Origin: Aquificota bacterium
GTDB taxonomy: Bacteria > Aquificota > Aquificia > Aquificales > Aquificaceae
Direction: 5' to 3'
Length of the DNA stretch: 64,000 nucleotides
Assembly (NCBI GenBank): GCA_018771605.1
Contig: CP076324.1
Coordinates: 1,054,001 to 1,118,000 of the forward strand
The notes under the pieces were generated by a model. The model did no database searches. It saw only the letters and a list, made by a program, of their open reading frames with translations, and was not told the DNA's origin. The position numbers and the translations under genes were made by a program. Positions 1-64,000 of the stretch are shown here, piece after piece (position 1 is the stretch's first letter; the number at the start of each line of letters is the position of its first letter).

Positions 1-141
1 CTCTAAGAAGACTTCTCCATAAGGTCTAAAGGTTAAAAGGTATGGCTTGTAGCCCAGCTCCAACAAAGGATCTATAAGGCAGGAGGTAAGAACCACATCA
101 CCCAAAGAAGATAGCCTTACTATAAGAGCTTTTCTATCCAC
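1..141 (-). CDS. Glycosyltransferase family 9 (heptosyltransferase-like), N-terminal part only
   Basis: Only the first 47 codons lie in the window; the gene runs off the left edge. The translation begins VDRKALIVRLSSLGDVVL, the N-terminal signature of ADP-heptose:LPS heptosyltransferases (GT9), which build the lipopolysaccharide inner core at the cytoplasmic face of the inner membrane. The GTG start at 141 overlaps the last 8 nt of the moaD-like gene, so the two are translationally coupled on the minus strand. The donor sugar cannot be told from this fragment. The family call rests on the conserved first strand and loop (RLSSLGD) alone. Confidence 0.7.
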   Translation of the reverse strand, partial: MDRKALIVRLSSLGDVVLTSCLIDPLLELGYKPYLLTFRPYGEVFLE

Positions 142-367
142 CGCTCACAGGGGGTATTAGTGCCACCCTCTCATCCCCTTTTAGCTCGTATTCATCTCCC
201 ACATACTCCTCATTTACCGCAAACCTGACTACCTTAAGAACAGGCTCCAACTCTGGATACTTTTCAATTAGAAGCTGGCGCAGTTGTGAGATGTTGCCTT
301 TGAACTCTATTTCCTCTTGATCCTTCTTTAGCCTTTCTCTAAGTATGGCAAAGTATAACAGCTTCAT
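134..367 (-). CDS. moaD: MoaD-family molybdopterin synthase sulfur carrier subunit
   Basis: A 77-residue ubiquitin-like protein ending in the Gly-Gly tail (...PPVSGG) that is adenylated and thiocarboxylated so that MoaD can donate sulfur to molybdopterin with MoaE. An upstream in-frame start at 394 exists, but family alignment favours ATG 367 (MKLLYFAIL). Length and tail fit MoaD. No moaE is visible nearby; the downstream neighbour is a GT9 transferase, which overlaps by 8 nt. A molybdopterin enzyme operon lies at 49.8-56.4 kb, so a cofactor supply gene is expected somewhere in this genome. A -10 like hexamer (378-383) sits 10 nt upstream of the start. Confidence 0.85.
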   Translation of the reverse strand: MKLLYFAILRERLKKDQEEIEFKGNISQLRQLLIEKYPELEPVLKVVRFAVNEEYVGDEYELKGDERVALIPPVSGG

Positions 368-380
368 ATACCTATTAATT

Positions 381-573
381 ATAGGCGAATACACGCCGGG
401 TGAGAAATTAATTAGGAAGCTGGGATACCATCATACCTTCTTGCTAAAAATAAATGAGACAAGAAATGTAGAAGCACGGCATGCCGTGCAACTACTAATA
501 AAAAATCCAAAAGTAGTGGCGGGTCTTGAACCCGCCTGATGTTTTATAATTTGGCAGGTTTAAAATAGGCGAA
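381..573. repeat. Copy A of a multi-hairpin interspersed repeat, right-truncated, flanked by a 9-bp direct repeat
   Basis: The segment from about 388 to 564 is homologous along its whole length to 39398-39577. It contains the same left end (GCCGGGTGAGAAATTAAT), a 16-bp perfect palindrome at 474-489, and a hairpin with 7-bp arms at 518-536 (GGCGGGT / ACCCGCC). It stops within the half-site GGCAGGTTTAAA and lacks the right terminal repeat seen in copy B. The sequence ATAGGCGAA occurs exactly at 381-389 and again at 565-573, just outside both ends, as a target duplication would. This fills most of the gene-free stretch 368-677; I see no gene in it. Confidence 0.65.
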
Positions 574-665
574 AGAGTTGCAACACAGCTTCAATTTTTT
601 TCAAAATATTTGAAATGGCCACAACGGTGGAGTATAAAAACTTGAAGAAAGCACTCTAACTGGCT

Positions 666-671
666 TAAAAT
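666..671 (+). promoter_or_regulatory. -10 hexamer of pgsA, leaderless arrangement
   Basis: TAAAAT ends 6 nt before the ATG at 678 and no Shine-Dalgarno sequence intervenes, so transcription should begin at or next to the start codon. Confidence 0.5.
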
Positions 672-677
672 AAAGCC

Positions 678-1178
678 ATGGCCATAGCTATAACCCTTCT
701 TAGGTTTTTTCTTATTGTGCCAACTCTATACGCCTTAGAAGAGGAAAGCAGGAAGCTTGCGGGCTTTTTTATACTCTTGGCTGGTGTATCCGATTGGTTA
801 GATGGTGGAATAGCAAGGAAAAACAAAGAAGTGAGCAAGCTGGGAACGTTGCTTGACCCGCTTGTGGATAAAGCCTTTGTGCTTTCCATCCTTTCCTTTT
901 TTCTTTATAAGCAGGAAATAAGCCTTTTGCCTTTTGTGCTTTTACTTTTGCGTGAGCTTTCTGTTTCCTTCCTGAGAAGCCTGTCTGTAGAAAAGGGCTA
1001 TGTCATGCCAGCATCCTACCTTGGGAAGGCAAAGGCCTTTTTTGAGTTTTTGACCCTGTTGGCTCTATCTTTTGGCTTTGGGATTTCAAGCCTTTTGCTT
1101 TGGATTTCTGTAGTATTGGCTTATCTTTCTATGTACGATTATGTGATCAAGTATCTGTCTTATGAAAAAAGGGCTTAG
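678..1178 (+). CDS. pgsA: CDP-alcohol phosphatidyltransferase (phosphatidylglycerophosphate synthase)
   Basis: A 166-aa polytopic membrane protein. The CDP-alcohol phosphotransferase motif D-x2-D-G-x2-A-R-x8-G-x3-D-x3-D is complete at residues about 39-64 (SDWLDGGIAR ... LGTLLDPLVDK). The family transfers a phosphatidyl group from CDP-diacylglycerol to an alcohol; PgsA uses glycerol-3-phosphate. The length is slightly short for PgsA (about 180), and the acceptor alcohol cannot be proved from sequence alone. It precedes lysA by 21 bp, but lysA has its own -10, so they need not be co-transcribed. Confidence 0.8.
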   Translation: MAIAITLLRFFLIVPTLYALEEESRKLAGFFILLAGVSDWLDGGIARKNKEVSKLGTLLDPLVDKAFVLSILSFFLYKQEISLLPFVLLLLRELSVSFLRSLSVEKGYVMPASYLGKAKAFFEFLTLLALSFGFGISSLLLWISVVLAYLSMYDYVIKYLSYEKRA

Positions 1179-1185
1179 TCTGTTG

Positions 1186-1191
1186 TATAAT
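1186..1191 (+). promoter_or_regulatory. -10 hexamer of lysA, leaderless arrangement
   Basis: TATAAT ends 8 nt before the lysA ATG (1200), with no Shine-Dalgarno sequence between them. Confidence 0.55.
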
Positions 1192-1199
1192 AAAGCACC

Positions 1200-2444
1200 A
1201 TGCTTGGCGAATACAACCCATACCTTGAATACAGAGGAGAAGAGCTTTATCTTGAGGGCCTTTCCCTAAGGGCCTTGGCAGAAGAGCTGGGAACTCCCCT
1301 TTACGTTTATAGCGCCAGCTACATAAGGGATAGATTGAGGGCTTACAGGCAGGCCTTTCCAGATGCCCTTATATGCTACGCCGTAAAGGCCAACTTCAAC
1401 CCCCACATAATAGCCTTGGCTAAGGAAGAGGGTGCGGGTGCGGATATTGTATCCGGTGGAGAGCTATATGCCAGCCTAAGGGCTGGAGTGGAGCCTTCCA
1501 AAATAGTATATGCGGGCGTGGGCAAAACGGTAAGGGAGCTTGAGTATGCTATAAGCTCTGACATTCTCATGTTTAACGTAGAATCTCATATGGAGCTGGA
1601 CGTGCTAAATGATATAGCTGGAAGGCTTGGCAAAAAGGCACGTATAGCCATAAGGGTAAACCCAGATGTGGACCCCAAGACTCACCCTTACATATCCACA
1701 GGCATGAAAAAGAGCAAGTTTGGCGTAGATATAAAAACAGCAAAGAAGGAATACGAGTATGCAGGAAAACTGAAAAACCTTGAAGTAGTTGGCATACACT
1801 GCCATATAGGCTCTCAAATACTGGACACCTCTCCTTATATAGAAGCCTCACAAAAGGTGGTAGAGCTTTACCATGACCTTTTAAAGTCGGGTTTTGACAT
1901 AAAATACCTTGACCTTGGCGGTGGTCTTGGCATAAAGTATAAACCAGACCAGTCCAATCCAGACCCTACGGACCTTGCGCAAGCCATACTTCCTAACCTT
2001 AGAGATGTAAAGGCTAAACTTATCCTTGAACCGGGAAGGTCCATAGTGGGTAATGCGGGCATATTGCTTACACAGGTACAGTTCATAAAGGATAAGGGAC
2101 ACAAACACTTTGTAATAGTGGATGCGGGTATGAATGACCTTGTAAGGCCAGCCATGTACGAGGCCTACCATCATATAGTGCCTGTGGCAATAAAGGAAAG
2201 GCCTTATATAAAGACGGATGTGGTAGGACCAATATGTGAAACTGGGGACTTTTTGGCCCTTGACAGAGAATTGCCAGCGGTGGAAAGGGGTGAGTATTTG
2301 GCGGTGCTTTCTGCGGGAGCCTACGGCTTTGCCATGTCCTCACACTATAACTTAAGGCCAAGGGCTTGCGAGGTGCTGGTGGAAAAGGGAAGCTATAGGG
2401 TAATAAGAGAAAGGGAAGATTACGAATATATACTTGGCAAGTAG
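1200..2444 (+). CDS. lysA: Diaminopimelate decarboxylase
   Basis: A 414-aa PLP enzyme of the alanine racemase-like fold III family, catalysing meso-diaminopimelate to L-lysine plus CO2, the last step of lysine synthesis. The PLP lysine lies in CYAVKANFN (about residue 63). Further signatures are HCHIGSQI, the glycine-rich phosphate loop LGGGLGIKY, and EPGRSIVGNAG. GPICETGD carries the conserved substrate-binding cysteine, and AGAYGFAMSSHYN is the C-terminal signature. Full length. The last 25 bp overlap the convergent radical SAM gene. Confidence 0.95.
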   Translation: MLGEYNPYLEYRGEELYLEGLSLRALAEELGTPLYVYSASYIRDRLRAYRQAFPDALICYAVKANFNPHIIALAKEEGAGADIVSGGELYASLRAGVEPSKIVYAGVGKTVRELEYAISSDILMFNVESHMELDVLNDIAGRLGKKARIAIRVNPDVDPKTHPYISTGMKKSKFGVDIKTAKKEYEYAGKLKNLEVVGIHCHIGSQILDTSPYIEASQKVVELYHDLLKSGFDIKYLDLGGGLGIKYKPDQSNPDPTDLAQAILPNLRDVKAKLILEPGRSIVGNAGILLTQVQFIKDKGHKHFVIVDAGMNDLVRPAMYEAYHHIVPVAIKERPYIKTDVVGPICETGDFLALDRELPAVERGEYLAVLSAGAYGFAMSSHYNLRPRACEVLVEKGSYRVIREREDYEYILGK

Positions 2445-3508
2445 CGTTTGCCGTTTATAGTTATATATTTCAAAATTTTATCCACATTCCTTATACCCTT
2501 TAAGTCCTCTACGGATTTAAGCCTTTTTTCTTTTCTTCTTTTTATTATTTCCTCTGCCGTCCTTTTACCAATACCGGGGACTTTTATAAGCATATCATAG
2601 TCAGCCGTGTTTATCTCAATGGGAAATAGGTGTTTGTTTGCCTCAGCCCATGCCGTCTTTGGGTCTGTTTCAAGGGGAAGGTTCCCATCCCTTAGTATGG
2701 GTTTAAAGTCCTCAAAGGAAAAGCCATATTCTCTTACCAAAAAGTCCACTTGGTATAACCTGTATTCTCTCAAAGGGTTCTCTGGCGGTTTGTTTTCAAG
2801 GGGAGTGTGAGAAACTGGGAAAAAGGCACTAAAATAAATCCTGCTTAGTCTAAAGTTCTTATTGAGATAAACTACAGCCCTTATTATCTCCTCATCCTTC
2901 TCATCGCCCACACCCACCATCATCTGTGTTATCTGGCTTTTCCCCCTGCTATTTCTTATGAGCTTATCCACATACTCTACTTTGGGAAGCATATCTTTTA
3001 GTATGCTTTTGCCCTTTGCTATGCTTTGTAGCCTTTCTTCCTTTGTAGTCTCAAGGTTTATAGATACTCTGTCTGCCACCTTTACGGCCTCTTCCACCGT
3101 TTGAAGGGATACGCCTGGCATAATCTTAAGGTGTATATAGCCCTTGAACTCATACTTTTCTCTAAGTATTTTTACCGTGTCTATCATCCTTTCCATTGTG
3201 AATTCTGGATTTCCAAATATGCCAGAAGACAGGAAAAGGCCCCTAACTTTACCAGCTTTATAAAGGTCCATAAAGCCTCTTGCTATCTCTTCTGGCTTTA
3301 GAGCCATCCTTATGGTCTGGTCCCTATCCCTTCTAAAGGCGCAATACACGCAGTTCTTATCGCACATGGTAGTTTGCATAAGTTTTAGAATTGGCACCTT
3401 ACCCTTTGGAGTGGAGGCATAAAATATACAACTTTCTAAGTTTATATCTCCCTCTCTTTCAAAGCTTGCAAGCCTTGACATGAGTTTTATCTTTTTTTGA
3501 AGGTCCAT
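2420..3508 (-). CDS. Radical SAM protein with C-terminal helix-hairpin-helix, putative DNA modification/repair
   Basis: A 362-aa cytoplasmic protein. The radical SAM cluster motif C-x3-C-x2-C is seen as CDKNCVYC near residue 50, followed by a TIM-barrel-like region. The last 70 residues hold a helix-hairpin-helix (LIKVPGIGKRTAEEIIKRR), a non-specific DNA-binding fold. This matches the family annotated as 'putative DNA modification/repair radical SAM protein', which in many genomes sits next to a uracil-DNA-glycosylase-like gene. No such partner is beside it here; the neighbours are lysA (convergent, 25-bp overlap) and a barrel protein. The reaction is unknown. Confidence 0.8.
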   Translation of the reverse strand: MDLQKKIKLMSRLASFEREGDINLESCIFYASTPKGKVPILKLMQTTMCDKNCVYCAFRRDRDQTIRMALKPEEIARGFMDLYKAGKVRGLFLSSGIFGNPEFTMERMIDTVKILREKYEFKGYIHLKIMPGVSLQTVEEAVKVADRVSINLETTKEERLQSIAKGKSILKDMLPKVEYVDKLIRNSRGKSQITQMMVGVGDEKDEEIIRAVVYLNKNFRLSRIYFSAFFPVSHTPLENKPPENPLREYRLYQVDFLVREYGFSFEDFKPILRDGNLPLETDPKTAWAEANKHLFPIEINTADYDMLIKVPGIGKRTAEEIIKRRKEKRLKSVEDLKGIRNVDKILKYITINGKRYLPSIYS

Positions 3509-3546
3509 AACTAATAAATTTAGGAAAGTTTTAGGACTGTTATGGT

Positions 3547-4278
3547 CTAAAACCTCATAAGAAGGCCAGCCAAAAGGCCATAATTGGAAAAGCTTTTATC
3601 CCTATTTAAGCTTTTGTGTAGGCCTAAGCTTATATCTATTCTATCATTGGGATGAAAAACAGCACCTATCAAAATATGTATGTCCTTCTTTTTTGTATCC
3701 CTCTCTTCTGGTATGGAATACTTTAACTCTCCGCCAAGGGTAAGGTATTTATAAAGGTTTGTGTATGCATGAAGGTAAAAACCATAGATATCTCTAAGCT
3801 CTTCCACCTGCGCAGCCTTTGTATAAAAGGCATTAAAGTTAAGAGTGCTATCTCCAATATCTTTTTCAAGCATTACGTTTGCATTGTATACAGGTTTTCC
3901 ATAACCTATTCCCTTTTTACCCGTATCAAGTACGGCTGTTATTTTGTAGCCAAGCTTGAGGTCCTTTTGCTCCAAAAGTATGTGTTTTATAAATATGGAA
4001 GCATCGTTTAAGCCTTTTAGGTCTTCCCTATCTGGATATCTAAAAGCAGAATAGGGAACGGCTACCGCCAAGTCCACTTTTGGTGTTATACCCATAGTTA
4101 GCTGGAGTATATAATCCTGATGGGAAGACCCGTCGTAGTTTTTAAAGTAGGCATAGTCCGTTTCAATCTGGAACTTACCAAAGCCTCCCAATGTATTGGT
4201 GTCTTCCGCATTAAAAGGGTAAAAGGCGTAGGCAAGTCCAGAAAGCATAAGTATTCCCGCAGAGGCCCTTTTGAGCAT
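3547..4278 (-). CDS. Outer-membrane beta-barrel protein (phenol-degradation MetA / transporter-like)
   Basis: A 243-aa protein with a signal peptide (MLKRASAGILMLSGLAYA) followed by alternating amphipathic strands rich in aromatic residues and ending in Phe (GLLAGLLMRF), as expected for an outer-membrane barrel. It resembles the family of putative MetA-pathway-of-phenol-degradation barrels; the substrate is unknown. The start at 4278 is chosen over an upstream in-frame ATG (4332) because the signal peptide begins here and a TATAAT hexamer lies 6 nt upstream. Confidence 0.65.
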   Translation of the reverse strand: MLKRASAGILMLSGLAYAFYPFNAEDTNTLGGFGKFQIETDYAYFKNYDGSSHQDYILQLTMGITPKVDLAVAVPYSAFRYPDREDLKGLNDASIFIKHILLEQKDLKLGYKITAVLDTGKKGIGYGKPVYNANVMLEKDIGDSTLNFNAFYTKAAQVEELRDIYGFYLHAYTNLYKYLTLGGELKYSIPEERDTKKKDIHILIGAVFHPNDRIDISLGLHKSLNRDKSFSNYGLLAGLLMRF

Positions 4279-4284
4279 GTCTGT

Positions 4285-4290
4285 ATTATA
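4285..4290 (-). promoter_or_regulatory. -10 hexamer of the barrel gene, leaderless arrangement
   Basis: TATAAT on the minus strand ends 6 nt before the ATG at 4278, with no Shine-Dalgarno sequence. Confidence 0.55.
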
Positions 4291-4409
4291 ACATAAATTG
4301 AAATTCATTGTCAATAACTTTACAGAGAACATATAAAAATTTTTTGTCTAATTTATCTTCAGCAAGGACAGGCATATCACTTTACAATCCAGACCTTACG
4401 GAAATGCAT

Positions 4410-4415
4410 TATATT
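4410..4415 (+). promoter_or_regulatory. -10 hexamer of resB, leaderless arrangement
   Basis: TATATT ends 8 nt before the resB ATG at 4424; a T-rich spacer and no Shine-Dalgarno sequence. Confidence 0.45.
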
Positions 4416-4423
4416 TTTTTACC

Positions 4424-6091
4424 ATGCTAAACTTTGTCTACGGTTTTAAAGGATATACTCTTTTGGTTGTCTCCTTTCTTCTCCTTGTGTTGGTCCTTAT
4501 AGTTGGTCTTTTTCATCTTGAAGAACGTGGCGTAGTATACTTTGCCTTGTTGGGTGGTGCTCTTGCTCTGTTTAGCTTTTCACTATTCTCTTACCTTTTT
4601 GGTGTATATGCCTACTTAAAGGAAGAATACTCAAAAAGGAAAAACCTTTGGTCCTTTATCTTTGACTTCTTGGCAGACCTCCGACTTGCCATTTTTATCA
4701 TGATAGTCCTTGGCATACTTTCCATGCTTGGCTCCACCTATGTGCAACAAAACCAACCTATAGAGTTTTACCTTGATAGGTTTGGTGCAGACCTGGGATA
4801 TTGGTTTTGGAGGCTTTGGATAACGGATGTGTTTCACTCTTGGTATTATATAGGGCTTATAGTTTTGCTTGCCATAAACCTTATAGCTTGTTCTTTCAAA
4901 AGACTTCCAAGAATTTGGGTGCAAACCTTTACAAAGGAAAGGTTTCAAAAGCTGGATGAACACATGGAAAAGCACCTTAAACCTATCTCAATCCATGTAA
5001 ACCCATCAGAGGAAAAGATAGTTAAATTCCTTCAAAGGATGGGTTTTAAGGTCTTTATGGAAAAGGAGGGTGAAAGGACATACTTTTATGCAGAAAAGGG
5101 TAAATTCTCACGCCTTGGCGTCTATGTGGTGCATATAGGTCTTTTGGTTATAATGGCTGGAGCCCTTATTGATGCCCTATGGGGAATAAGAGGCACTGTA
5201 ATAGTGCCGGAAGGCTCCAAAAGCGATACTCTTATTATTCCAGCCAAGGAGAAGGCTATAAAGCTACCCTTTCAGATAGAATTGGAAGACTTCCGAATAG
5301 TTAGCTACGAGGAAGAGTTCAAAAGGAAAGGCAAAGTAAAGGAAACGCCCTTTAAAGATGCCATAGCGAGCTTTGAAAGCGATATAAGGATAATTCAAGA
5401 TGGTAAAGTGGTGGCAAGGGGGACAACGGCCGTCAACTCTCCCTTTGACTTTGGAAGCTACAGGATATTCCAAGCCACCTACGGCCTTACAGGAGAGGCT
5501 GGCAAAGCCAAAATAGCCATCTTTGACAAAGCCTTGGCACCCAAGGACCCACAGAAAGCCTTTGTAGGGGAAGTAGAGCTAAAGGCTGGAAAGGTCTCCG
5601 AGTTTAAGAATATGCTTCTTTCCATAGACAGGTCCACCCTAAACCTTGAGGATGAGCAAAAGGGCTTTCAAGGGGAGTTAAAGCCCGCCATGGTGGTAAA
5701 GGTGCTTATGGATGGAAAATCATATGATGTGCCGGTGGTATATTCTCCAGAGCTTACCATATTTGCCCAATCACAGCTGGAACAGCTCAAAGACTTTCCC
5801 TATATATTTTTCCTTGTGGATTTTGAACCTCAATACTTTAGCGGTCTTCAGGTATCTCGCCAAGCTGGCACACCTATCATATGGCTTGGTTCCATCTTGG
5901 TTGTGGGTGGTATGCTAATAGCCTTTTACACAGTTCATAGAAAGGTTTGGGCAAGGCTTGAAGGGAACACCTTAAAGGTAGCCTTTTGGTCCCATAAGTT
6001 CAAAGAGGAGTTCAAGAAAAGCTTTTTAAACTCTCTGGAGGTGTTAAAGCATGAAAATCCTTCTCATGGAAAAGAACCTAATACTTCTTAG
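4424..6091 (+). CDS. resB: Cytochrome c biogenesis protein ResB (System II, Ccs1)
   Basis: A 555-aa membrane protein of the ResB family, which with CcsA/ResC exports heme and attaches it to CxxCH apocytochromes outside the cytoplasmic membrane. The core begins about residue 75 (FIFDFLADLRLAIFIMIVLG). It has the usual layout: TM segments near residues 85-105 and 140-160, a third near 230-250, a large periplasmic domain, and a last TM near residue 500. Two extra hydrophobic segments precede the core (residues about 10-70). No ccsA or resA lies beside it. The triheme cytochrome at 32.5 kb is a likely client. The last 41 nt overlap the next gene. Confidence 0.85.
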   Translation: MLNFVYGFKGYTLLVVSFLLLVLVLIVGLFHLEERGVVYFALLGGALALFSFSLFSYLFGVYAYLKEEYSKRKNLWSFIFDFLADLRLAIFIMIVLGILSMLGSTYVQQNQPIEFYLDRFGADLGYWFWRLWITDVFHSWYYIGLIVLLAINLIACSFKRLPRIWVQTFTKERFQKLDEHMEKHLKPISIHVNPSEEKIVKFLQRMGFKVFMEKEGERTYFYAEKGKFSRLGVYVVHIGLLVIMAGALIDALWGIRGTVIVPEGSKSDTLIIPAKEKAIKLPFQIELEDFRIVSYEEEFKRKGKVKETPFKDAIASFESDIRIIQDGKVVARGTTAVNSPFDFGSYRIFQATYGLTGEAGKAKIAIFDKALAPKDPQKAFVGEVELKAGKVSEFKNMLLSIDRSTLNLEDEQKGFQGELKPAMVVKVLMDGKSYDVPVVYSPELTIFAQSQLEQLKDFPYIFFLVDFEPQYFSGLQVSRQAGTPIIWLGSILVVGGMLIAFYTVHRKVWARLEGNTLKVAFWSHKFKEEFKKSFLNSLEVLKHENPSHGKEPNTS

Positions 6092-6347
6092 CAGGATAAG
6101 GTCTTCTCTAAGTGGCCATGAAGTAAGGACTGGAGGAGATTACCAAGGAGAGGAGCTTGTTCTTATAAACCTTGAGCAGTTCTCTCCGGAAATAATAAAG
6201 AGCTTAAAAGAAAAAGGTGCCAAGGTTATAGCCTACTGCGGGCATAAAAGGCTTGACTTTATAAACTTGGCAAAAGAGTTGGGTGCGGACCTCGTAGTTC
6301 CAAACAGCCAGATAATAAACGCTGGAGAGCTTATCTCAAAAGTTTAA
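6051..6347 (+). CDS. Small receiver-like protein of unknown function
   Basis: A 98-aa protein whose layout (MKILLMEKNLILLSRI..., hydrophobic strand VLINLEQF, then VIAYCGH and LGADLVV) resembles a response-regulator receiver or other Rossmann-like flavodoxin fold, but the acidic pocket and phospho-accepting Asp are missing. It is therefore a degenerate or structural receiver at best. It starts inside the end of resB (41-nt overlap), suggesting co-translation, and converges with the DUF503 gene with a 12-bp overlap. The function is unknown. Confidence 0.55.
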   Translation: MKILLMEKNLILLSRIRSSLSGHEVRTGGDYQGEELVLINLEQFSPEIIKSLKEKGAKVIAYCGHKRLDFINLAKELGADLVVPNSQIINAGELISKV

Positions 6348-6623
6348 AAACTCCACTCTTAAGTCTAACAAAAACTCGGGATAAAACTTTTCTAAAAGCT
6401 TTTTAACCTTTACCAGAGTTTCTTCCGCTATTGGCCTTTCACCTGCCACGCATACAAAGGCAAGGCTTGCCCTCTGCCAGAGGTCATGATGGTCCACTTC
6501 AGCCACGGATACGTTTAAAGAAGACCTTACCTTATCCTTTATTGACCTTATAAAATGCCTTTTTTCCTTAAGAGAACCGTTTTCCGGAAAGAAAAGTTCT
6601 ACCCTAAGTATGCCAAGCACCAT
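6336..6623 (-). CDS. DUF503 family protein (YlxP-like)
   Basis: A 95-aa protein matching the DUF503 pattern: an N-terminal strand MVLGILRVELFFPENGSLKEKR, then a helix and further ferredoxin-like strands (VAEVDHHDLWQRASLAFVCVAG). Family members often sit near rbfA/infB; here the neighbours are unrelated. The biochemical role is unknown. Its ATG shares the palindrome CATATG (6621-6626) with the ATG of the divergent gene, leaving no intergenic DNA. Confidence 0.75.
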   Translation of the reverse strand: MVLGILRVELFFPENGSLKEKRHFIRSIKDKVRSSLNVSVAEVDHHDLWQRASLAFVCVAGERPIAEETLVKVKKLLEKFYPEFLLDLRVEFLNF

Positions 6624-7097
6624 ATGGAGTTATATTATAATAACATTCCTGTGTTTTGGTTAATAGTTTTTATTACCTTTCTTAACGCCTTTGCTCTTGA
6701 TTGTTCTCTTCTTAAGGCAAGGTATCTGGCTCTAAAGGAAGATATGGTTTATGAGGACCTTATGAGAGAGGCCGAATCTTTGATAAACCTTGCCTGCAAT
6801 AGAGGGGACAAAAAGGCCTTAAGGTCTGCGGACAAAATATTGCAAGCCCTTGAAAATATAAAATTTCCAGAGAGTTTTGGAAAGGATGAAGTGGTTGTCA
6901 GCAAAAGATTAAGAAGAGCATCAATTCTTCTCAACGAGACTCAAAAATACTCTAAAAAATACTCTCAGCTCTTTGCCTACCAACTTCTTTTTTACCAAGT
7001 GGCCAGAGAAAACTACAGGGTTGGCGATTATGAATATGCCTTAAAATACTCTATAGCTTCTTACAATCTTGGTAGGGCTATACTGGAGCTAAGATGA
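6624..7097 (+). CDS. Secreted helical-repeat protein, unknown function
   Basis: A 157-aa protein starting with a signal peptide or anchor (residues about 5-25, PVFWLIVFITFLNAFA) followed by an all-helical region with tetratricopeptide-like spacing (...YQLLFYQVARENYRVGDYEYALKYSIASYNLGRAI...). A longer reading from 6555 is open but would overlap the divergent DUF503 gene; the signal peptide supports ATG 6624. It overlaps trmI by 4 nt. I do not recognise the family. Confidence 0.55.
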   Translation: MELYYNNIPVFWLIVFITFLNAFALDCSLLKARYLALKEDMVYEDLMREAESLINLACNRGDKKALRSADKILQALENIKFPESFGKDEVVVSKRLRRASILLNETQKYSKKYSQLFAYQLLFYQVARENYRVGDYEYALKYSIASYNLGRAILELR

Positions 7098-7834
7098 TTT
7101 TTAAGGAAGGTGATTATATACTTCTTGTGGAAGGTGAAAAAAGGTATGTAAAACTACTAAATAAGGACTTTAACCTTAGCTTAAAGGGGAAAACCATAAA
7201 GTTTGAGGATATAGTGGGCAAAAGGCCTGGTGAGGTGGTAAAGGGCTTTTGCCTTTTGCTTCCAACCCTTGAAGACATCATACTTTATGGATTTAAAAGA
7301 AAAACTCAGATAGTTTATCCAAAAGATAGCTTTTACATCGCCTTTAGGCTTGGCCTTTCAAAGGATAAAAAACTCCTTGAATTTGGTGTAGGAAGTGGTG
7401 CATCTACGGCCGTTTTCTCCCAGCTTGCTGGAGAGGTGTGGGTATATGAAGTAAGAGAGGATTTTTACAAGCTGGCAAAGAAAAACTGGGAAAGCTTTGG
7501 ACTGTGCCAGAATGTAAAGCTTGAAAACATGGATTTTATGCTGGCAGACCTGCCGGAAGAGTTTTTTGATGCCGTTTTTGTGGATGTAAAGGACCCACTA
7601 CCCTACATAGAAAAGGTTTGGAAGGTTCTAAAGGCTGGCGCATCCTTTGGAAGCATACTGCCCACCACAAACCAAGTAAGTGCTTTGATAAAAGCTATGG
7701 AAGGACTATTTTGTGATATAGACGTTTTGGAAACACTCCAAAGGCACTATAAGATAAACCCAGAAAGGTTAAGGCCGCAGGACAATATGGTGGCGCACAC
7801 AGGCTACCTTGTCTTTGCAAGAAAAAGGATATAG
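7094..7834 (+). CDS. trmI: tRNA (adenine-N1)-methyltransferase TrmI (m1A58)
   Basis: A 246-aa class I SAM methyltransferase. A small N-terminal beta domain is followed by the motif I loop LEFGVGSGASTAVFSQLAG (about residue 95). The C-terminal signature DNMVAHTGYLVFAR is diagnostic of the TrmI/Trm61 family. It methylates N1 of A58 (and sometimes A57) in the T-loop, which stabilises tRNA in thermophiles. Length is right (about 250). The ATG overlaps the previous stop (ATGA). It converges with rsmG with a 31-bp overlap. Confidence 0.9.
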   Translation: MIFKEGDYILLVEGEKRYVKLLNKDFNLSLKGKTIKFEDIVGKRPGEVVKGFCLLLPTLEDIILYGFKRKTQIVYPKDSFYIAFRLGLSKDKKLLEFGVGSGASTAVFSQLAGEVWVYEVREDFYKLAKKNWESFGLCQNVKLENMDFMLADLPEEFFDAVFVDVKDPLPYIEKVWKVLKAGASFGSILPTTNQVSALIKAMEGLFCDIDVLETLQRHYKINPERLRPQDNMVAHTGYLVFARKRI

Positions 7835-8403
7835 TCCTTTATGTCTGGAAGGTCTATTTTGCAGTAGTCATAGCCCTCCGGCACAGTGGCCCCTTTCATT
7901 ATGAGTATGTATTTTTTTGAAAGCCTATCCAAGATAGGCAATATATCCTTTAGTTTTCCCAAGGCCCTACAAACCACAAGGTCAAACTTTTCATCCACCT
8001 TTTGGGCTTCTTTACATATAACTCTGTAAGATAGTCCAAGCTTTACCTTTATATACTCAAGAAAGGCACACTTTTTTGCAACGGACTCTATAAGGGTCAG
8101 TTCTATTCTATCCTTGTAGTATATCTTTAGTGGCACACCGGGAAAGCCTGCACCACTACCCACATCGCACAAAGAAAGCCCATCCACCTTAACACCCTTT
8201 TCTTCCAAACAAAGGCTCACGCTTACAGAATCAAGAAAATGCCTTATAACAATCTCTTCATCCTCCTCTATGGCCGTTAAATTGTGGACCTTGTTCCACC
8301 TTTTTAGCTCCTTAAGGTATATATCAAAGCTTTTTATCTGTTCCTCAGACAGGCTAAAGCCATTCCTTTGGAATATTTCTCTTATCAGTCTTTCAGAAGA
8401 AAT
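7804..8403 (-). CDS. rsmG: 16S rRNA (guanine527-N7)-methyltransferase RsmG, probable ATT start
   Basis: A 199-aa GidB/RsmG methyltransferase. The motif I loop is DVGSGAGFPGVPLKI. The N-terminal helical region (YLKELKRWNKVHNLT, then HFLDSVSV) is essential to the family but lies upstream of the first GTG (8220), so the gene must start further upstream. No ATG, GTG or TTG occurs in frame there. A strong Shine-Dalgarno GGAGGA (8415-8410) lies 6 nt before an ATT codon at 8403, which gives the expected length of about 200 aa. The start lies inside the end of sco1 (19-nt overlap). The family is certain; the ATT start is an inference. Confidence 0.85.
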   Translation of the reverse strand: MSSERLIREIFQRNGFSLSEEQIKSFDIYLKELKRWNKVHNLTAIEEDEEIVIRHFLDSVSVSLCLEEKGVKVDGLSLCDVGSGAGFPGVPLKIYYKDRIELTLIESVAKKCAFLEYIKVKLGLSYRVICKEAQKVDEKFDLVVCRALGKLKDILPILDRLSKKYILIMKGATVPEGYDYCKIDLPDIKDYILFLAKTR

Positions 8404-8969
8404 TTTATATCCTCCGCCATCTTTTGTGGGTCTTGCTTAGAAGGTGTATAAAGGAGCTTTATCTTGTTGTCTGGGGTGATAAGGTATATGGTGGCCGTAT
8501 GGTCTATAAGGTAGCCACCTGCCGATTGACCTTCCACCTTTTTGTAATAGGCCTTATACTCCTTTGCCACCTTTCTTATCTCTTCCTCGGAGCCTCTTAG
8601 GCCTATAAAGGTGGGGTTAAAGTAAGGCACATAGCCTTTTAGCACCTCTTCCGTGTCCCTTTCTGGGTCCACGCTTATAAAAAGCACCTGCACCTTTTGA
8701 GCTTCTTCCGGCCTTAGATAATTCATCATCTTTGCCATTGTTTCAAGGGCTGTGGGACATACATCGGGACAGTGGGTATATCCAAAGAATATAAGCACTA
8801 TCTTGCCTTGGCTGGTGTAGTCGGAGAGCCTTACCCTTTTTCCGTTATGGTCTGTTAGCTCAAAGTTGTAGGCTGGCTGGTCAAAAAGATGGCCATAGAA
8901 CTCATGCTGTTTTTTACAAGAAGCTACAAAGGCCAAAAGAAGGACTATAAGAAAGGTTAATTTTCTCAT
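8385..8969 (-). CDS. SCO1/SenC family copper-binding lipoprotein
   Basis: A 194-aa protein with a lipoprotein signal (LLLAFVASCKK, lipobox Cys about 18) and a thioredoxin fold. The copper ligands are CPDVC in FFGYTHCPDVCPTALETM, plus the distal His in LIDHTATIYLI. SCO proteins deliver copper to the CuA centre of cytochrome oxidase, or act as thiol-disulfide reductases, outside the cytoplasmic membrane. It overlaps the histidine kinase by 4 nt, and no oxidase genes are adjacent. The tie to the two-component genes suggests redox or copper sensing, which is an inference. Confidence 0.88.
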   Translation of the reverse strand: MRKLTFLIVLLLAFVASCKKQHEFYGHLFDQPAYNFELTDHNGKRVRLSDYTSQGKIVLIFFGYTHCPDVCPTALETMAKMMNYLRPEEAQKVQVLFISVDPERDTEEVLKGYVPYFNPTFIGLRGSEEEIRKVAKEYKAYYKKVEGQSAGGYLIDHTATIYLITPDNKIKLLYTPSKQDPQKMAEDIKFLLKD

Positions 8970-10279
8970 AATTTAAAATTATAGCAAAGGCTTACCTTTG
9001 TGCCAAGGCCCTTTTTACTTTCTATCTTCATATCCATACCGCTCTTTTGTGCTATAAGCCTCACTATGTATAATCCAAGGCCTGAACCATCCTTATCTGT
9101 AGCCTCCCTGTAAAAAAGCTCACCCGCCTTTTCTGGATGTTCCATGCCTATGCCCTCATCCTCAACCACTATACATCCATCCTTAAAGTAAAGGCTTATC
9201 CTTGCACCCTTCTCAGAATACTTGTAAGCATTTTCTATAAGATTTCTTAAGGCCAGTTTAAAGTATTCCTTGTCCACTTCTATCTCCTTGTCCTCTTCAA
9301 GATAATCCACAAAAAAGTTTCTTTCCTCCTTTATAAACTCATACTCCTCTTCTATCTCTGCAAAAAGCTGGTTTATGCTTACCCTTTCTACCTTTAGTGG
9401 CATTTGAGATTCAAGCCTCATTATGGTGGCAAGCTGGGTTATAAGCCTTTCCATCTTTTCCGACTGGGCATATACTCTGGAGTATATTTCTCGTAGCTTT
9501 TCTTCACCATAGGCACCCATCTGCAAAAGCTCCATCTGTCCTTTTATGTAGGCCAAGGGCGTCTTTAAGGCATGGGTTATGTTCCTAATAAACTCCCTCT
9601 GCCATAAAATTATGCTTTTTAACCTTTCCACCATATTGGCATAAGCCTCTTCCAAAAGGCCAAACTCATCCCGCCTCCCACTCACCTTTATTTCTATATC
9701 CAACTGACCCTTGGATATGCGTTCTGATATATCCCTAAGGTAAGACAAAGGTTCAAGAAGTCTTTTTATTGAAAAAACCGCAAGCAAGGATGCAGGGAGA
9801 GATATAAATAGGACTAAAATAGCTGTAAAAATTAATATCCTGTGTTCTATTTTCCTTATACCTTCCAACTTTCCCAAGATTATAAGCTTGTAGTGGCCAA
9901 TTTCTTTAACTATAAAAGCATATTCCTTTCCTACACCCTTCTTTTCCTTTAACATTTGCTTTATTTCTTCTTCCTCAACCTCTGGCATACTTCCTTCCAA
10001 AAAACTCTCCTTATTTAAAACTCTACCTTTTTCATCTACCAAAATGCTGGCTATTTCCCTTGATACAACGTCCTCCGCAAGGAGTTTGGCATAGAAATTG
10101 GGATTTTTATAATACTTTTTATAAAAGTCTATTAAAGGGTTTACCTGATACTCCATGTAATTGAGGGTATATTCATAAAGGCTACTTCTTATAAGCAAAA
10201 GACTAAAAAAGGAAAGTAAAAATACACTGCCTATATAAAGACTGAAGAAAAGAATTAGTGCTTTAAGCCTAACTGACAT
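8966..10279 (-). CDS. Sensor histidine kinase (HAMP, HisKA, HATPase)
   Basis: A 437-aa inner-membrane kinase. TM1 spans about residues 8-30 and TM2 about 146-170, with a roughly 115-residue periplasmic sensor between them. HAMP runs about 171-223, and the H-box is FIRNITHALKTPLAYIKGQ with the phospho-accepting His at 236. The N-box is NLIENAYKYSEKG, and the G boxes are DEGIGM and GSGLGLYIV. It is an EnvZ/PhoR-type kinase and the cognate of the response regulator encoded just upstream (11-nt overlap). The signal is unknown. Confidence 0.92.
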   Translation of the reverse strand: MSVRLKALILFFSLYIGSVFLLSFFSLLLIRSSLYEYTLNYMEYQVNPLIDFYKKYYKNPNFYAKLLAEDVVSREIASILVDEKGRVLNKESFLEGSMPEVEEEEIKQMLKEKKGVGKEYAFIVKEIGHYKLIILGKLEGIRKIEHRILIFTAILVLFISLPASLLAVFSIKRLLEPLSYLRDISERISKGQLDIEIKVSGRRDEFGLLEEAYANMVERLKSIILWQREFIRNITHALKTPLAYIKGQMELLQMGAYGEEKLREIYSRVYAQSEKMERLITQLATIMRLESQMPLKVERVSINQLFAEIEEEYEFIKEERNFFVDYLEEDKEIEVDKEYFKLALRNLIENAYKYSEKGARISLYFKDGCIVVEDEGIGMEHPEKAGELFYREATDKDGSGLGLYIVRLIAQKSGMDMKIESKKGLGTKVSLCYNFKL

Positions 10280-10943
10280 CTTCTAAGCTTAACATATAAC
10301 CGTATCCTCTTACCGTTTTTATAAGCTTGTGATCCTTATCTCCAAGTTTGTTCCTTAGGTTTTTTATATAAACATCCACTATGTTAGAACCTTCACCATA
10401 AGAGTATCCCCAAACCTTGGCATATATCTCATCCCTACTAATAGCAGACCCAGCCCTCTCCATAAGAAGCTTCAAAAGGTTAAACTCCTTCTGTGTGGTG
10501 TGTATTTTACTACCCTTATAATAAACTTCAAGAGACTTTAATCTTAATTCAAGATCGCCAACCTTAAGCACCTCTGGACCATTCTTTTTGTACCTTCTTA
10601 ATACAGCCCTTATCCTTGCTATAAGTTCTTTAAAAGAGAAAGGCTTTGTTATGTAATCGTCCGCACCAGCGGAAAGACCTTCCACCTTATCCTCAATTTG
10701 AGCCTTGGCCGTAAGCATGATTATGGGAATATCTTTTGTCTCTCTTATCTTTTTACAAACCCTTAGACCATCCATTTTTGGTAGCATAATGTCCAAGATC
10801 ACAAGCTCGTAATCTTCTTCCATGATCTTGTTTATTGCACTGTAGCCATCCCTTACCCAATCTACTTGAAAGCCTTCGTGGCTTAGACCATCTTTAAGTA
10901 GCTGTCCCAAGGATTGATCATCTTCAACCAATAAAACCCTCAT
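10269..10943 (-). CDS. OmpR/PhoB-family response regulator
   Basis: 224 aa. The receiver domain occupies residues 1-120 with acidic pocket EDD (7-9), phospho-acceptor Asp51 (VILDIMLPKMDG), and Lys in TKPFSFKEL. A winged-helix DNA-binding domain occupies about 130-220 (TTQKEFNLLKLLMERAGSAISRDEI; NIVDVYIKNLRNKLG; TVRGYGYML). It overlaps the preceding DUF4388-like gene by 4 nt and its kinase by 11 nt. Targets are not evident here. Confidence 0.93.
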   Translation of the reverse strand: MRVLLVEDDQSLGQLLKDGLSHEGFQVDWVRDGYSAINKIMEEDYELVILDIMLPKMDGLRVCKKIRETKDIPIIMLTAKAQIEDKVEGLSAGADDYITKPFSFKELIARIRAVLRRYKKNGPEVLKVGDLELRLKSLEVYYKGSKIHTTQKEFNLLKLLMERAGSAISRDEIYAKVWGYSYGEGSNIVDVYIKNLRNKLGDKDHKLIKTVRGYGYMLSLEDVS

Positions 10944-12343
10944 GCCTCTTGTAGCTTTATGTATTCTTCTATCTTAAGAATTTTTAATATATCCCTATAA
11001 GGTTGAAGTGCTACCTCCAGCTCCTGTTCAAACCTATCCTGCCCAAGCACATTATAGCTTAAATCCAACAAAAATTGCAAAAAGCCAAAGGCTTCTCCTT
11101 CATCCCTTGGTCGTCTTCTGTAAAATATGGTGCCTTCTTGGTATTTTAGCACCTCTGAAGAAGACAGTTGAGAGAGTATTACATGATTAAGGTGGCTTGC
11201 ATGTTTCAAAAGGATGCCATATATAAGGTTAAGCAAGAAGAGATAAACCACATCTTTTATATTTTCCATGGATTGATAAAAGGTAATGTCAACGTATCCT
11301 ATTTTTTCAAATGATATTTTGTTTATGACCTTCATGCTTTCACCTTCTTCTTTTACAACACCTAAAAGCGTGCCATCTTTACATAGGATATAGCTTTTGG
11401 ATTTACCAGAATACACACCCACAACTCCAGTTCTACCTTCCATACTCATAGCTACCAATATCTTTCCAATTTCTATAAAAGAAATAGGTAGACCTTGAAC
11501 AACCTTGTTATCAGCATGCTTAAGTATTAATAAGTCAAGTATACTGCTACCAACTTTTATTACGCTTAGAAAAGAAAGCTTTTGGTTATTAAGAAAAAGA
11601 TCAAATATTTCTGGATTAAAAGGATAGATTGCGAAAAGTTGGCCCTTTTTGTAATATAATTCAAACTCAAAGTCGCTTCCAGTTAATTTCATTATGCCAG
11701 TAAATTTACTAAGCTGAAAGTTCTCAAATAAAGTTATAAGATTTATCTTTTCTGCCTCTACATTGTTCATTAAGTAATCAATTTCAAAATTTTCTCTTAG
11801 GATATCCGGGTTTTGAAACTGGTTTATGTCCAAATATCCCTTGGAAAAAAGAGTATTAAGGTTTCTTATCTCTTCAATCAAACTGTTTGGCGACGATATT
11901 AGTATGTGATATATGCTTTTACCATCATAAATTTCGCTTTTTTCAAAATTTTTTAACACTTTTACTACGGCTAATGGTGTTATAACTCTATCTATAAGAC
12001 TTTTTAACTCTCTATGCACCAATTGAAGTTGAAGAACCAATTCTTCTGCAGATATGGGTTCTTCAAGCTCTATTATGCCTTCTATAGGGTTTTCTCTAAA
12101 GGTAAAAAAAGCCTCTGGGTTTTCCATAAGCTCTGAAAGGTGGTACAAAAGCATAGACCTTTTATTCACATTGGGTATGTTTTCGCTTGTGCCAAGCCCA
12201 AATCCTTTTATTAGGCCCCTTTCTACATAGAGGGATACAATGTTTACTCCAAGAAAGAGGTTTAATATACCTACCTTGCTAAAAAGACATCCATTTAACA
12301 GGTCTACTAAATCCTGTTGTGAAGACAAATACCCCGATATCAT
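10940..12343 (-). CDS. DUF4388/PATAN-like protein linked to an MglA GTPase
   Basis: A 467-aa soluble protein of unknown function. A segment near residues 205-245 (FENFQLSKFTGIMKLTG ... FELYYKKGQLFAIYP) matches the DUF4388/PATAN pattern, in which a small alpha/beta unit presents a surface for protein partners. A similar fold may repeat near residues 20-60 and again later. Such proteins are often encoded with MglA-type GTPases and response regulators in polarity and motility systems. Here the gene sits between mglA (4-nt overlap) and the response regulator (4-nt overlap), which supports a role as adaptor or effector. The domain assignment is tentative. Confidence 0.6.
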   Translation of the reverse strand: MISGYLSSQQDLVDLLNGCLFSKVGILNLFLGVNIVSLYVERGLIKGFGLGTSENIPNVNKRSMLLYHLSELMENPEAFFTFRENPIEGIIELEEPISAEELVLQLQLVHRELKSLIDRVITPLAVVKVLKNFEKSEIYDGKSIYHILISSPNSLIEEIRNLNTLFSKGYLDINQFQNPDILRENFEIDYLMNNVEAEKINLITLFENFQLSKFTGIMKLTGSDFEFELYYKKGQLFAIYPFNPEIFDLFLNNQKLSFLSVIKVGSSILDLLILKHADNKVVQGLPISFIEIGKILVAMSMEGRTGVVGVYSGKSKSYILCKDGTLLGVVKEEGESMKVINKISFEKIGYVDITFYQSMENIKDVVYLFLLNLIYGILLKHASHLNHVILSQLSSSEVLKYQEGTIFYRRRPRDEGEAFGFLQFLLDLSYNVLGQDRFEQELEVALQPYRDILKILKIEEYIKLQEA

Positions 12344-12912
12344 AACATCATCCTTTCTACTTTTGATATGAGGTAATCCTCAAGTAGTTTAAAGGTTTCC
12401 AATACGCCCTCACCCTTTATAGCACTGGCACATACGGAAGGGTACCTATCAACGTTTATACTCTTTTCTAATTCCTGGTAGCTTAAGGTGTTTGGCAGGT
12501 CCATCTTGTTGTATTGAAAAACCAAAGGCACATCTCCTAAACTTTTCCCAAGGCGCAAAAGGTCAGCCTTGAGAAGGTTGTAGAAATTTATGTTTTCTGT
12601 TAGCCTTTCTTTTTGAGAATCCACTACAAAAACCAAGCCATCCACACCTCTAAGAACAGTAAGCCTTATGTCCTTGTAAATATCCTGTCCAGGGACAGTG
12701 TATAGAGCAAAAGACACAGTTATATCTCCCACTTTTACCTTTTTTGTTGTAAAGTCAAAGACTAAGGTCCTTTCCCCTTGTGTATCAAGCTTTACAAGGT
12801 CTAAACCTTCCATCTCCGAAAGCTTTTCAAGGTTTGTGGTCTTGCCCGATTGGGCCACACCATAATAAACCACCTTTAACCTTATAAGCTTTTTTTCAAC
12901 GTCCACCAGCAT
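12340..12912 (-). CDS. mglA: MglA-type small Ras-like GTPase
   Basis: 190 aa. The P-loop is GVAQSGKTTNLEKL (residues 18-31), and the switch region is FALYTVPGQDIYKDIR, with VPGQ replacing the DxxGQ of eukaryotic Arf/Ras as is typical of MglA. The base-recognition motif is NKMDLP. MglA proteins set cell polarity and control gliding or type IV pilus placement, usually with an MglB/roadblock GAP. No separate MglB is visible here; the adjacent DUF4388-like protein could take that role (inference). It overlaps the LapA-LapB gene by 17 nt. Confidence 0.9.
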   Translation of the reverse strand: MLVDVEKKLIRLKVVYYGVAQSGKTTNLEKLSEMEGLDLVKLDTQGERTLVFDFTTKKVKVGDITVSFALYTVPGQDIYKDIRLTVLRGVDGLVFVVDSQKERLTENINFYNLLKADLLRLGKSLGDVPLVFQYNKMDLPNTLSYQELEKSINVDRYPSVCASAIKGEGVLETFKLLEDYLISKVERMML

Positions 12913-14026
12913 GAAAAGCCCTCCTTATCCTTATTTCCCCCCAGGTTAAACATCCTGAACATAAGGGGTAATAGCTATTATAAGCCTTTCCACAACTGCA
13001 CACAAAGGGTTTTAATAGATGCTTTATACTTGTTAGGCAATATTTGTCCTGGTCTTTGTGAGAAAGTGTGCTGTATAAAAGAGCCTTCATCTGGTCGGAT
13101 AAGCTTTCTTCTAACTCTTTTGCTTTGCTGAGAAGGTTTAGCTTTATGTAAACCATAGCGAGAATATCTGGTGAAATCATATCCTTTTTAGATTCCACAA
13201 TATCCAGCAACTTGGTAAGGGTAGATTGATCCTCCGAAAGGTTCCATAAAACATCTTCTTGATAATTTAATGATAATACTTTATCCCAGTGTTTTCTTGC
13301 GTCTTTTGTTTTATCTCTTGAAAGCAGGTATTTTATGTAAACTGCATACACAAAGGGAGTTGTATAAAGGTCCATGGCCTTTTCTATAAGCCTTTCTTCA
13401 CCTTCCTTTTGGTAAAGTTCTGCTAAAATTTCGGCTTTTATCCTTTTTTGTTTTTCCTTTTCCCATCTTTCGCAAAGGTCAAGCATCTTGTCTTGATATT
13501 CAAGTGCCTCTTGCCATCTATCTTGTAAAGAATAAACATCCCTTAGGCCTTTTAGGGCTTTGAGGTTTTCTTCATCTTGAGACAAAGCTTTCTTGAATTC
13601 TTCCTCTGCTTCTTGAAGCTTTCCTTCTTTTAAGAACAGTTCGCCTACTAAAATTGGGTCAAAAGCTTTTGCCTCTTCTACTCTACCTTGTTCTATAAAA
13701 AGTTTTGCAAGTATGCTCTTTATGCCTTGAAGGGACTTGGCTGGGCCTCCAAGGATACGTTCCGCCCTATTGATATAACCTCTTGATAACTCTTTTAGGC
13801 CCTGGTCTATGCTGTTTAGCTTTCTTTTTAGACCAACCTCCTTAAAGATAAAGTAAAAGGATGGTATGAAAAATCCAAGGGTAAAGGAAAGGAGCAAAAG
13901 CACAAAAAGTGGCACTTTATAAACTGTATAGAAAAAACTTACCTCCACATACCCAGCGTTCTGAGCTATAAATAGAAGAAAAAGCACCACCAAAGAAAGA
14001 GAGAGCAGTATTTTTATTAGGTTCAT
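12896..14026 (-). CDS. lapB: LapA-LapB fusion: DUF1049 membrane domain, TPRs, rubredoxin-like C-terminus
   Basis: 376 aa. Residues about 1-65 form two TM helices with the LapA/DUF1049 pattern (SFFYTVYKVPLFVLLLLSFTLGFFIP). A cytoplasmic TPR superhelix follows (LQEAEEEFKKALSQDEENLKALKGL; WQEALEYQDKMLDL). The C-terminus carries a rubredoxin-like metal site (FVCSCGKAYNSYYPLCSGC). In E. coli LapA and LapB are separate adjacent genes; LapB regulates LpxC turnover and LPS assembly at the inner membrane. Start ATG 14026 overlaps the rsfS stop as ATGA; a start 33 nt upstream is open but lacks support. Confidence 0.8.
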   Translation of the reverse strand: MNLIKILLSLSLVVLFLLFIAQNAGYVEVSFFYTVYKVPLFVLLLLSFTLGFFIPSFYFIFKEVGLKRKLNSIDQGLKELSRGYINRAERILGGPAKSLQGIKSILAKLFIEQGRVEEAKAFDPILVGELFLKEGKLQEAEEEFKKALSQDEENLKALKGLRDVYSLQDRWQEALEYQDKMLDLCERWEKEKQKRIKAEILAELYQKEGEERLIEKAMDLYTTPFVYAVYIKYLLSRDKTKDARKHWDKVLSLNYQEDVLWNLSEDQSTLTKLLDIVESKKDMISPDILAMVYIKLNLLSKAKELEESLSDQMKALLYSTLSHKDQDKYCLTSIKHLLKPFVCSCGKAYNSYYPLCSGCLTWGEIRIRRAFHAGGR

Positions 14027-14364
14027 AGCTCTAACCTCTCCGCCGTTGAGTAGAGCCATTCAAGGTCATAGTATTCCCTCCATTCCTTGAGGAATATATG
14101 AACTATTATATCAATAAGGTCAATGAGAATCCAAGCGCCTTCTTCCGCACCTTCCACATGGTCTGGCTTTATGTTTTTCTTTTCAAGCTCTTCCAAGAGG
14201 TATTTTAGGAGGGCCTTGGCATGCACTGGAGAGTTGGCTGTAGCGATAACAAAATAGTTGGCTATGTTTGTATGTTTTGAAACGTCCAACACAACAATAT
14301 CTTCCGCCTTCTTATCTTCAAGAAGGCTCTTTAAAGTTTTTAATAGTTCCTTATTGTCTTGCAT
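14023..14364 (-). CDS. rsfS: Ribosomal silencing factor RsfS
   Basis: 113 aa, the full length of the family. It contains the conserved core (DIVVLDVSKHTNIANYFVIATANS ... HAKALLKYLLEEL) and the signature EGAEEGAWILIDLIDIIVHIFL. RsfS binds uL14 and keeps ribosomal subunits apart when nutrients are short. It overlaps bamD by 14 nt upstream and lapB by 4 nt downstream. Confidence 0.93.
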   Translation of the reverse strand: MQDNKELLKTLKSLLEDKKAEDIVVLDVSKHTNIANYFVIATANSPVHAKALLKYLLEELEKKNIKPDHVEGAEEGAWILIDLIDIIVHIFLKEWREYYDLEWLYSTAERLEL

Positions 14365-15247
14365 ATTCCTTTAATTGCTTATAATAGGTATTTTCTCCGT
14401 ATACCTCCTTATACTTTTCCATAAGCTTTAAACCTTCTTGCCTGCTATCTTCTGCGAGTTTTTTCCATCTTTCTATTTCTCCTTCCAGAAAGGCTATTCT
14501 GTTTTGTATTGCTTTTTTATCCTCTTCGGATTTAACAGCTTTTAACTCCTTTTGAGCTTCCTCTATCCATCCTTTGTATTTATCTTCCTGTTTCTTTGCC
14601 TGTTTTTTCACCAAAAGTAGAGATTTTATATATCTGTATAGAACTTCGGCCTCAGAAACTTGTTCAGGGTAGTTTATCAAAAGGTTCTTATACCTAAGGG
14701 ATGCAGAATAATAATATCCAAAGTCTTCGTAAAACCTTCCTATAAGGTATTCATGCTTTGCCAGTTTGCTTTGAGCGTCATCTATTAAGCTTATTACTCT
14801 GTCTGCATATGGGCTGTTTGGGTACTTGGTGAGAATTTCCTTAGCCTTATCTATGGCTTTTAGTGTATAGCTTTGGTCTCTGTATGCGTCTGGTGCCACC
14901 TTCATGTAGCTATCCACCACCATAAAATACACCTTCTCTGCCTCTGGACTTTCTGGATAGTAAAAGAGGAAATCCTCTAAGTATATAATGGCGTTTATGT
15001 AGTCCTTCCTAAGGTAATAGCTTTCAGCTATGGTGTATTTGGCAGATTTTATCTCTTGTGGGCTTAGGTTTTCAAGGTATTTGAGGGCTTCCGATAGTTT
15101 GCTTATAGCTTCCTTATAATCCCTTCTTGAATAGGCAGACATGCCCTGTGAGTAAGCATCAAGGGCCAGCTGGGCCCTTTTCTCCTCTGTAATTTTGGCG
15201 CAACCTACCACCAAAAGAAGCAATAAAAATACAATCTTTTTACCCAT
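14351..15247 (-). CDS. bamD: Outer membrane assembly lipoprotein BamD
   Basis: 298 aa. The lipoprotein signal is MGKKIVFLLLLLVVGCAK with the lipidated Cys at 16. TPR repeats follow (SAYSRRDYKEAISKLSEALKYLENL; SYYLRKDYINAIIYLEDFLFYYPESPEAEKVYFMVVDSY), characteristic of BamD/YfiO. It works with BamA to insert barrel proteins. The family is usually about 245 aa; here a charged coiled coil of roughly 80 residues is added at the C-terminus. It overlaps rne by 8 nt. Confidence 0.85.
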   Translation of the reverse strand: MGKKIVFLLLLLVVGCAKITEEKRAQLALDAYSQGMSAYSRRDYKEAISKLSEALKYLENLSPQEIKSAKYTIAESYYLRKDYINAIIYLEDFLFYYPESPEAEKVYFMVVDSYMKVAPDAYRDQSYTLKAIDKAKEILTKYPNSPYADRVISLIDDAQSKLAKHEYLIGRFYEDFGYYYSASLRYKNLLINYPEQVSEAEVLYRYIKSLLLVKKQAKKQEDKYKGWIEEAQKELKAVKSEEDKKAIQNRIAFLEGEIERWKKLAEDSRQEGLKLMEKYKEVYGENTYYKQLKEYARQ

Positions 15248-16598
15248 GGCTTATGTTAAAGTTATTTACACCAACATCATGGCTTTCATCTACCTGTATA
15301 TGAGAATAGCCCTTTGATTGCAAAGCCTTTTTCACCTTTTCGTATCTTATGGGATGGACTTGAACTTTTAGGGCCTTGTGGGCCTGATCTGTTATTTCCT
15401 TTTCCAGTTCAAAAAGGAAGAAGGAAGAACTTTTTATATAGCCTTTACCAGAACAATAGGGGCAAGCCTCTGTAAGGAGCTTACTGATGCTCCTACCAGA
15501 TTTTTTCCTTGACATTTCCAATATGCCCAGCTTTGTAAAACCATATATGGTAATGTTGCATGTCTCCTCTTCAAAGGCCTGTTGCATGCTTTTAATTACA
15601 AGCTCCTTGTTTTCTTGTTTTTTCATATCAATGAAATCTATAAGAATTATACCACCTATGTCCCTGAGTATGACCTGCTTTGCTATCTCTTTCACCGCTT
15701 CAAGGTTGGTTCTTAGGGCATTTTCTTCATGACAAGAGCCTGTGGGATCTCCGCTGTTCACATCTATTATGGTAAAGGCCTCCGTTTCTTCTATGGATAT
15801 GTAGCCGCCACCCTTTAGCCAAACCACTTTGTTAAGAATGCTTCTAAGGCTATCTTGAAGCTTGTATTTATGCACATATGCGCTTGGGTCCTTTATGTAT
15901 AGATTTTTCTTAAGCAGGTCTGGCTCAAAGACCTCAAGGAAAGAGGCTATTTCGTTCCATATAAGGGGGTTGTCCGATATTATTTCTTCCATATCTTGCC
16001 AATGGTCTCTTATTAGTCTTATGTATGATGGGTATTCTTCCAATATGGGTTGGGGTTTTTTTAGTACCTTAGCCCTCTTTTCTATCTGATGCCATAAGCT
16101 TCTTAACTTTTCAAGTTCCTCTTTTATCTGTTCATGTGTGGCCTTTACTGCTGCGCTTCTTAGAATCACACCTTCTTCTTTTAAATCTTTTTCCAATAAA
16201 CTACAAAGCCTATCCTTTTCCTCCGACTGTATTTTGCTGGAGCATTTTATATCCTTGCCTCTTGGAAAATATATAAGGTACTTTCCTACCAGTTTTACGT
16301 TGGTGGTGAGCTTGGCTCCCTTTTCTCCTTCTGGCTCTCTTACCATCTGGACTATAAGGCTTTCTCCAACTCGGTAGTTTTCACCTTTCAAAGGAAGAAA
16401 GGCATCCCTCCCTATGCCTACGTCTACAAAAACTCCGTCCATACCTTTTGCAAGCCTTTTTACTTTCCCCTTAAATATGCTGTCTGTTAGCCTTTTTGAA
16501 CCTCTTTCTTCCGCGCTTATTTTATACACACTTTCCCCTTCTATAAGAAAGGAAAGTATAAGCTCGCCAGAAGACAAAACAACCAGTCTTTTAGCCAT
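15240..16598 (-). CDS. rng: Ribonuclease E/G
   Basis: A 452-aa endoribonuclease. The S1-like domain occupies about residues 35-115 (GKVKRLAKGMDGVFVDVGIGRDAFLPL). The DNase I-like catalytic domain carries the metal-binding aspartates in FTIIDVNSGD and GIILIDFIDM, and the Zn-link is CPYCSGKGY. There is no RNase E-type C-terminal scaffold, so it is closer to RNase G. It processes rRNA and mRNA in the cytoplasm. It heads the overlapping superoperon. A TATAAT hexamer 8 nt upstream of the ATG also contains the stop codon of the preceding AAA+ gene. Confidence 0.92.
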   Translation of the reverse strand: MAKRLVVLSSGELILSFLIEGESVYKISAEERGSKRLTDSIFKGKVKRLAKGMDGVFVDVGIGRDAFLPLKGENYRVGESLIVQMVREPEGEKGAKLTTNVKLVGKYLIYFPRGKDIKCSSKIQSEEKDRLCSLLEKDLKEEGVILRSAAVKATHEQIKEELEKLRSLWHQIEKRAKVLKKPQPILEEYPSYIRLIRDHWQDMEEIISDNPLIWNEIASFLEVFEPDLLKKNLYIKDPSAYVHKYKLQDSLRSILNKVVWLKGGGYISIEETEAFTIIDVNSGDPTGSCHEENALRTNLEAVKEIAKQVILRDIGGIILIDFIDMKKQENKELVIKSMQQAFEEETCNITIYGFTKLGILEMSRKKSGRSISKLLTEACPYCSGKGYIKSSSFFLFELEKEITDQAHKALKVQVHPIRYEKVKKALQSKGYSHIQVDESHDVGVNNFNISHG

Positions 16599-16606
16599 AC
16601 ACTTTT

Positions 16607-16612
16607 ATTATA
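16607..16612 (-). promoter_or_regulatory. -10 hexamer of the rne superoperon, overlapping the upstream stop codon
   Basis: TATAAT on the minus strand ends 8 nt before the rne ATG (16598). Its central TAA is the stop codon of the AAA+ gene ending at 16608. Confidence 0.5.
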
Positions 16613-19421
16613 CACGTTCTATAAGGCTTTTAAGTATTTCTCTCTCTAAGGGTGAGCTTACCTTTGGAAGTATGGTATCTATCACAAGCGCCTTCACATC
16701 GGAATACTTGTTTAGCCTTCTGGCGCATCTTATTGTATCCCTTATGGAAAAGACAAAGTCTACTGGTTCTTCCGATTGTTGAGTTTGATAGGCTCTGTAA
16801 GCCTTCCTTATGGCGTTGGCTATTTTTATGAGTTCAAAAAGCTTCCATATGTGTTCTTCTAATCTTTCAATGCCTTCTATGTTCTTGACCTTTATTCCAT
16901 TTACCACATGATGCCACAGGTAAAGGAAGTCTTCTGAGCTTAAAAGTGAAAGTTCCGGCACCTGGTCTCTTAAAATGAGAGCTTCGTCCGCACTGTAAAG
17001 GCCTCCCTCTTCTTCAAAGGGTGGATAGTCTATGAAGAGTATGTCTGCTCTGGATTTTATGTCTTGGGGTAGTTCGGATACACCTAAGTAGTTTTGGGGG
17101 TTCATACCTCCCACCAAGATTACTTCTTTGTGCGCCTTTATAACCTCTCCAGTGGGCAATGTTAAATACCTTCTGTAGTCAAAAAGAGGGTTAAAAAGCT
17201 TTACCATACCAGCTGGTAGTGTGTTTATCTCGTCAAAGTATATGACTGCACCTGGTGTTTGCAAGGCTTTTACCAAGTCTGAGTAAACTCTCCTCGTGCC
17301 TCTTTTGGGGTCAAACTCATACACAAAGGTTATGTCTTCCCTTTCCATCTTGGAGTTGCAAGGGACTATATATAGTGGCCTGTTGGTAAGGGCAGAAAAG
17401 ACCTCCACTAAAAAGTTCTTTCCAACGCCCGCATCACCCTCAAGTATGAGTATACCTTCCGAGTATAGCACTTGCTCTTTTACGATGGAGGTGAATTTTT
17501 CAAGGTTCTTTACAAACCATGGCGTTTCCTCGTAAGATACAAACAGGGGAGTTCTTGGTGGATCATAGGCAAAAAGGCCATTAAGATGTCTTAGATATTT
17601 TTTTACCCATTGGGGCAAAGACCGTAAGTCTTTTTGAGAAAGCAGGTTAGAATACCTTTTGGGCTCCAAAAGGATGCCATCTTCTCTCTCAAAGGCTATC
17701 TTTGCATAAACCTCATCCTTTATAAATACTCTATCTTCTACTTTTAGCCTCCACTTTAGCTTTTTCCTTTCGCCAGAAAAGCGTGGGAACTCCTCCGACC
17801 CAAAAAAGACCCTTGTATCTTCAATTCTTATCCTATACCTTTTTAGTTTGTTTTCAAGTAGTTTTTCTTGGACTATTCGGGAAAGCTCCCTTTGTCCTTC
17901 CTCTCTTAGCTCCTTTGGGAGTTTGTTGAGAAATTCCCTTGTATTTTTTATCTCTTCAAGGCTTTCAAAGTCTCTTAGGTCCTCGCTGTTTAAGGTAGCT
18001 ATGCTGGTTTTCACCTTTTGAAGGTGTTCCTGTAGCTTATTTTGTAAGTGCTTTTCAATCTCTTCCTTTAGCTCCTTTAGTTTTTCAGCCCACTCATCCC
18101 TCTCTATCCTTATCCTGTTTTCCACCTCCCTTAGGTCCTCTGCTGTAATGCTATCCTGAGCTATTTTTAGCCTTATGCTTTCTAAAAAGGCCTCAAACTT
18201 GGCCTCTTCAATCATTCTATTTGCTTGAAGTATAACCTCCCTTACCCTCCTTATAGGCATGTCCATAGCCATTAATCTCTTATACTCCTCCAACTCCGAA
18301 GGGTCTGTGCTTGGGCTTATCTTTTTTAGACTTCCTTTTAGCTTTTTAAGCTCCTCTTCTGCCCTCTTTACCATCTGGGACTGGCGGTCTACATCAAAAA
18401 GGAATTCGGTTAAGTTGGTTGTAATAGACCTAAGGCTGTAAAAATCCTTATCATCCTTGTAGGTATGGGTGCATGTGTAAATGGTTCCATCGGGGGATAC
18501 TCTTACCACAGAATATCCAAAGCCTTCAAAGGTATGGATGTATACAAACTCTGGAAGATAAACAAGACCAAGCTTATTATCTTCTGCATCCGCAAGGAAC
18601 AAAAAGTCCCCATCGGGGGATATATCCATATGGTTTATGTTTATTGCTGTGGTAAGGCTTTTTAGTGGAGATTCAAGTTGAAGGTCATAAAAGAATAGGT
18701 CCTTACCCTCCGAAAGAAGTATGCCATCCTTTAGCACAAGAGCGCCTTTTCCAGAAGGATGGTTTAGTCTTTTTATAAGGTTCCCTCCAAGGTCGTAAAG
18801 GGCCACACCCTTTGTGCCAGAAAGCAAAAGCCTTGTGGAGCCTACAAACCTAAGAAGCTTTAATTCTCCTATGTTTGCCTCCGAGTAAGAAAAGACCTTT
18901 TTAAACTCCAACCCTTCCGTTCCAAAGCCTCCAGATATGTCTATCACATAAACCCTTTCTCCTACCACGCCGTAGGCAAGCAGATTTCCGCTTATATCCA
19001 GGCCAGCAGAGGCTCGCACGCCCTCCTGGGTAGTTCTAAAGCTTTTCCAGGTTTGGGGGTTTCTCTTGTCCTCAAGGAGATAGACAACCAGGTAGGGCGG
19101 TGTCAAAAGGGCTAAGTAGGAGCCTTTAAAAAGAGCTTCTGTAATAACTTGTGCGGGTGGTCTGGAGGGAAGTCTGTGTAGTTTTCCACTCCAATCATAG
19201 AGCTGAAATACTCCATGCCTTCTTCCTACAAGGATCCAATAACCGTCCTCTGAAACATCTATAGCATCCACCCAAAACTCTTCTATCCTTGCGTCTGGAT
19301 CCTTTTCAAGGAAATCTTTGGGGTATAGCCTTAAGTCTCCCTTTGGGATTTTTATTTCTAAGACATCTATCTCTTCCTTTTCCTTTTTGCCAAAAATCTT
19401 ATCCAAAATACCCATAACCAT
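16608..19421 (-). CDS. Large beta-propeller / coiled-coil / MoxR-like AAA+ ATPase
   Basis: 937 aa with an unusual order of domains. Residues about 40-335 read as WD40/PQQ-like propeller blades (VDAIDVSEDGYWILVGRR; LDISGNLLAYGVVGERVYVIDI; HMDISPDGDFLFLADAED). About 345-520 is a charged coiled coil, and about 530-640 is a beta-rich linker. About 650-937 is an AAA+ module of the MoxR/midasin (AAA_5) type, with Walker A GDAGVGKN (Asn where Thr/Ser is usual), Walker B VIYFDEIN, and sensor VGGMNP. MoxR ATPases act as chaperones, often with a von Willebrand A partner, but none is adjacent. The start could also be ATG 19415. It is divergent from the lipoate-ligase gene by 13 bp. The function is unknown. 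Confidence 0.8.
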   Translation of the reverse strand: MVMGILDKIFGKKEKEEIDVLEIKIPKGDLRLYPKDFLEKDPDARIEEFWVDAIDVSEDGYWILVGRRHGVFQLYDWSGKLHRLPSRPPAQVITEALFKGSYLALLTPPYLVVYLLEDKRNPQTWKSFRTTQEGVRASAGLDISGNLLAYGVVGERVYVIDISGGFGTEGLEFKKVFSYSEANIGELKLLRFVGSTRLLLSGTKGVALYDLGGNLIKRLNHPSGKGALVLKDGILLSEGKDLFFYDLQLESPLKSLTTAININHMDISPDGDFLFLADAEDNKLGLVYLPEFVYIHTFEGFGYSVVRVSPDGTIYTCTHTYKDDKDFYSLRSITTNLTEFLFDVDRQSQMVKRAEEELKKLKGSLKKISPSTDPSELEEYKRLMAMDMPIRRVREVILQANRMIEEAKFEAFLESIRLKIAQDSITAEDLREVENRIRIERDEWAEKLKELKEEIEKHLQNKLQEHLQKVKTSIATLNSEDLRDFESLEEIKNTREFLNKLPKELREEGQRELSRIVQEKLLENKLKRYRIRIEDTRVFFGSEEFPRFSGERKKLKWRLKVEDRVFIKDEVYAKIAFEREDGILLEPKRYSNLLSQKDLRSLPQWVKKYLRHLNGLFAYDPPRTPLFVSYEETPWFVKNLEKFTSIVKEQVLYSEGILILEGDAGVGKNFLVEVFSALTNRPLYIVPCNSKMEREDITFVYEFDPKRGTRRVYSDLVKALQTPGAVIYFDEINTLPAGMVKLFNPLFDYRRYLTLPTGEVIKAHKEVILVGGMNPQNYLGVSELPQDIKSRADILFIDYPPFEEEGGLYSADEALILRDQVPELSLLSSEDFLYLWHHVVNGIKVKNIEGIERLEEHIWKLFELIKIANAIRKAYRAYQTQQSEEPVDFVFSIRDTIRCARRLNKYSDVKALVIDTILPKVSSPLEREILKSLIERV

Positions 19422-19434
19422 AAAATATTAATCT

Positions 19435-20076
19435 GTGGAAGGTAAAAAAGCTTATGATTTAGCTTACCTTGAGGTGCTTAATGGAAAGGAAAACATGGAA
19501 AGGGATTGGAATAACCTTCTTATAACAGAAGAAAGCCAAAGGCCCTGCTTTAGAATATACCAATGGAAGGGAAAAACCCTTAGCTTAGGCTATTCCCAAG
19601 AGCCTATAAATCTTTCCATTCCTGTGGTAAAAAGGCCTACTGGTGGCGGAGCCCTTCTTCATGGATGGGATCTGTCCTTTTCCTATACAGGCCTTAGGAA
19701 GGATTGGGGAGGTAGCTTTTCAAAGATATACATAAACTTTATGGGTTTGTTGCTTGAGCTTTTAAAAAAGGTGGACTCTGCCTTTGATATGAGTAGGTAT
19801 AGGGGAGGTTATGAAGGCTATTTTTGTTATTTCTATCCAACCCTTGGTGAGATAAGCTTTAAGGGTAAAAAGGTGGTTGCCTGTGCTATGAGAATGGGTA
19901 AAGAGGCCTTTCTTTTGCATGGAAGCTTATTTTTGGATATGGATTACGCATATTTTGAAAGCCTTACTGGCATAGAAGAAGAAAAGTTAAAGGAAAGAAT
20001 AATTACCTTTAAAGAATTGGGCCTTGGCTTTGAAGAGGTAGTGAGACTAATGTATGGTCTAAAAAATGTTTTGTGA
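19435..20076 (+). CDS. Lipoate-protein ligase A / octanoyltransferase-like (BPL_LplA_LipB fold)
   Basis: 213 aa with the family motif RPTGGGALLHGWDLSFS (RR-x-T-GGG-x-V-x-H-x-D-L), a catalytic Lys-like segment FKGKKVVACAMR, and LLHGSLFL. The fold attaches lipoyl, octanoyl or biotinyl groups to carrier lysines; the closest pattern is LplA/LipM. A likely client is the lipoyl domain of the E2 protein at 58.6 kb. The start is GTG 19435, forced by the divergent AAA+ gene 13 bp away; the usual N-terminal WRLI strand is missing, so the N-terminus may be short. Confidence 0.75.
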   Translation: MEGKKAYDLAYLEVLNGKENMERDWNNLLITEESQRPCFRIYQWKGKTLSLGYSQEPINLSIPVVKRPTGGGALLHGWDLSFSYTGLRKDWGGSFSKIYINFMGLLLELLKKVDSAFDMSRYRGGYEGYFCYFYPTLGEISFKGKKVVACAMRMGKEAFLLHGSLFLDMDYAYFESLTGIEEEKLKERIITFKELGLGFEEVVRLMYGLKNVL

Positions 20077-20198
20077 TGCCTTTAATGTTTACAATATGCT
20101 TGGTTAGAAATAAAAGCCTTTGTCTTTTTATAGGTGGGGCTTGTTCTGTCAGCTAGGTACCTACAATAAATTACCTTGCTAAAATGTAGATATATTTT

Positions 20199-20217
20199 GG
20201 CAGGTTATGAACCAGCC
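20199..20217. repeat. Solitary hairpin related to the repeat family
   Basis: GGCAGGTT and AACCAGCC arms (one mismatch) around ATG, in the 168-bp gap between the lipoate-ligase gene and purH. The left arm matches the GGCAGGTT hairpin of repeat copies A and B. It may be a decayed copy or a weak convergent terminator. Confidence 0.35.
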
Positions 20218-20244
20218 GTCACAATGGGTGGCTTTATAAGGCCT

Positions 20245-21762
20245 TTAATGTCTAAAATGCCTTGTGCCAGTGAACACCATGACCATATTATGTTGGTTTA
20301 CAGCCTCTATCACCTCCTTATCCCTTATGGACCCACCTGGCTGGATTATAGCTCTTATTCCTACTTCCTGTGCCAGGTCCACACTATCCCTAAAGGGCAA
20401 AAAGGCTTCTGATGCCATAACACTACCTTTTAGGTCAAAGCCAAACCTTTGGGCCCTTGCAATGGCACAGCGTAAGCTATCCACCCTTGATACATTACCC
20501 GACCCTATGCCCAAGGTTCTACCACCCTTGGCTATCACTATGGCGTTGGACTTTACATACCTACATACTTTCCAGGCAAAAAGAAGGTCTTGCATTTCTT
20601 CTTCCGTGGGATGTCTTTGAGAGACTACTTCAAGCTTTTCATAATCAATGTTGTCTTCTTCCTGCAACAGATATCCACCGCTTACCTTTTTTATATCAAA
20701 GGAAAAGGAGTAGCCAAGAGCCTGAACAAGCCTTAGGTTTTTCTTCTTGGAAAGCACCTCAAGGGCTTCTTCCGACCATTCTGGTGCAATAATAACTTCA
20801 AGGAATATGTCTGTAAGCCTTTCTGCAAGCTGTTTTTCTACTCTATCGTTGAAGGCTACAATACCGCCAAAGGCGGATTCTGGGTCTGAGGAAAGGGCCT
20901 TTTCAAAGGCTTCCAATAGATTCTTACCAAGGGCCACACCACAAGGGTTGTTATGCTTAACAATAACACAGGCAGGGTTAGAGAATTCACTTACAAGCCT
21001 AAAAGCGGAATCGCTATCAAGATAGTTATTAAAGGACATCTCTTTACCTTGCAGTATGCGAGACCTTGCTATGCCAAGGTCCTCAAGCGGGTTATGAAAT
21101 AGCCAAGCCTTCTGATGGGGGTTTTCTCCATACCTTAAACTTCCAAAAAGCTTCATAGGTAGTGAGAAATAGTGTGTGGCACTGTCCACTTCCCACAGCC
21201 TTTCCAAGGCCCTGGAAATGAGAGCATCATAGTAAGCCGTTAAGGAAAAGGCCTTTATAGCCAGTTTTTTCCTATCTTCAAGGCTAAGGGTGCCCTCCTT
21301 TATCTTATTGGCCACCCAAGCATAGTCTTGAGGGTCCACCACAACAGCTACTCTATAAAAATTCTTAGCGGAGGCTCTGATTAAGGTAGGCCCACCTATA
21401 TCTATAAACTCCATGAGTTCTTGTTCCTGTAGGTCTTCTTTTAGTTTTTCCTCAAAGGGATAAAGGTTTACCACCACTAAGTCTATTGGCTCTATGCCAA
21501 GCCTTTTTATCTCTTCCTTGTCCTTTTCTACCCAATCTCTGTAGAGTATGCCGCCATGTATGGCGGGATGCAGGGTCTTTACCCTTCCGTCCAATATTTC
21601 TGGAAAGTTTGTGATTTCTTCCACCTCCTTTACTTCATAGCCAAGGCTTTTTATAAACTTGGCTGTACCACCGGTGGAGATTATTTCGTAGCCCTTTTCT
21701 TTTAGAGCTTCCAAAAGCACATCAAGACCTTCTTTGTAATAAACCGACAGAAGAGCCCTCAT
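20245..21762 (-). CDS. purH: Bifunctional AICAR transformylase / IMP cyclohydrolase
   Basis: 505 aa, the usual length. The N-terminal MGS-like IMP cyclohydrolase domain occupies about residues 1-190 (STGGTAKFIKSLGYEV; DGRVKTLHPAIHGG). The AICAR transformylase domain has LRYGENPHQKA, VKHNNPCGVA and PFRDSVDLAQEVGIRAIIQPGGSIRD. It catalyses the last two steps of IMP synthesis using 10-formyl-THF. A -10 like TAAAAT lies 9 nt upstream of the ATG. Confidence 0.97.
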   Translation of the reverse strand: MRALLSVYYKEGLDVLLEALKEKGYEIISTGGTAKFIKSLGYEVKEVEEITNFPEILDGRVKTLHPAIHGGILYRDWVEKDKEEIKRLGIEPIDLVVVNLYPFEEKLKEDLQEQELMEFIDIGGPTLIRASAKNFYRVAVVVDPQDYAWVANKIKEGTLSLEDRKKLAIKAFSLTAYYDALISRALERLWEVDSATHYFSLPMKLFGSLRYGENPHQKAWLFHNPLEDLGIARSRILQGKEMSFNNYLDSDSAFRLVSEFSNPACVIVKHNNPCGVALGKNLLEAFEKALSSDPESAFGGIVAFNDRVEKQLAERLTDIFLEVIIAPEWSEEALEVLSKKKNLRLVQALGYSFSFDIKKVSGGYLLQEEDNIDYEKLEVVSQRHPTEEEMQDLLFAWKVCRYVKSNAIVIAKGGRTLGIGSGNVSRVDSLRCAIARAQRFGFDLKGSVMASEAFLPFRDSVDLAQEVGIRAIIQPGGSIRDKEVIEAVNQHNMVMVFTGTRHFRH

Positions 21763-21805
21763 GGAATAAAGATTTTACACCAATTTAAAGCTTCTAAGAA
21801 AGTAT

Positions 21806-21811
21806 TAAAAT
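21806..21811 (+). promoter_or_regulatory. -10 hexamer of the Gfo/Idh/MocA-like gene, leaderless arrangement
   Basis: TAAAAT ends 8 nt before the ATG at 21820; no Shine-Dalgarno sequence. Confidence 0.4.
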
Positions 21812-21819
21812 TTTAAGCC

Positions 21820-22587
21820 ATGCATGTGCTTTTGATTGGCCTTGGTAATATGGGGAATAAGTATTTTTGGAAGCTGGAACAGATGGGTGAAAGGCTTGTG
21901 CTTTGTGATATAGACCCATCTAAGGAGAAAAAACCACATCCTTTTTATTGCCACTTTGGTGATGTGAAAGAGGATGTGCGGGCAGTTATTGTGGCAGTGG
22001 ACCCAAAGGACCATGTAAGTATAGCAAAGGAGTTTTTGAGTAAGGATATTCCTGTGCTTTTGGAAAAGCCACCAGCCCTTAGCTCAAAAGAGTTTGAAAG
22101 TATAAAAAACCATGAAAAACTCTATATTTCTGAGGTAGAAAGCTACTCCGTATGCGCCCAATTTCTAAGAAAGCCAGAAAGGTTTATAAAGATTGAAAGG
22201 TTTGGTAAAGGCAAAGGCTACATCTCACCCCTTTGGGATCTTGCCTGGCATGACCTCTATTTACTTCAAAGCATATCTGAAAACATAAAGGTTGAAGCCT
22301 TGGAAATAGATGGAGAAGTTTGGACCTTGAGGGGTAGTTTAGATGGCATTCTCTTTAGTATAAGCGTGGCTTGGGAGCATCCACAGCCAAGAAGGCTTTG
22401 GTATATCGACGAGGACCTTCTTCTTGACTTTGGTGAGGAAAGGGTGTATGAAAGGGGAAAGCTCTTAAAGGAAGAAAAAAGGGACAAGCTAAGGCTTATG
22501 GTAGAGGACTTTTTAAAGGGGAGCTTTGATAAAAAAAGCGTGCAAAGGGCCTATATAAACCTTAAGATACTTGAAAGTCTTTCTTAA
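21820..22587 (+). CDS. Short Gfo/Idh/MocA-like NAD(P)-binding oxidoreductase
   Basis: 255 aa with an N-terminal Rossmann fold (MHVLLIGLGNMGNKYFWKLEQMG, then VIVAVDPKDHVSIAKEFLSKDIPVLLEKPPA). The EKP motif and position are typical of Gfo/Idh/MocA oxidoreductases of sugars and inositols. The family usually has about 330 residues; the C-terminal sheet domain is reduced here but has no frameshift. The substrate is unknown. It converges with the flavin reductase gene with a 4-bp overlap. Confidence 0.7.
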   Translation: MHVLLIGLGNMGNKYFWKLEQMGERLVLCDIDPSKEKKPHPFYCHFGDVKEDVRAVIVAVDPKDHVSIAKEFLSKDIPVLLEKPPALSSKEFESIKNHEKLYISEVESYSVCAQFLRKPERFIKIERFGKGKGYISPLWDLAWHDLYLLQSISENIKVEALEIDGEVWTLRGSLDGILFSISVAWEHPQPRRLWYIDEDLLLDFGEERVYERGKLLKEEKRDKLRLMVEDFLKGSFDKKSVQRAYINLKILESLS

Positions 22588-23315
22588 TCGTATTTTTCCT
22601 TCTTTATCTGTTCTTTATCCACACCAAGTTCAATCAAAATACTGGCTATGTCTTCCACAAACTGGGGTGGGCCACAAAGATAGTAAAGGTTTGTAGGGAT
22701 GTCTTCCACTTCTTTTAGGATCATGTCCGTGTTTATCCTGCCCGTGTAGCCCTTCCAGTCTGGTGGCCAAGAACGTGTAAGGGTATGAACCACCTTTATG
22801 TTTGAGTGTTTATCCATCCTTTCAAGCTCTTCTCTGTATATGATCTCCTCGTAATGTGTGTTGGAATAAAGCAAGGTAGCTCTGACATGGTCAAGACCTG
22901 CTGAAACTATATACCTTAGAATACACATAAGAGGCACTATTCCACTGCCTGCACCGATGAGAACAAGGCTCGTGCCCATTTGAGGAACCCATACGAACTT
23001 TCCGTAAGGGCCCTTTATCAAAAACTCATCCCCTTCCTTTACCTTTTCTGTTAAAAAGGCAGAGGCTCTGCCGTTTGGAACCTTCTTTATGGTAAGCTCA
23101 AGGGAGTCCTTTTGAGTGGGTGGGCTGGCTATGGAGTAAGCCCTTTTCAAAACTTCTCCCTCGTAAGGAACGTTTAGCATCACATATTGGCCTGGATAAA
23201 AGTCAAAGTCTACTCCTCGTAGGTCAAAGACCAAGGTCTTTGTGGTAGGTGTTTCTCTTTTGACTTCAATAACTCTACCTTTGAACTCCCTTATGGGCTT
23301 TTTTTCAAGCTCCAT
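22584..23315 (-). CDS. Ferredoxin-NADP reductase-like FAD/NAD(P)H oxidoreductase
   Basis: 243 aa. The FAD-binding beta barrel has RAYSIASPP (residues about 57-65) and a GRASAFL-like loop. The NAD(P) domain has GAGSGIVPLMCILRYI (about 120-135) and the C-terminal YYLCGPPQFVEDI. The plan is that of ferredoxin-NADP+ reductase or NAD(P)H-flavin reductase; the electron partner is not shown by the sequence. It follows lysS by 2 nt, so the two are co-transcribed. Confidence 0.85.
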   Translation of the reverse strand: MELEKKPIREFKGRVIEVKRETPTTKTLVFDLRGVDFDFYPGQYVMLNVPYEGEVLKRAYSIASPPTQKDSLELTIKKVPNGRASAFLTEKVKEGDEFLIKGPYGKFVWVPQMGTSLVLIGAGSGIVPLMCILRYIVSAGLDHVRATLLYSNTHYEEIIYREELERMDKHSNIKVVHTLTRSWPPDWKGYTGRINTDMILKEVEDIPTNLYYLCGPPQFVEDIASILIELGVDKEQIKKEKYD

Positions 23316-23317
23316 CC

Positions 23318-25021
23318 TTACCTCCTCAAAGCTGGGAAGAGTATAACTTCCCTTATAGAGTCCACATCTGCCAGTATCATAACAAGCCTATCTATGCCTA
23401 TGCCTTCACCACCAGTGGGGGGCATGCCATACTCAAGGGCAGTTATAAAGTCCTCATCCATGGACATTGCCTCCTCATCTCCCATCTCCTTCTCCTTAAG
23501 CTGTTCTAAGAACCTCTCCTTTTGGTCCTCTGGGTCGTTCAGCTCTGTGTAGGCGTTGGCAAGCTCCTTTCCTGCCACAAAAAGCTCAAACCTTTCCACT
23601 AGGTCTGGGTCTTTTCTGTGGCTCTTGGCAAGGGGCGATAGGATTTTGGGAAAGTCCAAAACAAAGCATGGTCCCCAAAGCTCATCTTCCACAAGCATAT
23701 CAAAGACCTTATCTATTAGCTTGGCATGGGTTAGGCTTTCGGCCTTTGGCACACCTATCTTCTTTGCAAACTCCCTTAGACCTTCCACATCTCTCAAGAA
23801 AAAGTCTTTGTCCTTTCCAGTTTTTTCTTCCAAAAGGTCAAAGTATTTGTACCTCTTATAAGGTGGTGTAAAATCAAGCTCCTTTCCTCTGTAGCTTATC
23901 TTAAGAGTCCCCAAGGTATTTAAAAGCACATGGGAAAGTAGCCTTTCGGTGAAGTTCATAAGGTCCTCATAGTCCCAATAGGCAGCATAAAACTCCACCA
24001 TGGTAAACTCAGGGTTGTGGGTTGTGTCCACTCCCTCGTTGCGGAAATTTTTGCCAAGTTCATAAACTCTGTTAAAGCCCCCCACTATAAGCCTTTTGAG
24101 GTATAGCTCTGGTGCTATCCTAAGGTATAGGTTCTGCTCAAGGTAGTTGTGGTATGTAATAAAGGGCTTAGCATTAGCACCTGAGGCCACATGTTGCAAA
24201 ATGGGAGTCTCCACCTCCAAAAAGCCCTCTGAGTTCAAAAAGTTCCTTATCTCTTGTATTACCTTACTCCTTAGGATGAATATCTTCCTTGCATGTTCGT
24301 TGGCTATAAGGTCCAAGTATCTCTGCCTGTAGCGGACTTCTACATCCTTTATGCCGTGCCACTTTTCCGGCATGGGATGAAGACTCTTTGAAAGTAAAGA
24401 AAAGCTTTCCACCTCAACGGTTAGCTCACCAGTCTTTGTCCTAAAGAGCTTGCCCTTTACTCCTATTATGTCCCCCAAATCTACCAGGTCCTCAAAATCT
24501 TTAAAAGCCTCTTCTCCTATGAGGTCTGCCTTTACGTATATCTGTATCCTTCCTGTGGCATCTTGGAGATGCCCAAATATGGCCTTTCCCATACTTCTTA
24601 GTGTGATGAGCCTTCCTGCCACAGAGACCTCTTCAAAGTTTGGTTCAAGGTCGTACTCGGCCTTTAGGCTTTGTATATCAAGGCTATTGTTTTCTTGCGT
24701 AGGCACGGCGGAAAAAAGGCATAACTTACCCTCATACCTGTCCAGCTTACCCCTTAGAGTATATTCCTTACCGGCTTGTAGCTCTTGTTCTGTTATGGCA
24801 AGTATTTCAACGCCGGAGGCGTCTGAAAGCCTAACAAGATAGCCCTTTTCCAGCTTGGAGACCCTTTTAGCTATTCCCTTTACGCTTACCTCCTTACCAT
24901 CCGTTGGCTTTTCATACTTGTCCCTTATATCACCTATCTGATGGCTTACCTCAAACTTGTGAGGATAGGCTAAATTCCTCTCTCTTAGCTTTTTAAGTTT
25001 TTCAAGTCTTGACCCTTCCAT
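23318..25021 (-). CDS. lysS: Lysyl-tRNA synthetase, class II
   Basis: 567 aa. The N-terminal OB-fold anticodon-binding domain is followed by a class II core with motif 2 (FRNEGVDTTHNPEFTMVEFY) and motif 3 (GIGIDRLVMILADVDSIREVILFP). A 126-nt upstream in-frame extension is open but its sequence is not lysS-like; ATG 25021 fits alignment. A TATAAT lies 9 nt upstream on the minus strand (25031-25036), nearly back-to-back with the promoter of the divergent HDAC gene. Confidence 0.96.
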   Translation of the reverse strand: MEGSRLEKLKKLRERNLAYPHKFEVSHQIGDIRDKYEKPTDGKEVSVKGIAKRVSKLEKGYLVRLSDASGVEILAITEQELQAGKEYTLRGKLDRYEGKLCLFSAVPTQENNSLDIQSLKAEYDLEPNFEEVSVAGRLITLRSMGKAIFGHLQDATGRIQIYVKADLIGEEAFKDFEDLVDLGDIIGVKGKLFRTKTGELTVEVESFSLLSKSLHPMPEKWHGIKDVEVRYRQRYLDLIANEHARKIFILRSKVIQEIRNFLNSEGFLEVETPILQHVASGANAKPFITYHNYLEQNLYLRIAPELYLKRLIVGGFNRVYELGKNFRNEGVDTTHNPEFTMVEFYAAYWDYEDLMNFTERLLSHVLLNTLGTLKISYRGKELDFTPPYKRYKYFDLLEEKTGKDKDFFLRDVEGLREFAKKIGVPKAESLTHAKLIDKVFDMLVEDELWGPCFVLDFPKILSPLAKSHRKDPDLVERFELFVAGKELANAYTELNDPEDQKERFLEQLKEKEMGDEEAMSMDEDFITALEYGMPPTGGEGIGIDRLVMILADVDSIREVILFPALRR

Positions 25022-25048
25022 AAAAAAAGGATTATAGCACTTTTGGAG

Positions 25049-25054
25049 TATAAT
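25049..25054 (+). promoter_or_regulatory. -10 hexamer of the HDAC-family gene, leaderless arrangement
   Basis: TATAAT ends 7 nt before ATG 25062; no Shine-Dalgarno sequence. It is divergent from the lysS hexamer at 25031-25036. Confidence 0.55.
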
Positions 25055-25061
25055 CTTCTTC

Positions 25062-25991
25062 ATGAAAACAGGCTTTGTATATAGCCACATATACCTTGAA
25101 CACCATTGGAAAAACCATCCAGAAAACAAAGACAGGCTTATAGCCATAGTGCAAGAACTGGAAAGAAAAGGACTGTTAAAGGAATTGGTGCATATTGACC
25201 CAAGAAGGGCCTCCGCCCAAGAGGTCTCTTTAAACCACGACCCTACTTACATACAAGAGGTGGCAGACTTTTGCGCAGCAGGTGGTGGCTACTTGGACCC
25301 GGATACTTATGCAGTGCCATCTTCTTATGAGGTAGCCCTACATGCGGTGGGTGGCGTGCTTGAAGGCATAGACAGGCTTTTAAAAAAGGAAGTGGATGTG
25401 GTATTCTGTGCCGTAAGGCCACCTGGCCATCATGCCGAATATGCAAAGGCTATGGGCTTTTGCCTCTTTAACAACATAGCCATAGGCGCCCACTATCTTC
25501 TTCAAAAGGGCTTTGATAGAGTCTTTATAGTGGATTTTGATGCCCATCATGGAAATGGAACACAAAAAAGTTTTTATGAGGATGACAGAGTATTTTACTT
25601 TTCTTCCCACGAATACCCCTTTTATCCCGGCACAGGTTCTCGTGAAGAAAAAGGTGCAGGGAAAGGCTACGGCTATACCCATAACGAACCCCTTCCCGCC
25701 GGCGCAGGAGATAAGGAATTTAGCCAGATATACTTGGAAACCCTTCCAAAGATTTTTTATGAATACAAGCCACAATTTTTGCTTGTATCGGCAGGCTATG
25801 ATGCCCACAGGGATGACCCCCTTACCTATTTGAACCTTTCTACAGAAGGCTTTGGTAGAATAGTGGACAGCCTTCTAAGCTTGGCAAAGGACCTATCCAT
25901 ACCCGTGCTTTTCGCCTTAGAGGGTGGCTATAACTTGCAAGCTTTGGCCCAGTGCGTTAGCCTAAGCATAGAAAGGATGTTGGAGGCATGA
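25062..25991 (+). CDS. Histone deacetylase family (acetoin utilisation AcuC-like) hydrolase
   Basis: 309 aa with the arginase/deacetylase fold. The catalytic His pair is in RPPGHHAEYAKAMGFC, zinc ligands are in VDFDAHHGNGTQ (Asp and His), and the third ligand Asp lies in SAGYDAHRDDPL. The active-site Tyr region is LEGGYN. Bacterial members deacetylate small molecules (acetylpolyamines) or proteins such as acetyl-CoA synthetase; the substrate here is unknown. It overlaps the next small gene by 4 nt. Confidence 0.9.
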   Translation: MKTGFVYSHIYLEHHWKNHPENKDRLIAIVQELERKGLLKELVHIDPRRASAQEVSLNHDPTYIQEVADFCAAGGGYLDPDTYAVPSSYEVALHAVGGVLEGIDRLLKKEVDVVFCAVRPPGHHAEYAKAMGFCLFNNIAIGAHYLLQKGFDRVFIVDFDAHHGNGTQKSFYEDDRVFYFSSHEYPFYPGTGSREEKGAGKGYGYTHNEPLPAGAGDKEFSQIYLETLPKIFYEYKPQFLLVSAGYDAHRDDPLTYLNLSTEGFGRIVDSLLSLAKDLSIPVLFALEGGYNLQALAQCVSLSIERMLEA

Positions 25992-26197
25992 TGTTAAAAA
26001 GGATAAAACACTACATATTTCAAGCCATTTCCTTCATCTTTGTGGTATACGGCTTTTACCTGCTTTTTCTCTTCCTTCTGGACACATCCCTTAGAGTAAA
26101 CAAAACCTTAGCCTATCCCTTTTCCATAGGCATCACCCTGCTTTTGGCAAGCTTTACTCTTTATTATTGGGTAAAGAAAGGGAAATTGCCTTTATAA
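25988..26197 (+). CDS. Small two-TM membrane protein
   Basis: 69 aa with two hydrophobic segments (about residues 12-32 and 44-62) and a basic C-terminus. It starts 4 nt inside the HDAC-family gene, so it is probably co-translated. I do not recognise the family. Confidence 0.5.
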   Translation: MMLKRIKHYIFQAISFIFVVYGFYLLFLFLLDTSLRVNKTLAYPFSIGITLLLASFTLYYWVKKGKLPL

Positions 26198-26198
26198 T
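26193..26198 (+). promoter_or_regulatory. -10 hexamer of the tRNA-Val gene
   Basis: TATAAT ends 9 nt before the mature 5' end of tRNA-Val; it overlaps the stop region of the preceding small gene. Confidence 0.4.
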
Positions 26199-26207
26199 AT
26201 TATTTGA

Positions 26208-26282
26208 GGGCGATTAGCTCAGAGGTAGAGCGCCATCCTCACAAGATGGAGGTCGGAGGTTCGAGTCCTCCATCGCCCACCA
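26208..26282 (+). tRNA. tRNA-Val (anticodon CAC)
   Basis: A full cloverleaf. The acceptor stem pairs GGGCGAT with ATCGCCC, and the D stem pairs GCTC with GAGC. The anticodon stem pairs CCATC with GATGG around loop CTCACAA (anticodon CAC, reading GUG). The T arm is GGAGG-TTCGAGT-CCTCC, the discriminator is A, and the 3' CCA is encoded. Confidence 0.95.
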
Positions 26283-26302
26283 TTTGAAATAGATTTAATA
26301 CT

Positions 26303-27748
26303 ATGAGTAGTCTAAAGGAAAGCCTCATTAAAATTGATGAGTTTGTTTACAAGCTACCGGAGAACACAATTCAAGGGCAAAAAGTACCAGTCTACTTTTA
26401 CCTTAGCGATAGACTCTTTGAACTTTTGGAAGAGGATGCTATAAGGCAGGCGGCCAACGCCGCAACCCTTCCAGGTGTGGAAAAAGCCATTTATGTAATG
26501 CCAGATGTGCATGTGGGCTATGGCTTTCCTGTGGGTGGTGTTATGGCAACGGATATAGAAGAGGGTATAATAAGCCCCGGGTCCATAGGCTACGATATAA
26601 ACTGTGGTGTAAGGCTCATAGCCACAAACCTCACAGTGGATGATATAAAGCCTGTAAGAAAGGAGCTTATGCAAGAAGTTTTAAAGAACGTGCCTGCTGG
26701 CGTTGGTTCCACTGGAAAGATAAAGCTTTCAAAGGCCGAGCTTTCTGAGGTGGCCATAAAGGGCGCAAGGTGGGCCATAGAAAGAGGCTATGGCTTTGAG
26801 GAAGACCTTGAACACATAGAGAGCAAGGGAGCATTACCCAATGCGGATCCTTCCAAGGTGTCCGACTTTGCCTTTCAAAGAGGCTCTGACGAGCTTGGAA
26901 CGGTAGGCTCCGGAAACCACTTTGTAGAAGTGCAGTATGTGGATGAGATATACGATGAAGAGATAGCCAAAAAACTTGGCCTTGAGCTTGGACAGGCTAC
27001 CATAATGGTGCATTCTGGGTCAAGGGGCTTTGGCCATCAGGTATGCGTTGATTATCTTAAGGTGGCAAAGGATGCCCTAAAAAAGTACAATATAGACATA
27101 CCAGACATGCAATTGGCATGCATGCCTTTTAAATCCGTAGAAGGCCAGGACTATTTTAAGGCTATGAACGCTGCAGCCAACTACGCCTTTGCCAACAGAC
27201 AGATATTGGGCTATTTGACCGCAGATACGGTAAGGAGGTTTTTCAACCTATCTTGGAAGGAGTTTGGGTATAGACTGGTCTACGACCTGGCCCACAACAT
27301 AGGAAAGGTGGAAGAGCATAAAGTAGATGGCGAGGTTAAAAAGCTTTTGGTTCATAGAAAGGGGGCCACAAGGGCCTTTCCACCCCACAACCTAGATGTT
27401 CCACCAGCTTACAGAGATATAGGCCAGCCCGTTCTCATACCTGGAGATGTGGGTAGGTACTCTTTTATTTTGGTAGGTCAAGAAAAAAGCATGCACATGA
27501 GCTTTGGAAGCGCATGCCATGGTGCTGGCAGGCTTATGTCAAGGACAAAGGCAAAGGAGTTTGTCAGAAAGGAGGGCCTTGAGAAGGTCCTGGGAGACCT
27601 GGTGGTGGTAGCAAGAGGAAAAGGAACGGTGGCAGAAGAGATACCGCAGGCGTATAAGGATGTTTCCGAGGTTGCTTTTGTGGTCCATTCCCTTGGTATA
27701 GCAAAGTTGGTAGCAAGGTTTAAACCCTTAGGTACTTTGAAAGGATAA
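26303..27748 (+). CDS. rtcB: RNA-splicing ligase RtcB
   Basis: 481 aa. Signatures are MPDVHVGYGFPVGGVMATD, SPGSIGYDINCGVRL (the Cys/Asp metal site), GTVGSGNHFVEVQ, HSGSRGFGHQVC, and the guanylylated His region in SFGSACHGAGR. RtcB joins 2',3'-cyclic phosphate or 3'-phosphate ends to 5'-OH RNA using GTP and Mn2+, in tRNA splicing or repair. It starts 20 bp after tRNA-Val and may share its transcript. No RtcA or archease is present nearby. Confidence 0.96.
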   Translation: MSSLKESLIKIDEFVYKLPENTIQGQKVPVYFYLSDRLFELLEEDAIRQAANAATLPGVEKAIYVMPDVHVGYGFPVGGVMATDIEEGIISPGSIGYDINCGVRLIATNLTVDDIKPVRKELMQEVLKNVPAGVGSTGKIKLSKAELSEVAIKGARWAIERGYGFEEDLEHIESKGALPNADPSKVSDFAFQRGSDELGTVGSGNHFVEVQYVDEIYDEEIAKKLGLELGQATIMVHSGSRGFGHQVCVDYLKVAKDALKKYNIDIPDMQLACMPFKSVEGQDYFKAMNAAANYAFANRQILGYLTADTVRRFFNLSWKEFGYRLVYDLAHNIGKVEEHKVDGEVKKLLVHRKGATRAFPPHNLDVPPAYRDIGQPVLIPGDVGRYSFILVGQEKSMHMSFGSACHGAGRLMSRTKAKEFVRKEGLEKVLGDLVVVARGKGTVAEEIPQAYKDVSEVAFVVHSLGIAKLVARFKPLGTLKG

Positions 27749-27778
27749 GTGATATAATAAAAATTTCTGGAGGAAAGA

Positions 27779-29344
27779 ATGGGTGAGTTTGAGAAGCTCT
27801 TTGAGAAGAGTCTAAAGGAAATAAGAAGGGGGGAGGTAATAAAGGGAAGGGTTGTGCAGGTTGATGACAGGAACATTTACGTGGATATTGGCTACAAGGT
27901 GGAAGGTATACTTCCGAAGGAAGAGCTACCAGAGGCAAAGGTAGGAGATGAGATAAAGGCTGTTGTTCTTAGGTTTAGCAGGGGCGGCTCTCCCATACTT
28001 TCCTACAGAAGGTATTTGGAAGAAAGACTTACAGGGTTTTTAAAGTCTTGTTATGAAAAGGGCAAGTTTGTGACGGGTACGGTGGTAGGTAAGGGTGAGG
28101 ATGCCTATGTGGTGGATATAAGCGGTCTAAAAACCCTTTTGCCTTTCAAGGAGGCGAGCAAGAACCTAAGGGAAGGCAAAAAGATAGTGGCAAAGATAAT
28201 AGAGTTAAAAAGGGAAGAGGGTGGTCTTAAAGTGGTCTTATCCCAAAAAGATTACATAAAGGCTCAGGAAGAAAAGAAGAAGGCAAGGCTTCTTGCAAGG
28301 CTAAAGGTGGGAGATATAGTAGAAGGCCGTGTTATAAAGATAGACCCAGACAAGGGTATAACCCTTTTGATAGGGAATGCCTTGAGGGCCTTTTTACCCC
28401 TTGATGAACTTAGCTGGGGAAGGGATAGAAACCCTTACAACTACGCAGAAATTGGTGAAAGATTAAGGGTAAAGGTAAAAAGAATACCAAAGGATGGCCA
28501 ATTTGTCTTTGTGAGTTTAAGAGAAACGAAGGAAAATCCATGGATAAAGGCGGAAGAAAGTATTAAGAAAGGGCAAGTGATTAATGGAAGGGTGGTTGAA
28601 GTCAAGGAAAATGGTCTGATAGTGGAGATTATGGAAGGTGTAGAGGGTTATGTGCCAAAAGAAGAAATATCTTATGATGGTACCACCTATAGAAAGGGTG
28701 ATAAGGTATCTGCTTTGGTGCTTGACTTTGACCCAAAAAGGCACAAGCTCATCCTTAGTATAAAAAGAACTCTTCCGAAGCCGTGGGAGGAATTTCTCAA
28801 AAATTATCCTGTGGGAAGTAAGGTGGTTGGTATTGTGGAAAAGATAGAGGGTGCAAAGGCTTTTGTAAAGCTTGACCAAAACGTTTATGGAATGATCCAC
28901 AGAAGCGATCTTGATTGGGTAAAGCCCGGCAGGGTGGAGGATGTGCTTCAAGTAGGACAGTCCTTGGAGTTTGCAGTGTTGGGTCTTGATGGCAGGTTTG
29001 TAAAGCTTGGGCTAAAGCAGTTAAAAGAGAACCCGTGGGAGAAGGTGCTAAATAACTACAAAGTGGGAGATAAGGTAAAGCTAAGGGTAAAAAGCCTTCA
29101 TCCTTTTGGTGCTTTCCTTCAATTTCCAGAGGGCGTAGATGGTCTTTTGCCCATCTCAGAAATACCAAAAGGCACCAAGCTTGAAGAAGGTCAAGAAGTA
29201 GAAGTTAAGATCATAGAGCTGTCTCCCGAGAAGATAACCCTTAGCATGCGGGAAGAAGAGAAGAAGGAAGAGATTATAACCACCAGTAGCTCGGATAAGG
29301 GCTTTACTCTTGGAGACATACTTAGGAAGAAGATGAAAATATGA
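27779..29344 (+). CDS. rpsA: 30S ribosomal protein S1
   Basis: 521 aa consisting of repeated S1 (OB-fold) domains, with successive starts near residues 20, 100, 185, 265, 345 and 430 (for example GEVIKGRVVQVDDRNIYVDIG and GQVINGRVVEVKENGLIVEI). This gives six domains, as in E. coli S1. It recruits mRNA to the 30S subunit. Unlike many genes here it has a leader: TATAAT about 20 nt upstream and the Shine-Dalgarno CTGGAGG. It overlaps the HU gene by 4 nt. Confidence 0.93.
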   Translation: MGEFEKLFEKSLKEIRRGEVIKGRVVQVDDRNIYVDIGYKVEGILPKEELPEAKVGDEIKAVVLRFSRGGSPILSYRRYLEERLTGFLKSCYEKGKFVTGTVVGKGEDAYVVDISGLKTLLPFKEASKNLREGKKIVAKIIELKREEGGLKVVLSQKDYIKAQEEKKKARLLARLKVGDIVEGRVIKIDPDKGITLLIGNALRAFLPLDELSWGRDRNPYNYAEIGERLRVKVKRIPKDGQFVFVSLRETKENPWIKAEESIKKGQVINGRVVEVKENGLIVEIMEGVEGYVPKEEISYDGTTYRKGDKVSALVLDFDPKRHKLILSIKRTLPKPWEEFLKNYPVGSKVVGIVEKIEGAKAFVKLDQNVYGMIHRSDLDWVKPGRVEDVLQVGQSLEFAVLGLDGRFVKLGLKQLKENPWEKVLNNYKVGDKVKLRVKSLHPFGAFLQFPEGVDGLLPISEIPKGTKLEEGQEVEVKIIELSPEKITLSMREEEKKEEIITTSSSDKGFTLGDILRKKMKI

Positions 29345-29583
29345 AAAGGAAAGCCCTTGTACAAAGATTGAAACAAGACCATTTTACCAAGCTTTCCAAA
29401 AAGAAAATATCCCACATGGTTAATTTTCTTATAAACAATATAAAGGGGGCTATCCAATCTGGAGAAGATGTTAAAATCTCAGGCTTTGGCACATTTAGAA
29501 GGAGGCAGAAGCGTATAGTTTTCAAACCAAGCAAAAAGCTTCTTTGGAAGTTGAAAACTGGCCTAAAGCGTTCTAAAATGTAA
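29341..29583 (+). CDS. HU/IHF-family DNA-binding protein
   Basis: 80 aa. The helical N-terminus (LVQRLKQDHFTKLSKKKISHMVNFLINNIKGAIQSGEDVKISGFGTF) carries the family core, and a basic arm follows. The DNA-contacting arm is short compared with HU (about 90 aa). It starts within the rpsA stop (ATGA). A chromatin-architecture role is inferred from the family. Confidence 0.82.
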   Translation: MKRKALVQRLKQDHFTKLSKKKISHMVNFLINNIKGAIQSGEDVKISGFGTFRRRQKRIVFKPSKKLLWKLKTGLKRSKM

Positions 29584-29588
29584 TTTAA

Positions 29589-29661
29589 CGGGGTGTGGCG
29601 CAGGCGGTAGCGCGCTGGCATGGGGGGCCAGAGGTCACGGGTTCAAGTCCCGTCACCCCGA
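29589..29661 (+). tRNA. tRNA-Pro (anticodon GGG)
   Basis: The acceptor stem pairs CGGGGTG with CACCCCG, the D arm is GCGC-AGGCGGTA-GCGC, and the anticodon stem pairs CTGGC with GCCAG around loop ATGGGGG (anticodon GGG). The T arm is ACGGG-TTCAAGT-CCCGT and the discriminator is A. The 3' CCA is not encoded, unlike tRNA-Val in this window. Confidence 0.94.
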
Positions 29662-29683
29662 TTTTAAAAAAAGGAGGTGGAAC

Positions 29684-30322
29684 ATGGTAGTAATTGCACA
29701 GCCAGTAGAACAAGACTTAGAAGCCTTAGTCTTGAGAGTTTTCTTAAAGTCTATTGACGTGCTTGGTGGACTTTCCAAGCTTGCCGATTACAAAACTCTT
29801 ACTTGGCTACCTTCCCTGGCAAGAGCCGTCTATTGCGTTGTATTGAGGGAAGAGTATTTCAAGACGGAAGAAGAAATAGCTCAAAGAGTTGGTCTTACCA
29901 TTCAAACGGTTAGGAACATACTAAGGGCAGACCCAAACAAGGTTCTGGAAAAGCTAAAGAGCATTGAGGAACTTATAGAAGAGGAAAGAAAGGAATTAAA
30001 AGTGCATACCGCCGGTGGAGTGGCAAAGCTTGCATACAAGCTTGTAAAAGAAGGACAAGAAGAATCTAAGGTTTTTCTTCAATACTGTGAAAAGGTAGCC
30101 TATGCCTTGGATGTGCCTTGGGCTTATATGGTACTAAAGAGGTTAAAAGGTACAGATTTTCCTATAAACTCTGCGGAAGCTATACTGGATAAGCTTGAAA
30201 ACGTCTATATAAAAGGTAGGAGTGCAAAGGAGGTAATCCAAGAGCTTGAATTTCCAATAAAGAACCCTGCAGAGCTGTTGCATAAGATAAAGGAAAATCT
30301 CAAGATGCACGGTCTTGAGTGA
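29684..30322 (+). CDS. Helix-turn-helix regulatory protein, unknown target
   Basis: 212 aa. A HTH lies near residues 62-85 (EEEIAQRVGLTIQTVRNILRADP), followed by an all-helical C-terminal region. It resembles the poorly described 'probable regulatory domain' proteins seen in archaea and Aquificae. A strong Shine-Dalgarno (AAAGGAGGT) precedes ATG 29684, 22 nt after tRNA-Pro, so the pair may share a transcript. It converges with the AI-2E gene with a 23-bp overlap. Confidence 0.65.
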   Translation: MVVIAQPVEQDLEALVLRVFLKSIDVLGGLSKLADYKTLTWLPSLARAVYCVVLREEYFKTEEEIAQRVGLTIQTVRNILRADPNKVLEKLKSIEELIEEERKELKVHTAGGVAKLAYKLVKEGQEESKVFLQYCEKVAYALDVPWAYMVLKRLKGTDFPINSAEAILDKLENVYIKGRSAKEVIQELEFPIKNPAELLHKIKENLKMHGLE

Positions 30323-31385
30323 TACTTTCCTTTAAGATTCTCTTCTCGTATATTAGGGCAAGAGTAAAGAGTGTAGTAAAGATAAGGGGGCCGAGGAAGA
30401 TGCCTACAAAACCAAAGGTAAGTAGGCCCCCTATTATAGAAAAGAAAAGCACTATATAGGGTATGCTTATGCCCATCTTCATTATGATGGGCCTTAAAAG
30501 GTTGTCTATGGTTGAGATTATAAATGTTCCATAGAGGAACATAAAAGCACCATTATATACGCCTTTGGTTGCAAAGGTATAAACAGCCACTGGAAACCAC
30601 ACAAAGCCTGCACCAAAGGGTGGTATAAAGGAACTTATAAAAGTAGCAATGGCAAGCAGTATGGCATAGTCAATGCCAGCTATTTTGTAGCCTACAAAAC
30701 CAAGTATACCCTGGACTATGGCAACGCCTATGGAGCCATAAACGGTGGCAAGAACAGTTTTGTATATGGTAATGGATACTTCCTCTATGTCCTCTCTATG
30801 CATGGGAAGGAATCTCTGCGCAAACTTTATAAACCTTGGACCATCCTTTAGGATAAAGAATAGGGTGATAAGAAAAACAAAGGTCTTGAAAAGAAAGCTT
30901 GCTACAGCTGGAACCAAAGAGGCAGCCAAGTTAAGCCCCTTTTGAGCTAAATCCCTTAGACCTGCAATAAGAAAGTTCTTAAACTCCTCCGATTCTATGT
31001 AGGCTATAAACCTTTTTATCTCTTCCTCCGTAAAAAGCCTTTTTATGTATGGATGGTTTTGTATCTCTTTTATAATGTCCAAGTAGGAGCTGTTTTGTGT
31101 AAGATTTATGGCGAGTTGGAAAAGGTCTATGGATTGTCTTACCGCAAGGGCAAGAATAAGGCTAAAGGGGATAACTACTAAAAGTAGGATTATTAAGGTT
31201 AAAATAAGCGCAGAAGATAGGTTCCCTATCCTACGGGAAAGCTTAAGATGTATTGGATACAGAACTAAGGAAAATATAATGGCCCAAAGGATAGGTTTGA
31301 GGAAAGGGAGAAGCATAAGCAATGCCAAAGCCATAAAAAAGCCTGTTAGCGATAAAAGGAAGTAAAGAAAAATTTTCTCCCTCAC
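30300..31385 (-). CDS. AI-2E family transporter (PerM-like)
   Basis: A 361-aa polytopic inner-membrane protein with about eight hydrophobic segments in the AI-2E/PerM/TqsA pattern. Key segments are GSIGVAIVQGILGFVGYKIAGIDYAILLAIATFISSFIPPFGAGFVW and the C-terminal DNLLRPIIMKMGISIPYIVLFFSIIGGLLTFGFVGIFLGPL. Family members include the autoinducer-2 exporter and Na+/H+ antiporters; the substrate is not predictable. The start is GTG with TATAAT 8 nt upstream. Confidence 0.88.
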   Translation of the reverse strand: MREKIFLYFLLSLTGFFMALALLMLLPFLKPILWAIIFSLVLYPIHLKLSRRIGNLSSALILTLIILLLVVIPFSLILALAVRQSIDLFQLAINLTQNSSYLDIIKEIQNHPYIKRLFTEEEIKRFIAYIESEEFKNFLIAGLRDLAQKGLNLAASLVPAVASFLFKTFVFLITLFFILKDGPRFIKFAQRFLPMHREDIEEVSITIYKTVLATVYGSIGVAIVQGILGFVGYKIAGIDYAILLAIATFISSFIPPFGAGFVWFPVAVYTFATKGVYNGAFMFLYGTFIISTIDNLLRPIIMKMGISIPYIVLFFSIIGGLLTFGFVGIFLGPLIFTTLFTLALIYEKRILKESITQDRAS

Positions 31386-31393
31386 AAGGATAA

Positions 31394-31399
31394 ATTATA
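31394..31399 (-). promoter_or_regulatory. -10 hexamer of the AI-2E transporter gene, leaderless arrangement
   Basis: TATAAT on the minus strand ends 8 nt before GTG 31385; no Shine-Dalgarno sequence. Confidence 0.5.
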
Positions 31400-31403
31400 A
31401 GGT

Positions 31404-31613
31404 ATGGAAAGGTGTCCCAAGTGTGGTGCCTTGCTTGAGGTTATAGAATGCTGTGGTGGTGGCATATACAGATGCGATGCCTGTGGAGAGTTTTATTTTT
31501 ATGGGGAACTCATAGAGTCTCAAAAGGACTCTGAGGAGGCCTCCTTAGAAGTTCAAGAGCCACCTCACCAGCCGGAAGACCTTCCACCACAATCTTGTAA
31601 ACGGCAAGGCTAA
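31404..31613 (+). CDS. Small zinc-ribbon protein
   Basis: 69 aa. The N-terminal half is a zinc ribbon (MERCPKCGALLEVIECCGGGIYRCDACGEFYFYG) with two CxxC pairs plus an extra Cys pair; the rest is a low-complexity acidic and proline-rich tail. The last 104 bp overlap the convergent gpsA gene, so the tail may be partly accidental. The function is unknown. Confidence 0.5.
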   Translation: MERCPKCGALLEVIECCGGGIYRCDACGEFYFYGELIESQKDSEEASLEVQEPPHQPEDLPPQSCKRQG

Positions 31614-32490
31614 TAGGAGCGTGTATATTTAAGGATTCTGACAGTTCATACACGGCTTTAACCGTATGCACACCTTCTACAGTCTGATTTAGCCTTTTTA
31701 GAGCTTCCTCTACAGATAGGCCCTGACCGAGCATATAGCCAAGGCTTCTGTTCCTTGACTGGGGAGAGCTGGCGGTCAAAAAGAGGTCGCCCACGCCAGA
31801 AAGGCCATAAAAGGTTTCCCTCCTTGCTCCAAGGCTTACCCCTATCCTTACCATCTCCGCAAGCCCCCTTGTTATAAGGGAAGCCCTGGCATTCTCCCCA
31901 AAGCCAAGGCCATCCGATATACCGCAAGCTATAGCTATAACATTCTTTAAGGCACCACCGAGTTCCACACCCACAAGGTCTGTGGAAAGATAAACCCTAA
32001 AGCTTTCCGAGCTTATCCAACCTCTTATCCTTTCCATCTCCTCCCCATTATTTCCAGCCAAAACTAAAGCCGTAGGCAGTCCTTTTGAGACCTCACTGGC
32101 AAAGGAAGGTCCAGAAAGACAAAAAACCTCCACTTCTGAGTCTATTTCCAAAAGGACCTCTGAGACCCTTTTCTTTGTGCCTATCTCAAGGCCCTTTGAT
32201 GCAGATATTATCTTTTTACCCTTAAGGCTTTTCCCTTTAAGCACTTCCCTTATGACCTGGACGGGAAGGGCAAGGATTATGTAATCGGAAAAGCTAAAGG
32301 CTTCCTCAAGGTCGTGGGTAGCTTGCACGCCTTTTAGTTCTACTCCTTCTACGTAAGGATGCTTACCTGTGTTTATAAGGTCTATGATGGCAGGGTTTTT
32401 TTCAAAGATAAGGATTTTATGTCCCAACCTTCCGAGATGGGAAGCTAAGGCACAGCCCCAACGACCCCCGCCAAGTATGGAAAAATGCAT
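31510..32490 (-). CDS. gpsA: Glycerol-3-phosphate dehydrogenase [NAD(P)+]
   Basis: 326 aa. The NAD(P) fold begins FSILGGGRWGCALASHL. Signatures are ISASKGLEIGTKKRVSEV, LSGPSFASEVSKGLPTALVLA, the catalytic-lysine region GVELGGALKNVIAIACGISDGLGFGENARASLITRGLAEM, and GLSGVGDLFLTA. It reduces dihydroxyacetone phosphate to sn-glycerol-3-phosphate for phospholipid synthesis, feeding PgsA. The start has TATAAT 6 nt upstream. It is divergent from the triheme cytochrome gene. Confidence 0.96.
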   Translation of the reverse strand: MHFSILGGGRWGCALASHLGRLGHKILIFEKNPAIIDLINTGKHPYVEGVELKGVQATHDLEEAFSFSDYIILALPVQVIREVLKGKSLKGKKIISASKGLEIGTKKRVSEVLLEIDSEVEVFCLSGPSFASEVSKGLPTALVLAGNNGEEMERIRGWISSESFRVYLSTDLVGVELGGALKNVIAIACGISDGLGFGENARASLITRGLAEMVRIGVSLGARRETFYGLSGVGDLFLTASSPQSRNRSLGYMLGQGLSVEEALKRLNQTVEGVHTVKAVYELSESLNIHAPISLAVYKIVVEGLPAGEVALELLRRPPQSPFETL

Positions 32491-32496
32491 GGAAAT

Positions 32497-32502
32497 ATTA
32501 TA
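32497..32502 (-). promoter_or_regulatory. -10 hexamer of gpsA, leaderless arrangement
   Basis: TATAAT on the minus strand ends 6 nt before ATG 32490; no Shine-Dalgarno sequence. Confidence 0.55.
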
Positions 32503-32532
32503 TTTTTCTTTAAAAGCATAAGGAGGTGGAAG

Positions 32533-33351
32533 ATGAGAAAGGCTTTACTTTTAATGAGCTTGCTTTTTGGCTTTTCCTTTTCACAGCAGTTAATTATGAA
32601 AAAACCACCCAAATCCCTTGAAAAATACTACCCTCCACAATCCCAAAAGATGGAGTTTCTCTCCAATATGCATACTATGAGCATTGCCTTTCATGGGATA
32701 AGCCTAAACACAAACGAGGGAAGATGGGACAAGGCTCTTGAGTGGGCAAATCAGTTAAAAAAGGCTTATGAAGAAAGCGCAAAAATGGTTCCCGAGTGGA
32801 AAGACTACTATAAGCCTGCCTTGGCGGAAAACTTGGTAAAGGCGGTCCAATCAAAGAATGCGGATGCGGTCGTAAAAGCTTCAAGGGAGCTTGGCCAAAC
32901 CTGTAATAAATGCCATCAGGAAAACCAAGCGGTGGTAAAGCTATACTATCACTTTCCAAGGTATGACAACATAAAGCTTGAGGACCCGGTAGAATTGCAG
33001 GAACTAAAGGTAAAAGACTATATGAAAAAGCTCTCCGATTCTATGAAGTCCCTTAGGGTATTCCTTATACAAGGCGATGTGGCAAAGGCAAAAGAGCATG
33101 GAGACAACTTTGTGGAAAGGGCAAAGCAGCTCAACACCATGTGTACCAAATGCCACACTTCCAAAGCATCCATAGAAGCCCTTGCAGGCAAAGATTATCT
33201 TACTTCCCTTGATAACTTACAAAAGGCCTTAAGCGCACCACAGGTAAACAAGAATACGGTTTTCAAACATCTATCGGAAATAGGCCAGTATTGTTATAGA
33301 TGTCACAATGTGCACCTCATACCTACCTTGGTGCAGAATGTTCTAAAGTGA
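32533..33351 (+). CDS. Periplasmic triheme c-type cytochrome
   Basis: 272 aa. The signal peptide is MRKALLLMSLLFGFSFSQ. Three CxxCH heme sites are present: CNKCH (about residue 122), CTKCH (about 202) and CYRCH (about 256). The protein reads as two related helical halves, each ending in a heme motif of the cytochrome c' or doubled-domain kind, with the third heme near the C-terminus. ATG 32533 is chosen because a perfect Shine-Dalgarno (AGGAGGT) and the signal peptide begin there. The redox partner is unknown; it is a likely substrate of ResB. Confidence 0.82.
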   Translation: MRKALLLMSLLFGFSFSQQLIMKKPPKSLEKYYPPQSQKMEFLSNMHTMSIAFHGISLNTNEGRWDKALEWANQLKKAYEESAKMVPEWKDYYKPALAENLVKAVQSKNADAVVKASRELGQTCNKCHQENQAVVKLYYHFPRYDNIKLEDPVELQELKVKDYMKKLSDSMKSLRVFLIQGDVAKAKEHGDNFVERAKQLNTMCTKCHTSKASIEALAGKDYLTSLDNLQKALSAPQVNKNTVFKHLSEIGQYCYRCHNVHLIPTLVQNVLK

Positions 33352-34068
33352 GGTATCCAAAAGTAGCATAAGTAGTAATCCTACAAGAAAGGCTACTGTG
33401 GATTGTGTATGCTTGCCTTCTGAATAGGCTTCTGGGAATACCTCTTTGGCTGTTATGTATATCATGGCACCGCCACCAAAGCCAAGACCTATGGGTAAAA
33501 GGCTGTTAAAGTATTCAAAAAAGGTGTATCCAAAAATAGAGAAAAGGGCCTCAAGAAGACCGCTTAGAAAACCTATCCATAAGGGTATAAGCACCTTCCC
33601 GCTTATAACCATAAGTGGAAGGCTTACTATGAGGCCCTCTGGCACGTCTTGAAGTGCTATGGCTATGGCAGTCTCAAGCCCCTTATCCATAGAGTAGGAA
33701 GAGGCTATGCCAACGCTAAGACCTTCAGGTATGTTGTGTATTATCACAGCAAAGACTATGAGATAAAGCTTGCCTATCCTCTTATGGGAAAGGCCTTCCT
33801 TACCCTTTATGGTATGTTCGTGAGGCACAAGGTTTTCTATGAGGGCCATAAGGATAAAGCCCAGCACAATGCCCAAAGCCACAGACCAAAAGCCACCTAT
33901 CTCTATACCCGGCAGTATAAGGCTTGTAAAGCTGGCTACAAGCATAACACCACCGGTAAAAGAGAGGGCTGGCCCCACGCTTATAAAGGACCTTTTAAAA
34001 AGCACAGCAATAAGGCTTCCAAGAAAGGTTCCCAAAAGGAGCAAAGAGGAAAGAAAAATTATGTTCAT
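33343..34068 (-). CDS. ZIP family divalent metal transporter
   Basis: A 241-aa inner-membrane protein with about eight TM segments. The TM4 metal motif is VIIHNIPEGLSVGIASSYS and the TM5 motif is ALQDVPEGLIVSLPL. Between TM3 and TM4 lies a short His-containing loop (LVPHEHTIKGKEGLSHK). ZIP proteins import Zn2+, Fe2+ or Mn2+. It overlaps pyrE by 4 nt as the last gene of leuD-pyrE-zip. Confidence 0.9.
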   Translation of the reverse strand: MNIIFLSSLLLLGTFLGSLIAVLFKRSFISVGPALSFTGGVMLVASFTSLILPGIEIGGFWSVALGIVLGFILMALIENLVPHEHTIKGKEGLSHKRIGKLYLIVFAVIIHNIPEGLSVGIASSYSMDKGLETAIAIALQDVPEGLIVSLPLMVISGKVLIPLWIGFLSGLLEALFSIFGYTFFEYFNSLLPIGLGFGGGAMIYITAKEVFPEAYSEGKHTQSTVAFLVGLLLMLLLDTSL

Positions 34069-34607
34069 AGTAGGTCGGAGACCTTAAAAAGGGAGAAAAC
34101 CTTTAGCCCTTCCCTTTCCAAGTTCTCCCTTCCGCCCTCTTCCCTGTCTACCACCGCATAAACGCATAGAACCTCATAGCCTTCTTTTTGACAGGCTTGA
34201 ACAGCCTTTAGGGCAGAGGCACCAGTGGTTATAACATCTTCAAAGACCACCACTCTATCCCCAGCCTTCAACAATCCTTCTATTTGTCTTCCTGTGCCAT
34301 GGGCCTTTGGCTCCTTTCTTACCACAAAGGGCTTTATGGGACTTCCTTCCAAGTAAGATATCATGGCTACAGAGTAGGCTATAGGGTCTGCGCCAAGGGT
34401 AAGTCCACCCACCCCATCGGGCCTTAGGTCCTTTATGCTTTCATACATCACTCTACCGAGTGTATACAGGCTTTCCGGGTCAAAGGTGATCTGCTTTAGG
34501 TCTATGTAATACCTGCTTAGCCTTCCCGAAGATAGTTTAAATATGGGTTCTTCAGCAACCTTTAAGGACCTTTCCTTTATAAGATTCTTTAGCCTTTCCT
34601 TATCCAT
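34065..34607 (-). CDS. pyrE: Orotate phosphoribosyltransferase
   Basis: 180 aa. The PRPP loop is VVVFEDVITTGASALKAVQACQ, and other family segments are LSSGRLSRYYIDLKQITFDP and GLTLGADPIAYSVA. It converts orotate plus PRPP to OMP in pyrimidine synthesis. It overlaps leuD by 8 nt and the ZIP gene by 4 nt. Confidence 0.93.
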   Translation of the reverse strand: MDKERLKNLIKERSLKVAEEPIFKLSSGRLSRYYIDLKQITFDPESLYTLGRVMYESIKDLRPDGVGGLTLGADPIAYSVAMISYLEGSPIKPFVVRKEPKAHGTGRQIEGLLKAGDRVVVFEDVITTGASALKAVQACQKEGYEVLCVYAVVDREEGGRENLEREGLKVFSLFKVSDLL

Positions 34608-35103
34608 TAGCCTTTAGCTTCTCTTTAGCATACTCCATAAGGCCACCGGCTTTTAAGATGGCCATAAGGGTTTCCGGGAACTTTGTGGCTTGGTATTCTT
34701 TTCCTTTAGTGAGATTTCTCACTATACCCTTTTCCAAGTCCACTTCCACCTCATCACCTTGGTCCATTTCATCCACCGCCTGTGGAGCCTCCACTATGGG
34801 AAGTCCTATGTTTATAGCATTCCTAAAGAATATCCTTGCAAAGGACTTAGCAATAACCACAGGCACGCCCGCATACTTTATGGCGATGGGTGCATGCTCT
34901 CTGGAAGAGCCGGAGCCAAAATTCCTGCCAGCCACTATAATATCGCCTTCCTTGTGTTCCTTGGCAAAGTTGGGATGTTCTGAGTCTTCCATCACATGCT
35001 GGGCAAGCTCATATGGGTCTGAAGTGTTTAAATATCTGGCAGGAATTATCTGGTCTGTGTCCACGTTGTCTCCAAACTTCCAAACCCTACCTCTTACAAT
35101 CAT
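34600..35103 (-). CDS. leuD: 3-isopropylmalate dehydratase small subunit
   Basis: 167 aa. Signatures are GRVWKFGDNVDTDQIIPARYLN, GRNFGSGSSREHAPIAIKYAGVPVVIAKSFARIFFRNAINIGLP, and the family C-terminus. It forms the swivel subunit of the LeuCD isomerase in leucine synthesis. LeuC is not in this window. Start 35103 rather than an in-frame ATG 24 nt upstream: the protein aligns from MIVRGRVW, and TATAAT lies 6 nt upstream of this ATG. Confidence 0.93.
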   Translation of the reverse strand: MIVRGRVWKFGDNVDTDQIIPARYLNTSDPYELAQHVMEDSEHPNFAKEHKEGDIIVAGRNFGSGSSREHAPIAIKYAGVPVVIAKSFARIFFRNAINIGLPIVEAPQAVDEMDQGDEVEVDLEKGIVRNLTKGKEYQATKFPETLMAILKAGGLMEYAKEKLKANG

Positions 35104-35109
35104 AGGAAA

Positions 35110-35115
35110 ATTATA
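35110..35115 (-). promoter_or_regulatory. -10 hexamer of leuD, leaderless arrangement
   Basis: TATAAT on the minus strand ends 6 nt before ATG 35103; no Shine-Dalgarno sequence. Confidence 0.5.
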
Positions 35116-35170
35116 AACTAAAAACACATGCTGGGTATGAAATTGCAGTGCTTCAAATATTTTGAAAACT

Positions 35171-37465
35171 TTATCCCTTTACCACCACCCTTACAATCCT
35201 ATCCTCTCCTATCTCCCATCTTTTCTTTGCCCTCTGGTCAAGCCTGCTCAAAGGTAGGTCTTTTTCCTCCAATCTATCATAAAATACCTTACCTTCCTTT
35301 GTGGCTATCATAAGCTCTACAGAGCCTTTTATAGGAACCACATCCACAAGCCTTTCCCTTGAAGAGCCAAGCACCTCCACGCCCTTTGTGGCCCTTCCCC
35401 TTTGTGGCACCTCTTGGAGCGAAATTTTCTTTATCCCGCCCTCTTCCGTTATCACCAGCAGATACTCTGCATCCCTCAAGGCTCTTATGCCTACCACCAT
35501 ATCCCCGCTTTCCAACTTTATGCCTTGCACACCCTTTGAACCAACTGTGGCGGGTGGTACCTCTCCCACTGGGAACCTTAGCAACCTTCCTCTATGGGTA
35601 AATAGAAGCACATCCCCCTCTTCTGGCGCTTGCACCACCTTAACTATTCTGTCTCCTTCTTCGGAGAACTTTATTATTTGCATACCTTGAGACCTATATT
35701 CAAAATCCACAAGGGGAATCTTCTTTACATATCCCATCTGGGTTGCCAAAAGGATCCTTCCTTCTACATGGGACCTTACAAAGGCGCCAACTATTTTCTC
35801 TTCCGCTTCTTTTAGAGATACATGGCTACCCCTTAGGGCTTGAGAGCCTGCTATCCAATAGACCCTTCCCTTATCGGAAACCATAAAAAGACCGCTGGTA
35901 AAAGGCACATCAAGTATATTTACTACCTCTTCACCTTCTTCCATGTCCTCTACGGGTAGAACTCTACCCTTTACATATACAACTACAGTGAGGGCACCCT
36001 CTTCTTGGGATTGAAGCTCTTCTACAAGAGTTTTCCTTGGTGCATTAAAGCTTTTGACAAGCTCCTGCATTTCTTCTATAAAGACCTTTATCCTTTCCTC
36101 TTCCTTTTCCACAAGCCTTGTGTAATACTCTATCTTCTCCTTTAACTCTTTCTCTTCTTCCTCCAGTTTTCCCCTTTCAAGGGATGTGAGCCTTTGAAGC
36201 TTCATATCCAAGACCGCATTCGCCTGAGCTTGGGATAGCTTATACTTATTCATAAGCCTTTCTCTTGCCTCTTGAACATCGGAGGAGCTTCTTATATCCT
36301 GTATAACTTCATCAAGGTGCTTGAGGGCTATCAAAAGACCTTCTACTATATGGAGCCTTTCCTTTGCCTTTGAAAGGAAAAACTTAGACCTTCTTAGTAT
36401 TACTTCAAGCCTATGGGCCATAAATTCCTGAAGAAGGGTCTTTATACCCACAAGCTTTGGCTCACCCCTTATTAGCACTACAAAGTTAAGAGGGAAGTTC
36501 TTCCTTAAGGCGGTGTGTTTATAAAGCTTTTCAAGGGTTTTATTGCCATCCGCATCACGTTTTAGCTCTACTACTATCCTTATACCCTCCTTATCCGACT
36601 CATCCCTTATATCGGATATCTCTTTTAACTTGCCCTCCCTTGCAAGCTCTGCCATACGTTTTATTAGCTCCGCCTTGTTTACCTGATAGGGAAGTTCTGT
36701 TATTACTATCTGCTCTCTTCCACCAGAAAGCTTTTCTATGTGGGCCTTTGCCCTTATCTTTACCTGACCCCTACCCTTGTCGTAGAACTCTATAAGCTCA
36801 GAGTAGTTTTCCACTATGCCACCGGTGGGAAAGTCTGGGCCTTTTATATACTTCATTATCTCTTGAGTGGTGAGGTCTGGGTTTTTGGCAAGCTCCACAA
36901 GGGCCTGGCATACTTCTTTGAGGTTGTGGGGTGGAATAGAGGTGGCAAGGCCTACCGCTATACCGCTGGTTCCATTACACAAAAGGTTTGGAAATTTGGA
37001 GGGTAGCACAGAAGGTTCTAAGGTAGAACCGTCAAAGTTAGGCACAAAGTCCACCGTATTCTTGTCAATGTCTTCAAGGAGCTTTAGGGCATACTTGGAA
37101 AGCTTGGCTTCCGTATACCTCATGGCCGCAGGCGGGTCTCCATCCACAGACCCAAAGTTCCCTTGGCCTATTACAAGAGGATAGTTCATGTTAAAGTCTT
37201 GGGCCATACGCACCAGGGCTTCATAGACCGCTTGATCTCCATGAGGATGGTAGTATCCTAAAACTGCACCCACTATCCTGGCGCTTTTTACAAAGGGCTT
37301 TTCTGGATAAAGGCCCATTTCATACATGGCATAGAGTATTCTTCTCTGGACGGGCTTTAGACCATCCCTAACGTCTGGTATGGCCCTGCCCACAATAACG
37401 GACATTGCATAGTCTATGTAAGACTGCTTTACTTCTTCTTCTATGGGAACTGTTATGATCTCCAT
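35171..37465 (-). CDS. gyrA: DNA gyrase / topoisomerase IV subunit A
   Basis: 764 aa. The N-terminal breakage-reunion domain has [32 protein letters not shown] and the catalytic Tyr in [10 protein letters not shown] (about 118). A coiled coil lies near 350-450. The C-terminal beta-pinwheel contains PQRGRATKG at the position of the GyrA box (canonical QRRGGKG), so the box is altered. The whole protein is shorter than most GyrA (about 800-880). It cannot be firmly separated from ParC by sequence reading alone. It is transcribed leftward, next to topA. Confidence 0.9.
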
Positions 37466-37507
37466 GGTGCTGATAGATATAGTATAACATAACTAAAAGA
37501 CAGACTT

Positions 37508-39118
37508 TTAGCCGTTGAACGTGTTTAAAGAACTAAAAAACTTCCTTACCATTTCCTTCCAATCTTCTTTTCCTTCTTCTACTCTATCTAAGCCTTCTTC
37601 CATCTGGCTGGTAAATTTATAATCTACAACCTTTGGAAACCATTCCTTTATGAAATCTACTACTTCAAAAGCCAAGTCTGTGGGCTTGAGATAACCCTTC
37701 TCTTCTACCACATAACCCCTTTCTTTAAGAGTTTTGACTATAACCGCATAAGTGGAAGGCCTGCCTATGCCAAGTTCCTCAAGCTTTTTAACCAAGCTTC
37801 CTTCTGTATATCTCGGTGGTGGTTGTGTTTGCCTTTTTTCAAGGGTTATCTTCTTGGGCTTTAAAATTTCACCTTTTTTAAGCCTTGGTAAGGCTAAAAG
37901 TTCTAAGCTTTCTGGATAGACCTTAAGGTATCCATCAAAAAATAGTTCACTACCCTTTGCTACAAAATACATCTCTTCTCCCTTTTTCTTTTCATAAAGG
38001 GGTGTTAGTATGGCTTTTTTCTTTATCAAAATGGCTGGGGCCATAAGGCTTGCCAGAGTTCTTTTGAAAATAAGCTCGTAAAGCTCCTTTTCCTTTCCTT
38101 GCAGAGGTGGTTTTTGTAAGCTTGTGGGCCTTATACATTCATGGGCTCCTTGCGCAGTCTCCTTTTCTTTGAATTTTCTCAAAGCTCCCACATACTCTTT
38201 ACCGTAGGTTTTTTCAATGAACTTCATAAACTCTTGAGCCTTTTTTGGGTTCATCCTGTGGCTATCTGTTCTTGGATAGGTAATATGACCTTCTTCATAG
38301 AGCTTTTGGGCTATCCTTTGAGTTTGTTCCACGCTAAGCTTTAGGAGGCTGTTGGCTGTGGCCTGTAGGCTTGAGGTTATAAAGGGTGCTGGGGGTTGCC
38401 TTTTTTCCTTTTCTTCTTCATACCCTGCTACTTCAAAGAGAGCATCTTTTATCTTTTCAAGGTAGGGTTTGGCATTCTCTGGTTTCTCAAACCTATAGTC
38501 CCAAAGGGCAGAAAATTCCACACCATCCTTTTCAAAAATGACCTTTATATAGTAATACTCCTTTTTCCTAAAGCTTAATATCTCTCTTTCCCTTTCCACA
38601 ATAAGCCTCAAGGCTGGCGATTGGACTCTACCTATGGATAGGGTGTTTTTCTTAAAGGCTTTCCAAAGGTGTGGAGAGAGCTTATAGCCTATAAGCCTGT
38701 CAAGGATTCTGCGTGCAAACTGCGCCTTTACAAGGTTTTGGTTTATCTCTGTGGGATTTTCCACGGCATCTTTTATGCTTTCCTTTGTTATCTCATAGAA
38801 GACTACCCTATTGATTGGTTTTTTTAGTTTTTCAAGCTCCTTATAAACAAAGTAGGCTATAGCTTCTCCTTCCCTGTCTGGGTCGGTGCCTATGAATATA
38901 TGGTCAGCCCTTTGTGCAACTCTTTTTATATCATCCATTATCTTCTTTTTGCCTTTAACCCAAGTAAAGGTAGGCTTTAGGGTTTCCTCATCCACTCCCA
39001 AGCTATCCGGTGGTAGGTCCTTTATATGCCCAAGGGTAGCCTTTACAATCCAATCTTTCCCAAGGTATTTGGCTATGGTTTTAGCCTTGGTAGGACTTTC
39101 CACTATAAAGAGCTTCAC
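37508..39118 (-). CDS. topA: DNA topoisomerase I (type IA), short form without zinc fingers
   Basis: 536 aa. The Toprim domain begins MKLFIVESPTKAKTIAKYLG and carries the metal acidic set GTDPDREGEAIA. The gate region is LSIGRVQSPALRLIVERE, the active-site Tyr is in HITYPRTDSHRM, and the core closes with ELGIGRPSTYAVIVKTLKERGYV. It relaxes negative supercoils. E. coli TopA is 865 aa; the C-terminal zinc-ribbon domains are absent here, as in some thermophilic TopA. The start is GTG with TATACT 7 nt upstream. Confidence 0.93.
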   Translation of the reverse strand: MKLFIVESPTKAKTIAKYLGKDWIVKATLGHIKDLPPDSLGVDEETLKPTFTWVKGKKKIMDDIKRVAQRADHIFIGTDPDREGEAIAYFVYKELEKLKKPINRVVFYEITKESIKDAVENPTEINQNLVKAQFARRILDRLIGYKLSPHLWKAFKKNTLSIGRVQSPALRLIVEREREILSFRKKEYYYIKVIFEKDGVEFSALWDYRFEKPENAKPYLEKIKDALFEVAGYEEEKEKRQPPAPFITSSLQATANSLLKLSVEQTQRIAQKLYEEGHITYPRTDSHRMNPKKAQEFMKFIEKTYGKEYVGALRKFKEKETAQGAHECIRPTSLQKPPLQGKEKELYELIFKRTLASLMAPAILIKKKAILTPLYEKKKGEEMYFVAKGSELFFDGYLKVYPESLELLALPRLKKGEILKPKKITLEKRQTQPPPRYTEGSLVKKLEELGIGRPSTYAVIVKTLKERGYVVEEKGYLKPTDLAFEVVDFIKEWFPKVVDYKFTSQMEEGLDRVEEGKEDWKEMVRKFFSSLNTFNG

Positions 39119-39125
39119 AAAGAAA

Positions 39126-39131
39126 AGTATA
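39126..39131 (-). promoter_or_regulatory. -10 hexamer of topA, leaderless arrangement
   Basis: TATACT on the minus strand ends 7 nt before GTG 39118; no Shine-Dalgarno sequence. Confidence 0.45.
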
Positions 39132-39149
39132 AATTAACACAAGTAGGAT

Positions 39150-39172
39150 AAAACAGGCGGGAAGACCCCGCC
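39150..39172 (-). terminator. Hairpin terminator after the pilin-like fragment
   Basis: GGCGGG and CCCGCC arms with a short TCTT-type loop, followed on the minus strand by TGTTTTAT. It lies just 3' of the ORF ending at 39184 and upstream of topA. Confidence 0.5.
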
Positions 39173-39183
39173 CAATATTAGGG

Positions 39184-39393
39184 CTATCTTTTTACAGCTC
39201 TCCATGTGCCTTCGGCCTTGGTGGTTTCATTTGGATTGTTAGGGTCCATACAATAATCTCCAGCTGGCACACCATCACCATACAGGCCTGTTATGGTGTT
39301 ATTTGCGCCATTGTATTCGCCAAAGAAGGTTGCATATTCGGCAGGAGGACATGTCCCATTAATGCATTTATCATTGCATATAATTACAGGCAC
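39184..39393 (-). pseudogene. Possible C-terminal fragment of a pilin-like secreted protein
   Basis: An open frame of 69 codons from a GTG at 39393. The sequence is rich in Gly, Asn and Asp with four Cys residues (VIICNDKCINGTCPP ... GDYCMDPNN), ending TTKAEGTWRAVKR. This looks like the C-terminal globular part of a type IV pilin or pseudopilin. There is no signal or hydrophobic N-terminus. Upstream, the frame runs into the terminal repeat of element copy B and meets a stop at once. I infer that the 5' part was lost or displaced by the element. The family call is weak. Confidence 0.35.
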
Positions 39394-39398
39394 TCTAA

Positions 39399-39613
39399 AT
39401 ATACGCCGAGTGAGAAATTAATCAAAAGAATGTCTTACTACTACTCCTACCCTTGCAAAAAATAAATGAGACAAGCAATGTAGGTGCACGGCATGCCGTA
39501 CCTCAAAAAAAATCCAAAATGTAGGGGCGGGTCTTGGACCCGCCCGATGTTTTATAATTTGGCAGGTTTAAAACCTGCCACTACAAAGGATGAATTTCTC
39601 ACCCAACGTATAC
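39399..39613. mobile_element. Copy B: TIR-bounded, multi-hairpin non-autonomous element
   Basis: About 215 bp bounded by imperfect inverted repeats of about 23 bp: left TATACGCCGAGTGAGAAATT, right (reverse complement) TATACGTTGGGTGAGAAATT. Inside are three successive foldbacks: the GCACGGCATGCCGT palindrome at about 39486-39499, GGCGGGT/ACCCGCC at 39526-39544, and GGCAGGTTT/AAACCTGCC at 39561-39579. No ORF is present. Copy A at 388-564 shares about 177 bp. The architecture is that of a MITE; the transposase family is unknown. The rest of 39394-39718 shows no gene. Confidence 0.65.
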
Positions 39614-39718
39614 GTAGCTGTTATTGTTACCGATAAATGTTATTTTAAACATAGGAAATTAGTAAAGATTTAAGGCTAAACTGCTTAGTCTAAGTTAAGT
39701 TGCAATTGGAAATTTTTA

Positions 39719-41276
<1,558 letters not shown>

Positions 41277-41280
41277 TTAA

Positions 41281-41286
41281 ATTATA
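41281..41286 (-). promoter_or_regulatory. -10 hexamer of eno, leaderless arrangement
   Basis: TATAAT on the minus strand ends 7 nt before ATG 41273; no Shine-Dalgarno sequence. Confidence 0.6.
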
Positions 41287-41305
41287 CCACAATAATATAT
41301 AGGTG

Positions 41306-41728
41306 ATGATAGTGTTTTTATTGACTATCCTTTTTTCCTTTGCCTTTTCGGAAGGTTTGTGTATAAGAGAAGTCTATAATCCATACTCGGAAGTATATCT
41401 AAGCTATGTGTTTAGAAAAAACGTGGAAAGACTTGTTTTGGAAAGTGGATATAAAATTGATTGTGGTGAGGGCTCAAAAGAGATAAAGCCAGAGGTGGAG
41501 CTATTTAAGGAACATCCTATAGCTTACACACCGCAACAAAGAGTTAGTGCCTATAATCTGGAACTTAGAGTGAGCCTTTCTATGGATGGTAAAAAGAAAA
41601 GTTTTAGCGTTTTTGTGCCTTATACACAGCAAGGTGGCATGGTAGGCGACCTACCAAAAAGGAAGGCTATAGAGGAGGCATTTAGAATAATATACATAGA
41701 TATGCTTGAATTTATAAAGATGAGGTGA
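41306..41728 (+). CDS. Secreted LptE-like protein
   Basis: About 140 aa with a signal peptide (MIVFLLTILFSFAFSEG) and the LptE-like succession: a charged helix (FRKNVERLVLESG), an acidic strand, then HPIAYTPQQRVSAYNLELRVSLSM and VPYTQQGGMVGDLPKRKAIEEAFRII. LptE is the outer-membrane lipoprotein that plugs LptD. The lipobox Cys is not clear (GLC at about 19-21 is late), so lipidation is uncertain. A GTG 3 nt upstream is also possible. It heads a short rightward operon with the zinc-ribbon gene and ribD. Confidence 0.55.
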   Translation: MIVFLLTILFSFAFSEGLCIREVYNPYSEVYLSYVFRKNVERLVLESGYKIDCGEGSKEIKPEVELFKEHPIAYTPQQRVSAYNLELRVSLSMDGKKKSFSVFVPYTQQGGMVGDLPKRKAIEEAFRIIYIDMLEFIKMR

Positions 41729-41733
41729 GTTAA

Positions 41734-42006
41734 ATGAAATGCCCAAGGTGTGTAGATGTGGACCTTTTGGAAGTAAACAAGTACGGTGTGCTGGTGGATG
41801 TTTGCCCGTATTGCGGCGGTATATGGCTTGATAAAGGAGAACTGTCAAAAATAATAGAAGCCATACGCAGGGTAGAAAATAGCTTGGATGAAGAGATAAG
41901 GGTTATATCAAAGGACCATCCCGAGGTATATAGAAAGTACGAAGAGTACAAACACAAAAAGAAGAAAAAGTCTATCTTTGGCGAGATTTTTGATATATTT
42001 GACTGA
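41734..42006 (+). CDS. zf-TFIIB domain zinc-ribbon protein
   Basis: 90 aa. The N-terminal zinc ribbon is MKCPRC ... VDVCPYCGGIWLDKGEL, the zf-TFIIB pattern, followed by a charged helix and a lysine-rich segment (KHKKKKKS). The function is unknown; such proteins are common small zinc-ribbon partners in bacteria. The stop overlaps the ribD start by 1 nt. Confidence 0.8.
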   Translation: MKCPRCVDVDLLEVNKYGVLVDVCPYCGGIWLDKGELSKIIEAIRRVENSLDEEIRVISKDHPEVYRKYEEYKHKKKKKSIFGEIFDIFD

Positions 42007-43082
42007 TGAGCGATCTTGAGTTTATGCAAAGAGCCATTGACCTTGCCAAGGAGCGCAAGGGACTTACACACCCAAATCCAACTGTAGGTTGCGTGATAGT
42101 GAAGGATGGACAGATAGTGGGAGAGGGCTATCATGAAAGGGCTGGCATGCCCCATGCAGAGGTGGTGGCACTACAACAAGCTGGAGAGATGGCCAGAGGA
42201 GCTACCCTTTATGTAACCCTTGAGCCTTGCACTCACTATGGTAGGACTCCTCCTTGCACCGATGCCATAATAAGAGCCGGGCTAAAGCGGGTGGTTATTG
42301 CCACATTGGACCCAAACCCCCTTGTTTCTGGCAAAGGTGTAGAGAGGCTAAAAAGGGCTGGCATTGAAGTGTCTGTGGGTGTGTTAGAAGAGGAGGCAAA
42401 AAGGCTAAACGAAGACTTTTTTACCTACATAACGCAAAAGAGGCCTTACATAACCCTAAAGTGGGCCCAGAGCATAGATGGGTCTATGGCTACAAAAACG
42501 GGAGATAGCAAATGGATAAGTTCTCAAGAGTCAAGAGATTTTGCTCACAGGCTAAGGGCGGAGGCAACGGCCGTGCTTGTGGGTATAAACACAGCCTTAA
42601 GAGATGACCCTGAGCTAACCATAAGGGCCTTTCCTTGGGAAAGACAGCCCATAAGGATAGTCCTTGACCCACAGCTTAGGATAAGGGAAGACTTAAAGCT
42701 GATAAGGGATGGCAAGGCATCTACCATAATAATAACGGCCAGTGAAAACAGGGAAAAGATACAAAGGTTGGAAGAGATGGGTGTAAGGGTCCTTTTGGCA
42801 CCTTCAAAGGATGGGAGGTTGGATCTGAAGGAAGTTTTAAGGGAGCTTTACTTTATGGAGGTTATGCACCTTTTGGTGGAAGGGGGTTCTATTACCCATA
42901 CCACTTTTATAAGAGAGGGGCTTTTTGACAGGCTTTGGGTATTTGTAGCACCCCTTTTGATAGGAGAGGGCAAGAGGATAGGAGAACTTAATGTAGAAGC
43001 TTTGCAAGAGGCCAAAAGGCTACGCCTCAGGGAAATAAAAAGGTTTGGAGAAGATGTAGCCTTGGAGTATCTTAATCTTTGA
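42006..43082 (+). CDS. ribD: Bifunctional riboflavin biosynthesis deaminase/reductase
   Basis: 358 aa. The N-terminal CDA-fold deaminase has zinc ligands in HAEVVAL and EPCTHYGRTPPCTDAI. The C-terminal DHFR-like reductase starts about residue 145 (RPYITLKWAQSIDGSMATKTGDSKWIS) and closes with LLVEGGSITHTTFI. It carries out steps 2 and 3 of riboflavin synthesis from GTP. It converges with trmD with an 11-bp overlap. Confidence 0.95.
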   Translation: MSDLEFMQRAIDLAKERKGLTHPNPTVGCVIVKDGQIVGEGYHERAGMPHAEVVALQQAGEMARGATLYVTLEPCTHYGRTPPCTDAIIRAGLKRVVIATLDPNPLVSGKGVERLKRAGIEVSVGVLEEEAKRLNEDFFTYITQKRPYITLKWAQSIDGSMATKTGDSKWISSQESRDFAHRLRAEATAVLVGINTALRDDPELTIRAFPWERQPIRIVLDPQLRIREDLKLIRDGKASTIIITASENREKIQRLEEMGVRVLLAPSKDGRLDLKEVLRELYFMEVMHLLVEGGSITHTTFIREGLFDRLWVFVAPLLIGEGKRIGELNVEALQEAKRLRLREIKRFGEDVALEYLNL

Positions 43083-43848
43083 GCATCCTTATCGCCTTCT
43101 CATAGCCTACCCTTTCAAGCCAGCCCTCAAAGGTAAGGCCCTCCTTTATGGCTGTAAGAATGGAGCTTTCTAACTCTGTTAGGTCCTTTGGCACAAGGTC
43201 CGGCCTTAGCCTTAAGGTCCTCTCTACGGAATGCCAAAGCTCCCAAAGTCTTATAAGCTGGTGGTTTCCGGAGAGGAGAACATCCGGCACCCTCATTCCT
43301 CTAAATTCCGGGGGCCTTGTATAAACTGGAGAGCCAAGCCATCTTCTAAAAGAATCTCTTTTTATACTTTCTGGCTCACTCAAAACGCCGGGCAAAAGCC
43401 TTGCAATGCCTTCCAAAAGCACAAGGGCAAAAAGCTCTCCCCCTGCCAAAACAAAATCTCCCAAAGACAGCTCCTCATCGGCAAGAGTGCTTATCCTTTC
43501 GTCCAAGCCTTCATACCTTCCACATATTACGGCTATACTTTCAAGCTCTGAAAGTCTATCTAAATCTCCCTGATCTATCCTTTTGCCCCATGGCTGTGGA
43601 ATTATGGTATGTGGTCTTCCATGCGTTTTTAACAACTCTTCGTATGCCAAGAAGACAGGTTCGGGCTTTATAACCATACCGGGATGACCGCCGTAGGCCG
43701 TATCGTCCACTTGTCCCTTATGTGCATACCTTCTTATGTCTACGGTATAAAGCTCAAGCGATCCCTTCTTTATGGCTTGCCTTACTATGCCATACTCTGC
43801 ATAACAATTTATCACCTGAGGAAAAATAGTAAGCACAAAGAACTTCAT
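43072..43848 (-). CDS. trmD: tRNA (guanine37-N1)-methyltransferase
   Basis: 258 aa. The SPOUT trefoil-knot methyltransferase motifs are VKPEPVFLAYEEL, CGRYEGLDERI and LSLGDFVLAGGELFALVLLE. SPVYTRPPEFRGMRVPDVLLSGNHQLI contains the catalytic Asp and tRNA-recognition segment. It prevents frameshifting by m1G37. Usually trmD lies with rpsP/rimM/rplS; here it is third in an operon after a HTH protein and a Xer recombinase (4-nt overlap). Confidence 0.96.
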   Translation of the reverse strand: MKFFVLTIFPQVINCYAEYGIVRQAIKKGSLELYTVDIRRYAHKGQVDDTAYGGHPGMVIKPEPVFLAYEELLKTHGRPHTIIPQPWGKRIDQGDLDRLSELESIAVICGRYEGLDERISTLADEELSLGDFVLAGGELFALVLLEGIARLLPGVLSEPESIKRDSFRRWLGSPVYTRPPEFRGMRVPDVLLSGNHQLIRLWELWHSVERTLRLRPDLVPKDLTELESSILTAIKEGLTFEGWLERVGYEKAIRMLKD

Positions 43849-44708
43849 CTAAGAAAGCTCTTTACAAGGTTTTTGGCCCTGTCTTGGCTAAACCTATAGT
43901 ATATGTCTATGGTGGTCTTTACGTTAGAGTGGCCGGCGAACTCCTTTACCACCTCCGCAGGAAAGCCAGCATTAACAAGGTTTGTTATGTAGGTATGCCG
44001 GAAGCTATGAACTGAGAAAGGAATACCAAGCCTTTGAGATAGCCTGTTGGTAAAAACTTGTAAGGACCCTGTGTTTACTTTTATGTATTTTTCGTAGTCT
44101 TCAAGCCAAAGGTCAAGCTTTTGGCTTATCTCTAAGCTTTCTTCCTTTGTGGGGCCAATCAAAGGTACCATCCTTTCCTTCTTCCTTTTGGTGATTTCCG
44201 CGGGAAGCCTCAACCAGTATATACCTTCTGAATCTTTACGGAAGAACTCACTACTGAGCTTTGCATACTCGGATAGCCTAATACCACTATACAGGAAGAG
44301 TGTATAAACCCGTTCGTATTTTGTGTTCTTTACAGATTGAAATATTCTTTGGAGTTCTTCCTTTGTAAGCGCCCTTGGGCTCCTTTGGAGCCTTGAAGTA
44401 GAAAACTCATCCCTAATATCCTCTATTACAGACTCTATATCCGAATAGCGTTCTTTATCAAGCCAACCCCTTCTAAAGGCAAACCTGTAAAAGTGCTTTA
44501 TGGCAGATAGATGTGTAAGTATGGAAGACACAGAAAGGTTTGTGGAGTCTATGTAAGAGTATATATCTCCTTGTTCCGCCTCAAGCAGGCTTTTACCCTC
44601 TCCCAAATGCTTTTGAAAGGTGCTAAGGCACGTTTTGTAAGTTATTATGGTCCTCTGGCTTTTTGCCCTGCTTAGACTTTTAAGCCACAGGTCCAAAAGC
44701 CTATCCAT
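43845..44708 (-). CDS. Tyrosine recombinase, Xer family
   Basis: 287 aa. The N-terminal SAM-like core-binding domain occupies about residues 1-100 and the catalytic domain about 110-287. Catalytic residues are Arg144 (YSGIRLSEY), Lys about 174 (EITKRKKERM), His234 and Arg237 (HSFRHTY), His260 (AGHSNVKTT), and nucleophile Tyr270. The length fits XerC/D/A/H (about 290). It is probably the chromosome dimer resolvase, because a 28-bp dif-like site lies about 730 bp upstream. It is co-transcribed after a HTH/coiled-coil gene (10-nt gap) and before trmD. A phage or plasmid integrase is possible but less likely given these neighbours. Confidence 0.88.
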   Translation of the reverse strand: MDRLLDLWLKSLSRAKSQRTIITYKTCLSTFQKHLGEGKSLLEAEQGDIYSYIDSTNLSVSSILTHLSAIKHFYRFAFRRGWLDKERYSDIESVIEDIRDEFSTSRLQRSPRALTKEELQRIFQSVKNTKYERVYTLFLYSGIRLSEYAKLSSEFFRKDSEGIYWLRLPAEITKRKKERMVPLIGPTKEESLEISQKLDLWLEDYEKYIKVNTGSLQVFTNRLSQRLGIPFSVHSFRHTYITNLVNAGFPAEVVKEFAGHSNVKTTIDIYYRFSQDRAKNLVKSFLR

Positions 44709-44718
44709 ACTTAAAATT

Positions 44719-45351
44719 TTATTCCTTCTTCTTCCTTTTCTCTAGTTCCATCCTAAGAGCTGATAATTCCATCTCTTTACTCAAAAGCTCCTTGTCCTTA
44801 TCCAGTATAACCCTTTGAATTTCAAGCTCTTTTTGGTTAAGTATATAGTCCTTTTCCCTTAGGGCTTCTTCAAGCTCCCTTATCCTCTTTTCTTTTTCAC
44901 CAAGGCTTTCTTTTAATTTTTCGCACTCCCTTTCTTTTTCTAAACACTTTTCCTTTACGTTTGCTAACTCCTTTACAAGGAACTCCATCTCCTTTTCTCT
45001 TATAGCAAGCAGAGTGTAAAGACTGGAAAGCTCATGCAGGAGCTGTTCCTTTTGTTGTTCCTTTTGCATAAGTGCAGACATGTAGGTAGCGATAAGGCTT
45101 CCTTCCAAGGTAGATTTGAGACCCTCAAGGTTTGACTGTAGCTTTTTATCCTTTTCCTCTTGAGCCTCCTTTAGATTTCTTAGGTGGTCCAATTCTTCCT
45201 GAGTGAGATAAACATACCATATACCGTCTTCCTCCTTACCACCCTTTAGCACACCGGCCCTTATACGGTTCTTAACCGTGTTTAGAGATAGGTCTGTTAG
45301 CATAGCGTACTCGGATGCCTTCACTTTGACAACATCTTTGCCACTTTCCAT
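44719..45351 (-). CDS. HTH plus long coiled-coil protein encoded upstream of the Xer recombinase
   Basis: 210 aa. An N-terminal MerR/excisionase-like winged HTH lies at residues about 8-55 (VKASEYAMLTDLSLNTVKNRIRAGVLKGGKEEDGIWYVYLTQEELDHL). A continuous coiled coil runs to the C-terminus (about 60-210). It could be a DNA-binding recombination accessory factor or autorepressor. TTGACA half-sites surround its promoter. The start ATG 45351 has a clear GGAGG 6 nt upstream, so this gene has a normal leader. I know of no named family. Confidence 0.7.
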   Translation of the reverse strand: MESGKDVVKVKASEYAMLTDLSLNTVKNRIRAGVLKGGKEEDGIWYVYLTQEELDHLRNLKEAQEEKDKKLQSNLEGLKSTLEGSLIATYMSALMQKEQQKEQLLHELSSLYTLLAIREKEMEFLVKELANVKEKCLEKERECEKLKESLGEKEKRIRELEEALREKDYILNQKELEIQRVILDKDKELLSKEMELSALRMELEKRKKKE

Positions 45352-45368
45352 GATAGCCTCCTTTCAAG

Positions 45369-45421
45369 CTTTTGACAGTATTTTATATCATCTACTATTA
45401 AGTGTCAATGACTGTCAAAGG
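45369..45421 (-). promoter_or_regulatory. Promoter and putative operators of the HTH-xer-trmD operon
   Basis: On the minus strand: -35 TTGACA (45408-45403), a 17-bp spacer, and -10 TAAAAT (45385-45380). The hexamer TTGACA occurs twice in the same direction (45418-45413 and 45408-45403). It occurs once inverted as part of the 10-bp inverted pair CTTTTGACAGT (45369-45379) and ACTGTCAAAGG (45411-45421). The left arm falls near the start point and the right arm just upstream of -35, as for an autorepressor. Confidence 0.55.
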
Positions 45422-45435
45422 ATAGGGGAAGTAGG

Positions 45436-45463
45436 TGTTAATATAATAGCAATTATATTAACA
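45436..45463. other. dif-like Xer recombination site (28 bp, 11-6-11)
   Basis: The left arm TGTTAATATAA (45436-45446) and right arm TTATATTAACA (45453-45463) are perfect inverted repeats around the six bases TAGCAA (45447-45452). The length, the 6-bp centre and the inner ATAA/TTAT boundaries are those of bacterial dif sites. It is AT-only in the arms with no U-tract, so it is a poor terminator. It lies upstream of the operon encoding the only Xer recombinase in the window. Confidence 0.6.
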
Positions 45464-45520
45464 TTATGGATAAAAAGATGGGGGCATATTAGAGCCTCTT
45501 GTGTTAGAGTGATTGATTTC

Positions 45521-45727
45521 TTATTCCTCTACTTCCTTCAAAACTTCTTCAAGATAAGCCTTTAAGCTTTTTAAACCCTCAGGATCAAATTTCCCATCCA
45601 CTACCACGATTATTTCATCATCCACAATGACCACTCCCACGTTTGAAACACTAAAGTTTTTCTTTATGTAATCCATATGCTCTAATAGAAGAGTTTTAGC
45701 TTTTGAAAGCTTTTCCTCCTTAGTCAT
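45521..45727 (-). CDS. Small conserved-looking protein, unknown
   Basis: 68 aa. A helix (EEKLSKAKTLLLEHMDYIKKNF), two strands (VGVVIVDDEIIVVVDGKF), then a helix, a compact alpha/beta plan. It overlaps the SpoVG-like gene by 4 nt and is third in the def operon. The function is unknown. Confidence 0.6.
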   Translation of the reverse strand: MTKEEKLSKAKTLLLEHMDYIKKNFSVSNVGVVIVDDEIIVVVDGKFDPEGLKSLKAYLEEVLKEVEE

Positions 45728-45987
45728 GAAAGACTCTCTTTATAACGGTCCACCACCACCCTCCTTATCTTTTCCAAAAGCTCCCTATCCTCTATCTCCA
45801 CTATAGCCCTTCTACTCTCTGGGCTAAACTCAGGCATAACTATAAAAAGCCCTCCGTTTTTGGCTTCATATAGCCTTATGCCCCTTATAAGTATTTTGCC
45901 ATCAAGCCTTACATCCGCATAAGCCAATATTCTTGGCCTCTTTGAAGATACTTCAAAGGGATAAAAATTAACCAGTTCTACTTTCAC
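45724..45987 (-). CDS. SpoVG-like protein
   Basis: 87 aa. The segment RILAYADVRLDGKILIRGIRLYEAKNGGLFIVMP matches the SpoVG core (A-x-V-x-[F/L]D-...-I-...-I-[R/K]-...-[G/N]-G-L-F-[V/I]-x-M-P). SpoVG proteins bind RNA or DNA and act as site-specific regulators. It overlaps def by 4 nt. Confidence 0.75.
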   Translation of the reverse strand: MKVELVNFYPFEVSSKRPRILAYADVRLDGKILIRGIRLYEAKNGGLFIVMPEFSPESRRAIVEIEDRELLEKIRRVVVDRYKESLS

Positions 45988-46490
45988 CTTTGTTTTTGAA
46001 GTTTGGCATACCTTTCAAGGGCCAAACGCCTTCTTAAACCATTTACCCTATCTATAAAGGTTATACCTTCTAAATGGTCCATCTCATGCTGGAAAACTAT
46101 GGCTGGGAAGCCTTCCAGATGGTATATATGCTCTTCTCCATTCTCGTTAAGGGCTTTTACCTTCACACTCTTATACCTCTCCACCTCTACTGTAAGGCCC
46201 GGAAAGGAAAGACAACCTTCTTTATACTTTGTAGTACCTTGGGCTTCTATAACTTCTGGATTTATCAGAACTAACTTTAAGGGTGGGCTTTCTTTCTTTG
46301 GCGTGGTGTCTATAACCATAATACTAAGGCTAACACCTATCTGGTTTGCGGCAAGGCCAACGCCTTCTGCGTGATACATGGTTTCAAACATATCCCTGAT
46401 AAGCTCTTTTATTTCCTTATCTATAACATCCACTCTTTGTGTGGGTGTTTTGAGTACAGGGTGTGGAAACCTTACTATATCCCTTACCAT
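45984..46490 (-). CDS. def: Peptide deformylase
   Basis: 168 aa. The three metal-site motifs are all present: GVGLAANQIG (motif 1), EGCLSFPG (motif 2, metal Cys) and QHEMDHLEG (motif 3, two His and catalytic Glu). It removes the N-formyl group from nascent proteins. It is first in the leftward operon with the SpoVG-like gene and a small gene. Confidence 0.97.
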   Translation of the reverse strand: MVRDIVRFPHPVLKTPTQRVDVIDKEIKELIRDMFETMYHAEGVGLAANQIGVSLSIMVIDTTPKKESPPLKLVLINPEVIEAQGTTKYKEGCLSFPGLTVEVERYKSVKVKALNENGEEHIYHLEGFPAIVFQHEMDHLEGITFIDRVNGLRRRLALERYAKLQKQR

Positions 46491-46538
46491 AAGAATAAAA
46501 GTTTATACTTTTACCTTAACCTTTCAAGTATTTTAATG

Positions 46539-46557
46539 GTTGCAACACTGTTGCAAC
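46539..46557 (+). promoter_or_regulatory. Tandem palindromes, candidate enhancer (UAS) for the sigma54 promoter
   Basis: The palindrome GTTGCAAC occurs at 46539-46546 and 46550-46557, with 11 bp between corresponding positions, about one helical turn. It lies roughly 110 bp upstream of the expected start of the sigma54 promoter at 46631, the usual place for an enhancer-binding activator. Confidence 0.5.
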
Positions 46558-46630
46558 ATACAACACTAATACCACAACCCATATGGTCAAAAAAACATTA
46601 ATTAAAGCCAATTTTAAAGGCATGTGTAGA

Positions 46631-46648
46631 TTGGCATATATCTTGCAC
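46631..46648 (+). promoter_or_regulatory. Sigma54 (-24/-12) promoter of the DUF2173 operon
   Basis: TTGGCATATATCTTGCAC: GG at 46633-46634 and GC at 46645-46646 are separated by exactly 10 bp, matching the consensus TGGCAC-N5-TTGC. The transcript would begin near 46658 and give a leader with Shine-Dalgarno AAAGGAGGTG before ATG 46684. Confidence 0.65.
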
Positions 46649-46683
46649 ATCTAAAAGTGAAAACCTTTAAAGGAGGTGTAGCG

Positions 46684-47025
46684 ATGGCCACACTTAGCAA
46701 GCTAAAAGAGCTTATGTCCATACCAGGGGCGATTGCCGCAGGAGAGTTTTCCGATGATGGCAGGCTTCTTGCCTACTATGGCAACATTGATGAGAAGTCT
46801 GCAGAGATAGCCGCTATGATGTGTGCGGCCAACAAGCTTATGGGTAGTATGCAGGCAAAGGGCTGGAGCGCATATACGGGACAGGGTGGTTTTTATCCTG
46901 TTTGTGGCTTTGCTGTAGCGGGTGGCAAGTATGCTGCCTGCATAATGGGCAATGTGGGAGTTTTTGTAGAGCTTGATAAAGCAGACTTTGACAAGACCTT
47001 TGAAATCCTTTCCAAATACATCTAA
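46684..47025 (+). CDS. DUF2173 family protein, first paralogue
   Basis: 113 aa, roadblock-like alpha/beta size. It begins MATLSKLKELMSIPGAIAAGEFSDDGRLLAYYGNI and has the family features of a 'G.A.GEFs.DG.L..Y.G' strand pair, a Cys in AAMMCAANKLMG, and a C-terminal GKYAACIMGNVGVFVELD. DUF2173 proteins are found in sulfur- and hydrogen-oxidising bacteria; their function is unknown. Start ATG 46684 has a perfect Shine-Dalgarno. Together with the next gene it lies behind a sigma54 promoter. Confidence 0.85.
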   Translation: MATLSKLKELMSIPGAIAAGEFSDDGRLLAYYGNIDEKSAEIAAMMCAANKLMGSMQAKGWSAYTGQGGFYPVCGFAVAGGKYAACIMGNVGVFVELDKADFDKTFEILSKYI

Positions 47026-47040
47026 AAGGAGGTAAAAGCC

Positions 47041-47376
47041 ATGGCAAACCTTGACAGGCTTATGCAAATTAAAGGTGTTTGGGCGGCAGGTGAGTTTACC
47101 AACGACGGAAAGCTTGTAGCTTATAAGGGCAACATATCCGAAGAGCAGGCTGCAATGGCCGCTGAGATGTGCGCAGCCAACAACGCTATGGCAAAGATGC
47201 AGTGCGACGGATATACAGCCTTTTCTGGCCAGGAGTGGACACCACTGCATGGGTGGGCCCTTACCGGTCCCAAGTACTCTGTGTGTGTAATGGGTAATGT
47301 GGGTGTGTTTGTAAATAACGACGAAGTGTCTTTCAACGAAGTATTTAAGGCGTTGAGGGAAGAGGCAGGGAGGTAG
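47041..47376 (+). CDS. DUF2173 family protein, second paralogue
   Basis: 111 aa, clearly homologous to the upstream gene: MANLDRLMQIKGVWAAGEFTNDGKLVAYKGNI, AAEMCAANNAMAKMQ, and KYSVCVMGNVGVFVNNDE. The gap is 15 bp with Shine-Dalgarno AAAGGAGGTAA. The tandem pair suggests a heterodimer (inference). A strong terminator follows at 47384. Confidence 0.85.
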   Translation: MANLDRLMQIKGVWAAGEFTNDGKLVAYKGNISEEQAAMAAEMCAANNAMAKMQCDGYTAFSGQEWTPLHGWALTGPKYSVCVMGNVGVFVNNDEVSFNEVFKALREEAGR

Positions 47377-47383
47377 GCCGTAG

Positions 47384-47413
47384 GGGGAAGGCTCCGAGCC
47401 TTCCCCTTTTTTT
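47384..47413 (+). terminator. Rho-independent terminator of the DUF2173 operon
   Basis: A perfect 10-bp stem GGGGAAGGCT / AGCCTTCCCC with a CCG loop, followed by seven T. Confidence 0.9.
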
Positions 47414-47434
47414 ATTACTTTTTGGGAGGCAAGA

Positions 47435-47815
47435 ATGTATAAATTTCTTTCTGAAGATTGGATAAGAGCTTACGCGGAAGAATGGAACAAAAACGAAAAA
47501 TTAAAATCGGACCTTAGGGATTTTTCCGCAAGTATAAAATACTATGTGGAGGGGAAGGAAGGAGAAGCTGTAGAACTCATTGTAGAAAAGGGCATAGCAA
47601 AATCTGCAGGGAAGGCCAACTCTCAAAGCTATGATTTTGAACTTTGGGCAAGCCCAGAAAACTGGAAAAAACTCGCCACCGGAGAGATGGGGCCACGTGC
47701 TGCCATGTTAACAAAAAGGCTGAAGTTTAAAGGTTCTATGATAACAGCTATGAAATATATGTCTGCTTTTGAAGAAAGCCTTAGGATGATGTCTAAGGTG
47801 CCAACATTGTGGTAG
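47435..47815 (+). CDS. SCP2 sterol-transfer-like protein
   Basis: 126 aa. The C-terminal half has the SCP2 signature LATGEMGPRAAMLTKRLKFKGSMITAMKYMSAFEESLR. The fold is a hydrophobic tunnel binding lipids or acyl groups; the ligand is unknown in bacteria. It begins just after the DUF2173 terminator with its own Shine-Dalgarno (GGGAGG), so it may be expressed by read-through or separately. Confidence 0.8.
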   Translation: MYKFLSEDWIRAYAEEWNKNEKLKSDLRDFSASIKYYVEGKEGEAVELIVEKGIAKSAGKANSQSYDFELWASPENWKKLATGEMGPRAAMLTKRLKFKGSMITAMKYMSAFEESLRMMSKVPTLW

Positions 47816-47821
47816 TTTAAA

Positions 47822-47898
47822 TAGTGGCAGGGTGTTTCTTCTGTTCCATGTGCATATTTTACAGGTGTCCGTTTGGTTAAGCCCTGCCACTATACGCC
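47822..47898. repeat. Long inverted repeat between convergent genes
   Basis: The 12-bp arms ATAGTGGCAGGG and CCCTGCCACTAT are perfect and enclose about 46 bp. The right flank reads TATACGCC, identical to the outer end of element copy B. It lies between the SCP2-like gene and uvrC, so it may also insulate convergent transcription. Confidence 0.5.
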
Positions 47899-47902
47899 TT
47901 CT

Positions 47903-49588
47903 TCAATCATTAAGGTATTTGGCCACTTCTTGCTTCAAAGATGGGTTTATACCAAGCTTTTTTAAACTTTGGTCGTCCGCCTTTATAAATTCATACAGAT
48001 TTTCAAAGTTCCTGTAGATTAGCCTCTTTTTCACCTCGCCTATGCCCTTTATCTTATCCAACACATCCTGCATACTTTCTTTTAGTCTAAGCTTTCTGTT
48101 ATATGTCAAAGCAAACCTATGAGCTTCATCCCTTATGAGGCCAAAAATCCTGTAGAGGATGGGATATTTTTTAAGCTCTATCTCTTTCCCATCCTCACAT
48201 ATTAGAATTTCTTCCTCCTTTGCAAGGGCAAGGACCTTTATAGGTAGAGAAAACTTGTCCCTTACCCTTAATGCCACATTAAGCTGCCCATAGCCACCAT
48301 CTATGAGCCAAAGGTCTGGCATCTTCTCTTCACCTTCTTTTAGCCTTTTTGCTCTGCGGGAAAGCACTTCCTCAAGGGCTCTATAATCATCTACGCCTTT
48401 AAATGTTTTTATCTTATACCTTCTGTAAGCCTTTTTATTCATATCTCCCATTTCCCACACTACACAAGACCCAACGGTATAATCTCCATAGAAATGGGAT
48501 ATGTCAAAGCCTTCAATCCTTTCTGGCAAGCCCATATTCAAAAGCCTGTTAAACTCTCCCCTTAAGAGTTCTGGGTCCAATTGGTGTCCCAAGTTCTCCC
48601 TTATTAACTCCTCCAGACCTCTATCTATTTCCTTTATAAGGTTAAAGGTTCCTCTTTGTCTTAGCCACCAAAGGGCCTCTTCTGATATTTCAAAATTTAC
48701 CATAAGATTCTTTGGCAATGGGCTGGTGTAATAAAATCCCAAAAGAAATTCTTCCAACTCCTCTTCCTTATCAAGGGTTATTACCTGCTTGTCCACAAGC
48801 CTTCCAGACCTTATAAGGAATAGACCGACAAGCCTTCCCATCTGGTAGATTATGTCCGCATTGGAATACTCAAGCCCCGATACCCTTTGACCCTTTGATA
48901 GGTTTTCCAATGCTTGTATTTGATCCCTAAGCATGGCACATCTTTCAAAGCTTAGGTTTTGCATCTCTACTTCAATCCTTGAATACAACTCCTCCAACAC
49001 CTGGCTAACATCTCCAGAAAGAAGTGCTATTGCAGACTTTACAGAAAGATTATAAGAATCCTTATCTACGAGACCACAGCAGGGTGCAGAACATAGACCC
49101 AAATGGTAATCCATGCAGGGTTCCTTTCTTATAGGCATCGGGTCGCAGGTGCGAAGCTTAAAAACTTTATGAATTAACCTTTTTACCCTTCTTGCCTTGG
49201 ATGTGCTGAAGAAGGGACCAAAGAGCTGTCCCTTGTGGTCTGTGCCTCTTACTACCTTTATGGTAGGGAAGGTTTCATTGGTTATAAGCAATAAGGGATA
49301 GCCTCCACCGTACTTATGAAGCACATTGTAGCGTGGTTTGTGAAGTTGTATTAGGTCCACTTCAAGTGTTAGGGCTTCGTAAGTGTTGCGTGTTATTATC
49401 CACTCCACATCCGTTGAGTTGTTTATTATGGCTCTCTCTTTGCCATCCTTTTCTGCTAGCTTATAGTGTTGCAAAAGTCTATCCCTTAAGCTTTTTGCTT
49501 TGCCTATGTATAAAGCCTTTTTACCCTTTTTAAAGATATACACGCCAGGCTTGTCTGGTGCTTTTTGAAGCACATCAAGGCTTATCAT
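47903..49588 (-). CDS. uvrC: Excinuclease ABC subunit C
   Basis: 561 aa. The N-terminal GIY-YIG nuclease has PGVYIFKKGKKALYIGKAKSLRDRL. The Cys-rich segment is CDPMPIRKEPCMDYHLGLCSAPCCG, followed by a UVR motif and the RNase H-like C-terminal nuclease (FDISHFYGDYTVGSCVVWE; WLIDGGYGQLNVAL). A terminal HhH is present (LDKIKGIGEVKKRL). It makes both incisions in nucleotide excision repair. TATATT lies 7 nt upstream of the ATG. Confidence 0.95.
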   Translation of the reverse strand: MISLDVLQKAPDKPGVYIFKKGKKALYIGKAKSLRDRLLQHYKLAEKDGKERAIINNSTDVEWIITRNTYEALTLEVDLIQLHKPRYNVLHKYGGGYPLLLITNETFPTIKVVRGTDHKGQLFGPFFSTSKARRVKRLIHKVFKLRTCDPMPIRKEPCMDYHLGLCSAPCCGLVDKDSYNLSVKSAIALLSGDVSQVLEELYSRIEVEMQNLSFERCAMLRDQIQALENLSKGQRVSGLEYSNADIIYQMGRLVGLFLIRSGRLVDKQVITLDKEEELEEFLLGFYYTSPLPKNLMVNFEISEEALWWLRQRGTFNLIKEIDRGLEELIRENLGHQLDPELLRGEFNRLLNMGLPERIEGFDISHFYGDYTVGSCVVWEMGDMNKKAYRRYKIKTFKGVDDYRALEEVLSRRAKRLKEGEEKMPDLWLIDGGYGQLNVALRVRDKFSLPIKVLALAKEEEILICEDGKEIELKKYPILYRIFGLIRDEAHRFALTYNRKLRLKESMQDVLDKIKGIGEVKKRLIYRNFENLYEFIKADDQSLKKLGINPSLKQEVAKYLND

Positions 49589-49595
49589 AGAGAAT

Positions 49596-49601
49596 AATAT
49601 A
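49596..49601 (-). promoter_or_regulatory. -10 hexamer of uvrC, leaderless arrangement
   Basis: TATATT on the minus strand ends 7 nt before ATG 49588; no Shine-Dalgarno sequence. Confidence 0.45.
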
Positions 49602-49783
49602 GGCTAACTGAAAAATCAAAAGCCTGCTTTATTACATAGTATTTTTAGAGTTCAGGCATCGTCCTAGGCCCTATACAGTTTAGTTCAATGCCCTATTTAC
49701 TAAGCTTATCAATCAATTAACCACTCCTACAGTGGCTGTGTGGATGTAAAGATAAAACTAATAAGGATAGATTGACTTACCTA

Positions 49784-49812
49784 TTGACAAAGTGATAAAA
49801 GAGTCTTATAAT
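49784..49812 (+). promoter_or_regulatory. Sigma70 promoter of the molybdoenzyme operon
   Basis: Consensus -35 TTGACA (49784-49789), a 17-bp spacer, and consensus -10 TATAAT (49807-49812). It gives a leader of about 30 nt containing a palindrome and the Shine-Dalgarno AAAGGAGGTGAG before ATG 49849. The rest of the 260-bp gap to uvrC shows no gene. Confidence 0.8.
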
Positions 49813-49820
49813 GAGTAAAG

Positions 49821-49832
49821 TGATTTAAATCA
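49821..49832 (+). promoter_or_regulatory. Crp/Fnr-type palindromic operator at the start point
   Basis: A perfect palindrome TGATTTAAATCA, of the form TGAT-N4-ATCA used by Crp/Fnr regulators. It lies at about +2 to +13 of the predicted transcript, a position expected to repress. Confidence 0.45.
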
Positions 49833-49848
49833 TCAAAGGAGGTGAGCT

Positions 49849-50349
49849 ATGGGTGGTCTAAGCAGAAGGGATGTGCTAAAAGTGGGTGGCTTGTCTTTGG
49901 CAAGCCTTGTAAGCCCATCCTTTGCCTTCAGAGTTATGGAGCCCGTGGTAAAAGTAGAAAACCCCATGCTTTATTATCCCAACAGAGACTGGGAAAGGTT
50001 TTACAGGGACATATTCAAGTCGGAAAGCACCTTTACCTTTTTGTGCGCTCCAAATGACACCCATAACTGTCTTTTGACAGCCCATGTTAAGAATGGGGTG
50101 ATGACAAGGATTGAGCCCACATATAAGTTTGGAGAGGCGACGGATATATACGGCCTTAAAGCATCTCACCGATGGGACCCAAGATGTTGTAATAAGGGCC
50201 TTGCTCTTATGAGAAGGTTTTATGGGGACAGAAGGGTTAAGGGGCCTATGGTTAGAACGGGTTTTTACCAATGGTATAAGGATGGCTTTCCAAGAGACCC
50301 AAAGACGGGCAAACCGCCAGAGAAATATTTCCAAAAAGGCTCATTTTAG
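49849..50349 (+). CDS. Type II DMSO-reductase-family molybdenum catalytic subunit, N-terminal fragment
   Basis: 166 codons. A Tat signal ([22 protein letters not shown]) is followed by the N-terminal Fe-S domain of the selenate/chlorate/ethylbenzene-type alpha subunit: [14 protein letters not shown] (Cys66, His72, Cys74) and [11 protein letters not shown] (Cys113/114). [33 protein letters not shown] follows in the usual order. The frame ends at TAG 50347 within foreign sequence. The remainder of the enzyme resumes at about 50845 in the same frame. As it stands the gene is interrupted and should not give an intact enzyme. Confidence 0.85.
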
Positions 50350-50353
50350 CCTT
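50331..50353 (-). terminator. Terminator of the inserted antisense gene
   Basis: On the minus strand, stem AAGGCT / AGCCTT with loop AAAATG, followed by five T. It overlaps the stop codon of the inserted ORF and lies at the left junction of the insert. Confidence 0.6.
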
Positions 50354-50784
50354 ATATCTTCTTTAAGATAGTATCTGAGAATTTTGTCCTTAATCTTGCG
50401 AGGAAGTAGCAGATAGATTGGTATGGCTATAAGCCAGCTGAGTATGAGGGGTAAAAAGAAGACATAAAATTGCTCTTTTATAACACCAGCCAAATAAAGC
50501 AATATACCACTAAGAGTAAGCACTGAAAATATAGAGAGAGCAATGCCACTATAAATTCCCCATTCCGAATATCGCCGTCTCACCCAATTTAAATCAAGAA
50601 AACTATACATTCCAATTTTCTCAATCCTTTTCCTTAGCCTCTTCGCCAGCTCAGGGTCTTCCCTCTCCACCTGTGCCAGTATCTCCTCTCTTTCCTTTTC
50701 CTCAAGACTTGCAAGTTTATAGGCTATCTCCTCCTCTTTTGTCTTTTTCTCCACAAGCTCTTTTATCCTGTCAAGCCTGTCCAT
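50341..50784 (-). CDS. Two-TM protein with charged helical N-terminus, inside the insert
   Basis: 147 aa. Residues about 1-60 are charged and helical ([51 protein letters not shown]). Two TM segments follow near 80-100 and 105-125, then a basic C-terminus. ATG 50784 is preferred over 50820 because TATAAT lies 7 nt upstream of it. The family is not recognised. It is transcribed against the host gene. Confidence 0.6.
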
Positions 50785-50791
50785 AAAGTTA

Positions 50792-50797
50792 ATTATA
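50792..50797 (-). promoter_or_regulatory. -10 hexamer of the inserted gene, leaderless arrangement
   Basis: TATAAT on the minus strand ends 7 nt before ATG 50784. Confidence 0.5.
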
Positions 50798-50814
50798 GCT
50801 TTTTTCTTGAGGAA

Positions 50815-50849
50815 TTCCACAGAAAATTTCTGTGGAATTCCACAGAAAA
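50815..50849. repeat. Three alternating copies of an 11-bp sequence at the insert's right junction
   Basis: TTCCACAGAAA at 50815-50825, its reverse complement TTTCTGTGGAA at 50827-50837, and TTCCACAGAAA again at 50838-50848. Together they form overlapping perfect palindromes centred on A50826 and on the EcoRI-like GAATTC. Confidence 0.75.
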
Positions 50850-50865
50850 GGTAACCTGGGATGAA

Positions 50866-53802
50866 GTGGCAGACATAATAGCAAAGGCCCTAATAAATAT
50901 AGCAACCACTTATACAGGCGAAGAAGGAAGAAAAAGACTTGAAGCACAAGGTTATTCCAAGTCTATGCTTGATGCCATGGAAGGGGCTGGGACAAGGGTA
51001 TTAAAGTTTAGGGGTTCTATGCCTTTCCTTGCAGTTGTTAGATACACATCTCCCTACAGAATGGCAAACATGATGGCCCTTTTGGACAGCCATATAAGGG
51101 AAGTGGGTCCAGACAAAGCCCTTGGAGGAAGAGGCTGGGACAATTATGCTTTCCATACAGACCTTGCGCCAGGCCATCCTATGGTAAGCGGTCAGCAGAA
51201 CGTGGAGTTTGACCTATGTATGTGGGAGCACTCAAAGCTTATCATCCTTTGGGGAATGAACCCATTTACTACCAAAATGCCAGACTCTCATTGGCTAACG
51301 GAGGCGAGGATAAAAGGTTCCAAGGTGATAGTTATATCCAACGACTATTCTCCTACTGCAAGGTCTGCGGATGAGGTAATCATAGTAAGAACTGGAACGG
51401 ACACCGCTTTAGCCCTTTCCATAGCTTACGTGATAATGAAGGAAAAACTATATCAAGAAAGGTATGTGAAGAGCTTTACCGATATGCCACTCCTTGTAAG
51501 GATGGACAACGGCAAGGTCCTAAGGGCAAGAGACATAATACCCAACTATCAACCCAAAGAGCTCAAGAAGGCAATTGTTTTCAAGCCAGGCACAACCCTA
51601 CCACCCTTCTTTAAACAAGAAAAGCAATATATACCAGAGCCTATAAGAAAAGAAGATATGGATGACTTTGTGGTGTGGGACAAAAAGAGCAACTCTCCAA
51701 AGGTGATAACAAGGGATGATGTGGGGGAGGACTTTTGGAAGCTTGGTATAGACCCAGCACTTGAGGGAACTTATAAGGTAAAGACTGTGGACGGAAAAGA
51801 AGTAGAGGTAAAGCCCCTTTTCCAAGTTTACCTTGAATTCTTTGAAAAAAGCTACACACCAAAGCAGGCGGAGATAATAACGGGAGTGCCAGCCAAGAAG
51901 ATAGAGAGGTTGGCAAGGGAGATAGCATCACATCCAAGGAATATGAAGCTGGCGCAAGGCATGGGTGTAAATCAATACCAGCATGCAGACCTAAAGGACA
52001 GAGCCATGTATATGATATGCGCCCTAACAGACAATATAGGCCATGCCACAGGAAACATAGGATCCTACGCTGGAAACTTTAGGCTTGCACTCTTTAATGG
52101 CGCACCTCAATATTTGGCAGAAGACCCCTTCAACGTGGAACTGGATCCAAACAAGCCTGCGAAAGTTAGGTTTTATTGGAGGCCAGAGTCTGCCCACTAC
52201 TATTCTCATGACGACCATCCCCAATATATGGGAGAAGAGCTCATTACTGGAAAGACCCACATGCCCACTCCTACCAAGTTTATATGGTTTGTGGATGCCA
52301 ATTCTGCCCTTGGCAACGCCAAGTGGAAGTACAACATAGTTATGAACACCCTTCCAAAGATTGAGTGTATAGTCACCAACGAGTGGTGGTGGTCTATGAC
52401 CTGCGAGTACTCAGACATAGTGCTTGGAGTGGATGCATGGAACGAGAACAAATACTGGGATATTGCAGGGTCGGTTACTAACCCCTTTGTGTATGTATGG
52501 CCAAAGACTGGACACAGAAGGCTATATGACACAAAGAACGATGCGGAAACCTTTGCCCTTGTGGCAAACAGGCTTACAGAGCTTACGGGGGATGAACGAT
52601 TTAGGAACTACTGGAAGTTTGTACTTGAGGGGAAGCAAGACGTGGTCTATGTGCAAAGAGTTATAAACGCCTCTTCAAACTTAAGGGGCTACAAGCTTGA
52701 AGAGATAGCGAAGAAGGCCCATGAGGGCATACCATCCCTCATAATGACAAGAACCTATCCCAAGTATGTGGGGAAAGACCAAACGGAGGAGAGTATGCCA
52801 TGGTATACAAAAAGTGGAAGGCTTGAGTTTTATAGGGAAGAGCCAGAGTTCATAAACGCAGGAGAAAACCTGCCAGTTTATAGAGAACCAATAGATTCAA
52901 CCCATTATGAGCCAAACGTAATAGTAGCCAAGCCACATCCACTCCTTAGGCCCAAAAAACCAGAGGACTACAAGGTTAAAAGCGAAGATGCCCTTTTAAA
53001 CACAGAGTGGAGACAGGCAAGGAACGTTTTAGTATCTCCTGAGAAACTTCCTAAGACAAAGCATCCCCTTAAAGTCACCTTTGGAGCTACGCATATAGTC
53101 CATACACCTAAGTATAGACACTCAGCCCATACCACAACGGGAGATACGGATATTACTACCCTTCTCTTTGGTCCTTTTGGAGACATATATAGGCACGATA
53201 AGAGAATGCCCTTCATTTCAGAAGCTTACATAGATATAAATCCAAAGGATTTGGAAAAGCTGGGTATAAAGGATGGGGACTACGTGTGGGTGGATGCAGA
53301 CCCTCAGGATAGACCCTTTGTGGGATGGAAAAACAGACCAGAAGACTATGAGGTGGCAAGACTTCTTCTAAGGGCCAGGGCATCCAACAACACACCACCG
53401 GGCTGTGCCAAGATATGGTTTAACATGTATGGTTCAACTCATGGAACCGTTAGAGGAACAAAGGAAAACCCCAACGGACTTGCTAAGAATCCTTACACCA
53501 ACTATCAATCCCTTTACAGGAGGGGGAGCCACCAAAGCATTACAAGGTCTTGGCTAAAGCCTACCTATCAAACAGATACGTTGATAAGGAAGAACCTTAT
53601 GGGACAGATAATAGGCAAGGGTTTTGAGCTTGATGTACATGGCCCGATAGGTGCACCTAGGGAAGGTTTTTCCAAGATAATAAAGGCTGAGGATGGCGGA
53701 ATAGGTGGAAAAGGATTGTGGAGGCCACTAAAGCTTGGCTTTAGACCCATGAATCCAAACGAGATGCTAAAGAAGTATGTAAGAGCTGAATACATAAAGT
53801 GA
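50866..53802 (+). CDS. Type II DMSO-reductase-family molybdenum catalytic subunit, C-terminal fragment
   Basis: 978 codons from a GTG. The homologous frame is open upstream to KVTWDEVADIIAKAL, which would join the N-terminal fragment. It contains the molybdopterin-binding core (KLIILWGMNPFTTKMPDSHWLTEARIKGSKVIVISNDYSPTARSADEVIIVRTGTDTALALS) and the C-terminal dinucleotide-binding domain (PFISEAYIDINPKDLEKLGIKDGDYVWVDAD). No Shine-Dalgarno or good start precedes it, so it is probably not translated alone. In the family this subunit oxidises or reduces a small periplasmic substrate (nitrate, selenate, chlorate, dimethyl sulfide or hydrocarbon); the substrate is unknown. The beta subunit gene follows after 11 bp. 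Confidence 0.85.
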   Translation: MADIIAKALINIATTYTGEEGRKRLEAQGYSKSMLDAMEGAGTRVLKFRGSMPFLAVVRYTSPYRMANMMALLDSHIREVGPDKALGGRGWDNYAFHTDLAPGHPMVSGQQNVEFDLCMWEHSKLIILWGMNPFTTKMPDSHWLTEARIKGSKVIVISNDYSPTARSADEVIIVRTGTDTALALSIAYVIMKEKLYQERYVKSFTDMPLLVRMDNGKVLRARDIIPNYQPKELKKAIVFKPGTTLPPFFKQEKQYIPEPIRKEDMDDFVVWDKKSNSPKVITRDDVGEDFWKLGIDPALEGTYKVKTVDGKEVEVKPLFQVYLEFFEKSYTPKQAEIITGVPAKKIERLAREIASHPRNMKLAQGMGVNQYQHADLKDRAMYMICALTDNIGHATGNIGSYAGNFRLALFNGAPQYLAEDPFNVELDPNKPAKVRFYWRPESAHYYSHDDHPQYMGEELITGKTHMPTPTKFIWFVDANSALGNAKWKYNIVMNTLPKIECIVTNEWWWSMTCEYSDIVLGVDAWNENKYWDIAGSVTNPFVYVWPKTGHRRLYDTKNDAETFALVANRLTELTGDERFRNYWKFVLEGKQDVVYVQRVINASSNLRGYKLEEIAKKAHEGIPSLIMTRTYPKYVGKDQTEESMPWYTKSGRLEFYREEPEFINAGENLPVYREPIDSTHYEPNVIVAKPHPLLRPKKPEDYKVKSEDALLNTEWRQARNVLVSPEKLPKTKHPLKVTFGATHIVHTPKYRHSAHTTTGDTDITTLLFGPFGDIYRHDKRMPFISEAYIDINPKDLEKLGIKDGDYVWVDADPQDRPFVGWKNRPEDYEVARLLLRARASNNTPPGCAKIWFNMYGSTHGTVRGTKENPNGLAKNPYTNYQSLYRRGSHQSITRSWLKPTYQTDTLIRKNLMGQIIGKGFELDVHGPIGAPREGFSKIIKAEDGGIGGKGLWRPLKLGFRPMNPNEMLKKYVRAEYIK

Positions 53803-53813
53803 GGAGGTGAGCC

Positions 53814-54920
53814 ATGAAAGCTTATAACTGGCAACTAAAAAGGGAAATCAACTATCCCTACGAGGTCAAAAGGCCAAAAAGGCAGTTTGCAGTAGTCATG
53901 GACCTAAACAAATGTATAGCCTGTCAGACATGTACTGTAGCTTGTAAGACCACATGGACTCCCGGAAGAGGCCAGGAGTACATGCTTTGGAACAACGTGG
54001 AAACAAAGCCTTACGGCTTTTATCCCCTTGGCTGGGATGTGAGGCTCCTTGAGCTTTTGGAAGGCAATAAAAAGACTGTCTTTGATGCGCCGGAGGGTGA
54101 AAGGGTGTTGGGCTGGAAACCGGAGGATATGGATTGGATGTATCCAAACATAGGAGAGGATGAGGTAAACGAGCCCGTGGACATAGGCACTGTGCTTGAA
54201 TCCTTGCCGCACCCCATATGGATGTTCTACCTACCAAGGATATGCAATCACTGTACTTACCCCGCCTGCGTTGCCGCCTGCCCAAGGCAGGCCATATACA
54301 AAAGGGAAGAGGATGGCATAGTCCTTATAGACCCAGAAAGATGCGAAGGCTACCAGGAATGTGTAAAAGCCTGTCCCTACAAGAAGACCATGTTTAATTT
54401 TGTAGCGAGGATATCTCAAAAGTGCATAGGTTGTTTCCCAAGGGTGGAAGAGGGGCTTCAGCCTCAATGTGTTATAACATGCATAGGCAAGATAAGGCTC
54501 ATGGGCTTTATAAGCCCGCCAGAGAAGGCAAGGCCAGACAATCCTATAGACTTTTTGGTGCATATAAAGAAGGTTGCCCTCCCCCTATATCCTCAAAGCG
54601 GGCTTGAGCCTAACGTCTATTACATACCACCCATAAATGTTCCTATTAAGTTTCTCAAGCAAATGTTTGGTGATGGTGCGGAGCATGCGGTAAAGACCTA
54701 CATGGCCATGAGAGAAGGCAAAGAGCCGGAGCTTCAAGCCCTTTTACACCTCTTTGGTTCCACGCCAAGGATACCATACTCCTTTGCAGTGGGGCCAAAG
54801 GAAGTTATAGCCTACGATGAGAAGGGTAAGGAAATAGTGAGGGTACCCCTTGTGGAGCCTCTTCAGAGCAGGCCTCATAAGGATGAAAGGCTTGAGGTTG
54901 TGAGACAAGATATACCTTGA
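53814..54920 (+). CDS. Iron-sulfur beta subunit of the type II DMSO-reductase-family enzyme
   Basis: 368 aa with four cluster motifs: [38 protein letters not shown], and [20 protein letters not shown]. The third motif has Tyr where the first CxxC would have Cys, and the fourth has a spacer, as is usual in NarH/SerB/DdhB-type subunits. It passes electrons between the molybdenum subunit and the heme subunit. It has no signal of its own and would be exported with the Tat-bearing alpha subunit. The Shine-Dalgarno is GAGGAGGTGAG. Confidence 0.93.
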
Positions 54921-54932
54921 AGGAGGTGAGCC

Positions 54933-55769
54933 ATGATAGTTATAAAGTTTTTGGCTTTTGGCTTGCTTTTACTTAGCCTTTCTTTTGCGCAGGAACTCAT
55001 ATCCAAAAGGGTTTCTAAGACCACCGTAGACCCCTTTGACAAGGTATGGGATCAGGCAAAGGAGGTGGAAGTTCCCCTCTCCGGTCAAGCTGTTACCACA
55101 CCCATGAAGCTAAAACCTACTGTAAACAGCATAAGGGTAAAGAGTGTAAACGACGGCAAGTATATAGCCTTTTTGCTTGTATGGGAAGACAAAACCCAGG
55201 ACAGGTTCCACCTTGTAGATGCCTTTCCCGATGCGGTAGCCATTCAAATACCTTACAAGCCTTCAAGCGATGTACCAGTTACAATGGGTGATAAGGGACA
55301 GAGGGTTTTAATACTCCATTGGACAGCATCAAGGGAGGAAAACTTGGAGCATGGCTATGCGGATGTTTCCAAAATATACCCCAATGCAGTCTACGACTGG
55401 TATCCCCACGCCACACCACCCTATAAATATCCAGAGGACTGGGCAAACCAATATGCCCTTAACTACATAGGAGGGGAAAAGGTCTTCAGAAAGAACACGC
55501 TAAAGACCCCTGTTAGAGAGATAGTGGCTGAGGGTTTTGGTTCTACCACATGGAAGGATATACAGGGAGCGGAAGGAAAGGGTGTTTACAAGGATGGAAA
55601 ATGGTATGTGGTTATAAGGAGGGCCTTCGTGGAAGAGAATACGAGCAATCCCGACTGGGGACCCGGTAAGGCAACCTTTATAACCTTTGCAGTCTGGGAT
55701 GGTTCTGCTGGCGATGTGGGTGCAAGGAAGGTGCTAAGCTACTCATGGATACCTTTAAAGGTGGAGTGA
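54933..55769 (+). CDS. Heme-binding gamma subunit (ethylbenzene dehydrogenase-related)
   Basis: 278 aa. The signal peptide is MIVIKFLAFGLLLLSLSFAQ, followed by the EB_dh/DOMON-like beta sandwich (VKSVNDGKYIAFLLVWEDKTQDRFHLVDAFPDAVAIQIPYKP; YVVIRRAFV; ITFAVWDGSAGDVGARKVLSYSWIPL). In EbdC/SerC/DdhC a b-heme is held by Met and Lys. It links the periplasmic enzyme to soluble cytochromes. A 12-bp gap with a good Shine-Dalgarno separates it from the beta gene. Confidence 0.88.
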   Translation: MIVIKFLAFGLLLLSLSFAQELISKRVSKTTVDPFDKVWDQAKEVEVPLSGQAVTTPMKLKPTVNSIRVKSVNDGKYIAFLLVWEDKTQDRFHLVDAFPDAVAIQIPYKPSSDVPVTMGDKGQRVLILHWTASREENLEHGYADVSKIYPNAVYDWYPHATPPYKYPEDWANQYALNYIGGEKVFRKNTLKTPVREIVAEGFGSTTWKDIQGAEGKGVYKDGKWYVVIRRAFVEENTSNPDWGPGKATFITFAVWDGSAGDVGARKVLSYSWIPLKVE

Positions 55770-55770
55770 T

Positions 55771-56439
55771 ATGAGTGTATATAAGGCTTATGTTTATAGC
55801 TTTCTTTCGGTGGCCTTTTCTTACCCTTCGGAGGAACTCCTGGAAGAACTGTGGGGAGGTCTTGATGACCTCTCCCTCTCTTTAAAGGAGCTCGGCATTG
55901 AGTTTGATGTGGAAGCCTTGCGCAGGGTTATAGAGGAGAGCAAAAGAAGGGTACTTGACCTCAAGGGAGAATGGACTTCTCTTTTCTCCACTTCTTTAAA
56001 AGCTCCTGCCAATGAGACAGCCTATGAGATGGATAAGGCAGCAAGGAGGGCTTGGGAGCTTGCAGACATAGAGGGCTTTTACAAAGCCTTTGGGCTTGAT
56101 GTAAAGCCACCTATGGAGCCAGACAGCCTTGTGGCGGAGCTTGAGTTTATGGCCTACCTGATAAAGAAGGAGATGTATGCAGAGGAAAGAGGAATGGAGG
56201 AAGAGGCAAAGATAACAAAGGAGGCTTATACTAACTTTTTCAGGGACCATCTGGGAAGATGGTATAGGATATTCACAGACCTTGTGAAGGAAAACACGGA
56301 GGAAGAGTACTACAAGCTTATGGCTACCCTTTTAAGGCTTTTCTTAGACAGCCAAAGGGAAGGTATAGAAGGTATAAAGGATATAGAAGAATACAGAAAG
56401 GAAGTGCTGGAAGGCTCCACCTGGAGGTGTGGCTTTTAA
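55771..56439 (+). CDS. TorD/DmsD/NarJ-like chaperone (delta subunit)
   Basis: 222 aa, all-helical, with a hydrophobic N-terminal helix (YKAYVYSFLSVAFSYPSEELLEEL) and the TorD-family motif EPDSLVAELEFMAYLI (E-P-D-x2-x4-E-x2-M). It binds the Tat signal of the alpha subunit and helps molybdenum cofactor insertion before export. Last gene of the operon, 1 bp after gamma. The following 235 bp (56440-56674) is AT-rich with no gene. Confidence 0.85.
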   Translation: MSVYKAYVYSFLSVAFSYPSEELLEELWGGLDDLSLSLKELGIEFDVEALRRVIEESKRRVLDLKGEWTSLFSTSLKAPANETAYEMDKAARRAWELADIEGFYKAFGLDVKPPMEPDSLVAELEFMAYLIKKEMYAEERGMEEEAKITKEAYTNFFRDHLGRWYRIFTDLVKENTEEEYYKLMATLLRLFLDSQREGIEGIKDIEEYRKEVLEGSTWRCGF

Positions 56440-56661
56440 CATAGGTTCTTTATAAGGAAATTCTATTTTTGTAGTTGCATAGTGTTTGTATGGAGCAAGT
56501 TTAACGTAATGCAAAAATTATTTTAGACAAAATACGCCAAAATGGAACAGATTAGAAGCCAGAAACTACCCAAAATTTAGATTAGGTTAGTAATGTAGAC
56601 TATCTTCTATGGCATAGGGTATAAGAAACCAATTCTTAATTTTTCACTTAATGTAGTCCTT

Positions 56662-56667
56662 TATAAT
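56662..56667 (+). promoter_or_regulatory. -10 hexamer of the 2-oxoacid dehydrogenase operon, leaderless arrangement
   Basis: TATAAT ends 7 nt before ATG 56675; no Shine-Dalgarno sequence and a weak -35. Confidence 0.55.
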
Positions 56668-56674
56668 TTTCTCC

Positions 56675-57646
56675 ATGAGCCAGACACTGGCGGAGAAGTT
56701 CTATTACTTTATGAAGCTTGGGAGGGAGTTTGAGGTAAGGTGTAAGGAAGAGTATTTGAAAGGGAACATATCGGGCTTTTTGCACCTTGCCATAGGGGAG
56801 GAGGCGGTGCATGTGGGTGCGGTGGTGGGCTTTGGCAAGGGAGACCTTTTCTGTCCTTACAGGGAGCATGTTTTAGCTTTGGCAAGGGGCATAGACCCAA
56901 AGCTCATAATGGCTGAGCTCTTTGGAAAGGCCACGGGCGTTTCAAAGGGTAAGGGTGGTTCTATGCACCTTTATGAGCCCAAGATGGATTTTTATGGTGG
57001 CAACGCCATAGTGGCGGCACATATTCCCCATGCGGTAGGCGCAGCCTATGCCAGAAAGCTCATGGGCGAAAAGGCGGGTGTTTTGTGTATATTTGGAGAT
57101 GGAGCCACAAACAACGGCACCTTCTTTGAAGCTATAAACATGGCCTCCCTTTGGGAGGTGCCAGTTTTATTTCTCTGTGAAAACAACTACTACGCCATAG
57201 GCACACACATATCAAGGTCCTCGGCCATAAAGGAAATACATCTTAAGGCAAGGGATTACATGCCCACAGAGGTAGTGGACGGCATGGATGTCTTTGCCGT
57301 CTATGAGGCTGTCCTTAGGGCAAAGGCCTACATAGAAGAGTATGGAAAGCCATACTTTATAGAGGCTATTACCTACAGGTTTGAGGGCCACTCTATGGCA
57401 GACAAGGGAGATTACAGGTCTCCAAGGGAGATTGAAATGTTCAAAAAGAGGGACCCAATAAAGCTTCTTGTGGAAAGGTCCTTAAAGGAAGGGTGGCTCA
57501 CAGAAGAACAGATAAGGATCATAGACCAAAAGGTGGAGGCAATAGTGGAAGAATCTGTCCAGTTCGCCCTAAGCTCTCCAGAGCCCTCTGAGGAGGAGCT
57601 ATACACGGATATATACTGCGGAGTGTGTTCTGATGTTATACCGTGA
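56675..57646 (+). CDS. 2-oxoacid dehydrogenase E1 alpha (pyruvate/acetoin type)
   Basis: 323 aa. The thiamine-diphosphate motif is GDGATNNGTFFEAINMASLWEVPVLFLCENN. The phosphorylation-loop region is YRFEGHSMADKGDYRSPREIE, and the N-terminal GFLHLAIGEEAVHVGA matches the pyruvate/acetoin dehydrogenase group. It decarboxylates a 2-oxoacid (or cleaves acetoin) with E1 beta and transfers the acyl group to E2. It overlaps E1 beta by 14 nt. Confidence 0.9.
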   Translation: MSQTLAEKFYYFMKLGREFEVRCKEEYLKGNISGFLHLAIGEEAVHVGAVVGFGKGDLFCPYREHVLALARGIDPKLIMAELFGKATGVSKGKGGSMHLYEPKMDFYGGNAIVAAHIPHAVGAAYARKLMGEKAGVLCIFGDGATNNGTFFEAINMASLWEVPVLFLCENNYYAIGTHISRSSAIKEIHLKARDYMPTEVVDGMDVFAVYEAVLRAKAYIEEYGKPYFIEAITYRFEGHSMADKGDYRSPREIEMFKKRDPIKLLVERSLKEGWLTEEQIRIIDQKVEAIVEESVQFALSSPEPSEEELYTDIYCGVCSDVIP

Positions 57647-58610
57647 TGCCCTAAACCTTGCCCTTGACCATGTCATGGAGCATGACAGCAGGGTGGTCAT
57701 ACTGGGTGAGGATGTGGGCTTTTACGGTGGCAACTACAAGGTGACCGATGGCCTCTATGTGAAGTATGGGCCAAAGAGGGTCATAGACACGCCCATAGCG
57801 GAAAACTCCATAGTGGGCACTGCCATAGGTATGGCCATGATGGGCCTTCGCCCTGTGGCTGAGATAATGACGGTAAACTTTGCCATGCTGGCCATGGACC
57901 AGTTTGTAAACCAGATGGCAAAGCTAAGATACATGAGCGGTGGGAAGATCTTTCTACCCCTTGTAGTAAGGATGCCTCAAGGTGTGGCAAAACAGCTTGC
58001 AGCACAGCACTCTCAAAGCCTTGAGCATATGTTTGCCAGCATACCGGGCCTTTATGTCTTCTGCGCCTCCGACTCTATTAGCGCCTACCATGGTCTTTTG
58101 TATGCCATAAGGATGGATGACCCTGTGGTCTTTTTGGAGCATACACTCCTTTATGGTATGGACTTTCCCTTTGAGTATGTTAAAGACTTTGACCCCTTTA
58201 GGGCAAGGGTGCTAAAGGAGGGGAAGGACATAACGGTGGTCTCCTACCTTAAGATGGTCCATGATGTGCTAAAGGCATGCCAGTGGCTTGAGGAAAAGGA
58301 TGGCATATCTTGCGAGGTCATAGACCTTGTCTCTTTGAGGCCCATAGACTTTGAAACCATATACCAGTCTGTCAAAAAGACGAAGAGGCTTGTGGTGGTC
58401 TATGAGGCTCCAAAAAGCCTTGGGCTTGGTGCGGAGATAAGCGCAAGGGTATCAGAAGAACTCTTTTACTTCCTTGATGCTCCACCGCTTAGGATAGCGG
58501 GGGAGGAGGTACCCATACCTTACAACAGGAAGCTTGAGCTTTTGGCCATACCCACTCCGGAGAAGATATACAGCCAAATACTAAGCTGGAGCAAAAGGCA
58601 TGGACTATGA
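57633..58610 (+). CDS. 2-oxoacid dehydrogenase E1 beta
   Basis: 325 aa. Signatures are ILGEDVGFYGGNYKVTDGL, RVIDTPIAENSIVGTAIGMAMMGLRPVAEIMTVNFAMLAMDQ, and the C-terminal transketolase domain (VVVYEAPKSLGLGAEISARVSEE; GEEVPIPYNRKLELLAIPTPEKI). It forms the alpha2beta2 E1 with the upstream gene. It overlaps E2 by 11 nt. Confidence 0.92.
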   Translation: MLYRDALNLALDHVMEHDSRVVILGEDVGFYGGNYKVTDGLYVKYGPKRVIDTPIAENSIVGTAIGMAMMGLRPVAEIMTVNFAMLAMDQFVNQMAKLRYMSGGKIFLPLVVRMPQGVAKQLAAQHSQSLEHMFASIPGLYVFCASDSISAYHGLLYAIRMDDPVVFLEHTLLYGMDFPFEYVKDFDPFRARVLKEGKDITVVSYLKMVHDVLKACQWLEEKDGISCEVIDLVSLRPIDFETIYQSVKKTKRLVVVYEAPKSLGLGAEISARVSEELFYFLDAPPLRIAGEEVPIPYNRKLELLAIPTPEKIYSQILSWSKRHGL

Positions 58611-59829
58611 GGTTTTGATGCCACAGTTTTCAGACACTATGGAGAGGGGGAAGGTGGTAAGGTGGCTAAAAAAGGAGGGGGACTTTGTGAAAAAGGGGGA
58701 GGTTATAGCAGAAATTGAGGCCGAAAAGGCCGTTATGGAGCTTCAAAGCTTCAAAAGGGGTATTCTAAAAAGGATACTGGTAAAGGAAGGGGAAGAGGTG
58801 CCGGTGGGCAAGCCCATAGCCATCATGGAGCTGGGAGAAAAGGTAAAGGAAACTCCTAAGGTGGAAGAGGTAAAAAAGGAAGAGGAGAAAAAACCAGAGG
58901 AACCTCCAAAGGTAAAGGTGGAGGTGCAAGAAAAAGTGGAACTTCCTCCCGGCTTTGCCTCTCCTTATGCAAGGCTTTTGGCAAAGGAGAAGGGCATAGA
59001 CCTTCAAGAGCTACAAAAGGAGGAAAGGCTTGCCTCCCCAGCCCATGCCAAGGACATAGAGGAGTTTTTAAAGGAAAGGCACTTCACACCAAAGGCCCTT
59101 GAGCTTTTAAAGGAGTATGAGCTAAGCGTAGAAGAGCTTCTGAAGGAACTTCCAGACAGGAAGATTGACGAGGACCTCCTTTTGGCCTACGTAGAAGAGA
59201 AGAACATACCAAAGAAGGTGCCCATCTCCTTTGCTCAAAAGAGCCTAATTTCCAACCTTTCAAAGAGCTTTGTGGTCCCACACTACCACATATACGAGGT
59301 CTTTGATCTCTCTCTCATACCTTGGGACAAAGATATCACCCTCACCCATTGGCTCATAAAGATTGTGGGCGATGCCATGCAATACTTTGAAAGGTTAAGG
59401 GCTGTGTATAAAGAGGACCACTACCTTATATACCCTTCCTCCAACGTGGGCTTTGCCGTGGCTGTAGGTGATGAGCTTTATGCCCCCGTGGTAAAGGATG
59501 TGCAAAGGAAGGGCCTGAGGGAGATAGCCCAAGAGGTAAGAGAGCTAAGGAAAAAGGCGGAAGAGGGAAGGCTTAGCCTTGAGGACATAAGCGGTGCTAC
59601 CCTCACCATATCCAACCTTGGCATGTTTGGCATAAGAGCCTTTGATGCGGTCATCCCTTACGGTCAAGTATGTATAATGGCCGTGGGCATGCAGGACCAA
59701 GAGGGCAAGGTACACATTACCTTCACCTTTGACCACAGGGTGGTAAACGGCTTTCACGCAGCCCTCTTTGTGAAGCACCTAAAGGAGAAGGTCTTGGACA
59801 AAAACTACATAAAGATGCTACGGAGATAA
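58600..59829 (+). CDS. Dihydrolipoyl acyltransferase E2 with an altered active-site motif
   Basis: 409 aa. The N-terminal lipoyl domain has the lipoylated Lys43 (IEAEKAVMELQS). A charged linker follows (about 85-115), then a degenerate peripheral-subunit-binding domain (ASPYARLLAKEKGIDLQEL) and a second similar helical segment (about 160-200). The catalytic domain runs about 205-409 (FVVPHYHIYEVFDLS; VGFAVAVGDELYAPVV). The family motif H-R-x-x-D-G reads HRVVNG here (His379, Asn383), so the assisting Asp is replaced by Asn. The acyl group is unknown. Confidence 0.88.
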   Translation: MDYEVLMPQFSDTMERGKVVRWLKKEGDFVKKGEVIAEIEAEKAVMELQSFKRGILKRILVKEGEEVPVGKPIAIMELGEKVKETPKVEEVKKEEEKKPEEPPKVKVEVQEKVELPPGFASPYARLLAKEKGIDLQELQKEERLASPAHAKDIEEFLKERHFTPKALELLKEYELSVEELLKELPDRKIDEDLLLAYVEEKNIPKKVPISFAQKSLISNLSKSFVVPHYHIYEVFDLSLIPWDKDITLTHWLIKIVGDAMQYFERLRAVYKEDHYLIYPSSNVGFAVAVGDELYAPVVKDVQRKGLREIAQEVRELRKKAEEGRLSLEDISGATLTISNLGMFGIRAFDAVIPYGQVCIMAVGMQDQEGKVHITFTFDHRVVNGFHAALFVKHLKEKVLDKNYIKMLRR

Positions 59830-59832
59830 GCT

Positions 59833-61059
59833 ATGGATTATGATGTGATCCTTTTGGGAGGAGGGCTTGCCTACACGGGCGCAGAGCTTTTGAGGAATGC
59901 GGGCCTAAAGGTGGCCATAGTAGAAAAGGACCCTTCCCACCTTGGCGGCGTTTGCCTCCATAAAGGCTGTGTTCCCACCAAGCTTTACCTCTTTGAGGCG
60001 AGAAAGGCCTATGACCTAAAAAACTCTTCCCTTCTCTCTGTAAAGGAGATTGCCTTTGACCTAAAAAGCTTAAAAGGAAAGAAGGAAAGGCTTACAAAAA
60101 GTTTGAGAGACCAGATAGAGAGGCTTTTAAAGGGTGTGGACTTTATCTACGGCTACGGTGAGCTGGTAGAGCCACATGTGGTAGAAGTGGAAGGAAAAAG
60201 GCTAAGCGCCAAGCATATCATCATAAACACGGGAAAGTCCTATCCCTTGGAGCCAAACGGAGACCATCTTTTGGAACTGGAAGAAGTTCCAGAAAGTTTA
60301 AAGATAGCGGGTGATGATCCTCTGGCCTTTGAGTTTGCCTGCATGTTTGTCCTCATGAATTGTAAGGTGGAGCTTTACTTTGAAGAGGGAAGCCTTGACT
60401 TTATGCACCCTTCCATAAGAGGAAGGCTCTTAAAGATGCTTAAGGATATAAATATAAGCCTTATGCCTTTATCTGATGCACCAAAGGAGAACATCTATTG
60501 GATAAAAAGGAGGGTGCCAAACACTAAATGTATAAAGGTAGAAATATTCATGGATGACCTCGGCCACATAGTTGTGGACAAAAACTATGAGACCTCTTTG
60601 AAGGACCACTATGCGGTGGGTGATGTAAACGGCATGGCGGAGCTTGCCCACGCCAGCAGGGTTCAAGCCCTTTCTGTGGCAAAAAGGATAATAAAGGGCC
60701 AAGGCTTTTTCACACCACCTTACAAAATTCCATACGTTTTATACACCCAGCCCCTATCTTACGCAAAGGTGGGCTTTACCAAAAGGGAGCTTGAGAAGAA
60801 GGGAATAGAGTTTAGCGAAAAAAGCGTAAGCCTTAGGGCCTTTGCGGTAGGAGGCATATACCACACGGAAGAAGGTATGGCCTTTTTGTACTTTGACAAG
60901 AAGGGCTTTCTGCTTGGTGCAGAAGTCTTCTCAAGGGATGCGGGAGAGATTATAGGAAACCTTACAGTAAGTCTTTTCTCCGAGCTGAACCTTGATATGC
61001 TTTCAAGGCTCTGCCTTCCACATCCCACCTTGGGAGAGGTGATTTTTATGAGGGTTTGA
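59833..61059 (+). CDS. Dihydrolipoyl dehydrogenase E3-like flavoprotein, short and divergent
   Basis: 408 aa against about 460 usual. The FAD fold starts YDVILLGGGLAYTGAELLRNAG. The redox disulfide is GGVCLHKGCVPTK, and HYAVGDVNG is the second FAD motif. The C-terminal HPTLGEV keeps the catalytic His-Glu pair. The central NAD-binding Gly motif (usually GGGxIGxE) reads IAGDDPLAFEFA, so NAD+ binding may be weak or changed. It follows E2 with 3 nt between stop and start. Confidence 0.85.
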   Translation: MDYDVILLGGGLAYTGAELLRNAGLKVAIVEKDPSHLGGVCLHKGCVPTKLYLFEARKAYDLKNSSLLSVKEIAFDLKSLKGKKERLTKSLRDQIERLLKGVDFIYGYGELVEPHVVEVEGKRLSAKHIIINTGKSYPLEPNGDHLLELEEVPESLKIAGDDPLAFEFACMFVLMNCKVELYFEEGSLDFMHPSIRGRLLKMLKDINISLMPLSDAPKENIYWIKRRVPNTKCIKVEIFMDDLGHIVVDKNYETSLKDHYAVGDVNGMAELAHASRVQALSVAKRIIKGQGFFTPPYKIPYVLYTQPLSYAKVGFTKRELEKKGIEFSEKSVSLRAFAVGGIYHTEEGMAFLYFDKKGFLLGAEVFSRDAGEIIGNLTVSLFSELNLDMLSRLCLPHPTLGEVIFMRV

Positions 61060-61062
61060 GAA

Positions 61063-61227
61063 ATGCTAAAAGATGAACTAACAAAAGATTTGGCTACAAA
61101 GGCAGATATTTTGCTTTTGAAGACTGAAATTAAGATTTTTGATTTTACTTTTTACAATAATCTTTCTAAACAGGGATGTCTTAGAATTTCTGACAAAGCT
61201 TTTAGGTCTTATAAGATAGTTGTATAA
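61063..61227 (+). pseudogene. Remnant of a DUF1640-like coiled-coil gene
   Basis: 54 codons beginning MLKDELTKDLATKADILLLKTEIK. The segment DLATKAD-x-LLKTEI is the repeated coiled-coil motif of DUF1640 proteins, normally about 120-200 aa with a C-terminal TM. After residue 24 the similarity is lost and no TM follows. The overall composition is more AT-rich than its neighbours. Probably a truncated gene. Confidence 0.4.
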
Positions 61228-61238
61228 TTATACTTAAG

Positions 61239-63440
61239 GTGCGAAAGCTTCTTTCCATTGCTGTAATAGCCTTTGGCTTTTTGTTCCTTCTGGGCTTTAT
61301 AACAGTAGCCCTTCTTTCCGTCGGCCTTCCATCGGTGGAAACACTAAAAGACTGGAAGCCACCTGTTGCCACAGTGGTCTATGATGCTAAGGACAGGCCC
61401 TTTGGTGATGTAGCATTGCAAAGAAGATATTATGTGGAGCTAAAGGATATACCCCTTCATGTAAGACAAGCCTTTATATCCGCAGAGGATAAGAACTTTT
61501 ACAAACACCCAGGTATTGACCCCATAGCCATACTGAGGGCCATTTTTGCCAACATAAGACATGGAGAGGTTAGACAGGGAGCATCCACCATAACACAGCA
61601 GGTGGCAAGAAACCTCTTCCTCACACCAGATAGAAGCATAAAAAGAAAGATAAGGGAAGCCCTTCTGGCTTTAAAGATTGAAAGGCATTTTACAAAGGAC
61701 CAGATATTGGAGATGTATCTTAACTACATATACTTGGGTCAAGGCGCCTACGGCGTGGAAGCCGCCTCAAGGATATACTTTGGAAAGTCGGTAAAAGACC
61801 TAACTGTGGATGAGGCTGCCATCCTTGCCGGCCTTCCAAAGGCGCCCACTAAGTATAACCCTTTTAGAAATCCTGAAAAGGTCAAAGAAAGAAGAGACTA
61901 TGTGCTTACGCGTATGTATGAGGATGGATATTTAAATGAGGAAGACTATAAAAGGCTTATTGAAAAGCCTATAAAGGTAAGGCTTGAAAACAGATACTAT
62001 GGAATGGACTACTTCCTTGACTTTGTAAAGGAATATTTGATTGAAAAGTATGGTGAAGTGGTCCTTGCTGGCGGGTATAAGGTATATACCACCGTGGATA
62101 AGGACCTACAAGAGCATGCAAGAAAGGCTCTAAAGCGTGGAATAGAAAGGGTTGCAAAGGCCAACGGCATACCTTTTTTGCCAGAGGACCCCTATGAGAT
62201 AGAAAAGAAATATCAAGAACAAACTGTAGAAGAAAAGCCGGGCAAGGTATACATAGGCAAGGTTGTAAGCGTAGAGGGTGATAGCCTTGTAGTTGAGCTA
62301 AAAGACAGACAGTATGAAGTGGACAGAACAAGCCTTCCTGTAGAAAAGGGAGATTATGTGCTTGTGAGGTTTTACAAAAGTAAAAAAGGTCTAAAGGTAG
62401 AGGTGCTTCCAGACCTTCAAGGTGCCTTGGTAAGCCTTGACGCAAAAACGGGAGCAATAAAGGCCATGGTGGGAGGTTATTCTTATCTTAGAAGCACCTT
62501 TAACAGAGCTGTATACGCCAAGCGCCAGCCCGGTTCTGCCATAAAGCCCATTATCTACCTTGCCGCTCTTATGAAAGGTTATACGCAAGCCACTCTTATA
62601 GATGCAACCCCAAGAAGTTTTTATGACCCTTCCACGGGTAAGGAGTGGACGCCAGACAATTACGAGGGTGCAGAGTATGGAAAGGTAACCCTAAGGACAG
62701 CCCTGGCCAAAAGTATAAACACGGCTACGGTAAACCTCCTTGCAGATATAGGCTTTGACACACCTATAGAAATTGGAAAACTTTTAGGAATTGAATTAAA
62801 ACCTTATTATTCCATGGCCCTTGGTAGCATAGAGGTTACACCCCTCCAGCTTACCTCAGCATTTCAGGCTTTTGCCAATCTTGGCACTTTTTGTAAGCCC
62901 TATTTTATAAGAAAGATAGTAGGTCCAGACGGGTCCATACTGGAAGAGAATTCTCCCCAATGTCAGCAAGTCCTTCCGCCCCAAGAGACGAGGGTTTTGG
63001 TTGATATGCTAAGAGCTGTAGTTCTTGAAGGCACGGCAGTGGCTGCAAGCTCCTTGCAAAGGGTAGTGGCTGGAAAGACTGGCACAACAAACGATTATAT
63101 GGACGCATGGTTTGTGGGCTTTTCTCCCGATATTGTGGCGGGTGTTTGGGTAGGCTTTGATATAAAGAGAAGTATGGGCAAAGGTATGGCTGGCGCAAGG
63201 GTGGCCTTGCCCATATGGATAGATTACATGTCCGTAGCAAGTTATATGTATCCATATAGCGATTTTCCCATCCCCGATGGTGTGGTGGTGGTAAACTGTC
63301 CACAACCTATGCTCTTTGTGGCAGGCACAGAAGGTGCGTGTAAGGGAGAAGAACCTAATCAAAGCAATGAGCTTGAAGGTATAGTGGACCCAAAGTATAT
63401 GAAGAAGGAAGAGGGTCCTAAGGTAAAGGAGATACCTTAA
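61239..63440 (+). CDS. mrcA: Penicillin-binding protein 1A (class A)
   Basis: 733 aa. An N-terminal TM anchor (VIAFGFLFLLGFITVALL) is followed by GT51 glycosyltransferase motifs AFISAEDKNFYKHPGID, GASTITQQVARNLFL and LEMYLNYIYLGQGAYGVEAAS. An OB-like insert is present near residues 340-390. The transpeptidase motifs are SAIK (nucleophile Ser), SIN and KTGTTNDYMDAWFVG. It polymerises and crosslinks peptidoglycan in the periplasm. The start is GTG 61239 with a weak AAGG. The TAA stop shares its last A with the next ATG. Confidence 0.95.
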   Translation: MRKLLSIAVIAFGFLFLLGFITVALLSVGLPSVETLKDWKPPVATVVYDAKDRPFGDVALQRRYYVELKDIPLHVRQAFISAEDKNFYKHPGIDPIAILRAIFANIRHGEVRQGASTITQQVARNLFLTPDRSIKRKIREALLALKIERHFTKDQILEMYLNYIYLGQGAYGVEAASRIYFGKSVKDLTVDEAAILAGLPKAPTKYNPFRNPEKVKERRDYVLTRMYEDGYLNEEDYKRLIEKPIKVRLENRYYGMDYFLDFVKEYLIEKYGEVVLAGGYKVYTTVDKDLQEHARKALKRGIERVAKANGIPFLPEDPYEIEKKYQEQTVEEKPGKVYIGKVVSVEGDSLVVELKDRQYEVDRTSLPVEKGDYVLVRFYKSKKGLKVEVLPDLQGALVSLDAKTGAIKAMVGGYSYLRSTFNRAVYAKRQPGSAIKPIIYLAALMKGYTQATLIDATPRSFYDPSTGKEWTPDNYEGAEYGKVTLRTALAKSINTATVNLLADIGFDTPIEIGKLLGIELKPYYSMALGSIEVTPLQLTSAFQAFANLGTFCKPYFIRKIVGPDGSILEENSPQCQQVLPPQETRVLVDMLRAVVLEGTAVAASSLQRVVAGKTGTTNDYMDAWFVGFSPDIVAGVWVGFDIKRSMGKGMAGARVALPIWIDYMSVASYMYPYSDFPIPDGVVVVNCPQPMLFVAGTEGACKGEEPNQSNELEGIVDPKYMKKEEGPKVKEIP

Positions 63441-64000
63441 TGAAAGAAATTCTCCTTGAAAGCACCTTTGTCAGCATAGACATAGAAGCTACAGGTTTTG
63501 ACCCATCAAAGTCCGACATTATTGAAATAGCCTGTGTAAGGGTAGAAGGGGGTATAATCACGGAGAGGTTTTCCACCCTTGTAAACCCTGGCTATCCCTT
63601 ACCCCAAAGAATAACAGAGCTTACGGGCATTACTAACGCCATGCTTGTAGGAAAGCCAAAGATAGAAGAGGTCCTTCCTAAGTTTTTAAAATTTATTGGA
63701 GACAGCATTTTGGTAGCCCATAGAGTAGAAAAGGACATAGCTTTTATTGACAAGTATTACAGAAGGCTTTATGGCAAGAGGTTTAGACCTCCCCATATAT
63801 GCACGCTAAGCCTGGCCAAAAACGTGCTTCCAAACCTAAAAAGGTATTCCCTCAAGGACCTCGCAGACCAGTTTGGCATAGAGTATAGGAGGATCCATAG
63901 AGCGATGGACGATGCCCAGATAACGGCACTGGTATTCCTTGAGCTTCTAAAAATACTTTGGCACAGGCTTGGCATAGGAGACTACCTTGAGGTCAAAAGG
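63440..64000 (+). CDS. DnaQ-like DEDDh 3'-5' exonuclease (polymerase III epsilon family), 3' end outside the window
   Basis: 187 codons are visible; the frame is open at the right edge. The Exo I motif is VSIDIEATGF (Asp, Glu), Exo II has AHRVEKDIAFI (Asp), and Exo III is HRAMDDAQITALVF (His, Asp). This gives the DEDDh set of the proofreading epsilon subunit and related nucleases. Whether it is the replicative epsilon, or carries a further domain (CBS or UvrC-type), cannot be seen. The start overlaps the PBP1A stop (TAATG). Confidence 0.85.
   Translation, partial: MKEILLESTFVSIDIEATGFDPSKSDIIEIACVRVEGGIITERFSTLVNPGYPLPQRITELTGITNAMLVGKPKIEEVLPKFLKFIGDSILVAHRVEKDIAFIDKYYRRLYGKRFRPPHICTLSLAKNVLPNLKRYSLKDLADQFGIEYRRIHRAMDDAQITALVFLELLKILWHRLGIGDYLEVKR

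Follow-up and report, generated by a model that had tools for sequence, protein, structure and literature searches.

An exact 28-bp palindrome at positions 45436-45463 of the window, by which we mean the whole 64-kb stretch of DNA analysed here, is very probably the dif site of this Aquificaceae genome (G000). We read it, with a probability of about 0.7, as part of a chromosomal single-Xer dif system with a dedicated DNA-binding coiled-coil partner encoded at the side of the site. The arms, TGTTAATATAA and TTATATTAACA (11 bp each), are exact reverse complements around the 6-bp centre TAGCAA, as the initial annotation had described; the site carries no strand assignment and is conserved in the family. 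The window has no other perfect 11-6-11 palindrome, and 0.03 are expected by chance per 64 kb (30 Markov-1 simulations of the same composition). When the centre is left free and as many as 3 mismatches are allowed, the arms match once in the window compared to 0 matches in 100 shuffles. A single genomic copy had been expected, and a scan of all 1,722,082 bases of G000, a genome in a single contig, indeed returned 1 exact site, followed by 1 look-alike with 3 mismatches and 0 hits to the backwards control pattern; at ≤2 mismatches the site is single copy. It lies in non-coding DNA between the stop codon of a 68-aa ORF at 45521 and the start of an HTH gene at 45351, again as originally placed, and its G+C content is 4/28 against about 0.41-0.44 locally. 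Low G+C and a non-coding position are both given as criteria for dif sites in PMC2731167. A 95-aa plus-strand ORF (45278-45565) that spans the site region and overlaps the HTH gene is taken as spurious.

Several features were observed in passing. A weaker dif-like site with 3 mismatches lies at G000:462750 (L002:1501-1528), just upstream of a 353-aa exported-looking ORF, and a 5-mismatch dif-like copy follows 250 bp beyond it. Within the window, an 87-aa SpoVG-like protein (45724-45987, Pfam 36.2 bits) is encoded upstream of the dif region, and positions 46657-47376 hold two tandem small proteins (122 and 111 aa) whose sequences seem similar on visual inspection.

The gene order HTH-xer-trmD on the minus strand also stands as first described. 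The xer gene (43845..44708, minus strand) encodes a 287-aa Xer-type tyrosine recombinase matching Pfam Phage_integrase with 65.2 bits, and trmD (43072..43848, minus strand; Pfam tRNA_m1G_MT, E 9e-52) overlaps its end by 4 bases as an operon mate. The initial annotation had supposed a single Xer and proposed a check for a further xer gene; the 287-aa protein is the sole PF00589 match of G000 (n=1), and some relatives have 2-4. Residues R144, K174, H234, R237, H260 and Y270 are invariant in 21 aligned Xer sequences, and we presume them to be catalytic, in line with an alignment with XerA. The protein is about equally close to the NCBIfam models of XerD (88.8 bits), XerA (88.4) and XerC (84.3), and scores below the cut-offs of XerC, XerD, XerA and XerS, far below them for the first three. 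Judged by its sequence, it is a divergent Xer. The best solved relative by sequence is 4a8e (E 2.6e-11), an XerC-like archaeal recombinase that we take to be archaeal XerA.

Across the family, an Xer match is present in 60/64 genomes and in all 47 genomes that bear a convincing site (in G052 as a contig-edge fragment alone), and the four Xer-less genomes (G007, G020, G044 and G077) are also without a dif site. The single Xer very probably acts on dif. Separately, in family f2, genus g12 (G025, G027, G029, G031, G035, G037), 6 of the 7 f2 genomes, at 88-95% completeness, have no PF00589 protein, and Xer may be missing there.

The conservation of the site was mapped in 64 Aquificaceae genomes with up to 3 mismatches allowed. 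Matches occur in 51/64 genomes and for the backwards control pattern in 1/64. Four genomes with doubtful 3-mismatch matches alone (G046, G069, G024, G078) were dropped, and four others with 3 mismatches (G047, G049, G053, G059) were retained because the core is intact, which leaves a convincing dif copy in 47/64 genomes. Genomes from ten genera each carry one clear copy, with extra matches at 2 or 3 mismatches in a few genomes such as G004 and G068. The proposal of a dif-type site, present once per genome, is supported. Positions 2, 4, 5, 9-12, 18-21 and 25 are invariant across the 47 sites, and there is hardly any constraint on centre positions 13 and 16 (0.24 and 0.15 bits); the outer arm bases vary slightly and the inner arm bases are invariant. 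This pattern of conserved arms and variable centre is, from the alignment, that of two protein-binding arms around a spacer. The TTAT of the right arm is present in 47/47 sites, and the consensus TTATRTTAAC contains TTATRTTAA, which we take to be the conserved XerD-type dif arm, with the E. coli arm used for comparison. At least 9 of the 11 arm pairs are complementary in 43/47 sites, so that the near-symmetry thought to suit one recombinase on both arms extends to the family.

A convincing site is absent from 17/64 genomes at this threshold, including G064 and G071, which are 99% complete and have an Xer. Nine Xer-bearing genomes, these two among them, give no match whatever at ≤3 mismatches; their sites may be divergent or unassembled. 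As separate observations, locus L175 (contig G046:C20) has an identical dif-like 28-mer at 1-28 and 4368-4395, as in a circular element assembled with overlap, and encodes a 447-aa open frame, possibly a plasmid or phage with a dif-like site. Nine viral contigs (L280-L288) have an exact core match, for which chance is possible as the pattern is so AT-rich.

We then compared what remains linked to dif. In the window dif lies 728 bp from the xer start, and xer is found ≤3 kb from dif in 17/27 genomes holding both dif and the wHTH gene. In four closed genomes (G014, G023, G067, G072) the two are 178-674 kb apart, in G068, G070, G073, G074 and G076 they are on separate contigs, and G005 is split by contigs. 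The proposed linkage of dif and recombinase gene therefore holds in the window's genus but not family-wide, with xer 178-674 kb away or on another contig in 9/27. The wHTH gene, on the other hand, adjoins dif in 27/27 genomes with both, on the same contig and oriented away from the site; internal stop codons in the wHTH match of G022 and G074 and a truncated gene in G068 mean that not all 27 are intact for certain. (In G024 the wHTH gene runs into the end of its contig, and no dif is seen there.) On the far side of dif the largest ORF belongs to 17 unrelated groups in 24 testable loci, a comparison based on the longest ORF within 1.4 kb that can overlook shared genes. As wHTH is always beside dif, xer is often apart and the far side varies, the stable pair is dif and wHTH.

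Where the wHTH gene is present, dif is always 78-95 bp from its matched start (27 genomes), a spacing that would also fit a palindrome serving purely as the operator of that gene. We consider this reading extremely improbable, as the site is conserved in 20/47 site-bearing genomes without a wHTH gene, both the 11-6-11 layout and the TTATRTTAA arm resemble those of dif sites, and another motif already suits wHTH binding. The occurrence of dif in wHTH-less genomes and far from xer is not explained by a control element of either gene, and the persistence of dif with xer elsewhere and without wHTH fits a site acting at a distance.

The partner encoded in the window is a 210-aa protein (44719..45351, minus strand) with a winged HTH and a long coiled coil according to its predicted structure. 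The initial annotation had named a coiled-coil DNA-binding partner, which is indeed present; it goes with dif, however, and not with the recombinase, and an unrelated ribbon-helix-helix (RHH) gene replaces it in other genera. In the AlphaFold monomer (mean pLDDT 92.5, pTM 0.38) the elements E7-11, H12-19, H23-31, E37-39 and E45-50 are followed by a single predicted helix 51-209 (159 residues). The top Foldseek matches are RacA-DNA, BldC and mycobacteriophage Xis, all with E > 0.05, so the likeness to RacA and Xis is confined to fold and plan. Pfam HTH_17 matches 6/19 wHTH members (best E 0.02) and DUF3972 matches 2/19 aligned proteins (best E 3.5e-4), the latter considered as a possible link to epsilonproteobacterial systems, for which a literature search gave one unrelated paper.

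Between dif and the first wHTH codons, and partly inside these codons, lies a cluster of six TGAYA/TRTCA half-motifs (45327..45417, no strand assigned) with copies at 45327, 45351, 45373, 45386, 45403 and 45413. It is the only cluster of at least 5 half-motifs in 110 bp in the window, and 0 such clusters occur in 400 kb of sampled G000 sequence, a result that leaves room for single scattered sites. In 26 distinct dif-wHTH spacers the half-motif has 165 copies compared to 33.6 (sd 5.3, max 52) in dinucleotide shuffles, a count that measures conservation rather than independent trials as the spacers come from relatives. The narrower TGACA/TGTCA has 80 copies in 26 wHTH spacers versus 12.5 in shuffles and 0 in 13 RHH spacers, and the half-motif is at background level in 20 wHTH-less dif loci. 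The array is thus a probable set of binding sites for the wHTH protein, as judged from motif distribution. A Ter-macrodomain (matS-like) spread of the motif was considered and rejected, as there is no enrichment near dif.

The 20 wHTH-less loci comprise 19 of the 47 sites and the doubtful L175. In 13 of them, 12 of genus g6 and 1 of g9, an RHH gene adjoins dif; it encodes a protein of ~100 aa, is unrelated to the wHTH gene and lies at a similar distance, 87-129 bp from dif. Three scanned members are above the Pfam RHH_1 cut-off, the model (mean pLDDT 78.5) predicts helices 11-24 and 28-47 and a C-terminal helix 55-96, and an RWFF end is conserved in 12/12 aligned members. The motif GTAWTAC has 25 copies in the 13 RHH regions, compared to a mean of 0.5 and a maximum of 3 in shuffles, and is absent from the wHTH spacers, so that the repeat separating dif from the partner gene differs between the two kinds of spacer. 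In 12/13 RHH regions the copies are at positions 10 and 75/76 after dif, the inner one adjoining dif and the outer one overlapping the putative promoter. The 47 sites divide into 27 with wHTH, 13 with RHH, 2 with broken RHH-like remnants (G019 and G063, genus g7), 2 with no partner gene beside dif (G016 and G043), 2 on cut or rearranged contigs (G053 and G059) and 1 locus outside the comparison (G079). The sites with remnants or no partner indicate that the partner is dispensable.

What the neighbours do is less firmly indicated, and we lean only slightly towards the view that the dif-side partner has a function connected with dif. Regulators of the wHTH and RHH types often bind DNA next to their own promoters, and since the putative promoter includes part of the second RHH motif, plain autoregulation accounts for part of the arrays. 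An ordinary single-Xer dif whose wHTH or RHH neighbours are autoregulated DNA-binding proteins with another job, and no part in recombination, would agree with this promoter copy of GTAWTAC and with dif sites lacking an intact partner in G016, G043, G019 and G063. It accounts less well for the occupation of the same dif flank by two unrelated gene families, for a wHTH-dif pairing that outlasts far-side change and xer separation, or for a first RHH motif at fixed distance from dif in 12/13 regions, and we judge it rather unlikely. An origin as a plasmid or phage stability or integration cassette, i.e. an Xer site with a partition-like coiled-coil module that became fixed in the chromosome, is suggested by the resemblance to plasmid partition or KfrA-type genes, in which a DNA-binding coiled coil has repeats upstream, and by the small G046 contig with identical ends that carries a dif-like site. 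One clear copy per genome in ten genera speaks against it, as does the wHTH protein, for which no relatives were found in viral contigs, and we regard such a cassette as very unlikely.

Under the preferred reading of a single-Xer dif with a dedicated partner, one Xer would supply all four protomers that bind the near-identical arms of the two copies of dif carried by a fused sister chromosome. By analogy with the dif/Xer family, strand exchange across the 6-bp centre would then restore monomers. The wHTH protein would repress its own promoter and build a nucleoprotein complex adjoining dif that helps to bring the two dif copies together or into position; its place would be taken in some genera by the RHH coiled-coil protein, which is unrelated and has sites of its own. 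A more specific and tentative proposal is that the partner substitutes for FtsK, the wHTH or RHH coiled coil bridging or anchoring two dif copies and licensing the single Xer. It is conceivable, at the same tentative level, that this function is so bound to its place that two unrelated proteins have filled the role.

A search of 25 genomes, 16 of them from family f1 and none from genera g4, g6, g7, g9, g10 and g11, returned 0 with the FtsK gamma domain of XerCD/FtsK systems, by a procedure that detected 8/14 controls. Activation is therefore probably not by FtsK. FtsK_SpoIIIE matches are short, and the G000 match falls in a phospholipase-D-like/HerA protein. At L088:15786-17633 we note a 615-aa phospholipase-D-like and HerA ATPase protein with a weak FtsK_SpoIIIE match; ORFs of similar size give such a match in many relatives too.

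The place of dif on the replication axis was approached through GC skew, dnaA and parS. Skew was sampled in G000 from 40 stretches of 20 kb (46%) plus the window, with one overlapping stretch counted in both, and in relatives from 40 stretches (G023) or 20 each (G014 and G016). Shuffled orders reach the observed cumulative skew range in 38% of cases for G000, 24% for G023, 18% for G014 and 93% for G016. Sampled cumulative GC skew in G000 reaches its minimum at 1.085 Mb, beside dif. This minimum and the dnaA gene 29 kb from dif would, were either marker reliable, point to an origin and not to a terminus. In eight closed genomes the dif-dnaA distance is 7 kb (G018), 29 kb (G000), 102 kb (G016), 174 kb (G022), 210 kb (G014), 359 kb (G023), 548 kb (G006) and 764 kb (G013), a variation so wide that dnaA is distrusted as an origin marker. 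The short distances of 7, 29 and 25 kb in G018, G000 and G021 belong to three different genera. No parS was found in family f1 among the 25 genomes searched. With skew no stronger than in shuffled order and dnaA distance variable, none of the three gives a usable axis.

The arrangement resembles known systems in part. XerH/difH of Helicobacter and Campylobacter and XerS/difSL of streptococci share the use of one recombinase and one site, and in the window's genus the site is likewise next to the recombinase operon, an arrangement that may be a hallmark of single-Xer systems (PMC5357621). The Aquificaceae system differs from both in its canonical, near-symmetric 28-bp 11-6-11 site, in an xer often unlinked from dif, in the FtsK gamma domain not found in the genomes searched and in the partner gene beside dif. 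Archaeal XerA/dif, described in that review as an FtsK-independent system of a single recombinase and a 28-bp site, is alike in these two components, and 4a8e is the best solved relative; in contrast, the Xer of G000, at 88.4 bits, misses the XerA equivalog cut-off of 220 bits, and there is a dif-side partner. Legionella XerL/dif is likewise a divergent single-Xer system with long inverted-repeat arms, overlooked earlier because of its divergence; Legionella has an FtsK homologue, and the accessible part of PMC9765430 describes no dif-side partner.

For the partner, RacA of Bacillus subtilis has the same plan of an N-terminal MerR-type wHTH and a C-terminal coiled coil (5i44, Foldseek E 0.08, probability 0.98). 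RacA binds centromere-like sites and its coiled coil anchors or tethers chromosomal DNA (PMC6593407). Sites for RacA occur over the chromosome, at their highest density close to the origin, whereas the Aquificaceae wHTH has one array beside dif, and the count of 0 half-motif clusters in 400 kb of G000 gives no sign of many ram-like sites, single scattered ones aside. Phage Xis (4j2n) and BldC, both among the top fold matches, share a small wHTH fold acting on repeated sites, and Xis and RacA are named as architectural wHTH proteins in PMC5859096. Unlike these, the Aquificaceae protein has a long coiled coil and a chromosomal dif, with no att site or prophage seen. A literature search returned no paper combining dif site, Xer and Aquifex and none on a dif-side coiled-coil or RacA-like partner, which does not prove absence from print; Aquificaceae, Hydrogenobacter and Thermotoga-type names are absent from the accessible main text of the dif catalogue PMC3025954 and the review PMC5357621.

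If the role of the partner is true, it would bear on the timing of Xer recombination in FtsK-less bacteria, and the 28-bp site, one recombinase and one coiled-coil protein would form a compact, thermostable three-part system for in vitro reconstitution. That two unrelated DNA-binding coiled coils replace one another at the same spot would also clearly illustrate how function can dictate position. Whether or not the partner has such a role, the catalogue of 47 Aquificaceae dif sites offers landmarks for studies of replication and synteny in a family where skew is unreadable.

Follow-up and report, generated by a model that had tools for sequence, protein, structure and literature searches.

In Kuenenia, the FS0 ligands of nitrite oxidoreductase (NXR) are C67, D71, C75 and C115, and a nitrate reductase of Hydrogenobaculum has been reported as a relative of the NXR clade (PMC8387239). 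In F-type conjugation, the TraG proteins of F and R100 are 93% identical overall and 17% identical at residues 610-673, the segment that sets exclusion specificity through TraS (PMC9797247), and exclusion genes are commonly located next to the gene for the TraG/VirB6 protein that they target (PMC11493245). No characterised exclusion system in Aquificota was found in the literature. Here, the alpha-subunit gene of an NxrA-type enzyme in a thermophilic Aquificota bacterium of the family Aquificaceae is found to be split by a fragment of an F-type integrative conjugative element (ICE), probably through an illegitimate capture that recently inactivated the enzyme.

The window, that is, the whole stretch of DNA analysed, comprises 64,000 nt of the host genome G000 (GCA_018771605.1, CP076324.1, positions 1,054,001-1,118,000), which is assembled as a single contig with 99.99% completeness. 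The features of the locus are as follows.

49849..50335, plus strand: N-terminal part of the alpha subunit, with a Tat signal and the FS0 motif (11 protein letters not shown, then ...DPRCC); intact orthologues are known
50336..50846, no strand: inserted ICE fragment of ~511 nt, edges +/- a few nt
50336..50353, minus strand: hairpin AAGGCT-CATTTT-AGCCTT, closing the small gene and likely its terminator; the same hairpin is present in G048
50341..50784, minus strand: gene of a 147-aa membrane protein with two transmembrane (TM) helices, putatively for entry exclusion, antisense to alpha and ICE-derived
50792..50797, minus strand: -10 box TATAAT, separated from the ATG by 7 nt; the G037 and G045 copies share it with the window
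50804..50825, no strand: ICE palindrome copy 2 (TTCTTGAGGAATTCCACAGAAA), adjoining the -10 box
50827..50848, no strand: ICE palindrome copy 1 (TTTCTGTGGAATTCCACAGAAA), an ICE-restricted motif in G037
50848..53802, plus strand: remaining, C-terminal portion of alpha, for which GTG at 50866 is the first possible start, with no non-synonymous excess
53814..54920, plus strand: beta (Fe-S) subunit, intact
54933..55769, plus strand: gamma (haem b) subunit, EB_dh/DMSO_red_II_gam, intact
55771..56439, plus strand: TorD/NarJ-like chaperone, intact

The alpha N-terminal ORF (49849-50349, 166 aa) continues past the insert boundary to a stop at 50349, and the minus-strand ORF ending at 50341 encodes 147 aa from the ATG at 50784 or 159 aa from the GTG at 50820. 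The ORF map thus confirms the original prediction that alpha is split by a complete antisense unit with its own -10 box, 147-aa ORF and likely terminator and that the downstream beta, gamma and chaperone genes are intact. The assignment of the enzyme to the type II DMSO-reductase family was likewise correct and, judging from sequence, can be sharpened to the clade of periplasmic nitrite oxidoreductases/nitrate reductases (NxrA). The best solved relative of alpha is NxrA of Kuenenia, matched over the full length (E=9e-272), and the intact orthologue in G029 aligns over its full length with 7b04_B (Kuenenia NxrA) at 907 bits, far above perchlorate and nitrate reductases. The window alpha resembles the anammox/Nitrospira-type NxrA and the Hydrogenobaculum nitrate reductase in the full-length similarity of its intact orthologue, its Tat signal and its FS0 pattern C-x3-D-x3-C...C with the ligands C, D, C and C. 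Unlike these enzymes, it is encoded by a split gene, and a role in nitrate reduction or nitrite oxidation is putative.

An intact, continuous alpha gene is present in about a dozen other Aquificaceae. In six of these relatives (G028, G029, G045, G037, G025 and G046) it is a single ORF of 1153-1154 aa, 89-92% identical to the C-terminal part in the window, indicating an insertion into a normally continuous gene in G000. The two fragments, as had been proposed, are parts of one family protein in the same phase (50866-49849 = 1017 = 3x339). Comparison with the six relatives showed that ~19 nt of native sequence, in the region encoding R-G-K-D-K-F-I, is absent from the window and that ~511 nt stands in its place, so the insert is a substitution, not a clean addition. 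The relatives' junction reads TTCCAAAGAGGAAAGGATAAGTTTATAAAGGTCACATGG (for example in G025, L012), and that of the window reads TTCCAAA/AAGGCTCATTTTAGCC...CTGTGGAATTCCACAGA/AAAGGTAACCTGG, with slashes at the insert edges. Alignment to the alpha subunits of related Aquificaceae, suggested with the original prediction, thereby fixed the insert ends at 50336-50846, with an uncertainty of a few nt owing to the shared AAGG and AAAGGT.

The net length change is +492 nt. Because this number is divisible by 3, a one-in-three chance, the phase is preserved without any mechanism. The original prediction took the preserved phase as allowing precise loss of the insert, which the repeats do not bear out: the direct repeats of at least 6 nt that bridge the insert (AAAAGG, AAAGGC and AAATAT) have spacings of 512, 548 and 572 nt. 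None of these is divisible by 3, and a deletion between the copies of any of them would therefore cause a frameshift. A frame-restoring precise loss is therefore unavailable by simple recombination, and the native codons are irrecoverable that way. An excisable or programmed interruption (an intervening element, intein-like element, intron or cassette), cut out by the host so that the enzyme is restored, would fit the preserved phase and the intact flanking ORFs and downstream operon. However, the insert carries a single ORF, for the antisense membrane protein, and no recombinase or transposase, no recombinase family scoring above the cut-off; the ~19 native nt are missing; and the same unit elsewhere sits in an ICE, not in alpha genes. 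An intron or other RNA element was also rejected, since no family reached its curated threshold and the palindromes gave weak sub-threshold matches only. Host-mediated removal is thus extremely unlikely. Of the two fates originally offered for the operon, recent inactivation is supported (see below), whereas removal is opposed by the missing recombinase and native codons.

The insert derives from an F-type ICE. This element, ~65 kb long, is whole in the congener G037 (753-819 kb), where it carries genes for TraG_N, TraH, TraU, TraN, TraC, TrbI, a TraD-like protein and a tyrosine integrase, and partial in the congener G048. The insert is 88% similar to the G037 ICE over 274 nt, and its first 124 nt are identical to G048; both matches lie directly beside traG. 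A search for the 147-aa protein elsewhere, also proposed earlier, found homologues within the family in the same genus only. The G037 homologue is 59-62% identical, the G048 homologue consists of the last 38 residues (100% identical, cut by the contig end), and G045 retains a 23-codon remnant; a 110-nt piece of the small gene lies between nfi and glyQ in G045, a place at which G000 carries no such piece. In both G037 and G048, the small gene stands tail-to-tail with traG, which encodes a 986-aa TraG. Outside the genus, no convincing relatives were found in plasmids, viral contigs or the phylum, the weak matches (E about 4e-4 to 0.01) covering only parts of the 147-aa query. The ICE backbones of G037 and G048 are 97-100% identical over most of 7 kb, so the ICE moves between species.

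The two palindromes in the insert belong to a wider set. The 22-bp motif has 16 copies in G037, all within 753271-817600, which is the ICE, and none in G000 outside the insert. Many ICE copies are closely followed by a TATAAT-like box and a start codon, the integrase gene being one such case. Because they are spread across the ICE before unrelated genes, the palindromes are read as regulatory elements and not as unit ends, and they are probably an ICE-wide operator. The AcaCD regulon of IncC plasmids is similar in that one operator-like motif precedes many operons, the integrase included, and SetCD of SXT/R391 likewise governs an element-wide regulon. Unlike in those systems, the ICE motif is a 22-bp palindrome, read by a presumed regulator. 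In all three copies (window, G037 and G045) the -10 box and the ATG are 7 nt apart, as in leaderless-type promoters. The insert therefore corresponds to one ICE transcription unit, with hairpin, gene, promoter and two operator-like palindromes; judged on G037, it ends on the right immediately beyond the operators and before a divergent ICE promoter.

The description of the insert as a gene cassette holds for a complete inserted unit, but nothing marks it as an integron-type cassette; it is an ICE fragment that replaced ~19 nt. A small self-transposing unit (MITE-like, or a gene whose ends are palindromes) would explain why the insert edges match the hairpin and a palindrome, why a complete gene with its start region was included, which happens in about 4% of random 511-nt ICE windows, and why a 110-nt gene remnant lies between nfi and glyQ in G045. 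Nevertheless, the insert ends have no terminal inverted repeats and no target-site duplication, the empty sites showing instead that sequence was lost. AAAAGG was considered as a target duplication of transposition and ruled out, since the relatives have ~19 nt more between the same points. Furthermore, the palindromes precede unrelated genes ICE-wide, the G045 remnant has no palindromes, and G045 contains other, unrelated ICE fragments. Self-transposition is therefore very improbable.

No TraG or traG was found in G000, and the ICE is absent from this genome. The G000 CRISPR arrays (repeat GTTTTATCTGAACTATGTGGGATGTAAAG) nevertheless contain two perfect 37-nt spacers against the ICE, and G045 and G028 also carry spacers against it. 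Several short ICE fragments are present in the G045 chromosome, such as 751 nt on C24, a traG tail beside rplM and the 110-nt piece between nfi and glyQ, so that capture of ICE pieces seems to have been repeated in the genus. The idea that capture is specific to the junction of traG and the small gene was dropped, because G045 proved to contain further fragments when other ICE parts were used as a control. An assembly or sample chimera, in which the ICE fragment is not truly in the alpha gene, would agree with the single-copy event and the otherwise absent ICE. This reading is very unlikely, however, because the genome is a nearly complete single contig, the host carries spacers against the same ICE, and the small ORF is open and truly diverged from the G037 copy, with the flanks otherwise undamaged.

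The capture appears to be young. A 2-kb sample of core sequence gives 80.9% identity between the G000 and G048 chromosomes, and the identity of the insert to G048 over 124 nt despite this distance indicates recent transfer. Since dS was saturated, dN to outgroups alone was compared; that of the alpha C-terminal part is no higher than in the intact relatives, and a decaying pseudogene was therefore rejected. Together with the 124-nt identity, the lack of raised dN suggests that inactivation was recent. Residual function of the two alpha fragments is unlikely, as the second fragment has no Tat signal and native residues are missing.

We consider illegitimate capture of an ICE fragment with recent loss of the enzyme the probable explanation. 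Some 0.5 kb of an F-type ICE, comprising one complete gene, its promoter, two operators and a hairpin, would have entered the NxrA-type alpha gene by illegitimate (short-homology) recombination, and its integration would have deleted ~19 nt and broken the enzyme very recently. An end-joining route is suggested by the right end, where AAAGGT is shared between target and ICE, a microhomology judged on the G037 and G048 copies. The DNA was perhaps taken up, or may have been left from an aborted conjugation. The low frequency of complete genes among random ICE windows mildly favours selection on the captured gene or edges with a structural cause, although this is a single event.

The position of the captured gene beside traG in the ICE and the hypervariable segment of the neighbouring TraG suggest an entry-exclusion gene. 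The TraG proteins of G037 and G048 are identical at 725 of 738 residues up to residue 738, at 15 of 40 in 739-778, at 46 of 57 in 779-835 and at 134 of 135 in 836-970, so that segment 739-778 has 38% identity inside ~98%, a pattern like that of the F and R100 TraG proteins. The 147-aa protein of the window matches that of G037 at 42 of the first 44 residues and then diverges. This resembles the variation in TraG, and TraG type and small-protein type may be paired, as judged from two elements, where the G048 copy comprises 38 codons. The N-terminal region of the 147-aa protein is helical and charged, and two TM helices are predicted at residues ~76-103 and 105-131; the structure model is helical with low confidence (mean pLDDT 68). 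The protein matches neither TraS nor Eex, nor any Pfam, NCBIfam, PHROG or PADLOC family. From these features, the protein may, with roughly even chances, be an ICE entry-exclusion factor that would act in the recipient inner membrane against the donor TraG. Like TraS (IncF) and Eex (SXT/R391 ICEs, IncA/C), it is a small protein of inner-membrane type encoded beside an F-type traG, whose product is nearly invariant except for a hypervariable segment. It differs in that no sequence similarity to them was detected, its gene is convergent with traG, and the G000 copy is solitary and chromosomal, apart from its element; the exclusion role is putative.

If the gene excludes the ICE, it might have been kept to immunise the host, with the broken enzyme as the price. 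Such selected capture would account for the inclusion of one, and only one, whole gene along with its control sites and is in line with the repeated exposure to the ICE seen in the host CRISPR and with the ORF being kept open. However, the event is too recent for visible selection, the gene may not be expressed if its ICE operator depends on an activator supplied by the ICE, and other ICE fragments were captured in G045 too. We regard selected capture as possible but rather doubtful. It is an equally tentative suggestion that the captured gene provides stand-alone anti-conjugation immunity beside CRISPR, as a new exclusion-protein family, at the cost of an NxrA-type enzyme. Illegitimate capture, the preferred reading, itself offers a natural case in which a conjugative-element gene was captured alone by a thermophile chromosome, connects one ICE with CRISPR immunity as well as with gene loss in the NXR/nitrate-reductase clade, and provides a candidate entry-exclusion protein and a candidate TraG specificity segment for Aquificota.

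Other Aquificaceae vary in what accompanies traG, which speaks partly for and partly against the exclusion reading. In G053 and G015, traG is directly followed by small proteins with 2-3 TM helices that are unrelated in sequence to the 147-aa protein, and in G013, G059 and G002 by soluble proteins.

The operon at window 49849-56439 is of the NxrA type, a clade of periplasmic nitrite oxidoreductases and nitrate reductases. Because alpha genes resembling its own (74-78% identity) are found in MAGs of Alphaproteobacteria and Desulfuromonadales, sequence comparison suggests wide spread by horizontal transfer.

In congener G037, the F-type integrative conjugative element (ICE) of ~65 kb lies at C1:753271-817600 (L072-L075). 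A 22-bp palindrome, a candidate element-wide operator, precedes the ICE operons in 16 copies. Comparison with the partial ICE of congener G048 (L077) showed that the backbone outside the variable stretches is 99-100% identical; a second variable stretch, besides that in traG, is located in the middle of traH (L077:3565-4010), with 82-91% DNA identity.

In congener G045, a 110-nt insert between nfi and glyQ (C4, L006:1463-1572) carries part of the gene for the 147-aa ICE protein, namely 23 codons together with its promoter. This insert, absent from the window's genome (G000) and other congeners, apparently contains an internal deletion that lies between GAGATA repeats. Where contig C15 of G045 ends, the 3' tail of traG is also present, immediately preceding rplM on its upstream side (L080:1-200).

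Two CRISPR spacers of G000 (C1:324513-324549 and 1449066-1449102; L141 and L142) perfectly match the G037 ICE, and additional spacers targeting it are present in G045 and the Aquificaceae relative G028.
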